Shown here one piece after another: positions 1-29,089 of a stretch of DNA of 29,089 nucleotides (the stretch's first letter is position 1; each line of letters opens with the position of its first letter). Position numbers and translations under genes: made by a program. Source of the stretch: a virus; IMG/VR virus record IMGVR_UViG_3300017735_000070, positions 1 through 29,089 of that record; one strand, written 5' to 3'. The notes under the pieces were generated by a model. That model saw only the letters and a program-made list of their open reading frames with translations, had not been told where the DNA came from and did not search any database.

Positions 1-70
1 CTTGCTTAGTCAGCGTAACAGGGCCAGTGCCAGCCGCATCACTTATCGTTGTAACTCTAATCTCAGACAA
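1..70 (-). CDS. Tail/fibre-associated protein, N-terminal fragment (cut by window edge)
   Basis: Only the first 23 codons are present; the gene runs off the left edge. The frame starts at a TTG at 70, inside the end of the preceding tail gene, and reads SEIRVTTISDAAGTGPVTLT then KQ. A G-rich stretch about ten bases upstream of the TTG can serve as ribosome binding site. The RVTTISDAAGTGPVTLTKQ pattern resembles the N-terminus of small virion proteins near the fibre genes of marine podoviruses; this is from memory of the family. Role in the particle is unknown. Overlap with the upstream gene suggests translational coupling. Confidence 0.6.
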   Translation of the reverse strand, partial: MSEIRVTTISDAAGTGPVTLTKQ

Positions 71-386
71 TGGACAAGTTCCCCCCTGATGTGACAGTCA
101 GAGTAACACCCGATGCAATAGTTAATGGACCAGTTGCATTAGCATTTTCGTCTGCGTCGATTGTTGTGCTAGTGTTTAAGGTTTGTTCATTGATCCTAAA
201 GATGTCTCCTGCACTACTGCCAGTTTCACCATTCTCACCTTTAAACAAGCCACCGCCACCACCAACATATGTTTTGATTTGAGCAGCCGTAACACGCTTA
301 GATGTTCCGGCCTCATTAATCTCAAATTGGTTTGCATCAACTACAGAAGAAGCCGCAGTAAGCCCTGATATTTTTACGTTAGCCAT
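63..386 (-). CDS. Putative tail fibre adaptor-like protein
   Basis: A 107-residue protein. It begins MANVKISGLTAASSVVDANQ followed by FEINEAGTSKRVTAAQIKTYV, a pattern seen at the N-termini of phage tail fibre and tail-attached proteins (xxKISxLTAA..INEAGTSKkVT). A Gly-rich linker lies at about residues 42-47. The C-terminal half is a Thr/Ser/Gly-rich beta repeat (GPLTIASGVTLTVTSGG) like the repeated beta-strands of phage fibre shafts. It is too short to be a whole receptor-binding fibre, so it may be an adaptor or a baseplate-proximal piece. An AAAGGG ribosome site precedes the ATG and the gap to the previous gene is 11 bases. Function is inferred. Confidence 0.7.
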   Translation of the reverse strand: MANVKISGLTAASSVVDANQFEINEAGTSKRVTAAQIKTYVGGGGGLFKGENGETGSSAGDIFRINEQTLNTSTTIDADENANATGPLTIASGVTLTVTSGGNLSIV

Positions 387-397
387 TTTTATACCCT

Positions 398-823
398 TTA
401 TGCGAGGGTTAGGATTCCATTAGAGCCAATGTCGATTGTAAAAGTATCACCGTCATTGAGTGTCAGTGAGCTTCCATAATCATAATAGCCAATAACAGGA
501 TCGTTTGTTACAGTGTCATTGTAAATAACCACATAACGAAATGCTGCTACAGAACCACCAGATGCAGTTAGCGTCAAATCGGCTGCACCAAGCTTATATG
601 TGCCAGATGACTGAGCGCTTGTTACACTTGCCAGAGTTCTTGACGACAAATTTGAATAACTAATCTGTGTGATATTAGCCAATACGCCGTTCCCATCTGC
701 TGTAACATTTGTCCCCGCAGTTGGGTCTGTATTCGATAGAGCGACAATCAGAGTATCGCTTCCGAGGTTCATAGCCTCGACTGCATACTCTACAAAGTCA
801 TTTACTTTTACAAAGCTAGCCAT
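398..823 (-). CDS. Virion-associated protein of the tail region (beta-rich, unknown role)
   Basis: A 141-residue protein rich in Thr, Ser, Gly and Asn, with no charged domain, predicted to be mostly beta-strand. Recognisable segments are SDTLIVALSNTDPTAGTN, YSNLSSRTLASVTSAQSSGT, FRYVVIYND and a closing GDTFTIDIGSNGILTLA. This pattern recurs in small proteins next to the tail fibre genes of many podoviruses and siphoviruses, usually annotated hypothetical; I recall no proven function. It starts with a strong AAAGGA site and follows a 75-base gap that contains a late-promoter-like motif. A decoration, fibre-attachment or minor tail role is likely by position. Confidence 0.75.
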   Translation of the reverse strand: MASFVKVNDFVEYAVEAMNLGSDTLIVALSNTDPTAGTNVTADGNGVLANITQISYSNLSSRTLASVTSAQSSGTYKLGAADLTLTASGGSVAAFRYVVIYNDTVTNDPVIGYYDYGSSLTLNDGDTFTIDIGSNGILTLA

Positions 824-886
824 TTCTATTTTCCTTTAGCTGTTAGCTACTAGTTTATTCCTTGTTCTACAAAAACAAGAAAACAT

Positions 887-900
887 CAACGCACAAATTA
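887..900 (-). promoter_or_regulatory. Late promoter-like motif, copy c (tail genes)
   Basis: Minus strand reads TAATTTGTGCGTTG. It matches the motif at 19836, 15855 and 12608 with at most a few differences. It overlaps the stop codon of the large ejection protein gene and sits upstream of the two tail genes in their direction of transcription. Bases just downstream (TTGATGTTTTCTTGTT) also resemble those after copy b. Confidence 0.55.
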
Positions 901-3900
901 CTGCCTCCCAAATGCAGATTTAGTTGCGTAATCAATGAACGCTTTAGAATCTTCCTTAACCCAGAACAGTTGAGTCAAAGGCAAGCTAAAGTAAAATTCC
1001 CTTGCAGCATCAGCATACTCTTGCTGACCGATTTTAACACCTGCGTCAACAAAGTCCTTTATAGTAGACGGCCCTGCGCCCATGATTGTCATCATGCCTT
1101 CGGCAAATCCGTCTTCACCATAATAAGGTAGTCTAACAGCATCATTATCTGGATCATTAAGTCCAAGCTGAACCCCAACCCTGATAGAATTAAATGCAAC
1201 ATCTCCATAAACAGAAGATATACCACTTCTTTCGATTGCCGCCATAAATCTTTGGTCATAATCCATCTCTTCCCATGCCCAAGATGGAGTTTTGATCTTT
1301 GCGATTAAATAACCCATGCCAATCATAGTCGCAAAACCTGCATACTTAGACTTTAGTTGGCCTTGGGCTGATGTTTGCAAGATGTTAGCCATTGCTGACA
1401 TTGAGAAGTTGTAAAATTGAAACGGAAGTGTAGCAATTGGCATTTCCCACCGAGCATAGCCCGGAAAGCTTGGGTCTTCTTGTATATTTGGCATAATTTT
1501 ACGCGCATTTTTGATCTTAAGAAACACAGAGCCATCTGCATATTTAAACCTAGTAGCAGGTGAAGAAGTAAGAATTGTATTTGCTATGTTTTGAGACACA
1601 GCAGCCCTAAATGCCACAATTGTTTCTGTTGGAACGCCAGAGTTTGCCCACTCAGATATATTGCCAACATTTAAGCCTCGATCTGTTATTTCCGTTGGCG
1701 CTTTTGCAATTGCTTTTAAGTGCTTTGGATCAAGACCGTACCTTGCAGCAAATTCTAGCTCAAAGTTAGACGTTTTACCTGCTTCTACATTTTTGGCTAT
1801 CTGTATAAACTTATGAACGGACAAAGTTCCCGATATAGTTTTTAGGCCAACAGTCATAGGGCCAAGTCCGTTTGCAATAAAGCCTATATTTTTTATTGAG
1901 TTCCAAACATCAGAGCCAATCTTAACACCAGTTTCTTCTAGAACCCTTTGCTGAACAATTCCTAAAGAAAGCTCTACAGCCTCGCCATAAATTGCTTTTA
2001 TTTCGTGAAACTGTTTTTGAACAGAGCCACTTTCCATTGCCCCAAGCGATGCTCTAAATATATCTTTAAAGCCATGCTCCATAACCATCTTTGGGATGTC
2101 TCCAATCGCAGTAATCCCTGCGCCGCCAAGATAATTCAAAGAAGCATACTCTTTTAAGCGCTGCACATTTTTTGCAGAAAAACTTGTTGGATTATCAAGT
2201 GTGGATGCAGTTACACGCCTATAAAGAATTGTAAGGTTTTGCCTTAACTCATTAACATCCTCTAACTTCATGCCATTAGAAAGCAAATCACCAGTAAGCT
2301 CGTCTGCTAGCTCGTCGTAATTTTGCTTAAACATATTTGCAAAGTCAATTTTGCTTCCCATTCTGGTGTTATACGTGCGAATTACCTCACGAACATTTGT
2401 ATTTATAAAGTCAACAACCTCAGAGTTTGGGATGGCAATAGCTCTGCTTGGAAACTTAATGCTTTTAGATGTCGGAATGTCAGAAGGAACGTCATCGCTA
2501 AGTATAGAGCGAATAACTGAATCAACATATTTATCTTGGGCTTCCAAATCGCCTGTTAAATCTGCTCTTTCATGCAGACCAGTCTTATTATTGTACTTTA
2601 CTCCAAACGGATTTTGCCTAATCCAGTTTGTAAGTATTGTTCTAAATGTCTGAGAGCCTTTTTCATCTAATTCTATAGCTCTGTGATCCCACATACGCAT
2701 AAAATATGGCTCTTTTTTACCCATAGGTCGAATGTCGCCGCTTGTTACATATGCTAAACTGTTTTCAAGCTCTGCTAGGTCTTCCCTATTTCTTATTATT
2801 TGGGCGCTCCAATATTCCTCCGCATCCTCATATCCGTTTTCCCTTGCTCTTTGCAGCTTATCCTCGGCGTGATCTATTTTGCTTTGTTTTTGGATTATTC
2901 TTGATTGCAAGAAATTACTTGAGCCAATTACACCTGCCCCTGTTGCTTCATTTCTCATTCCGTCAAAGTATTTTTGGAATAACTCTGCGGCTTCTTTTTC
3001 TTTAGCCGTCAAGTTTTCACCAGTAATATGTTTTATAAGCGTTCTTTCAGCCCACTTGTCTAAGCTCACGCTTGAGCGCGTTGCTTTACGGACAAGATTT
3101 GGCGCGATGCGTGGGGCGTCAGTTGCGTCTTTCCAAATTCGAGTAAGCTCTGACTCAAACTGGATAACGTCTGCTCTTCTTAGTTGGTTTCTTATGTGAA
3201 CACTTGGCGGCAAGGTCATCCCTAGTTTTTGCCCTGCGTAAAGCAAAGAACTATCACCTGCTAAAAGCAATGAAGATTTCTTAAATCTATTTATAGCTTG
3301 CTTAAGCTCTGGTGAAGCGTTCTTAGGTAACTTAAATCTAGCAATTGCTTTTATTGGCGTTGGTAAAATATCCAACTTATCAAGAAAACTTGCAGCAAGA
3401 TTATAAGGGTCTTCTGAAACAGTAAGCCCCTCATCTAGCCGCCTCTTGTTCATTTCATCAATAATAATATCTCTTTCTTTAGTGGTCTTATTTAAACTAG
3501 AAACTAATCCATCTAATTTGTCAGGCCCCAACACAGGATGAACCCCATCTTCCACTTCTGCAATTGTTTTTGCAATTCCGTGAATCCTTTGGGTCATATT
3601 CTGGACTTCTGCTGTTAGCTCTTGATCGCCAAAACTCTTGAACGGTCTTTCCATTTTTGCGCCAGAAGCCAATCTCGCTTGAAGCTCTCCAAATCTTTCC
3701 ATTTCGAGAATAGTTAAGGAGTGATCTTGTATTCGGCGGTGTGCATCAGTCATTGCGCCGTTAAACATACCTTTGCCTTTTGCGATGCCAAACCCAAGGC
3801 CACTTCCTAATACCGCAGAAGCGCCAATATAAGCCGCACCCTCGCGCCAATCGTAATCAGGCATACTTGAGTACCGAATAGCCTCTTCCCCTGCTGCAAT

Positions 3901-4314
3901 AGCCGTTGCAGTGCCTCCAAGGTTTATTGCTTGCTTTGTCGCGGTAACGCCTCTTGCAAACCTAAAGACTGGAATAGCGGCAAGGGGATCAAGAAGACCT
4001 GCGGCAAGCGTCTGACCTACAGAAGCTTTGCTTAATACACCTCTGTCTGCTTGTGATTTCAAATAAAGCTCTTTCTTTACATCAAACTCTGCTTTTGTAG
4101 CAGCAAGCATAAGGTCTTCTTCAATCGGTTTATAGAAAGGCTCTACTACACGATCAAACTCTTCCCTTTCAGCCCATCTATCGTAAAGCCCATTTGAAAC
4201 AAGAGGGTCTTTCCAGTAAGAAATGTTACTGTAAACAGAGTTTGTGAACGTAGGGTTAAAGAATGAAGTTCGCTGACCAGTAACAGGCGTTAGAATATAT
4301 GGTTGATTCATCAT
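898..4314 (-). CDS. Large internal virion / DNA ejection protein (T7 gp16 position)
   Basis: A protein of 1138 residues, the last of three internal-virion genes, in the place held by gp16 in T7. Visible features: N-terminal MMNQPYILTPVTGQRTSFFN; two small-residue-rich, possibly membrane-active stretches near residues 105-120 (AAGLLDPLAAIPV) and 160-182 (AAYIGASAVLGSGLGFGIA); long helical charged regions; further hydrophobic segments near residues 715-735 and in the C-terminal third. I see no convincing lytic transglycosylase signature (no clear E-S..G..Q motif), unlike T7 gp16. The start overlaps the previous stop, with either ATG of ATGATG usable. The expected role is to enter the host envelope and help form the channel for genome delivery; this is inferred from size and position. 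Confidence 0.75.
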   Translation of the reverse strand: MMNQPYILTPVTGQRTSFFNPTFTNSVYSNISYWKDPLVSNGLYDRWAEREEFDRVVEPFYKPIEEDLMLAATKAEFDVKKELYLKSQADRGVLSKASVGQTLAAGLLDPLAAIPVFRFARGVTATKQAINLGGTATAIAAGEEAIRYSSMPDYDWREGAAYIGASAVLGSGLGFGIAKGKGMFNGAMTDAHRRIQDHSLTILEMERFGELQARLASGAKMERPFKSFGDQELTAEVQNMTQRIHGIAKTIAEVEDGVHPVLGPDKLDGLVSSLNKTTKERDIIIDEMNKRRLDEGLTVSEDPYNLAASFLDKLDILPTPIKAIARFKLPKNASPELKQAINRFKKSSLLLAGDSSLLYAGQKLGMTLPPSVHIRNQLRRADVIQFESELTRIWKDATDAPRIAPNLVRKATRSSVSLDKWAERTLIKHITGENLTAKEKEAAELFQKYFDGMRNEATGAGVIGSSNFLQSRIIQKQSKIDHAEDKLQRARENGYEDAEEYWSAQIIRNREDLAELENSLAYVTSGDIRPMGKKEPYFMRMWDHRAIELDEKGSQTFRTILTNWIRQNPFGVKYNNKTGLHERADLTGDLEAQDKYVDSVIRSILSDDVPSDIPTSKSIKFPSRAIAIPNSEVVDFINTNVREVIRTYNTRMGSKIDFANMFKQNYDELADELTGDLLSNGMKLEDVNELRQNLTILYRRVTASTLDNPTSFSAKNVQRLKEYASLNYLGGAGITAIGDIPKMVMEHGFKDIFRASLGAMESGSVQKQFHEIKAIYGEAVELSLGIVQQRVLEETGVKIGSDVWNSIKNIGFIANGLGPMTVGLKTISGTLSVHKFIQIAKNVEAGKTSNFELEFAARYGLDPKHLKAIAKAPTEITDRGLNVGNISEWANSGVPTETIVAFRAAVSQNIANTILTSSPATRFKYADGSVFLKIKNARKIMPNIQEDPSFPGYARWEMPIATLPFQFYNFSMSAMANILQTSAQGQLKSKYAGFATMIGMGYLIAKIKTPSWAWEEMDYDQRFMAAIERSGISSVYGDVAFNSIRVGVQLGLNDPDNDAVRLPYYGEDGFAEGMMTIMGAGPSTIKDFVDAGVKIGQQEYADAAREFYFSLPLTQLFWVKEDSKAFIDYATKSAFGRQ

Positions 4315-7300
4315 CTTCCCTTATCTATTACCTTTTGCACTTCATTTAAAACGTGTTCTGGAATGTCTTCAACATTATCGTAACCAAGAAGCTGCCTTAA
4401 CTCACCAACCCTAACTATAAAGTCTTTTGCAGACTCATCTGGTTTTGGCAGTTTTGCTTCTTCAAATCTACGCATATGATTAATAGTCATTTCAGTTCTA
4501 TTTCTCGCTTGAGCAACTTGGTTTCTTTGCATACTTGTAAGGCCGCTTTCATCGCCCTCTATTACAAAGTCTTTAAGCGTATCAACTAATGATTTTGTTT
4601 CGGTTTTTACTCCCGAAAGGTCTTGCAATTTGCTTATAAGAGCTTGCTCATTTGCAGTTCCAACGCTTTTTACAGCATTTTTGTAATTTTCTTCGCCAAA
4701 TTCAGTTATTAACTGTTGCTCCAATTGACCTAGATTTGTTTCTTCGGCCCCAGACTCAGTATACACTTCTGGCTGCTCACCAACTCCATAAATCCGTTGG
4801 TCAGTATCGGTAAGTTCAGCCTCGAAAGCTGTTTTTAACTCATTAAGGCCAAAGGCAGAACCAACAACCTCGTCAACACTTCCATCCTGCCTCATTCTAA
4901 ACACCATCCATATAGGATTTGCAGCATCGCTAGATGGGTGAGCGCCAACAAAAGCACGATCAACCTGATCTAACTCAGCCAAGTGATTAGTTAGATTTCC
5001 AAATAAATCCTTCGTTGTTTGAATCGGATATATGTCTGGGTCGTGCCTCATTTGAGTCACGGTAACTTTTGAGTTTGGATAATATTTTACAAGCCTTTCT
5101 TGGCCTATGTTTAAGATATTAATATTTTGAAGCTTTTGCGCTACAAACCTATCAAACTTTGCTTTGTCATCTGCACTAAAGTAATCAGTCCAATGAAGGG
5201 CCGAAAACTCAGTGCCGCCAGTAAAGATCGAATAAGCATTAGGGTCTTCCACAAAACCTGTTTCATAAATGCCCTTAACAATTTTTTCCCAATTATTGCC
5301 CCCAATTTGATTTGCTATAACCGCAGCCTCAATAACAGGAGTAATGCTAGGAATTAATTGAGATGGAATACCTGCGGCTAATGCCAAAGAAGTAGCATCA
5401 TCAAAATTAGTCATGCCTTTAAACTGTTCTTTAGTTAAATTTTGGGCAATTAAAACTTCATTTATAAACCTGCCAACACCACCTTGATAAGATGCCGACA
5501 CCAAATCAGCCATTGAGAACACTTTAAGCTTGGCTATATCTTCTTGGCTTAGATCGCTATCAATACCCAAGTATGCAGGTTTAACTTTTAACCTTCCATC
5601 TTGAAGGAAAAAGAACTCTTCCCTTAAGTGCATAGCAAAGTTTTCTGCCTGTTGATCACTTAACTGACCACTAAGAAGGCTTTTTGCAGAATCTACAATA
5701 AGCATATTAGGAAAATACGGATTGCCCTTAGAGTAAGTTAAGAAATCGCCTATTGCCTTTTTATACTCAGCGTTGCCTTCAATTCCCAAAATGTCTGCGC
5801 CTGACATTGTGTATAAATCAGGAAAGTCACTTGTATTAAGGCCAAGCATTTCAGCAGCAGTGTTTGTAATACCCCTTGGGTCTTTTAATTGTTCAGAAGT
5901 AAATGGTGTTTCAGCGTCAATTTTAGCTTCTAACTCATTTCTTGTACGCGCTTTTTGCGCTGAATCAACCCGTGCGCTTTGGTTTGAGGCAAGACCTGAA
6001 AGAACAGATGTAATTTGTTTATTATTAAAACGAACAGGAGTACCTTTAATGTTTAATTGAGCTTTATTTACAGCGTCAGCAATTAGCTTTTCTTTTTGTG
6101 TAAGCTCTACTGTAACATCCCCTAAGAAAAAGTCTTCTAACCTTTGTAAAGATTCTACTTTTTCGCTTGGATTTTGAGAAAGACCCCCTAATGTTTTTCT
6201 TAATTGAAAATCAGCATAATCATCAACAATTTTTTGCGCTTGTGAGGTTAATACATCTATATTAGCCCCAACTGCATCGCCCTCCCTTACTAAAGCTTTT
6301 CCAAGATTTTCAAATTTTATAGCGCCAGAGTCAGCTTGGCCTACAAGACCTGATGCAAAATCTTTAAAACCCTCAATGCTAGCTTCATTCTTTTTAGTGG
6401 TTATTGCACCTGAGATTTCTTTCCAAGCGCTTTGATACTCAGTCCCAATTAACTTTTCTGAGCTAAATGTTTCTTTAAATTTCTTTGCAATTTCTTCTGC
6501 GTCAAATAACGATGTTGTGTTCAGCTTTATACTTTGCAAAGTAGATATATGCTGCCGACCCATAGCCAACGAAAGTGCAGCTTTTTTATTTTGCTGTACA
6601 GTTGTGGCTATTTTTTTGCGACCAGTTAAAATATCCTTAAATGGGGTTGGGTTTTCCATCATAAGGTCAAAATACAGATTAGAGTGTTCTTTTGGCAGTA
6701 TGCTAAAAATAACTTTTGGGTCTTTAATCCCATCAATCAAAAAAGAAATCTGCTCTTTATTTAATACAGTATGGCTAACACCACCTTTTGCTGGTCCTTT
6801 TTTTGGCTTTCTAGGCAAAGAAAGCAATTGAGACATAAGACCTGCGGCAAGCTGTTCTTTCTGCTTTATAACTGATGCTTTTAACTTACCAAAAGCCTCA
6901 GCACCAATGTCAGCCTGATAATAAGCAGCTTCATCAAGCAGAGTATCCATCTGCGCCATAATGCTTTTTACTTCCATTGGAGTAAAATTTCTGCCTTTAA
7001 TGTAAGCTTCGGCTGATGTGTCTTCAAATATTTGAGTATTCTCAAAAACTTGCTGCTTAAGGTCAGCAACAAAAGCTTTTCGTTCTTCGGCTATCCGCGC
7101 TTGCTCAATTCTTCTTTGTTCGGCAAACACTGCGCCGACATTTGAAGCCGCGCTAAATTCTGTATTCAGATCAGCAGAAAGAGAAACAAAGTCTGCTTGT
7201 GTAAAGTCATCAGAGAGCAGCATAACTTGAGTTAGCGCGTGTTGAGCTTTTTGTGGCAACATATCCATTATTGCCTTGCTGCCACCTACATTAAAATAGG

Positions 7301-8102
7301 TTTGTATTATCTTTGAAAACTCTGCGACCTCTGGCTGCTTTAGTACAGTTGAGATTCTTCCTTTAAGGAAAGCTGTCTTTGCCGCCTTGAACTCTTCTAT
7401 AGACTTATTGTCAGTCGCAATTCCTAGCGTTTTGAAGTCTTCAAACTTTGCGTCAACTGCGGTTTGCGTTTGATAAAACTCATGAAAGTCTCCATCGCCA
7501 CTTGCGCCTGAGTTATAAGCCGACTCATAAAAATCACTTAAAATCCGAGAGTAAGCAAGTCTTGTTTCTTCTTGCATTTTTTGGATTTGCAAAACTTCAA
7601 GTTGGCTTTCGCCTCTGGTTCTGGCTGATGCTCCTGCGTCAACAATAACCTGCTTGTAATAACCAGACGCATCTTGCCCAATACCTTCTAGGTAAGCATT
7701 AAAAGTCTGCTCAAATAACTCTGGAGCATTGTCTTCAACAGAAACCTTTTGTGCAATCTCATTGGCTTTTGCTGATATTTGATCGCTTACAGATGTTTGG
7801 AAGCGTTGAAGAAGAACTCTCTCAAAAGCGTTTTTCCGAAACTCCCCCATGTGATCTGCTTGTTGAGAGGCAATTGGTTTTTTGGTATCTGGGTCAAAGG
7901 AAAGTATTTCATTAATTCCAAGCTCTGCTGCTTGTAGCTCACCTGACTCAATAGCTTTGTTTTTTTCAAACTCAAAAGCTCTGGCTCTCATTTTGGCGGC
8001 TGATTCTTTTACAGCCTGACCAATTTCTTGCCCCGCAACTGGAACTCTAGTAACGCCAATAGGCGCAATTCCAAATCTTTTTTGTTGTCTTACAATAGCC
8101 AT
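4311..8102 (-). CDS. Internal virion / ejection protein (T7 gp15 position)
   Basis: A protein of 1263 residues counted from the ATG at 8102. An in-frame TTG at 8120 would add six residues, but the ATG overlaps the previous stop as TAATG and has GGAAGA upstream, so it is preferred. The N-terminus MAIVRQQKRFGIAPIGVTRV is typical of the large middle ejection protein of podoviruses. It is followed by long, Ala/Glu/Lys-rich helical and coiled-coil sequence with no enzyme motif. In T7 the matching protein gp15 joins gp14 and gp16 in the core and in the periplasmic tunnel. Its position between the gp14-like and gp16-like genes, and its large size, support that call; the assignment rests on order more than on sequence. 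Confidence 0.75.
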   Translation of the reverse strand: MAIVRQQKRFGIAPIGVTRVPVAGQEIGQAVKESAAKMRARAFEFEKNKAIESGELQAAELGINEILSFDPDTKKPIASQQADHMGEFRKNAFERVLLQRFQTSVSDQISAKANEIAQKVSVEDNAPELFEQTFNAYLEGIGQDASGYYKQVIVDAGASARTRGESQLEVLQIQKMQEETRLAYSRILSDFYESAYNSGASGDGDFHEFYQTQTAVDAKFEDFKTLGIATDNKSIEEFKAAKTAFLKGRISTVLKQPEVAEFSKIIQTYFNVGGSKAIMDMLPQKAQHALTQVMLLSDDFTQADFVSLSADLNTEFSAASNVGAVFAEQRRIEQARIAEERKAFVADLKQQVFENTQIFEDTSAEAYIKGRNFTPMEVKSIMAQMDTLLDEAAYYQADIGAEAFGKLKASVIKQKEQLAAGLMSQLLSLPRKPKKGPAKGGVSHTVLNKEQISFLIDGIKDPKVIFSILPKEHSNLYFDLMMENPTPFKDILTGRKKIATTVQQNKKAALSLAMGRQHISTLQSIKLNTTSLFDAEEIAKKFKETFSSEKLIGTEYQSAWKEISGAITTKKNEASIEGFKDFASGLVGQADSGAIKFENLGKALVREGDAVGANIDVLTSQAQKIVDDYADFQLRKTLGGLSQNPSEKVESLQRLEDFFLGDVTVELTQKEKLIADAVNKAQLNIKGTPVRFNNKQITSVLSGLASNQSARVDSAQKARTRNELEAKIDAETPFTSEQLKDPRGITNTAAEMLGLNTSDFPDLYTMSGADILGIEGNAEYKKAIGDFLTYSKGNPYFPNMLIVDSAKSLLSGQLSDQQAENFAMHLREEFFFLQDGRLKVKPAYLGIDSDLSQEDIAKLKVFSMADLVSASYQGGVGRFINEVLIAQNLTKEQFKGMTNFDDATSLALAAGIPSQLIPSITPVIEAAVIANQIGGNNWEKIVKGIYETGFVEDPNAYSIFTGGTEFSALHWTDYFSADDKAKFDRFVAQKLQNINILNIGQERLVKYYPNSKVTVTQMRHDPDIYPIQTTKDLFGNLTNHLAELDQVDRAFVGAHPSSDAANPIWMVFRMRQDGSVDEVVGSAFGLNELKTAFEAELTDTDQRIYGVGEQPEVYTESGAEETNLGQLEQQLITEFGEENYKNAVKSVGTANEQALISKLQDLSGVKTETKSLVDTLKDFVIEGDESGLTSMQRNQVAQARNRTEMTINHMRRFEEAKLPKPDESAKDFIVRVGELRQLLGYDNVEDIPEHVLNEVQKVIDKGR

Positions 8103-8536
8103 TATTGAGTCTTCTTCCAATCAAAGTAGGCGTCACTACCAGTTGTTGCAGCTTCCATCATTGAAGAATAGAGACTTTCTCGACCTTTTCTCATTGTGGC
8201 TGCGCCTTGTTGTTTCATGGCAAGCTGATTTATTCTTGCCATAATTGCTACATCTGAAATGTCACTCCCAACAACTGCTTTATCAGCCCTTTTTTGAGCT
8301 AACGCAGATGGATCAGATACATCACGACCAAATTTACTATACAAAGCGTCTGCACTTTTAACCGCGCTTTTAAATGCGCCTATCGCTGCTGTGCGCGTTT
8401 GTATTCCTTGCGCATTTGCAAGTTGAGATTCAGTGCCAATATTAAACGTTTGAAGCTTTGCTGTTTGATAAGCGCCTATTCCTTGAATTAAAGAACCTGC
8501 GGCTTGCATTAAGCCTAATGCTAATTGAGCGCTCAT
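8102..8536 (-). CDS. Small internal virion protein (T7 gp14-like)
   Basis: A 144-residue protein, first of the three internal-virion genes. The N-terminus is hydrophobic and Ala/Gly-rich (LALGLMQAAGSLIQGIGAY), which could insert in a membrane. The middle is helical, with repeats of Ala, Gln and Lys (AIMARINQLAMKQQGAATMR), as in gp14-like proteins of many podoviruses. In T7, gp14 makes the outer-membrane part of the DNA ejection channel. The start overlaps the nozzle gene stop as ATGA and the stop overlaps the next start as TAATG, so the three genes are translationally coupled. Confidence 0.75.
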   Translation of the reverse strand: MSAQLALGLMQAAGSLIQGIGAYQTAKLQTFNIGTESQLANAQGIQTRTAAIGAFKSAVKSADALYSKFGRDVSDPSALAQKRADKAVVGSDISDVAIMARINQLAMKQQGAATMRKGRESLYSSMMEAATTGSDAYFDWKKTQ

Positions 8537-10770
8537 ATTATTAACTCCGCGATTATTCCATTGACCTGCATAGTAAGCGGATCATCTTGTTCAATTGTAA
8601 CCTGTGGGTCACGACTATAACCCAGAGAGCGAAACTCTTTTTTACCAGTAAATCCAGAGGCCATCGTTGGCGTTCTGCTGTTTACCTTAACTGAGTTTGC
8701 GTTCTTTAAGTCTAAAACAATGTTAGTAATCCCTCTTCCGCTACCAGTTGCAGGGCCATTGCCTATAGCAGCATCAATAGGATTTGTTATTATCTGAGCT
8801 GTAAACTTCTTGCCTACATAAGCATGGGTATAGCTTTCTGAAGCATGTGCAGTAAGGTCAACCTTATTACTTCCATTTACAGTAAACGAACCAAGCGAAT
8901 ACTGAGTGGAGCTTTTAATCGCTATTACATCAACAGAATCACCAGAAGAATATACAGCGCTTACATCAACAAGGTTTGTTGATACTGCACCATAAAGCCA
9001 GAAGTCTAAGCCCACCTCAGTGTCAAACTCACATAGCTTTAAGTTACCACCTGAATCATAGACATTAGCAAACAAGCGATCCTCAATGCTGCAAACCGAT
9101 CCAAATGTGCCATTGGCTACTACCCTAGTCCATGATGCTCTCTTCTCCGCTCTGTTTGAGGAGAACAATGCAAGGTCGCCATTGTTAAGAGTTAAGGCAG
9201 CATATGAATCTGGAAGGCCAAAGCCGCTATGAACAACAGCTAAATACTTTGGGCTATCTATTAAGTGAGAAGCAATTGTTGAAATAGCTGTAGCTGTATA
9301 GGCTTCCTCTGTGTCAGTGTAGATATACTCCCGAATAATCCTACCATTATTCTGCACAAAGATCGTTGCGCCATCTATTGACATAGGCTCAACGTGTTCG
9401 ACCCCATATGGTGTCTGCTTTCTTATCTGTGCGTTGGTCGGCGTAATGGCTTGATTAAGGTAAGTTGGAATATAAAGCTCATTAGATGCAGTGAAGACTT
9501 GCAAGTCTCTGTTTGAAACAAGATACCTTATTTCATTAACATCACCTGTTGCAGCTACCATAGAGATAGAATCTGTATCTGCTGCATCGCCTACGTCAAA
9601 GTTAAAGAACTCGCCAATCTGTGACATCCAAATGTTATCTGGCTCTGCTATCGTGCCGCCAAAGCAAAGGCGGTTCTCGTGAAACTCAACAGCCGCAGGG
9701 TAGCCTCTCTTAGCCGACCAAGCTTGCTCATCCCAATCTGCTCTAGGCGCATGAGTTACAACAGTCACCTGACCGCCGCCATCTTCAGCAGAGGAAGCAG
9801 CGCCACCCGCAGTAAAGGTAAATGTGTTTTCGTCGATAATGCCGCTTACAGTTCTAGCCCCATTTAAGTTGCCAGTATTAATACCGCCAGTTGCTGAAGC
9901 ACCAGAAAAAGTAATGGATTCACTACCTGCGAAACCATGCTCAATCATTGTAACTTCTACAGTTGTGCTTCCATCAATAGTGCGAAATGGATTTAAAATA
10001 GACAGGCGCGTTGATAGTTCGTCAACAACATTACCTGTTGCCTGAGTTGCAGACTGAACACTGGTTATTGTAACCTCATTGCCGCTATACCTAACCACTA
10101 CGCCGACATGCAGAGAGTCAGCGTAGTTACCACCAGACTGACTTCCTGTTGTATCCCAATACGAAGCGCTTGTCGTTAAGGTTATCCCTGTTCCAGTTGT
10201 AGCGCTAGGATCAAGCGTTACGCCATGACCTTGGAACTTGGAGTAAGGTTGGAACGTATTGCTGTTATCTGCTCTTTTGTCAAAGCTAAATGTAGAAACT
10301 TCAAATGCAGTAAGGCTTGTGCGTGTTAGCATCCTTGGCGCAAAGAGTGGATGGCAGATAAACATAACATCGCCATACTGCGATGTGGTGTATTCTTTTA
10401 AATAATCCTGATCGAAGGGAAGCGCTGCGCTACTTGTGTCTGCTGTTATAGTAGCGACAAGGCTTACTGTACCATCTGTTAAAAGGCGAAAACATCTTAC
10501 TTTCTGGTGCTCTACCGAAATAATGTATTCTTCATTTTCATCAAAAACAAAAGGAAACAAATGTGACTGCTCTTTAGTAGAATCATTTAAGCTATAATTA
10601 TAAATATGCTTTAAGCCATAGCGCTTTTTGACAGACCCCTCTGCCATAACAACCATGTTCTGTAGGCTTTGTGCTGACGCATTGTAGACAGCAGTGTCAG
10701 TTCTCATAATAAGAGAGTCACTTACTTCGCCATACTGAAAGCTGCTAATTGGTACTCTGATCTTTTGCAT
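8533..10770 (-). CDS. Tail nozzle / tail tubular protein B-like
   Basis: A 745-residue protein. The start MQKIRVPISSFQYGEVSDSL, then RTDTAVYNASAQSLQNMVV and EGSVKKRYGLKHI, is the hallmark of the podovirus tail nozzle (stabilisation or tail tube B) family: an N-terminal segment with GEVS and a beta-propeller-like body containing WMSQIGEFFNFD. T7 gp12 fills this place, closing the tail tip below the adaptor ring. Beta-strand-rich, Thr/Ser/Gly-rich repeats lie at about residues 255-340 (SITFSGASATGGINTGN). It begins directly on the stop of the tail tube A gene. Confidence is high from motif, size and order together. Confidence 0.9.
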   Translation of the reverse strand: MQKIRVPISSFQYGEVSDSLIMRTDTAVYNASAQSLQNMVVMAEGSVKKRYGLKHIYNYSLNDSTKEQSHLFPFVFDENEEYIISVEHQKVRCFRLLTDGTVSLVATITADTSSAALPFDQDYLKEYTTSQYGDVMFICHPLFAPRMLTRTSLTAFEVSTFSFDKRADNSNTFQPYSKFQGHGVTLDPSATTGTGITLTTSASYWDTTGSQSGGNYADSLHVGVVVRYSGNEVTITSVQSATQATGNVVDELSTRLSILNPFRTIDGSTTVEVTMIEHGFAGSESITFSGASATGGINTGNLNGARTVSGIIDENTFTFTAGGAASSAEDGGGQVTVVTHAPRADWDEQAWSAKRGYPAAVEFHENRLCFGGTIAEPDNIWMSQIGEFFNFDVGDAADTDSISMVAATGDVNEIRYLVSNRDLQVFTASNELYIPTYLNQAITPTNAQIRKQTPYGVEHVEPMSIDGATIFVQNNGRIIREYIYTDTEEAYTATAISTIASHLIDSPKYLAVVHSGFGLPDSYAALTLNNGDLALFSSNRAEKRASWTRVVANGTFGSVCSIEDRLFANVYDSGGNLKLCEFDTEVGLDFWLYGAVSTNLVDVSAVYSSGDSVDVIAIKSSTQYSLGSFTVNGSNKVDLTAHASESYTHAYVGKKFTAQIITNPIDAAIGNGPATGSGRGITNIVLDLKNANSVKVNSRTPTMASGFTGKKEFRSLGYSRDPQVTIEQDDPLTMQVNGIIAELII

Positions 10771-11354
10771 TAGCTGCGCCTTTCAGTAATAAACCTCGAA
10801 GTGTTTAGTTTGCGCGTTGTTTGTTGCTGCGAGTCAATGTTTCTAGCCTTCATAAACAATGAGGCTGCTTTCTGCTCCATCAAGCTAGCTAACTGCGCAT
10901 CTTTAGCTATTGATATTGCAAAGGATGCAGCAAGCGAAAACTGAATTGGTGTTGTAAAGTAAGAAGGCCAATTGGATTCAGCTTCACGCTCAACATAGTC
11001 CAAGACTACAGTGTCTGATGAGGTCGCATTGCAGAATATTTTGTTACCATAAATATCGTATTTAATCGGAGCGTCATTAATGGTTGCTCCTATTACTGTA
11101 ATGCAGGAAGAGGGTATATGGTAAGCAGACTCAAACTTGCCCTTGGGCGCTGTTGCTAACCGTGTAAGGTTAAATTGTGTAGTTGCAAAACGCCATCTAA
11201 AAGAAGCAAACGATGTACGAACGATGTCTTCATAAAGAGCGTTTGCAACTTTTGCCTCTACTGTATTAGCAGTAAAGTCAGTAATGGCATCTGCGCCAAT
11301 AAGATATAAAGCGTTGGTTGCAACTTCTATTGCGGAATCTGCTACTTTTGGCAT
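10770..11354 (-). CDS. Tail tubular protein A-like adaptor
   Basis: A 194-residue protein matching the podovirus adaptor (T7 gp11 type), which forms a ring under the portal and joins it to the nozzle. Visible pattern: N-terminal helix EVATNALYLIGADAITDF, then VANALYEDIVRTSFASFRWRF with the conserved Trp-Arg-Phe, a beta region around YHIPSSCITVIGATIND, and a C-terminal helix AASFAISIAKDAQLASLMEQ. It sits right upstream of the nozzle gene. The start codon lies only seven bases after a strong GC hairpin at 11362-11379 and lacks a free Shine-Dalgarno sequence, which may lower its expression relative to capsid. Confidence 0.85.
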   Translation of the reverse strand: MPKVADSAIEVATNALYLIGADAITDFTANTVEAKVANALYEDIVRTSFASFRWRFATTQFNLTRLATAPKGKFESAYHIPSSCITVIGATINDAPIKYDIYGNKIFCNATSSDTVVLDYVEREAESNWPSYFTTPIQFSLAASFAISIAKDAQLASLMEQKAASLFMKARNIDSQQQTTRKLNTSRFITERRS

Positions 11355-11361
11355 GGCAGTA

Positions 11362-11379
11362 TGGGGGCCAAAGCCCCCA
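11362..11379 (-). terminator. GC-rich hairpin between capsid block and tail block
   Basis: Minus strand reads TGGGGGC-TTTG-GCCCCCA, a perfect 7-bp stem with a 4-base loop. There is no U-tract after it, so full termination is doubtful; attenuation or RNA processing is possible. The placement matches that of the terminator after the capsid gene in T7-like phages. Confidence 0.5.
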
Positions 11380-11387
11380 CCCCTTTA

Positions 11388-11651
11388 TTAATCGCCGTCT
11401 GTTTCAACGACAGCAGTGCCGTTTGAAACATCGACTACAGTGCCAGTGTTCGAGAGAACATTAACAAAGTTGGTTGATGGAACATTAGTGTCACAAACAA
11501 TAATTAGGTCACGAACAGCTAGCATATTTGCTGCACTGTTAAAGTAACCTTCTGTGTTTACAGTCGCAATTGCGTCTGCGCTTGTGTACATCCACAAACT
11601 TCCGTTTGAGTCACCACCAATTCGAGCTAGTCCACTTGCTGCATAAGCCAT
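11388..11651 (-). CDS. Small capsid-associated protein, possible head decoration
   Basis: An 87-residue acidic protein immediately after the major capsid gene. It begins MAYAASGLARIGGDSNGSLW and contains a predicted beta-rich core (GYFNSAANMLAVRDLIIVCD) and an acidic end (VVETDGD). I recall short proteins with the same opening and the VVDVSNGTAV segment lying directly after the capsid gene in other podoviruses, annotated hypothetical. Position and likely high co-expression with capsid suggest a cement or decoration protein, but no motif proves it. The Shine-Dalgarno sequence (AAGGAGAG upstream of ATG) is strong, in line with high expression. Confidence 0.75.
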   Translation of the reverse strand: MAYAASGLARIGGDSNGSLWMYTSADAIATVNTEGYFNSAANMLAVRDLIIVCDTNVPSTNFVNVLSNTGTVVDVSNGTAVVETDGD

Positions 11652-11663
11652 GTTTTACTCTCC

Positions 11664-12473
11664 TTAGTTATTGTCGAGGACTTCATAGACGCCATCATCG
11701 TCAATAACGACAGCCCCCATTGACATCATCGAGGTTGCGAGGTGTGAGACTTTTTCTGCAACATAGTTGACCTCAGTTTGAACATCAGCATTGATGCCAA
11801 GGCCAACAGCGTTTGTGTGGTAAGCAAAGTTTTTGCCACCTGCAACCGCAGACGTTGAGAATATTTTAAAGCCCAAGAACTCCTTCATGGTGATACCACC
11901 CGCGAACGGCAGGTTCTGATCGCCAACAAAGTCAGAAGATGCAAACTCTGTAATGTTATACAGATCAGCAAATCCCGCAGGAGACATTGCCAAGAAACGC
12001 TGTCCGTCCTCTGGCATGTCAGCATTACCAACAGTCTCAAAGAGAGAAAGCAGATCAGCCTTTGCCAAAGCAGAGCCAGTGTCGTGGATTTGAGTTGAGT
12101 TAGCACCTGCATCAAGAGCAGTTGTTAGAATCTCATCTGTCTTACGACCAAGCGCAGCAGCAGCAGATTGAGCTACAGCTTGACGCTCGTTGATGTTGAT
12201 TTTCAACTCGTCTAGTTTATCAATGTACTCTGGTGCATAGTAGTCAGCCATAGTGACTTCGACGTTTGTATGCGCCAATTCCATTGGGGTTACGTTGCCG
12301 TTACGAGATTTCGTATTGGCTGTGCCTTTTCCGATTACTTGGAAACGAGCAGTTGAACCAGTCACATTAGTAGAGCGAACAGTGTTCCGTAGTTTAGAAC
12401 CCATACGCTGATACGCCATGTGAACTTCGGTTTCAAACTGCTTGATAAAGGCTTGGTCAATTGTATTAGCCAT
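11664..12473 (-). CDS. Major capsid protein
   Basis: A protein of 269 residues counted from the ATG at 12473. A GTG six bases upstream is in frame but lies too close to the AGGACT site, so the ATG is chosen. It begins MANTIDQAFIKQFETEVHMA and carries TARFQVIGKGTANTKSRNG, YYAPEYIDKLDELKININER and a P-domain-like MSPAGFADLYNI segment, a pattern of HK97-fold capsid proteins of BPP-1-like and marine podoviruses (the Phage_capsid_2 type, named from memory). It is short for an HK97 fold, as usual in phages with a separate scaffold. It lies after scaffold and GNAT-like genes; a late motif at 12608 and a leader inverted repeat precede it. Confidence 0.9.
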   Translation of the reverse strand: MANTIDQAFIKQFETEVHMAYQRMGSKLRNTVRSTNVTGSTARFQVIGKGTANTKSRNGNVTPMELAHTNVEVTMADYYAPEYIDKLDELKININERQAVAQSAAAALGRKTDEILTTALDAGANSTQIHDTGSALAKADLLSLFETVGNADMPEDGQRFLAMSPAGFADLYNITEFASSDFVGDQNLPFAGGITMKEFLGFKIFSTSAVAGGKNFAYHTNAVGLGINADVQTEVNYVAEKVSHLATSMMSMGAVVIDDDGVYEVLDNN

Positions 12474-12486
12474 TTTCACAGTCCTA

Positions 12487-12531
12487 ATTGAAGTTACGGT
12501 TTACAACGGGTGTCCACTCTCGCACTTCAAT
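12487..12531 (-). promoter_or_regulatory. Inverted repeat in the capsid mRNA leader
   Basis: Arms ATTGAAGT (12487-12494) and ACTTCAAT (12524-12531) are perfectly complementary over 8 bp with a 29-base loop. The element ends 13 bases before the capsid ATG, just upstream of its ribosome site. It may protect or regulate the capsid message. Confidence 0.45.
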
Positions 12532-12552
12532 AAGGGTATCCTTTCGGGCCTT

Positions 12553-13038
12553 TCAGTGCATTATGGGCCGTAATGAGCTATCGTAAACATTCTTTTTGTT
12601 CGGATTGCAACGCACAAATTCAACATACTTGTTTTCTCCTAGCACTGAAGTGCCAACAGGTTCAAAGCCAAGCCAAGCTGCCCACTGCAATATTCCTTCA
12701 TAATCGGCTAGAATAGTCATAGTCATATTGGGCTGAGTCTTGTCAAAGAAGTTAACCAACATCCTTGATCCACGCGCTAGCATAGTGAAGTTTTCTTTTA
12801 TTTTATTTGAGAACATGCAGAACATTTGAGGAAAGTCTTGATCTTCAGTAAAGAACAGACCTCCAACAGCTATAAAGCTTTCGCCTTCTCGCCTTACAAG
12901 ATAGCACTCAGATGTTTCGTACATTTCAATAATAGCTTGCTCAACGTCAGTGTGACCTAAGATGGCAAGCTCTCTTTTATTTTCTTTACTCAAGTTGGCA
13001 ACGACTTCATCAACATGACGTAAGGTAAAAGGGGTCAT
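12553..13038 (-). CDS. GNAT-like internal protein (T7 gp13/6.7-like position)
   Basis: A protein of 161 residues from the ATG at 13038. The open frame extends to 13152, but this would overlap the scaffold gene by 89 bases, while the ATG at 13038 lies 25 bases after the scaffold stop behind a G-rich site. It resembles phage acyltransferase-fold proteins: FTLRHVDEVVANLSKEN, a central IAVGGLFF strand, and a late ILQWAAWLGFEPVGTSV segment typical of the GNAT C-terminus. T7 has a related internal-core protein. The acetyl-CoA loop (R/Q-x-x-G-x-G/A) is not clear, so catalytic activity is doubtful. A late-promoter-like motif lies inside its 3' end, upstream of the capsid gene. Confidence 0.75.
   Translation of the reverse strand: MTPFTLRHVDEVVANLSKENKRELAILGHTDVEQAIIEMYETSECYLVRREGESFIAVGGLFFTEDQDFPQMFCMFSNKIKENFTMLARGSRMLVNFFDKTQPNMTMTILADYEGILQWAAWLGFEPVGTSVLGENKYVEFVRCNPNKKNVYDSSLRPIMH
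12608..12621 (-). promoter_or_regulatory. Late promoter-like motif, copy d (capsid)
   Basis: Minus strand reads GAATTTGTGCGTTG, one or two bases off the consensus. It lies inside the end of the GNAT-like gene, about 135 bases upstream of the major capsid start and in the same orientation, the place of the strong capsid promoter in T7-like phages. Confidence 0.5.
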
Positions 13039-13063
13039 GTAATAACGCCCCCTTTTTAGAATC

Positions 13064-13795
13064 TTAACCTCTGTTTGGGTAAAGGGCTTGGAATCCTTCG
13101 GTGACTTGCTTGATGAAGTGAGGGTCGCGGTCTTTATGGTATCTTGGGTCATTCATCATCTCCCTTAAATCGGCCTCACTTTGACCTGCGCTCGGCTGCG
13201 TTTCGCCTGTAAACGATCCGTCTTTCATTGCTTCCATCACGGCTTCAAGAGCAAGGATTCCTTCGTGGCTTTCGCACATACGTTCTATTGCAGGAATTGC
13301 TTGCTCTGGAAAAAACTTATCAGCAAACATAGACGCTGCTTGTATGCGATCATTTGCGTTTTCGCCTAGCTTTGCAGCCTCACTTTCAAGGTCTGGCTGT
13401 GCATTACCTACAGCTTGAGAGTACATTTCAATGCCCTTGCTAAATTCCTCTTGAGAAAAACCATTTTCAAAAGAATGTTCAGCCCACCATTGCAAAAGTT
13501 CATTATCTACAGCAGACTCTTGGTCAATAATTTCTGGCAATTGATAATCACCTGCTGACTCTGGCCTCTCGCTAAAGGCTTCGGTTTGAATCTCTTCGAT
13601 GATCTTAGATCGAATGTCTTCATCTTTTGCGCCAAGCTTTGACTCTAGCTCCTTATATGCTTTAGCTAAGTCTTCACCTGTGCTGTATTTTTCGGGCAAC
13701 CACTCAGGTCGTTGTGGTTGACTGTCCTCTGCTACAACAAAGTCACGCTCTTCTGTTGGCGCTTCTACGGCTGCTTCGGCTACTGTCTCGTTCAT
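13064..13795 (-). CDS. Capsid scaffolding / head assembly protein
   Basis: A 243-residue, strongly acidic protein just upstream of the capsid gene. The opening is Glu/Ala/Pro-rich and disordered, followed by PEWLPEKYSTGEDLAKAYKE, a very common motif in podovirus scaffolding proteins. The middle is helical (SFENGFSQEEFSKGIEMYSQ) and the end is basic (YHKDRDPHFIKQVTEGFQAL), like the capsid-binding end of other scaffolds. It directs procapsid assembly and is then released. It starts in an ATGA overlap with the Bbp19-like gene. No protease domain is visible. Confidence 0.85.
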   Translation of the reverse strand: MNETVAEAAVEAPTEERDFVVAEDSQPQRPEWLPEKYSTGEDLAKAYKELESKLGAKDEDIRSKIIEEIQTEAFSERPESAGDYQLPEIIDQESAVDNELLQWWAEHSFENGFSQEEFSKGIEMYSQAVGNAQPDLESEAAKLGENANDRIQAASMFADKFFPEQAIPAIERMCESHEGILALEAVMEAMKDGSFTGETQPSAGQSEADLREMMNDPRYHKDRDPHFIKQVTEGFQALYPNRG

Positions 13796-14052
13796 TTGTT
13801 CTTACTCCTGTGCGAATGTGAGATACGTTGCTCAATAAGGCCAACGAGATAACGCTGACCTTCTATATGTCGCAACTCTTCTGTAGTCACATTAGGCCCA
13901 TTAACCATTTCGATTGTAATGGAGCGCAGATAACGCAGGACTTCCTGTCCTGTGGGCGAACTAAATACATGAGCAATATTGTGGCTTACCTCTACATCTT
14001 TAGCAGAAGCTCTTTGTATTCCGTCGATCCCAATATTAACCTTGTTCGGCAA
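13792..14052 (-). CDS. Bbp19-like phage protein
   Basis: An 86-residue protein with PTGQEVLRYLRSITIEMVNG followed by HIEGQRYLVGLIEQRI. This is the pattern of the Bbp19 family first named in Bordetella phage BPP-1 and found between portal and scaffold in many podoviruses; function unknown. The open frame starts at TTG 14052 within the portal 3' end, with GGGAC upstream; no ATG is available before residue 49, so TTG is the best start. Both ends overlap neighbours, indicating coupling. Recognition rests on the GxEVLxYLRSIT..GQR.LV.LIE pattern. Confidence 0.8.
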   Translation of the reverse strand: MPNKVNIGIDGIQRASAKDVEVSHNIAHVFSSPTGQEVLRYLRSITIEMVNGPNVTTEELRHIEGQRYLVGLIEQRISHSHRSKNK

Positions 14053-15577
14053 CCATCTGTCCCTGTTGTTGTTGCTGCTGCGCCATTTGCTGCGCTAATG
14101 CAGCTATTTGTTTACGCTGTTCTTCATCACGAATCAAGCTCTCAGGCACACCAAATTTCTTAGCTAAGTGAATTGCTGTCTGTTCACCGTCAATTAGAAG
14201 CTGCAACATCTCAGGGCCAAACGTGCCGCCAACCAACTCTAGGAATCTTGCTACACTAGAAATATCCTGATTAGATTGAGCTTGGGCTAGTGGAGATACA
14301 GAGCGAACTTTAACCTCTCTCCCATTGACTATTGGAACTTCAATGCGCCCTTGCTTCTTAAGGATGTAAATTACACGCTGCAATACTGGCTGAACTAGCT
14401 CTGCTTGTAGTCTGCCAAAGGCTGCGCCCATTCTGCGAGACAGGTCTGCCATGCGTTCTGCAACCTCTGTAGCAGTTGCAGGTGTAGTATCAGGCTTGCC
14501 AAGCATATCATTATACAGTGCAGTCTTAATGTTGTGCCGCATATCGCTAAGAACAAGCTGCGCAACGTCAAACTTACCTGCTGCTTGGATAGGTTGAAGG
14601 CCAGTTGATCCCATAGCTTTCGGTATGATTGTGCCGGGAACTAAATTTATCGTGTCAGGGTTGATTACACCATCATCTTCCATCTGATATATGCCAGAGA
14701 TCGACATCTGTGCGTTCTCAAGGATTAACTGGATGGTGAGATTCGTTGTCTTAATTGAAGACAGCGCATTAAGTAATGGGCCTCGTCCATAAATCTCACC
14801 CGCACACTTAGACCAACGGAAACAAATAAACGGATTAGAGCCAAGCCCCTTCATTTCATTCGTATATAAGCAGGTGTTTGTTGTCAGGCAGATTGCATAT
14901 TGAAGGAAAGCATCTTCGTTTTTCTTGGAGTAATCTCTGCAAACAACTTCAAGAACAGTTGTTTCACGATTAGCCCCCATCATTGCTTGCACCTTCGGGC
15001 TGAACTTTCCCTTGGGGTACATAATAGAAAGGTGATCGAACTTAACCTTCTTGCGCTCACGGTAAACGTGGTCAATCTTATCGTCGGGGCCAGTGTCTAG
15101 CACTACATGAGGAAGCGGTATTGCTGAGAAGTTTACTGGATTTACTGCATCGCCCTCTTCTACGCACAACACACCAGTCCCGACAGCCAAGTCCATAAAA
15201 GATTCATGCACCTCTTGGCTAAAGTTCGAGTTCTGTAAAACCTCAAAAACATATTCAGTTACTTCATCTAACTGATTATCTATGCTTTCTCTTTCACTTT
15301 TAGGTACTTCACTACCTGCCATCAAGTCAGCCCATCGCGCAAAGTTAGGAACTATACCCGACTGCAAACGGCTAGCAAACTCTTGAACTCCAACTACAGC
15401 AGTCTCGTCAAAGATTTTGTCATCCCTGCGCTGACCTGCTTCTTCATAATAGAATGATTCTCGTTGGGGCAGCGCATATTCATAACACTCCTCAAAAAGA
15501 GAAACCCAGTTCTCACGAAAAGCTTTAGCTTTGTTGTACTTTTCAATGTACTGTTTTGCAATTATATCGTCAGCCAT
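14036..15577 (-). CDS. Portal protein (head-tail connector)
   Basis: A 513-residue protein of the T7-like connector family. Visible landmarks: helical start with IEKYNKAKAFRENWVSLFEE; FDETAVVGVQEFASRLQSGI; MDLAVGTGVLCVEEG (residues 128-142); EIYGRGPLLNALSSIKT (261-277); and the diagnostic PATATEVAERMADLSRRMGA (366-385) before QPVLQRVIYILKKQGR. The C-terminus is Gln-rich (AQQMAQQQQQQGQ), as is common for the barrel end. It forms the dodecameric DNA gate at the capsid vertex and docks the terminase. It begins on the stop of the small MCFG protein. Confidence 0.93.
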   Translation of the reverse strand: MADDIIAKQYIEKYNKAKAFRENWVSLFEECYEYALPQRESFYYEEAGQRRDDKIFDETAVVGVQEFASRLQSGIVPNFARWADLMAGSEVPKSERESIDNQLDEVTEYVFEVLQNSNFSQEVHESFMDLAVGTGVLCVEEGDAVNPVNFSAIPLPHVVLDTGPDDKIDHVYRERKKVKFDHLSIMYPKGKFSPKVQAMMGANRETTVLEVVCRDYSKKNEDAFLQYAICLTTNTCLYTNEMKGLGSNPFICFRWSKCAGEIYGRGPLLNALSSIKTTNLTIQLILENAQMSISGIYQMEDDGVINPDTINLVPGTIIPKAMGSTGLQPIQAAGKFDVAQLVLSDMRHNIKTALYNDMLGKPDTTPATATEVAERMADLSRRMGAAFGRLQAELVQPVLQRVIYILKKQGRIEVPIVNGREVKVRSVSPLAQAQSNQDISSVARFLELVGGTFGPEMLQLLIDGEQTAIHLAKKFGVPESLIRDEEQRKQIAALAQQMAQQQQQQGQMVAEQG

Positions 15578-15804
15578 TAGAGAAACCTACCTAAGAACCC
15601 TTGACCACCTGCCCTCATAAGCGATCTGCGACCCGCACCGCCACGCATACCGCCTCGGCGCTCAGTGCTTGACTCAATAGCTTCTTGGATGTCTTCGCGC
15701 TTTTGAGTAGCGGATACTTCTTTTACTTTTTGCTCCGCTGCATCTGCCTCAACACGCTGTTCAGCAGCAGCTTTCTTCTCTTCCTTTGAAGGCCCAAAAC
15801 ACAT
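15577..15804 (-). CDS. Small conserved protein preceding portal (MCFG type)
   Basis: A 75-residue charged protein. It starts MCFGPSKEEKKAAAEQRVEA, continues as a coiled Glu/Lys/Ala helix, and ends with an Arg/Gly-rich stretch (RRGGMRGGAGRRSLMRAGG) and a terminal FLGRFL. Short proteins opening MCFG and ending in GRRSL...GFL.RFL lie next to the portal in many podoviruses and I know of no tested function; their position suggests a head or neck role. An AAAGGAG site precedes the ATG, and a late-promoter-like motif lies 50 bases upstream. Confidence 0.75.
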   Translation of the reverse strand: MCFGPSKEEKKAAAEQRVEADAAEQKVKEVSATQKREDIQEAIESSTERRGGMRGGAGRRSLMRAGGQGFLGRFL

Positions 15805-15854
15805 AACGCGCTCCTTTATTTTTTACATTCGTAACCATAGAACAAGATAAATCA

Positions 15855-15868
15855 CAATGCACAAACTA
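15855..15868 (-). promoter_or_regulatory. Late promoter-like motif, copy b (portal block)
   Basis: Minus strand reads TAGTTTGTGCATTG. It overlaps the stop codon of the large terminase and precedes the MCFG/portal genes by about 50 bases. Confidence 0.55.
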
Positions 15869-17386
15869 CATTCTTGCCCAAAACCCCTGTCTCTTAGGGC
15901 GTGACTGCTTAGAAAAGACATCAAAGCTACGCTTTGCAACGGATACCCTTGCAGGTTTTTGGGTATTCATAAGCGCTCGACCCTCACCTGCACCTAAGAA
16001 AAGATACTGTGCAGCATCGTGAACGTGGCTAAACATATTCTTGTCTGGCTTATCTGCGTATCTTTCACCAGAGACTTCCATGCGCTTATAGGCATAGCCG
16101 CCCTCAAAGCCTTTGATTAGCTGTGGGCATCTACGATCAATTAATAAAGCAGGTTTACCTTCGACCATCTTAGTCAATTGGGAGGAGACTGACTCAAGCC
16201 GAAGGTCAACGGAGTTGGAAGGCGCAGGGAACGCCCTCAAACCTGCTCCGCGCAAGATGTGAAAGGGAGTAGACTCATCAGTCTGTGCGCGGAAATCACC
16301 TGCGGGATCGCCATAGATTATTACCTCTGACGCTGCCGCGAATCTTATAGCTAGCTCATTTCTAAGAACTTCGGCAAAACGCACGATGCCCATGTCTACG
16401 GCTACAATTTCGGATTGAATGAACCATCGCCCTCGAACCTTTTGCCCAAGCACTGCCGCAGGGGTCAAGCCAAAGTCCACGCCAACATAAACTGGGGAAT
16501 TTGCTGCTACTGGTATTTCTTCTTTTGCTATGTGTACTTCTGCTGCAAACATCGGGTAAACAGGTTTCCCATCTTGGATGTGGCCCAAGCGGTTCATTAC
16601 ATACACATCTATCCATGATTTAGTCTTACCCCTTATTAGATTGGAATAATAACTCTTGAGCATATTCTTTGTGTTCTCGGCTTTGGGGTTTGGCTCATAG
16701 TCTTCTACCTCGCCCTCTTCACCTTTCTTTTCAACCATGCCGCAGGGTTGGGTATAGAAAGACCAGTTGTCTGGCTTAACCAACATCTTAGCTTGCTCAC
16801 GCGGTATATGATCTGGGACTGGAACTTCACCTGCCATAATCGGCCACCAGTGATCTTCCTCAGGCGCGTTGGTATCGGCAATGACACCAGTCCAAGTAGG
16901 GCCACCATCACGCATAGAAGGAAAACGCCCAACACGCATAGTACAGGCGTCAATAATACTCTTCGCAATTTCTCTAGCCTCATTAATCCAAACGCCAGTT
17001 AGCTCTAAAGATAGCAGTTTCTTTACATCTTCGGGGCGGTCTAAAGCTAAGAAGATAACCTCAAGATCAATGTCGCCCTTCTTAATGTGATGCGTATATG
17101 GCACTGACCAAGTAAACTTACCCCAGTCTGATTCTGGAAACCAGTCAAGCCATGTCTTGATGGTGGTGGTTCTAAGTTGGGGATTGGTATTACGAATGAT
17201 TGCCCATCGGCTTTTGCGGATTCCATCTGGCCCTTTGCCCTGTTGGATTGCGCGGCGAAACACTTCTACACAACAGCCAACGGACTTGCCAGAACCGACT
17301 GGCCCTCTTATGCCACGAAAGAATGTATCGTCCTTCATAAATACTTTTAGGACTTCTCCATCTGGCTTGTACTTGAAGTCTATCAT
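15866..17386 (-). CDS. terL: Terminase large subunit
   Basis: A 506-residue packaging motor. The ATPase domain has Walker A GPVGSGKS (28-35), an adenine/R-loop region WAIIRNTNPQLRTTTIKTWL (61-80) and a Walker B with catalytic Glu in GVWINEARE (131-139), where the usual Asp is Asn. The RNase H-fold nuclease domain has three likely metal Asp residues: D304 in YVGVDFG, D360 in IIYGDPAGDF and D457 in HVHDAAQYLF. It cuts and pumps DNA through the portal. The start ATG overlaps the previous stop (ATGA). The matching small subunit is not adjacent: about 2.6 kb of small genes lies between. Confidence 0.95.
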   Translation of the reverse strand: MIDFKYKPDGEVLKVFMKDDTFFRGIRGPVGSGKSVGCCVEVFRRAIQQGKGPDGIRKSRWAIIRNTNPQLRTTTIKTWLDWFPESDWGKFTWSVPYTHHIKKGDIDLEVIFLALDRPEDVKKLLSLELTGVWINEAREIAKSIIDACTMRVGRFPSMRDGGPTWTGVIADTNAPEEDHWWPIMAGEVPVPDHIPREQAKMLVKPDNWSFYTQPCGMVEKKGEEGEVEDYEPNPKAENTKNMLKSYYSNLIRGKTKSWIDVYVMNRLGHIQDGKPVYPMFAAEVHIAKEEIPVAANSPVYVGVDFGLTPAAVLGQKVRGRWFIQSEIVAVDMGIVRFAEVLRNELAIRFAAASEVIIYGDPAGDFRAQTDESTPFHILRGAGLRAFPAPSNSVDLRLESVSSQLTKMVEGKPALLIDRRCPQLIKGFEGGYAYKRMEVSGERYADKPDKNMFSHVHDAAQYLFLGAGEGRALMNTQKPARVSVAKRSFDVFSKQSRPKRQGFWARM

Positions 17387-17583
17387 CTAAGCCCTTTGTT
17401 AACTCCAAAGCGGATCATATCTTCAACCACCTCTGGCGCAATGCTGTCAATGAGCTTGTCGCACTCATGGTCTGTAACAAAGTGCTGTCCGAACTTTGCA
17501 ATGACACTTGATAGATGAACCTTGCGAACAATGCCGCGCAGCATATCGCGGTCTTGTTGAGTAATCGTAGAAGTAAAACTCAC
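17383..17583 (-). CDS. Small protein upstream of terL, unknown
   Basis: A 66-residue protein starting at GTG 17583, which overlaps the preceding stop as GTGA. The sequence has MLRGIVRKVHLSSVIAKFGQ and ends EVVEDMIRFGVNKGLR. It is not Lys-rich like its upstream neighbours. The pattern of a short helical protein translated just before terL, with overlapping stops and starts at both ends, suggests a packaging accessory, but no domain is recognised. GTG start choice is supported by the overlap and by lack of another start. Confidence 0.7.
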   Translation of the reverse strand: MSFTSTITQQDRDMLRGIVRKVHLSSVIAKFGQHFVTDHECDKLIDSIAPEVVEDMIRFGVNKGLR

Positions 17584-17816
17584 GTTCTGTACTTCCTTAC
17601 TTTATCAGCAATTGCTTTCGGTTGAGCCACAAACTGCTTGCCCGAAGCCTTGCCCTTTCGTTTAGCTCTGGTTGTAGCTGCATATTCAGAATCACTAAGA
17701 GCAGCGATAGCTTTAGAAGGAAGGTAACGCTCACCAGTCTCACTAGACTTTTTGCCAGACTTGGTGCGCCACTTCTGCTTGCCCCAGTTCATTAATGATT
17801 TCTGAGAAGCTTTCAC
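17580..17816 (-). CDS. Small basic protein, DUF5872-like
   Basis: A 78-residue, strongly basic protein: MKASQKSLMNWGKQKWRTKS then GKKSSETGERYLPSKAIAAL, YAATTRAKRKGKASGKQFVA and a closing KAIADKVRKYR. I recall this pattern (W.KQ.WRTKSGK...TGERYLP..AI..L) as a family of unknown function common in phages, probably DUF5872. The start is GTG at 17816, overlapping the stop of the preceding 55-aa gene, with GGGGGAT upstream. A nucleic-acid-binding role is plausible from charge only. Confidence 0.75.
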   Translation of the reverse strand: MKASQKSLMNWGKQKWRTKSGKKSSETGERYLPSKAIAALSDSEYAATTRAKRKGKASGKQFVAQPKAIADKVRKYRT

Positions 17817-17980
17817 CTATATCCCCCACCTGCTGCTTTGTATCGCTTGGCTAAGAGTTGAGCCTTACGCGCAGACCATTTACCTGCCGCAGTGCCTTGA
17901 ACATTTGCGGCCTTTATTCTGTTGAACAAAGACTTCCGCATCTTGGGCTTGGTATAATTACCTGCTTCATTTACTGCCAT
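17813..17980 (-). CDS. Small basic phage protein (KAAGGGY type), 55 aa
   Basis: A 55-residue protein starting ATG 17980: it opens MAVNEAGNYTKPKMRKSLFN, has GKWSARKAQLLAKRYKAAGG in the second half and ends GGYR. I recognise the pattern T.P..R..LF..IKA...G..G.WSARKAQ.LAK.YKA.GGGY from other phage genomes, where it is hypothetical. It is basic, with likely helices. Its start lies within the end of the preceding 35-aa gene and its stop overlaps the next GTG, so it is firmly embedded in the operon. Confidence 0.75.
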   Translation of the reverse strand: MAVNEAGNYTKPKMRKSLFNRIKAANVQGTAAGKWSARKAQLLAKRYKAAGGGYR

Positions 17981-18074
17981 TCTTCACACTCTTGTTCTTT
18001 TTACGAGCGTAAGCCTTTGCAGCTTTCTTTCCCTCTTTGCTGTAGGAGAAAGTCTTTCCACCAACTTTAGGCAT
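17967..18074 (-). CDS. Very small basic phage protein (MPKVGGK type), 35 aa
   Basis: A 35-residue peptide starting ATG 18074 with AAAGGAAG upstream: MPKVGGKTFSYSKEGKKAAK, then AYARKKNKSVKNGSK. Short peptides with the MPKVGGKKF.Y...GK.AAK.YAKK pattern are widespread in phages next to terminase or portal genes; function unknown. Pfam naming is uncertain. Its start overlaps the preceding gene by eight bases and its end overlaps the next one. The charge (about one third Lys/Arg) hints at DNA or RNA contact. Confidence 0.75.
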   Translation of the reverse strand: MPKVGGKTFSYSKEGKKAAKAYARKKNKSVKNGSK

Positions 18075-18303
18075 TTTTCTTCTTCCTTTTGTTTTTAGGC
18101 GCAACCTTCGATTCATCAATGTCAGGCGTAGAAGGGTTGTCAGCCTTGTACGATCCCTTGGTTGTTCGCGCTCTCACTGGCTCTGGCCCTTCGACTAAAC
18201 GCTTGGCATCAGCCATGCGTGTCTTGCCAGTGTAATGAATCCCTGCAATCGTATGCGTTTCGCCAGTCCACACCTCTTCAGTGTGCGCAATGTAAAAAGC
18301 CAT
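18067..18303 (-). CDS. Small protein, unknown, basic tail
   Basis: A 78-residue protein beginning MAFYIAHTEEVWTGETHTIA with GIHYTGKTRMADAKRLVEGP in the middle. The N-terminal half looks like a small beta fold; the C-terminus is disordered and Lys-rich (VAPKNKRKKKNA). No family is assigned with confidence. It starts in a TAATG overlap with the upstream gene and its end overlaps the 35-aa gene, so translation is coupled throughout this cluster. Confidence 0.7.
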   Translation of the reverse strand: MAFYIAHTEEVWTGETHTIAGIHYTGKTRMADAKRLVEGPEPVRARTTKGSYKADNPSTPDIDESKVAPKNKRKKKNA

Positions 18304-18578
18304 TATTCCTCCCTAGCTCCGCTCTTAAGCATCTGCTCTTCCATCTTCTTAACTCGCTTTAGCAACGAATGATGACGAGCAGTTATAACACGCTGACCAG
18401 ACTTCTCAGCTTCGCGCATATCTTCTGCATAATCCTTGCCGCGAAGCAAAGTCCTTAGTTTATTCTTAGCTCTGTTAATAAGCTTGTTGTTAATATCCTT
18501 CTCAATATTATCAACAGCTTTATCTAATATCTCATACCGATACTGAAAACGCTTTCTTGGGTTCTGTGGATTAGGCAT
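18303..18578 (-). CDS. Small helical basic protein, unknown
   Basis: A 91-residue protein, mostly helical and rich in Lys, Arg and Glu (YRYEILDKAVDNIEKDINNK; LRTLLRGKDYAEDMREAEKS; HSLLKRVKKMEEQMLKSG). Heptad-like spacing at the C-terminus suggests a coiled coil. No enzyme motif is visible and I do not recognise the family. Its start shares the TGATG with the previous gene. The charge pattern fits the rest of this Lys/Arg-rich cluster between the terminase genes. Confidence 0.7.
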   Translation of the reverse strand: MPNPQNPRKRFQYRYEILDKAVDNIEKDINNKLINRAKNKLRTLLRGKDYAEDMREAEKSGQRVITARHHSLLKRVKKMEEQMLKSGAREE

Positions 18579-18760
18579 CAGTATTTACTTTTTAGCGCTG
18601 TAAGCATTGAAGACTGCATCGCGCCGCCGCTCGGCTTTGGAACATCCTTCATCTTAGGCTTGCTTCTTTTAATCTTGCTTTGAAGCAAAGAAGGAAGAGG
18701 GCCATAATCGACCTTCATTTCTTTATAATAGTCTTCTGCGCTTTTACCACCTGCACACAT
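18578..18760 (-). CDS. Small protein (MCAGGKS type), unknown
   Basis: A 60-residue protein starting MCAGGKSAEDYYKEMKVDYG and ending SSMLTALKSKY. The Met-Cys-(Ala/Phe)-Gly opening recalls the MCFG protein before portal (15577-15804), and short MC.GG proteins are common around phage head genes; this likeness is only at the first residues. The centre has a Pro/Lys-rich disordered stretch. It starts two bases after the HNH gene ends and overlaps the next start by one base. Function unknown. Confidence 0.65.
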   Translation of the reverse strand: MCAGGKSAEDYYKEMKVDYGPLPSLLQSKIKRSKPKMKDVPKPSGGAMQSSMLTALKSKY

Positions 18761-18762
18761 AA

Positions 18763-19029
18763 CTAAGCCTTTCCTGCTTTAGCGTTCCTTTTAATAGACC
18801 GATTAGCCGCCCTAGCTATAGAACGCAAATTCTTAGAAGAGTTGTCTTGCGGATTGCCGTTCTTGTGATCTACATCCTTGCCATCATTCCGCTTGGCCTT
18901 GCCAGACTTCTCTAACTTATAACGAGCCTTCTTCCTTGCCCTGTTAGCCGCCATCCGTTTAGGCGACTTGTCGTACTTGCCCTCGCCAGACATAGAATAA
19001 TCACGGACATAATTCTTACTACTAGGCAT
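18763..19029 (-). CDS. HNH-type small nuclease-like protein
   Basis: An 88-residue basic protein with DVDHKNGNPQDNSSKNLRSI (52-71), the HNH signature: D-x-D-H followed by N-x-x-x-NLR, where His55 would be the general base, and then RAANRSIKR. Phage HNH proteins near terminase genes help genome packaging or end cleavage in HK97-like phages (gp74), so a packaging role is possible here. The N-terminal 45 residues are Lys/Arg-rich, fitting DNA contact. It is shorter than homing HNH enzymes and lies inside an overlapping operon, so it looks like a resident gene rather than an invader. Confidence 0.8.
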   Translation of the reverse strand: MPSSKNYVRDYSMSGEGKYDKSPKRMAANRARKKARYKLEKSGKAKRNDGKDVDHKNGNPQDNSSKNLRSIARAANRSIKRNAKAGKA

Positions 19030-19298
19030 TATGACTTCTTATGCCTCTTTGCAAAGTTACGAGCCGCTTCCACAGAGCCAAAGCCCCACTTCTTTAATGC
19101 CAATGCCTTTCGAGTCGGGCGACCCTTCTCATCTTTCATCGGCCCCTTCATTCCTGCAAACCGAGCAGCAAAAGAAACACGACGAGGATTCGTACCACTG
19201 CTTAACTGACGCTTTAAGTTAGCACCCTCAGTACGCTTAAAATGAGCGCGACCCGCAGCAGTCAAGCCACCAGTCTTGCTTTTGTGTTCCTTCCTCAC
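19029..19298 (-). CDS. Small basic protein, DUF6321-like
   Basis: An 89-residue basic protein: KTGGLTAAGRAHFKRTEGAN at residues 8-27, FAARFAGMKGPMKDEKGRPT in the middle, then RKALALKKWGFG. This order (GLT..GR..FK...GANLK ... F.ARF.GMKGPMKDEKGRPTR.ALAL..WG) I recall as DUF6321, found in phages and bacteria with no proven function. The start is GTG 19298, forming GTGA with the previous stop, with an AAGAGG site. Conservation of GPMKD-KGRPTR suggests a structural or nucleic-acid contact motif. Confidence 0.8.
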   Translation of the reverse strand: MRKEHKSKTGGLTAAGRAHFKRTEGANLKRQLSSGTNPRRVSFAARFAGMKGPMKDEKGRPTRKALALKKWGFGSVEAARNFAKRHKKS

Positions 19299-19690
19299 AT
19301 CTGCCTCTTCTTAGCCATAGAGAGCAAAGACTGATCCTTGAGAGGCTTGCTAGGAGAGTACATACCGCCGCCGCCTTTGCCGCTATACCTTGCTTTTGGT
19401 TTGTTGATTTTTTTGTCAAACTTTACTTCGCCTCTAGCATCGCGCAGCAAAGTCCGAGCATGTTTAACTTCACGCTTTAGCTCTTGAACCTTTTCTTTGT
19501 TTGACAGCTTTTCATAACTTCCATCCTCAGAAAAAGAATAAGTCTTAACATTTTTTCCGCTACCCTTCAGCTTACTAATTTCTTTGCTTATCTGGCGAAG
19601 CACAGACTTCAAACCTTTAATCTGCTCTTTAGGGCCGCCCCTTAAACGACGAGTCTCATTGTCTTCAGTAATGGCCGCTGTGCCTTCCAT
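19295..19690 (-). CDS. Lysine-rich coiled protein, unknown
   Basis: A 131-residue protein, the largest of the small-gene cluster. The first two thirds are helical and charged (LRQISKEISKLKGSGKNVKT; KEKVQELKREVKHARTLLRD). The end has a Gly-rich loop YSGKGGGGMYSPSKP and SLLSMAKKRQM. I do not recognise a domain. It starts four bases after the 35-aa peptide, with an AAGGAA site inside that peptide's 3' end. It may bind nucleic acid or a virion partner; this is inferred from charge only. Confidence 0.65.
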   Translation of the reverse strand: MEGTAAITEDNETRRLRGGPKEQIKGLKSVLRQISKEISKLKGSGKNVKTYSFSEDGSYEKLSNKEKVQELKREVKHARTLLRDARGEVKFDKKINKPKARYSGKGGGGMYSPSKPLKDQSLLSMAKKRQM

Positions 19691-19694
19691 GAAC

Positions 19695-19802
19695 TTATTC
19701 CTTCTTCTTCCTTAAGTATCCACCACTCTTGAGAGCAGCCTTGGCAACAGTCATGTCAGCCCTATCCGGCTGCTTCTCTGGGGTGCGATCAAATCTACTC
19801 AT
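19695..19802 (-). CDS. Very small protein, 35 aa, first of terS-terL cluster
   Basis: A 35-residue frame starting ATG 19802 (MSRFDRTPEKQPDRADMTVA, then KAALKSGGYLRKKKE) preceded by AAGG at a suitable distance. The pattern TP...P..AD...A.AALKSGGYLRKK looks like a real conserved phage peptide, with a basic end like its neighbours. The stop lies four bases before the next ATG. It is the first gene after the late-promoter-like motif at 19836, 33 bases upstream. Confidence 0.6.
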   Translation of the reverse strand: MSRFDRTPEKQPDRADMTVAKAALKSGGYLRKKKE

Positions 19803-19835
19803 GTCAGAACCTTATGCAGATAAAAATATTTTTGA

Positions 19836-19849
19836 CAATGCACAAATTA
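19836..19849 (-). promoter_or_regulatory. Late promoter-like motif, copy a (small-gene cluster and terL)
   Basis: Minus strand reads TAATTTGTGCATTG, directly after a 6-bp hairpin and 33 bases before the start of the 35-aa gene. It is the best-isolated copy because it lies in a non-coding gap. Confidence 0.55.
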
Positions 19850-19865
19850 GCCCACATTCGTGGGC
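19850..19865 (-). terminator. Hairpin between terS and the small-gene cluster
   Basis: Minus strand reads GCCCAC-GAAT-GTGGGC, a perfect 6-bp stem with a 4-base loop, followed by TAATTTGTG. The T-run is weak, so it may be a partial terminator of the terS message or part of the adjacent promoter-like element. Confidence 0.4.
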
Positions 19866-19932
19866 AAGCCTTGAAGGGAAATAATGTGAGTGGTAGACCC
19901 CCTTACAGTTTTCAACCGCAACTTTTCCCCCA

Positions 19933-19948
19933 CCCCCCTATCTAAGCC
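19933..19948 (-). repeat. Direct repeat downstream of terS
   Basis: Minus strand GGCTTAGATAGGGGGG matches GGCTTAGATGGGGGGG at 20402-20417, apart from one inserted A. The two copies bracket the terS gene. The whole gap 19803-19987 holds no gene beyond this repeat, the hairpin and the promoter-like motif. Confidence 0.5.
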
Positions 19949-19987
19949 CAAGCATTGCAGGTCTTTTTCTGGCAAACGCAGCGAAGA

Positions 19988-20365
19988 TCAACCAAGGTCA
20001 ATAGATACACGGATATCACCTGCCACCTGCACTTGAGAACGGTCAATAGGTTTATACCCTGCACGATCTAGCAAATCCTTACTGGCTTCCAACTGGACAT
20101 ACTCAGACTTAGCACTTGTTGCTAACCTTCTCACTGTTCCTGCTGCCAATGTAGCACTCAATCCAAACTCTTCATTCATCCTCTGCATCAAGTACTGTTG
20201 CACATGAGGCAACTTCATTGTCTTGCAAGCAGTCACTCTTCCAGACTCGCCCGAACTGTATCCAGCAATCTCAGCAGCTTCCCTAATGGTGCATCCTCTT
20301 GCTACGATGGTGTCAACAAGTGCGGTCTGTTTATCAGTCAGCTTCTTAGTTGAAATATCATTCAT
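19988..20365 (-). CDS. terS: Terminase small subunit
   Basis: A 125-residue protein from ATG 20365; the frame opens further upstream to 20410, but that part is translation of the G-rich leader and the ATG has a GGAAGG site. It carries an N-terminal helix-turn-helix region (LTDKQTALVDTIVARGCTIR, then EAAEIAGYSSGESGRV), typical of small terminases that bind the packaging site, then a helical oligomerisation segment and a C-terminal YVQLEASKDLLDRAGYKP of the kind seen in this family. It recognises phage DNA and regulates the large subunit. It is the first gene of the leftward late region and faces the control region. Confidence 0.85.
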   Translation of the reverse strand: MNDISTKKLTDKQTALVDTIVARGCTIREAAEIAGYSSGESGRVTACKTMKLPHVQQYLMQRMNEEFGLSATLAAGTVRRLATSAKSEYVQLEASKDLLDRAGYKPIDRSQVQVAGDIRVSIDLG

Positions 20366-20383
20366 TGTTTGATCCTTCCGTTG

Positions 20384-20408
20384 CCCCCCCTCTCCCTCTC
20401 TCCCCCCC
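20384..20408 (-). other. G-rich purine tract in terS leader
   Basis: On the minus strand a 25-base homopurine run begins with seven G, ends with seven G and has AGAGAGGGAGA between. It could form a G-quadruplex or triplex and sits about 18 bases upstream of the terS ATG. Confidence 0.6.
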
Positions 20409-20417
20409 ATCTAAGCC
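20402..20417 (-). repeat. Direct repeat upstream of terS
   Basis: Minus strand GGCTTAGATGGGGGGG, partner of the copy at 19933-19948 on the far side of terS. Candidates are a small-terminase binding site or a promoter-linked element. Confidence 0.5.
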
Positions 20418-20433
20418 TTATCTCAAGCATCTC

Positions 20434-20439
20434 TGTCAA
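20434..20439 (-). promoter_or_regulatory. Perfect -35 hexamer for leftward late promoter
   Basis: Minus strand TTGACA lies two bases downstream of the palindromic operator at 20442-20456. No good -10 hexamer follows at 16-18 bases, which would fit an activator-dependent promoter. Inferred only. Confidence 0.35.
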
Positions 20440-20441
20440 TA

Positions 20442-20456
20442 GTGACGTAACGTAAC
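20442..20456. promoter_or_regulatory. Palindromic operator, copy 1
   Basis: GTGACGTAACGTAAC fits the dyad GTnACGTnACGTnAC, with 6 of 7 base pairs symmetrical about the central A. With the preceding A it is identical over 16 bases to the copy at 22529-22543. It lies next to the TTGACA of the leftward region. Confidence 0.65.
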
Positions 20457-20463
20457 CTTGCAT

Positions 20464-20478
20464 TTAACGTGGCGTCAC
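20464..20478. promoter_or_regulatory. Degenerate operator-like site
   Basis: Reverse complement GTGACGCCACGTTAA keeps the GTGACG and ACGT blocks of the operator at 20442. It lies eight bases away. A further half-site TGACGTA is at 20495-20501. Confidence 0.4.
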
Positions 20479-20835
20479 ACCTTGCCAAAAGCATTGACGT
20501 AGTTTGGGGCAATTTTGCATTTAATTGTGCTTCGCTCTCTTCTTTGCAAAACCGCGCTACTCATCAAAGACAGAGCCACAAGTGTCTCTGCGGCCTATGG
20601 GCCGTGAGTATCGCATTGGCCTAGTGAGGATAGGCGATACGCTATTCACAGTTCATTGCCTGATGCAGTGTACAAGAATGATTGTCCCAATCATGTCACT
20701 CCGTTAGCTCTTCCGAGGGACAAGCTTGTTAAGCTTGACCAAATGACCTTTAAAAAGATCAAACAAACAAGAGAAAGAATACTGAATTTTCTTGCGAAAA
20801 TACTCTAATAAAAAGATTTAAACCAACGCCAAGGA

Positions 20836-20866
20836 TTGCCCAGTTTTGGCGCAGATGCGGTATAAA
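20836..20866 (+). promoter_or_regulatory. Candidate rightward early promoter
   Basis: TTGCCC, a 19-base spacer, then TATAAA (followed by ATAA) in the direction of the early genes. Spacing is longer than ideal. It lies upstream of the structured leader of the first early gene. Confidence 0.4.
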
Positions 20867-21191
20867 ATAACGGTTCGCGCACTGCAACCAGATTGGCGGC
20901 TTTCATCCATTCTTAGTGTTCCGTCTGCTATCCCTCATGTTGTGCTTCTTGGCTTCTGTTGGCGCGTGTGAGTCGGGCAGACGGTGGCGTATGAACCTTC
21001 CGCAAATCAAGTTGCAGTGCGAAGCTGCTTTTCTATTGTGCGCTAAAGCGCCCTGTTTAGTGGCAACGCTTGCGCGTTGCTGTGCAGCCGAACCGCCATT
21101 TTTTACCGCCCTTACGCCAACCCTTGTCAATCCTTGGGTTGGATCAAATCGAAGAAAAACAGCAACCGATCTAGATATAGGAGTTAAGATC

Positions 21192-21665
21192 ATGGCTAAA
21201 TTGAATGTAGAAACGCACAACGCAGACGGCAGCACCAACGTTGCATCAGATGAAATGGTAATCAACACGGACGTACAACGCCGCATCGGACTAGAGGCTT
21301 GCGAGGCTTTAACAATGTGCTTTGCAGGTGGCGACGAGTACCAAGGGCGCAACATTGCAACGCAGCTTTGCCGGATGGTAGATTTCATGTTGCCCTATCA
21401 GCAAGACCAACTCAGCACCTTTGAGGCTGACAAAGAGGTGCTTGCGGAGAACCCCAACAAGGCAAACTATGATGAGGAGATGGAAGAGTTACAACGCAAG
21501 ATCGACGAAAAGAATACCAACGTCAATCAATTGCTCATGTTGCGCGACATCACCCGAAAAAACTTCGCCACCACGCAGGGCTTCAAATATGTCCCGAAAG
21601 AAACAGGCGGACGCAAGCCAACAGGCGTAGCAGCCACCGCAGCTTTCCTTGCCAAGCGCAAGTAA
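21192..21665 (+). CDS. First early gene, unknown
   Basis: A protein of 157 residues from ATG 21192, preceded by TATAGGAGTTAAGATC, a strong site. The frame is open much further upstream to 20916, but that extension crosses structured DNA without a ribosome site. The protein has MAKLNVETHNADGSTNVASD at the start, a helical acidic middle (NYDEEMEELQRKIDEKNTNV) suggesting a coiled coil, and a basic end (YVPKETGGRKPTGVAATAAF ending LAKRK). No domain is recognised. As the first gene after the divergent control region it is likely to be made early, perhaps a regulator or host-takeover protein. Confidence 0.75.
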   Translation: MAKLNVETHNADGSTNVASDEMVINTDVQRRIGLEACEALTMCFAGGDEYQGRNIATQLCRMVDFMLPYQQDQLSTFEADKEVLAENPNKANYDEEMEELQRKIDEKNTNVNQLLMLRDITRKNFATTQGFKYVPKETGGRKPTGVAATAAFLAKRK

Positions 21666-21674
21666 AAACAACAG

Positions 21675-21694
21675 GGGGCAGCGCAAGTTGCCCC
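21675..21694 (+). other. GCAA-tetraloop hairpin after first early gene
   Basis: GGGGCAGC-GCAA-GTTGCCCC forms an 8-bp stem (one G-U pair) with a GNRA loop, nine bases after the stop. There is no U-tract on this strand; on the minus strand it is followed by a T-rich stretch. A near-copy is at 21997-22014. Confidence 0.6.
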
Positions 21695-21722
21695 ATCACT
21701 CTCTTTTCTCAAAGGTGACGAT

Positions 21723-21989
21723 ATGAAAAACCCCGAAAACATGACCAAAAAAGAACTGCTGCAACTGGTCAAAGACTTGCTTGCTCAAAACGCCGAGCTT
21801 GTTTGCGTGCCAGAATTCATACGCGACAGACGGCAACTTCACAGCTTTATCATTGATGCCTTTAAGAACGACGACTACGAAGAAACGCAAATCGTGCTTG
21901 ATGGGATCAACCAAGGCACACAGGTTCGGCGGTTAATGCAGCAGAACGCAGCCGCAGGACTTGAAGCGCAGAGATTCCACTGGTCATAG
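21723..21989 (+). CDS. Small early protein, unknown
   Basis: An 88-residue protein beginning MKNPENMTKKELLQLVKDLL. The first 25 residues form an amphipathic Leu/Lys helix, possibly a coiled coil. The middle EFIRDRRQLHSFIIDAFKND is helical, and the end is Gln/Ala-rich. An AAAGGTGA site precedes the ATG. No family recognised. It is flanked on both sides by GCAA-loop hairpins, which may set mRNA stability of each cistron. Confidence 0.7.
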   Translation: MKNPENMTKKELLQLVKDLLAQNAELVCVPEFIRDRRQLHSFIIDAFKNDDYEETQIVLDGINQGTQVRRLMQQNAAAGLEAQRFHWS

Positions 21990-21996
21990 AAACAAA

Positions 21997-22014
21997 GGGC
22001 GGCGCAAGCTGCCC
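21997..22014 (+). other. GCAA-tetraloop hairpin, second copy
   Basis: GGGCGGC-GCAA-GCTGCCC, 7-bp stem with one G-U pair, seven bases after a stop. Covarying differences from the copy at 21675 keep the stem, which argues that the RNA structure is selected. Confidence 0.6.
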
Positions 22015-22032
22015 CAAAATCGCCAAAATGAA

Positions 22033-22065
22033 TCTCGCTTTATTCCGATCAAAGATCGGGCGAGA
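22033..22065 (+). other. Bulged two-part hairpin in intergenic gap
   Basis: Outer stem TCTCGC/GCGAGA and inner stem CCGATC/GATCGG, each 6 bp and perfect, with a one-sided 6-base bulge (TTTATT) and an AAA loop. It lies in the 211-base gap between genes. A 79-aa frame across it has no ribosome site. Confidence 0.55.
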
Positions 22066-22200
22066 TAAGAACATAAACCACCCAGAACAACAGACTGGAG
22101 AAACAGCAACCAACCACCGCAGAACGCAAGCCTCAAAAAAAATAAGATATGGGGACACAAGCGGGACTATTTACTACGGTGAGTTTTATTGGAGATCGCA

Positions 22201-22362
22201 ATGGCACATACAATCCCTGCATATTCTAAGCTTCAAAAGGTTAAGGAAGAACCTAAATTTGAAGTGACTAATCGTAAAGAACGCCGCCGCATCAAGTCTA
22301 AAAAGAAAGGGGCTACTCAACAAAGCTTAAAGCATGGACGCATCCATCGTTGGTATGACTAA
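22201..22362 (+). CDS. Small basic protein, 53 aa
   Basis: A 53-residue protein from ATG 22201 with a TGGAGATCGCA site upstream. The opening is MAHTIPAYSKLQKVKEEPKF and the second half is very basic (RKERRRIKSKKKGATQQSLK, then HGRIHRWYD). This composition suggests nucleic-acid binding. It overlaps a longer open frame (22028-22267), which is less protein-like. No family recognised. Confidence 0.65.
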   Translation: MAHTIPAYSKLQKVKEEPKFEVTNRKERRRIKSKKKGATQQSLKHGRIHRWYD

Positions 22363-22435
22363 GTATCAACTTCAACTGTATCAACTCTATCAACTTGTGG
22401 AAGGTGTGGAAGGTGTGGAAGGTTTTGATGGGTAA
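22355..22435 (+). CDS. Possible 26-aa repeat micropeptide
   Basis: ATG at 22355 overlaps the end of the 53-aa gene and opens MTKYQLQLYQLYQLVEGVEG, then VEGFDG and a stop. The peptide is three YQL-type and three VEG units because the DNA repeats have a 9-base period. No clear ribosome site is seen, though coupling to the upstream gene is possible. It may equally be non-coding repeat DNA. Confidence 0.3.
   Translation: MTKYQLQLYQLYQLVEGVEGVEGFDG
22364..22423 (+). repeat. Tandem short repeats
   Basis: TATCAACT occurs at 22364, 22379 and 22388, and GTGGAAGGT three times in perfect tandem at 22397-22423. They may be protein-binding iterons or coding repeats of the micropeptide. Confidence 0.7.
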
Positions 22436-22456
22436 GTAAAAGCCTGTTTATTTACC
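22431..22456. promoter_or_regulatory. AT-rich inverted repeat
   Basis: GGTAAGTAAA-AGCCTG-TTTATTTACC: 10-bp arms with one G-T wobble and a 6-base loop. It sits just after the tandem repeats and may be an operator or weak terminator. Confidence 0.5.
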
Positions 22457-22528
22457 AAGTCAAAAGCGTCCGAGTAATTAGTATACAATCAGAAGTAAAG
22501 TGTCCGGCTATTTATATAAGGAGGCAAA

Positions 22529-22543
22529 GTGACGTAACGTAAC
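22529..22543. promoter_or_regulatory. Palindromic operator, copy 2
   Basis: GTGACGTAACGTAAC, identical to copy 1 at 20442. It lies 68 bases upstream of the gene at 22612 and shortly after an AT-rich TATATAAG stretch. The same site at two early/late control points suggests one regulator. Confidence 0.65.
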
Positions 22544-22565
22544 AATAGATTATTAATTATTAACA

Positions 22566-22611
22566 CTGCATACTAGCAGTTGTTAACCCACTGTCCAGAA
22601 AGGAGAACATC
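22566..22611 (+). promoter_or_regulatory. Early leader element, copy 1 (CTGC-N6-GCAG)
   Basis: CTGCATACTAGCAG followed by TTGTTAACCCACTGTCCAG and a ribosome site. Nearly the same sequence precedes the exonuclease gene at 26268, down to the start codon. It may hold a promoter or a translation control site. Confidence 0.6.
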
Positions 22612-23049
22612 ATGGACAACAAAACTAAACTATCATCAATGCTTAACTGCATGAAGGTCGTTAAGAATTTTGCAAATGATCGGCAGGATTACTTAAACAA
22701 TCTTGAATATTATTCATCAAATATTGAAGTTGAGTTTTCTGACTTCGATGACCCTAACACTGTTGCTAGGGTTAGGGTCTTCACACGTTCTTTCACTGAT
22801 GAAGAAATAAATTACCAATCATTTCATCTTAGAAAAGATAACTTTGCAGATGATGTTTCAAGGCTTGATGAATACATTAAGTCATTGCCAAATCTGAAGT
22901 CAGCAAAACAAGCCGTCTTAATGAGGCAGCTTGAAGCAGTAAGAGAAACCTCGGATGATCTTAACTTAGACTTCTCAGCAGCAATCACAGAGATAATAGA
23001 ATCTCTATCCTCTAACATCTTAGAAGCCCCGAAGGGAGATGTCGCATGA
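22612..23049 (+). CDS. Early protein, unknown (upstream of DUF932)
   Basis: A 145-residue acidic protein starting MDNKTKLSSMLNCMKVVKNF after an AAAGGAG site. It appears to mix helix and strand (IEVEFSDFDDPNTVARVRVF) and ends with a helix (SAAITEIIESLSSNILEAPK). No family recognised. Its stop overlaps the DUF932 start as ATGA, so the two are probably made in fixed ratio and may act together. Confidence 0.75.
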   Translation: MDNKTKLSSMLNCMKVVKNFANDRQDYLNNLEYYSSNIEVEFSDFDDPNTVARVRVFTRSFTDEEINYQSFHLRKDNFADDVSRLDEYIKSLPNLKSAKQAVLMRQLEAVRETSDDLNLDFSAAITEIIESLSSNILEAPKGDVA

Positions 23050-23885
23050 CATTCATGAAACCTATCAACGATTGGAACTTCCCAATCAAGATGATGCCAA
23101 CGCCTAACGCTGTAACTGGTGAGCCTGTACCCAATTCGGTACAGGTGATCCGCACTGACACTGATGAAGTGATGGGTGTTCACGGCAGTAAATACAAACC
23201 TGTTAGCCATGACTTAGCTGTTGAATCTATACTTGATGCAGCCAAAGCAGCTAACATTAGTTCAGACTTCAAAACTAAGATCGAAGTCTATGAAGGTGGT
23301 CGCAAGCTAAGAGCTAGGATCATATGGCCTGATGTAACTGTCGAGCCAGAGGTCGGAGACTATGTGCGATACGAAGCGCTAGCAACCAACAGTCTTGATG
23401 GTAGTTGGTCGTTTGCTCAATGGAGTCAAGGCAATCGTTTATGGTGTAAGAATGGTTGCACTACTGCTGACATCTCAGCTTATTCTAAATATAAACACAC
23501 ACGATCCATTAACGTAGAGGGATCGGCTATCAAGATTGCCAATGGCATGTCTGCCTTCAAAGAACAGAAAGGCATATGGCAATCTTACATGGGTGTGAAG
23601 ATCAGCAATGACCAAGCAGAAAGTTTCTTCAAAAAGCACCTCTGCAAAATGCACACTCGCCAAGCCAACATCACCAAGACCAACGAGCGTCAACTAGAAA
23701 ACCTTCTCGGTCTATGGGGTGACGAGCGAGGGCATCTCGGCCCGAACAAGTGGGCTTTATATAATACCCTAACCCATTGGGCGACACACACTCAGGATAT
23801 GCGCAGCCCTCATACAGCGCGTCATAACCGTGAGGCAATCATCACCAGTGCAATGCGTTCAAGCACATGGAAGGAGCTAGCGTGA
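23046..23885 (+). CDS. DUF932-like protein
   Basis: A 279-residue protein. MGVHGSKYKPVSHDLAVESI (43-62) and SQGNRLWCKNGCTTADISAY, then KHTRSINV, form the pattern of DUF932 (phage and plasmid proteins with no settled biochemical role). The ordering fits: N-terminal strand, then the V-G-x-x-Y-x-P-V motif, then a His/Cys-containing centre, then helices. DUF932 genes often sit in early or recombination clusters, as here. Its stop overlaps the next GTG (GTGA). Confidence 0.85.
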   Translation: MTFMKPINDWNFPIKMMPTPNAVTGEPVPNSVQVIRTDTDEVMGVHGSKYKPVSHDLAVESILDAAKAANISSDFKTKIEVYEGGRKLRARIIWPDVTVEPEVGDYVRYEALATNSLDGSWSFAQWSQGNRLWCKNGCTTADISAYSKYKHTRSINVEGSAIKIANGMSAFKEQKGIWQSYMGVKISNDQAESFFKKHLCKMHTRQANITKTNERQLENLLGLWGDERGHLGPNKWALYNTLTHWATHTQDMRSPHTARHNREAIITSAMRSSTWKELA

Positions 23886-24067
23886 AGCAGCAATGGATTA
23901 TGGTGATGTCAAAAGCACCTTTCCAAAAAGAGTTTGGAATGGACAAAGGTTTTAGCATTACTCAATTGGGCGCAAAAACGGCAATGGAAAAAGCTCAATC
24001 CTACATCGAAGAACAGTCCAACACGTTCAGAGATTTTGAATTCTTTTTACAAGGAGGAGAATGGTAA
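23882..24067 (+). CDS. Small early protein, 61 aa
   Basis: Starts at GTG 23882, overlapping the DUF932 stop, with GGAAGGAG six bases upstream; the frame's ATG five codons earlier lies inside the DUF932 gene without a site. Sequence opens MKQQWIMVMSKAPFQKEFGM, with SITQLGAKTAMEKAQSYIEE in the middle and an acidic, aromatic end. No family recognised. Likely translated by coupling. Confidence 0.6.
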   Translation: MKQQWIMVMSKAPFQKEFGMDKGFSITQLGAKTAMEKAQSYIEEQSNTFRDFEFFLQGGEW

Positions 24068-24068
24068 C

Positions 24069-24272
24069 ATGAAAGTTACGCGAGGACATTTTGAATACAT
24101 AGCGGATCACCTAGCGCCGCTTGTATCATCACCAATCGTAATCGAAAAGATTGCTGATGACCTTGAGTTACTTAACGATAAGTTTGATCGTAAAAAGTTT
24201 CTCGCAAGAGCTATCGCTAAATGGGAGCAGAAAAATCTGCCACCAATTATTGATGACGAAATCCCATATTAA
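24069..24272 (+). CDS. Small early protein, 67 aa
   Basis: Starts at ATG 24069 after AAGGAGGAGAATGG, a strong site; the upstream open extension from 23934 is in the shadow of the previous gene. It opens MKVTRGHFEYIADHLAPLVS and has FDRKKFLARAIAKWEQ near the end. Phage and bacterial proteins with the order T..HFE.IA..L.PL......FDR..FL.R I remember as short hypothetical proteins. Ends acidic (IIDDEIPY). Confidence 0.7.
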   Translation: MKVTRGHFEYIADHLAPLVSSPIVIEKIADDLELLNDKFDRKKFLARAIAKWEQKNLPPIIDDEIPY

Positions 24273-24285
24273 AAGGAGAACCAAA

Positions 24286-24495
24286 ATGGGAATGAAAATT
24301 ATACGTGGACTTGAAATGCCAAAGCTAAGAAGCGATGGCATGAAGAAAGTTATTGACTTAATGCAAGTTGGTGACGCTGTTAAAGCAGAGTCAAAATATC
24401 AAGCAACTTACATCAGAAAGCTAATGCTTCAAAATGGCTTTACCGCATCTCAACGAACAATAAGTAATGACGTTTATGTGTGGAGAACAGGCTAA
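24286..24495 (+). CDS. Small early protein, 69 aa
   Basis: Starts at ATG 24286 with AAAAGGAGAACC upstream; the longer frame from 24151 lies in another gene. Sequence opens MGMKIIRGLEMPKLRSDGMK and has KYQATYIRKLMLQNGFTASQ in the second half, suggesting a small helical, possibly DNA-binding fold. The stop overlaps the next ATG as TAATG. Confidence 0.65.
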   Translation: MGMKIIRGLEMPKLRSDGMKKVIDLMQVGDAVKAESKYQATYIRKLMLQNGFTASQRTISNDVYVWRTG

Positions 24496-24776
24496 TGATT
24501 GGCATTGTTCGCAACGATTGCATCCATGATCCAGATGCAGCAACAGCAAAGCAATACTACCGCATGGGTCAATTGCTTTATGAGTGTACGTTTCTAAATC
24601 CTCATTCAGTTGTTCAGCTACCAGAGTTTTCTTTGCCTATCTCAAAAGATACAGCATCAGATTATATCGCTGAACTGTTAGAAACTAAGAACGCTTTGCG
24701 CATAGAATGGATTAAAAACAATCCAAGCGCAGTGCCACCTTGGATGAGGGAAGGAGAGATCAGTGACAAAGACTGA
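24495..24776 (+). CDS. Small early protein, 93 aa
   Basis: Starts at ATG 24495, which shares TAATG with the previous stop and has TGGAGAA upstream; a GTG at 24480 is in frame but further inside the previous gene. The protein opens MIGIVRNDCIHDPDAATAKQ, with PEFSLPISKDTASDYIAELL in the middle and ends acidic. No family recognised. Confidence 0.65.
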   Translation: MIGIVRNDCIHDPDAATAKQYYRMGQLLYECTFLNPHSVVQLPEFSLPISKDTASDYIAELLETKNALRIEWIKNNPSAVPPWMREGEISDKD

Positions 24777-24939
24777 TATTGAGCAAGCCATTGAGCGTGA
24801 GAGAAAGGAATACAATGACTTGCTCAAACAATATGGCTCTGGTGTAAGGCCAAGTTGGGTATCAGCCGAGCTAGCCCACATCGGGATCAACATACAAGGG
24901 TATAGACTTCAGCTAAAAGAACAGGAGGTTGACTTCTAG
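24763..24939 (+). CDS. Small early protein, 58 aa
   Basis: Starts at GTG 24763 with GGAAGGAGAGATCA just upstream. It opens MTKTDIEQAIERERKEYNDL and later has WVSAELAHIGINIQGYRLQL, a charged two-helix protein likely to be a coiled coil. It overlaps the previous gene by 14 bases. No family recognised. Confidence 0.6.
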   Translation: MTKTDIEQAIERERKEYNDLLKQYGSGVRPSWVSAELAHIGINIQGYRLQLKEQEVDF

Positions 24940-24953
24940 CTGCGTCTATGCAG
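24940..24953 (+). promoter_or_regulatory. Early leader element, copy 3 (CTGC-N6-GCAG, partial)
   Basis: CTGCGTCTATGCAG, ten bases before the ATG at 24964. It shares the dyad and the following TA with the elements at 22566 and 26268, but not their downstream leader. Confidence 0.45.
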
Positions 24954-24963
24954 TAAGTGCGGT

Positions 24964-25248
24964 ATGAAATCGTACTTACAAACCGTAATAGATTGTTCAA
25001 CGGAGTATAATATTCCGTTGAGCAAAGCTTTCCAAAGGGCGCAAATCCCCACATCAACATACTATCGCACGATCAATGGAGCGACAGAGCTAAGGTACGA
25101 GACAGCTGCAAAGGTATTCAATGCCATCGAAGAGCTTCACTCGATTCAACAAGCCCGTGACTATACCCAGAGACTACGAGAAACTAATCAAGATGTTAAT
25201 CGACGCTCGGTTCGAGCAAGGTTTAAGCCAAGAATCGCTAGCCTATAA
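24964..25248 (+). CDS. Small putative DNA-binding regulator
   Basis: A 94-residue protein. SKAFQRAQIPTSTYYRTING (19-38) reads as a helix-turn-helix (A.IP.STYYR..NG.ELRY.TA.KV..AIE.LH), followed by a helix and a basic end (RRSVRARFKPRIASL). I recall similar small phage proteins, commonly of unknown function. It has a weak ribosome site and follows a CTGC-N6-GCAG element. Its last 30 codons overlap the next HTH gene in another frame. Confidence 0.7.
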   Translation: MKSYLQTVIDCSTEYNIPLSKAFQRAQIPTSTYYRTINGATELRYETAAKVFNAIEELHSIQQARDYTQRLRETNQDVNRRSVRARFKPRIASL

Positions 25249-25369
25249 CATCGGGTGTACGTCATCACTGATCCACAAGTGGGAATCTCACAAGAGAATC
25301 CCATCTGGTTTTATGCTGATGTGTTGGTTGGACGCATTAGAATATGACATCAAAGTCCAAAAAAGGTAG
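25157..25369 (+). CDS. XRE/Cro-type helix-turn-helix regulator
   Basis: Carries an HTH of the lambda repressor type: EQGLSQESLAYNIGCTSSLI then HKWESHKRIPSGFMLMCWLD. The start is uncertain. GTG at 25157 (giving MTIPRDYEKLIKMLIDA, about 70 residues) is chosen because the DYEKLI segment extends the domain; ATG at 25121 and ATG at 25193 are alternatives. It overlaps both neighbours. With the operators at 20442 and 22529 it is a candidate regulator of the early/late switch, though nothing ties it to them directly. Confidence 0.7.
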   Translation: MTIPRDYEKLIKMLIDARFEQGLSQESLAYNIGCTSSLIHKWESHKRIPSGFMLMCWLDALEYDIKVQKR

Positions 25370-25661
25370 TGCAATAACTTGCATTGCTTGTGAAACAGTA
25401 ACGAATTGGTTCGTTGCTATATGCAAAAACAATAGCGCAGCCACTTATCAAAAGCATTGGTACGTCTGCCTTAATTGTTATGAGGAAGACAGATGGCAAA
25501 CCGTAACAAAAACAAAGGAACTTACCACGAAAAGTGGTTCGTCAACTGGCTCAACGAAATCAAAGCGCCGATCAAAGCGAAGAGGCAACCCCTCTCAGGC
25601 AGCTTGGGAGGAGAGTATAGCGGAGACATCAAGCTCGAAGTCTTCGGACGAGAAATGGTAG
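25344..25661 (+). CDS. Zn-ribbon-like small protein (3' half overlaps resolvase)
   Basis: A 105-residue frame from ATG 25344 that overlaps the HTH gene stop region. C13-x2-C16 and C42-x2-C45 (CIAC ... YVCLNC) make a plausible zinc ribbon within residues 10-50. The region 25370-25492 has no other frame, which favours a real gene. The C-terminal half is Ser/Lys/Thr-rich low complexity and overlaps the resolvase gene over 169 bases, so it may be poorly conserved. Confidence 0.5.
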   Translation: MTSKSKKGSAITCIACETVTNWFVAICKNNSAATYQKHWYVCLNCYEEDRWQTVTKTKELTTKSGSSTGSTKSKRRSKRRGNPSQAAWEESIAETSSSKSSDEKW

Positions 25662-25852
25662 GAGAGGTTAAGTATAGGGACAAGTCCAACTTCCCTAGTC
25701 CCTTCTCAGTATTAGATAGGCGAGACATTGCCTTCTATAAAAGACGGACAGGCAGTCCGCAAACGCTAGTCATTATGTCTGGCGATGAGTTCAAACAGCT
25801 AATGGAGAAAGCTAATGGAAACGCAAAACAAAATGATAAAGGCTTACCTTAA
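25493..25852 (+). CDS. PD-(D/E)XK nuclease, Holliday-junction-resolvase-like
   Basis: A 119-residue protein. NKGTYHEKWFVNWL (7-20) places a Glu in the first helix; GDIKLEVFGREMVGEVKYRD gives D45 and E58-x-K60, the PD-(D/E)XK metal site; FPSPFSVLDRRDIAFYKRRT follows. This matches small phage resolvase-like nucleases (Hjc/VRR-type fold). It would cut branched DNA during recombination and replication. GAGGAAG precedes the ATG. It sits upstream of the exonuclease/annealing genes, consistent with a recombination role. Confidence 0.8.
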   Translation: MANRNKNKGTYHEKWFVNWLNEIKAPIKAKRQPLSGSLGGEYSGDIKLEVFGREMVGEVKYRDKSNFPSPFSVLDRRDIAFYKRRTGSPQTLVIMSGDEFKQLMEKANGNAKQNDKGLP

Positions 25853-26012
25853 AAAAGGTTTGAGATTAACTTCACTTGAAGCGCTAGAATTATTTGGATG
25901 CTTTAGATTGTCGGCAAGAATATCTGAATTAAAAACATCAGGCTTTAATGTCGAGAAAGTAATGATCGACTTGCCAAATGGCAAACGCATAGCAGAGTAT
26001 TATATGCCATGA
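25815..26012 (+). CDS. Small helix-turn-helix protein (HTH_39-like)
   Basis: A 65-residue protein. MIKAYLKKGLRLTSLEALEL then FGCFRLSARISELKTSGFNV is the winged-helix-like pattern of short phage HTH proteins (LT.LEAL..FG..RL.ARI.EL...G), resembling HTH_39. Overlaps the resolvase gene by 38 bases, and its stop overlaps the next start (ATGA). A DNA-binding accessory or regulator is likely. Confidence 0.75.
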   Translation: METQNKMIKAYLKKGLRLTSLEALELFGCFRLSARISELKTSGFNVEKVMIDLPNGKRIAEYYMP

Positions 26013-26266
26013 AGAAACCAACTAGCATCGGCAAGTATGTCGAAGGCAATGTGTGGGATGCACACGTTAGCAAGGCAACAAGCTCACCTCATTACGCTAA
26101 AGAATACAAGCGTACAAATTATGTTCTCGACGAATACGAGGTAATGGCTCGACGCATCAAAAACGGAGAGCCAATTGGCGAGAAGTATCTAACAGGCAAG
26201 CAGAAAGAAAGGCTGCTAGAATTTACAGACTTAACTGAAGCTGACTTCAAAAAATATCTTGCGTAG
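26009..26266 (+). CDS. Small protein, unknown, upstream of exonuclease
   Basis: An 85-residue charged protein opening MKKPTSIGKYVEGNVWDAHV and later NYVLDEYEVMARRIKNGEPI, GEKYLTGKQKERLLEFTDL. No family recognised; predicted mostly helical. It is coupled to the HTH gene (ATGA overlap). Placement before the recombination genes suggests a related job, but there is no motif. Confidence 0.7.
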   Translation: MKKPTSIGKYVEGNVWDAHVSKATSSPHYAKEYKRTNYVLDEYEVMARRIKNGEPIGEKYLTGKQKERLLEFTDLTEADFKKYLA

Positions 26267-26267
26267 T

Positions 26268-26313
26268 CTGCACATATGCAGTAGTCTAACCACTGTACCA
26301 GAAGGAGAAAATC
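26268..26313 (+). promoter_or_regulatory. Early leader element, copy 2 (exonuclease)
   Basis: CTGCACATATGCAG then TAGTCTAACCACTGTACCAG and GGAGAAAATC before the ATG. It aligns with 22566-22611 almost throughout, with one-base gaps. Confidence 0.6.
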
Positions 26314-27093
26314 ATGAAACGAACTGGCTTTATAGGCGGGTCTGACTGTGTAAAAATTATGCAGGGTGACTGGCCTGAGCTATGGCAAATCAAAACAGGT
26401 CGAGCAGAACCGCCTGACCTGTCTAAAAATTTAGCTGTGCAAATGGGCATACACACTGAGGACTTTAATCTTGACTGGTTCGAGACTGAGTATGACTGTG
26501 TGCTGTCGGATCATCAGTGCGAGTATGAAGATACCATTGGGTCTGTCCCTGTGAAGGGTACAATAGATGCAATGTTTGGTGATGCTGTTGTCGAGGCAAA
26601 GCACACTAACTCATACAACACTATGGAAAAAGTTATCCAATACTACATGCCGCAGATACAATTGTACTGTCGGTTGGTAGGAGCGCCAGATGCTTATCTG
26701 TCTGTAATCTTTGGTAACAATAAATGGGAGTCAACTGTTGTCTCATATGACTACTCGTATTTCAATTCTATGTGGGCAGTGGTGTCAGATTTCTGGGATC
26801 ACGTTGTACGCGACAAAGAGCCGTTTGATTTTTCAACGCCAAATGTCTCAACCAACTCCATTCAGGTGGACAACATGGTCATACGAGATGCCTCAACAAG
26901 CAACGAGTTCGTCAGCACAGCAGCCACATACACCCAAGGGCTTGAGCAAGACAAAGTATTCCAGAACGCAAAGAAGTCTCTCAAAGAAATGGTCGCCCCA
27001 AATGAGAGAGAAGTTTACTGTGATTTCCTCACAGTCAGACGAGACAAGCGAGGGGCATTAAGAATTACTAAACGAAATGGAGAAGTGAAATGA
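26314..27093 (+). CDS. YqaJ/lambda-type exonuclease
   Basis: A 259-residue recombination exonuclease. IGGSD (7-11), a G-x-H-x-E at about 45-50, GTIDAM with D85, VVEAKH with E94 and K96, and YMPQIQLYCRLVGA with Q114 are the motifs of the YqaJ-like PD-(D/E)XK exonucleases (lambda Exo fold). It degrades 5' ends of double-stranded DNA to give 3' single strands for the annealing protein encoded next (ATGA overlap). Strong GGAG site. Family is clear; processivity not testable here. Confidence 0.9.
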   Translation: MKRTGFIGGSDCVKIMQGDWPELWQIKTGRAEPPDLSKNLAVQMGIHTEDFNLDWFETEYDCVLSDHQCEYEDTIGSVPVKGTIDAMFGDAVVEAKHTNSYNTMEKVIQYYMPQIQLYCRLVGAPDAYLSVIFGNNKWESTVVSYDYSYFNSMWAVVSDFWDHVVRDKEPFDFSTPNVSTNSIQVDNMVIRDASTSNEFVSTAATYTQGLEQDKVFQNAKKSLKEMVAPNEREVYCDFLTVRRDKRGALRITKRNGEVK

Positions 27094-27536
27094 CTATGGA
27101 AATATGGGATAGGCTTTCAAAGTCTGATCCAAGATACCTTAAGAAGGTCAGCTTTGGAGCGCGTAGCTTCACAGCTATTGACCCACAATATCAAGTCAGA
27201 ATGATGACCGAGGAGTTTGGCCCTGTCGGTGACGGATGGGGTTGGCACAGTGAAACACAAATCGTCAACGTCAGTAACGGAGATAGCGCAGTGCTTGCTC
27301 ATGTCTCTGTCTGGCATGGCAATCCATCAAATGTATTTGGGCCATTCACTGGCTGTCGTAAGTTCTTTGATTCAGTCAAGGGACGGATGGCAGAAGATGC
27401 CCCCAAGATGGCTGTCACTGATGGTTTGACTAAAGCCCTGTCACACGTTGGTTGTAATGCTGACGTCTTCTTAGGAGAAATGGATGGCAATAAGTATGCC
27501 GCAGACAGTGGCGGCTCATCCAACAATGGATGGTAA
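27090..27536 (+). CDS. Single-strand annealing protein (Rad52/ERF-like)
   Basis: A 148-residue protein. SFGARSFTAIDPQYQVRMMT (21-40), then EEFGPVGDGWGWHSE, and DAPKMAVTDGLTKALSHVGC with NADVFLGEMDGNKY match phage annealing proteins of the Rad52-like groups (the K-A-x-T-D-G-L-T-K-A-L-S motif). It would pair complementary single strands during phage recombination or replication. It overlaps the exonuclease stop and precedes the SSB-like gene, the classic exonuclease/annealing/SSB order. The C-terminus is Gly/Ser-rich and short. Exact subfamily not decided. Confidence 0.85.
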   Translation: MTMEIWDRLSKSDPRYLKKVSFGARSFTAIDPQYQVRMMTEEFGPVGDGWGWHSETQIVNVSNGDSAVLAHVSVWHGNPSNVFGPFTGCRKFFDSVKGRMAEDAPKMAVTDGLTKALSHVGCNADVFLGEMDGNKYAADSGGSSNNGW

Positions 27537-27540
27537 TCTT

Positions 27541-27619
27541 GTGAAGAGGGGCGTTCTCCTGCCTCTGGACTGACCGTACAAGGGGCGGCGCGGTAGAACT
27601 CTTCACTAAGAGCCGCCCC
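27541..27619 (+). ncRNA. Pseudoknot-like intergenic RNA element
   Basis: Two perfect 8-bp pairs cross each other: GTGAAGAG (27541-27548) with CTCTTCAC (27599-27606), and GGGGCGGC (27582-27589) with GCCGCCCC (27612-27619). A second GGGGCG (27548-27553) competes for the last arm. The region ends 26 bases before the SSB-like ATG. Its 3' part, AGAGCCGCCCCACAA, recurs at 28383-28397. Confidence 0.55.
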
Positions 27620-27645
27620 ACAACTACTAACTAGGAGCCAAAAGC

Positions 27646-28044
27646 ATGGCAGAATATGACGACACAAACCGAGGCGCAGCCTTCACACCTTTCCCTACAC
27701 AGAAGATGATCTTGCAGGGCAAGGTAAATGTTGACGGCAATGACAATAAGATTGTCTTGGTTTCAGACGAAACGCGAGACGGCAGAAAGATTGTTGAGGT
27801 CTTTCAAAAAGTTGGCGTTCTATTTGAGAATGATAAGAAAGGCAACGAAGCAGCGCCCGATTACTCTGGCCCAATAAAACAGGTAGTCGAATCTCCACTT
27901 GAGAAACGCATTGCAGGGTGGCGCAGGATGAAAGACGGCAAGCCTTATATGTCCTTCAACGTCAGCGACAAGCAAGGTGGCACTGAGGAAAGAAAGATTC
28001 CTGATCCATCAAAACCCTTGCCAGAAGATGACATTCCGTTCTAG
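27646..28044 (+). CDS. SSB-like protein with DDIPF tail
   Basis: A 132-residue protein, start MAEYDDTNRGAAFTPFPTQK, with a beta-rich centre (KIVLVSDETRDGRKIVEVFQ and RIAGWRRMKDGKPYMSFNVS) like an OB fold or DUF736. The last residues PLPEDDIPF match the acidic tip (DDDIPF) of bacterial SSB, which docks repair enzymes. I infer a single-stranded DNA binding protein working with the preceding exonuclease and annealing protein. AGGAG site upstream. Not a standard SSB; family uncertain. Confidence 0.7.
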   Translation: MAEYDDTNRGAAFTPFPTQKMILQGKVNVDGNDNKIVLVSDETRDGRKIVEVFQKVGVLFENDKKGNEAAPDYSGPIKQVVESPLEKRIAGWRRMKDGKPYMSFNVSDKQGGTEERKIPDPSKPLPEDDIPF

Positions 28045-28090
28045 GATAAATCATTATACCCAGTGAGTCTGCCTCAATACTCACAGACTT

Positions 28091-28118
28091 GGGCGCTCTT
28101 CGGAGCGTCCTTTTTTTT
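28091..28118 (+). terminator. Rho-independent terminator
   Basis: GGGCGCTC-TTCG-GAGCGTCC (8 bp, one G-U, UUCG loop) followed by eight T, downstream of the SSB-like gene. Just before it, 28060-28087, arms GTGAGT/ACTCAC and AGTCTG/CAGACT form mutually exclusive pairs, which could modulate it. Confidence 0.85.
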
Positions 28119-28131
28119 CTAAGGAGATATC

Positions 28132-28320
28132 ATGGAAACATGGCAGGAGATAAAAGCTAGACATCAGCGAGAGAAGATCGAACTCGCTCAAAGCTTTGCT
28201 GCTAATTACACAATGAAAGACGCAGCTAAGATACTGAGATGTGATGAGCCTGTGCTTCGACGGTTTGCGCACCACTACAATATAAAATTTTTAAGAGCAA
28301 GGTGGCCTGATAAAGTGTGA
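28132..28320 (+). CDS. Small helix-turn-helix protein
   Basis: A 62-residue protein opening METWQEIKARHQREKIELAQ, with YTMKDAAKILRCDEPVLRRF forming an HTH (residues about 26-45). It starts 14 bases after the terminator with an AAGGAGATATC site, so it probably has its own promoter or lies on read-through transcript. Likely a DNA-binding regulator; no closer family. Its stop codon is inside the 5' arm of the inverted repeat at 28316. Confidence 0.65.
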   Translation: METWQEIKARHQREKIELAQSFAANYTMKDAAKILRCDEPVLRRFAHHYNIKFLRARWPDKV

Positions 28321-28396
28321 AGCGGCAGTTCATATAAAGTTTAACAGGCAGGTAAACGATACAAAAAGTTTGGGTTTCTGAGAGAGCCGCCTCACA
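28316..28396 (+). other. Inverted-repeat leader, related to 27541 element
   Basis: Arms TGTGAAGCGGC (28316-28326) and GCCGCCTCACA (28386-28396) pair over 11 bp with one mismatch, enclosing a GTTTA/TAAAC stem. The 3' arm AGAGCCGCCTCACAA differs from 27609-27623 by one base. It precedes the HTH gene at 28431. Confidence 0.5.
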
Positions 28397-28430
28397 AATC
28401 CATTAAACAAAACAAAGGAGAGCAAGTCAA

Positions 28431-28724
28431 GTGACACAACTAGAAAAGATGATGATCTATGCAAAAGTAGAGAACGCAAGGATGCTCTCTCGCATAGGTG
28501 GGAGCAACGCTATCGCGGGGATGAAAGGCAGGGACGGAGGATACAAGGGAGGTAGGCCAAGTAAAAAGCAAGAGCTTTCTAAGAAGGCAGAAAAAATATT
28601 ACTCTGCATAAAGTCCGATATGAATGTCCGCGCCATAGCGCAAGTCGTTGGCACTTCGCATCAAGCAGTCAGCCAAATCATTAGTAGATATAATCTAAAG
28701 GAGTTGGCAAATGAACAATCTTAG
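28431..28724 (+). CDS. Helix-turn-helix protein
   Basis: A 97-residue protein starting at GTG 28431 after AAAGGAGAGC. The Gly/Lys/Arg-rich stretch GMKGRDGGYKGGRPSKKQEL (30-49) is followed by an HTH: DMNVRAIAQVVGTSHQAVSQ then IISRYNL. The GGRPSKK segment recalls AT-hook-like or resolvase-type DNA contacts. Probable DNA-binding regulator. Its stop overlaps the following gene by 14 bases. Confidence 0.7.
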   Translation: MTQLEKMMIYAKVENARMLSRIGGSNAIAGMKGRDGGYKGGRPSKKQELSKKAEKILLCIKSDMNVRAIAQVVGTSHQAVSQIISRYNLKELANEQS

Positions 28725-28938
28725 CTTTGCCTTCATTGCCTTCTTGCCGTTCACTGACTGGCAAGACTGTCAAGAATTTGTAAGATTCCATGACCTGCAT
28801 GGATTCCACGATCAGTGTGTTGGCGTAGATACAAACGGCAACCGAACTAACTACGATCAGGAACAAAAGCTTGCACCAGACTGGTCGCTCAGACCAAAAG
28901 CAAGACCTACATTAATTCAAAATGAGGCCCATCAATAA
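28711..28938 (+). CDS. Small protein, unknown, convergent with endolysin
   Basis: A 75-residue frame from ATG 28711 with AAAGGAG upstream. It opens MNNLSFAFIAFLPFTDWQDC (hydrophobic) and continues with DLHGFHDQCVGVDTNGN. The last ten codons overlap the end of the M15-type endolysin gene on the other strand. No family recognised. The good ribosome site and overlap with the HTH gene favour it being real. Confidence 0.5.
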   Translation: MNNLSFAFIAFLPFTDWQDCQEFVRFHDLHGFHDQCVGVDTNGNRTNYDQEQKLAPDWSLRPKARPTLIQNEAHQ

Positions 28939-29089
28939 AGGGACGGCGACCTTGGGAGCGGCGTAAATCTATATAAGAGTTCATCGCCTCTTCCATTGTA
29001 CCTTCCCACTCCATTACATTTGGAACAGACCAAGCAGCACCCCAACGCAATTGAACAGAGTGAGCTAACGCACCCTTCTTCATTGCATC
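28907..29089 (-). CDS. Peptidase M15-type endolysin, C-terminal part (cut by window edge)
   Basis: Sixty codons and a stop on the minus strand, open to the window edge. The visible part reads DAMKKGALAHSVQLRWGAAW, then SYIDLRRSQGRRPFIDGPHFELM. The closing P-F-x-D-x-P-H-F-E-L is the C-terminal metal-binding motif of M15 (VanY/L-alanyl-D-glutamate peptidase) phage endolysins, with His as zinc ligand. It would cut peptidoglycan stems at lysis. The N-terminus with the H-x6-D motif lies outside. Confidence 0.75.
   Translation of the reverse strand, partial: DAMKKGALAHSVQLRWGAAWSVPNVMEWEGTMEEAMNSYIDLRRSQGRRPFIDGPHFELM

Follow-up and report, generated by a model that had tools for sequence, protein, structure and literature searches.

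A marine podovirus lineage with exchangeable genes for small, mostly basic proteins, including a split DUF5872, between terS and terL

The closest known counterpart of the locus described here is the hyperplastic region that T4-like cyanomyoviruses carry between g15 and g18, at gp16-gp17 (Millard 2009; Sullivan 2010, PMC3037559; PMC2984593). Variable genes likewise lie between or beside terS and terL there, including a DUF6321 protein (T4-GC119), which in cyanomyoviruses is usually the C terminus of a longer protein. However, that region belongs to T4-like myoviruses and carries mostly host-type metabolic genes, and the gene pair g9-g10 described below was not seen in it. The T4 proteins IPI, IPII and IPIII offer a second comparison: they are small, exchangeable head proteins, and T4-type leaders occur on two cyanomyovirus DUF6321 proteins, whereas the podovirus genes are leaderless and sited at the terS-terL junction. 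HK97 gp74-type packaging HNH proteins are a third comparison system, the likeness being an HNH gene beside the terminase genes. Finally, the domain family DUF5872 (PF19197) of Alphaproteobacteria and algal giant viruses consists of two halves that correspond, in matching order, to g9 and g10; phages usually encode these halves as separate genes, and SAR11 has them fused the other way round.

The window, the whole stretch of 29,089 nucleotides that was analysed, belongs to a lineage that shares the variable terS-terL insert with the cyanomyoviruses but not the T4-like structural module: profile searches assign its portal, capsid and tubular tail genes to podovirus types. We read the terS-terL junction of this marine lineage, with a probability of about one half, as a cassette site, expressed late, whose small and mostly basic proteins probably bind nucleic acid. 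Between terS and terL, the minus strand holds eleven open reading frames of 35-131 aa each:

19988..20410, minus strand: terS, terminase small subunit (phrog_2538, E 3e-15)
19695..19802, minus strand: g1, 35 aa, basic, accessory (16/44 complete islands)
19295..19690, minus strand: g2, 131 aa, basic, accessory (its cluster in 16/44 islands)
19029..19298, minus strand: g3, DUF6321 protein, 89 aa, core (PF19846, E 5e-22; 40/44 islands)
18763..19029, minus strand: g4, small HNH_3 protein, 88 aa, accessory (PF13392, 28.1 bits, cut-off 24.8, E 1.5e-6; 5/44 islands)
18578..18760, minus strand: g5, 60 aa, common (33/44 islands)
18303..18578, minus strand: g6, 91 aa, accessory (24/44 islands)
18067..18303, minus strand: g7, 78 aa, common (30/44 islands)
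17967..18074, minus strand: g8, MPKVGGK protein, 35 aa, accessory (phrog_33179, E 0.002; 4/44 islands)
17813..17980, minus strand: g9, N-terminal half of DUF5872 (KAAGGGY), 55 aa, core pair (phrog_17747, E 7e-27)
17580..17816, minus strand: g10, C-terminal half of DUF5872, 78 aa, core pair (phrog_14910, E 7e-35)
17383..17583, minus strand: g11, neutral protein, 66 aa, overlapping terL by 4 nt (42/44 islands; dN/dS 0.15)
15866..17386, minus strand: terL, terminase large subunit (phrog_2, E 6e-18)

The eleven small, mostly basic genes of the preliminary description are real. A simple codon-usage gene caller returned the same set, with only the g10 start shorter; g8 most likely begins at the ATG at 18074, giving 35 aa, rather than at an upstream TTG. 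The pI lies at 9.6-11.9 in ten genes and exceeds 9.5 in 10/11 island genes compared with 5/26 other window genes (Fisher P 8e-5), the sole exception being g11 (pI 6.8), which adjoins terL. The stop/start coupling reported earlier also holds: from g1 through terL, 9/11 junctions overlap by 1-14 nt, the other two (g1-g2 and g4-g5) have gaps of 2-4 nt, and terS is uncoupled, 185 nt from g1. Every island gene with usable comparisons is under purifying selection (dN/dS <0.5, from one sequence pair each for g2, g4 and g8), with values of 0.10-0.17 for the core genes. The family assignments already proposed were confirmed, with profile matches of g3 to DUF6321, g4 to HNH_3, g9 to phrog_17747 and g10 to phrog_14910. 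Neither repeats >20 bp nor tRNAs were found in the window.

An island was present in all 44 relatives with both terminase genes (1.05-2.73 kb, 5-12 genes), and terS and terL do sit close to each other, as had been stated to be usual, in more distant relatives (0 bp apart in Pmp11, 132 bp in BcepC6B). The commonest core comprises g3, g11 and the g9-g10 pair, with g3/DUF6321 and g11 near-constant. Cassette genes are exchanged as units at their borders, even at TerL identities of 97-99.6%: in comparisons with the relatives L003, L004 and L006, 15/17 breakpoints lie no more than 12 nt from a gene border, against an expected 12%. The g2 gene is missing from L003 and L006 and divergent in L004; L003 and L004 are without g9-g10, which is therefore dispensable. 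For g7, GenBank phages gave no match. As most genes of the cassette are present in some relatives and absent from others, they are not permanent components of the packaging motor.

Gene-by-gene turnover between such close relatives also favours an alternative that we consider unlikely, namely that the junction is no more than a hotspot where insertions into the late operon are tolerated, with products that work in infected cells (in host take-over, counter-defence or the relief of stress) rather than in packaging or virions. The host-type metabolic genes zwf, gnd, petE and PTOX in the same cyanomyovirus interval (PMC3037559, PMC2984593) and the chromosomal g9-g10 gene of bacteria fit such a hotspot. 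However, the core families do not roam freely but turn up repeatedly next to head genes in several phage types, the island proteins are strongly biased in charge, and PADLOC models of anti-phage defence gave nothing convincing, the sole matches (HNH and SIR2) being weak, with E no better than 1e-3. Could the junction instead be driven by selfish elements? The HNH gene in the island, and endonucleases linked to cyanomyovirus cassettes in this interval (PMC3037559), would suit HNH homing endonucleases that promote insertion and exchange of mostly near-neutral cargo, but with HNH in only 5/44 islands, low core dN/dS and a preserved gene order, we regard this as highly improbable. At that frequency, g4, though above its HNH_3 profile cut-off, is not a conserved terminase partner of the HK97 gp74 type and therefore not a required packaging factor here.

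Of the core proteins, g3 belongs to DUF6321 (78.7 bits against a curated cut-off of 28.5), has many invariant residues and is modelled by AF2 as four helices (pLDDT 90). In other phages, T4-like cyanophages among them, DUF6321 lies between terS and terL (P-HM2, S-SM1, S-SZBM1, S-CAM7), shortly downstream of terS (S-E7, S-CAM3) or just upstream of terL (ACG-2014f). The preliminary description held that unrelated contexts would count against a packaging role, and in part they occur: the families are found on bacterial chromosomes, and some phage contexts of DUF6321 are without recognisable head genes, with apparently different surroundings in L245 and MaMV-DH01. With limited queries, no head gene was recognisable in 23/50 DUF6321 contigs. 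The phrog_2 terminase profile, run across 50 contigs, was too insensitive to classify contexts. PDB sequence searches with g3, g9 and g10 yielded nothing usable, and a PDB fold search gave no match; low E-values of g10 against Cake proteins were dismissed, as the alignment covers 12 residues only.

Together, g9 and g10 make up a single functional unit: DUF5872, split into two genes. On phage contigs the two genes are always adjacent and in the same order (41/41, 43/43), and several phages have them fused into one gene. Alphaproteobacteria carry a single g9-g10 gene, assigned to DUF5872 by Pfam and often bearing a Rho_N-like tail that scores below the Pfam cut-off, and SAR11 chromosomes have a single fused gene in reversed order (g10-g9). 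Each alone, g9 and g10 do not match the PF19197 profile (E up to 1), and 2/4 tested bacterial fusions reach its 27.5-bit cut-off (27.6-27.7 bits); membership follows from homology to full-length members spanning both halves, among them an Azospirillum homologue annotated as DUF5872. The earlier label "DUF5872-like" was thus right in the sense that the two genes are its halves. Homology between g9 and g10 themselves, suggested by a misalignment, was rejected (hhalign probability 0.1). A recognised head or packaging gene lies within 10 kb on the same strand as the pair in 29/38 evaluable loci, and never on the opposite strand; in the Zobellviridae phage MEP401, whose TerL does not match that of the window, the order g3-g9-g10-terL recurs.

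What might these proteins do? A kit of DNA-condensing peptides, as previously suggested, does not describe the core: 26 columns of g9 are invariant across unrelated phages and 34 columns of g10 are invariant, including W and Y residues in both, so that g3, g9 and g10 are not a loose protamine-like set, and protamine-like junk peptides are likewise rejected given this conservation. The packaging or virion-DNA role proposed in the same description fares better in one respect, as late-operon genes of these families are tied to packaging or head genes in several unrelated phage types. Judged from sequence, the core families probably bind nucleic acid, as suggested by their charge, the Rho_N-like tail of cellular g9-g10 and a Lys/Ala-rich, histone-H1-like stretch in cellular DUF6321; action during packaging or on virion DNA seems an even call, and presence inside virions is more tentative. 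In the cassette-site reading, the island proteins would be made together with terminase, as the overlapping genes imply, and bind phage DNA during its hand-over to the motor. At least DUF5872 and DUF6321 may ride the DNA into the head, in which case the island would work like the T4 internal-protein set, with the remaining genes as exchangeable cargo, occasionally mobilised by the HNH gene.

Two cyanomyovirus DUF6321 proteins bear on entry into the head: the N termini of S-SZBM1_192 (MKTFKQYITEA) and S-CAM3 gp139 (MKSFKDLRSDITEA) resemble that of T4 IPII/IPIII (MKTYQEFIAEA), and both agree with the L/I-X-E rule of the head protease and with capsid-targeting leaders (PMC9026906). A leader with such a site was seen in these two proteins only and is absent from podovirus g3. 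S-SZBM1_192 is missing from the 30 proteins detected in S-SZBM1 virions (PMC9146016). The S-SM1 DUF6321 protein bears no structural label, though that virion was analysed; these two published proteomes lend no support, and virion evidence for the island families was not found. Small Lys/Arg-rich proteins are easy to miss in virion detection.

Phages of sea water (pelagiphages, HMO-2011-type phages, cyanophages) commonly carry the island families, which nevertheless have no assigned function, and the island core (the g9-g10 pair and g3) is common to unrelated phages and bacterial chromosomes. Together with the SAR11 operon, the pair rule and the fusions in either order make one testable unit out of small unnamed proteins; were entry into virions true, tailed phages would have widespread, hitherto unnamed DNA-coating head proteins. 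Since g9-g10 is chromosomal in SAR11 and other bacteria, its biochemical role is not virion-specific. In SAR11, g10-g9 neighbours genes for an FAD amine oxidase, DUF1365, CMAS, DUF3833, SDR and TspO, in an operon that is similar to the singlet-oxygen regulon of Rhodobacter. DUF1365 and DUF3833 presumably correspond to specific RSP genes. The RpoE/ChrR regulon of R. sphaeroides includes cfaS, putative cyclopropane fatty-acid genes and an SDR (PMC7074977), and this overlap in gene types speaks for DUF5872 as a light- or oxidative-stress protector of nucleic acid that marine phages carry to keep sunlight from damaging their DNA inside cells or virions. We hold this to be quite unlikely: operon proximity is association only, the correspondence with RSP genes is presumed, no photolyase (PF00875, PF04244) was found in the 15 SAR11 genomes searched, and the contexts in Sphingomonas, Methylobacterium and Azospirillum are unremarkable. 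Upstream of the alphaproteobacterial gene, an EcfG promoter search gave one chance-like hit, a weak result because the motif search missed several Sphingomonas loci. A long shot would join both ideas: split DUF5872 as a nucleic-acid-protecting protein common to phages, SAR11 and other bacteria, loaded on the marine-phage genome at packaging and shielding virion DNA from sunlight, with the terS-terL junction as a place where chromatin-like head proteins are exchanged. The g10 tree, built to see which way the gene passed between phages and cells, places SAR11 among phage rows, with weak support only, and recovers the alphaproteobacterial group and the SAR11 group each as one clade.

The terS-terL island of the 29,089-base IMG/VR virus record consists of eleven small genes, numbered g1 to g11 from the terS side, and the same set was recovered again by a codon-usage gene caller:

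19988-20410, minus strand, terS
19802-17383, minus strand, g1-g11, eleven small genes between terS and terL
15866-17386, minus strand, terL

Nine of the 11 junctions from g1 to terL are overlaps of 1-14 nt and the other two are gaps of 2-4 nt; terS and g1 are 185 nt apart. A pI above 9.5 was calculated for 10/11 island proteins versus 5/26 of the remaining window genes (P 8e-5), and dN/dS is below 0.5 for each island gene, the values for g2, g4 and g8 resting on one usable pair apiece.

Scanning IMG/VR with TerL yielded 80 relatives (83-100% identity). All 44 loci with both terminase genes, counting the window and the cultured pelagiphage EXVC031P Hodr (TerL 65%), contain an island, which spans 1,050-2,733 bp and comprises 5-12 genes. 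Its most frequent members are g11 (42 islands), g3, a DUF6321 gene (40), g5 (33) and g7 (30), followed by g9/g10 (28), g6 (24), g1 and g2 (16 each), the HNH gene (5) and g8 (4). As terS lies close to terL in the more distant relatives BcepC6B and Pmp11, the island looks derived. In L003, L004 and L006, three loci with TerL 97.4-99.6% identical to that of the window, the flanking 5.5 kb is co-linear but the island forms a patchwork, and g9-g10 is absent from the first two. Of 17 homology edges, 15 lie no more than 12 nt from a gene border (expectation 12%; binomial P 3e-12), which, given that gain or loss of whole genes necessarily produces border edges, shows exchange of genes as units, i.e. 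as a cassette, rather than its mechanism. In three other loci (L184, L201, L202), a g3-(g9g10) module is instead placed between terL and portal. Together, this favours an island built of a stable core and exchangeable cargo.

The genes g9 and g10 are one unit. In independent scans, one per family, g9 was found upstream of g10, on the same strand and within 1.5 kb, in 41/41 evaluable g10 loci, and g10 downstream of g9 in 43/43 g9 loci; the two are fused in Hodr, L179 and the three loci with the relocated module. In the genome collection, g9 adjoins or is fused to g10 in 79/80 g10 loci; the one remaining locus is truncated by the end of its contig. In Sphingomonas, Methylobacterium and Alsobacter, the two make up a single g9-g10 protein with a C-terminal Rho_N-like stretch (score below cut-off). 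SAR11 genomes carry the reverse order, g10-g9. Of 147 genomes sampled from the SAR11 order, 3 contained the fusion, and 2 contained the two as separate neighbouring genes. Separate g9 and g10 genes in phage order also occur on SAR11 contigs (L329, genome G116); at L329 they adjoin phage-like genes, a possible prophage. Neither g9 nor g10 alone matches the DUF5872 model, but 2/4 tested fusions match it just over the cut-off and an Azospirillum homologue is annotated DUF5872, so the preliminary description named this family correctly.

Counting recognisable queries only, 29/38 g9-g10 loci show a same-strand head or packaging gene within 10 kb, and no locus shows one on the other strand. Partners include window-type terL, HMO-2011-type terS/terL and Zobellviridae-type terL; the most common are a capsid (phrog_371), a portal (phrog_1216) and a virion protein (phrog_2941). 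MEP401 has the exact order of the window core, g3-g9-g10-terL, and its TerL gives no match to the window TerL at 1e-5. The tie of DUF6321 to head genes is looser: a same-strand head gene was seen in 27/50 contigs and none in 23/50 (again recognisable queries only), and in L245 and MaMV-DH01 the surroundings seem to have no connection with head genes. Three proteins (L413:2585-3703, L087:6667-7026, L096:13537-15024) string together families of small basic proteins that elsewhere have a gene each, namely the GLY-family, the KYG...ANKG motif, g9 and DUF6321.

Taken together, the evidence favours late-made proteins that would bind nucleic acid and act at packaging or on virion DNA. Recurrence, cassette exchange, constant g9-g10 pairing and same-strand location are what the data show; binding, timing and virion entry are what we infer. 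Invariant W, Y and G positions in the g9/g10 alignments argue for specific folded proteins. AlphaFold models are helical (g3, pLDDT 90; a natural g9-g10 fusion, pLDDT 82), and a PDB fold search with both found no match.

A terS-terL accessory region is already known from cyanomyoviruses. In P-HM2, S-SM1, S-SZBM1 and S-CAM7, DUF6321 sits in the terS-terL interval; in S-E7 and S-CAM3 it follows terS at a short distance, and in ACG-2014f it stands just ahead of terL. This site is known as a hyperplastic region (PMC2984593, PMC3037559). Like the window, this region holds accessory genes at terS-terL; what is new here is a podovirus variant with different cargo. Two cyanomyovirus DUF6321 proteins open with a leader resembling that of T4 IPII/IPIII (MKTYQEFIAEA in the T4 record): MKTFKQYITEA in S-SZBM1 and, directly before the DUF6321 domain, MKSFKDLRSDITEA in S-CAM3.

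L095:4629-5126, leader-bearing cyanomyovirus DUF6321 protein, leader ending ITE/A
L414:3536-3817, leader-bearing cyanomyovirus DUF6321 protein, leader ending ITE/A

T4 leaders direct proteins into the head and are cleaved after L/I-X-E (PMC9026906). The S-SZBM1 DUF6321 protein is absent among the 30 proteins detected in virions; S-SZBM1_195 (L095:7378-7641), an 87 aa protein from the terS-terL interval without DUF6321, was detected there with the third highest emPAI (PMC9146016).

Neither the constant g9-g10 pairing nor its cellular relatives appear to be described in the papers that we found, of which one names DUF5872 and none DUF6321. A chromosomal g10-g9 fusion of 138-155 aa is present at 23 SAR11 loci (L345, L377 and 21 more), near short-chain dehydrogenases (21), TspO (16), DUF3833 (14), CMAS (12), FAD amine oxidase (11) and DUF1365 (11). 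The DUFs of this neighbourhood we take individually to be equivalents of RSP genes. As a whole, it is reminiscent of the Rhodobacter sphaeroides RpoE/ChrR singlet-oxygen regulon (PMC7074977). A search of 15 of the g10-g9-bearing SAR11 genomes for photolyase found none. DUF6321 occurs in 3/299 genomes from a sample of the phylum to which a SAR11 genome belongs; the three look like close relatives and are thus counted as one observation. In these bacteria (L402-L404), DUF6321 is the C-terminal part of a strongly basic protein of 204-212 aa and net charge +55 to +59, which has a Lys/Ala-rich, histone-H1-like stretch; a SET-domain gene lies beside or near the gene for this protein.
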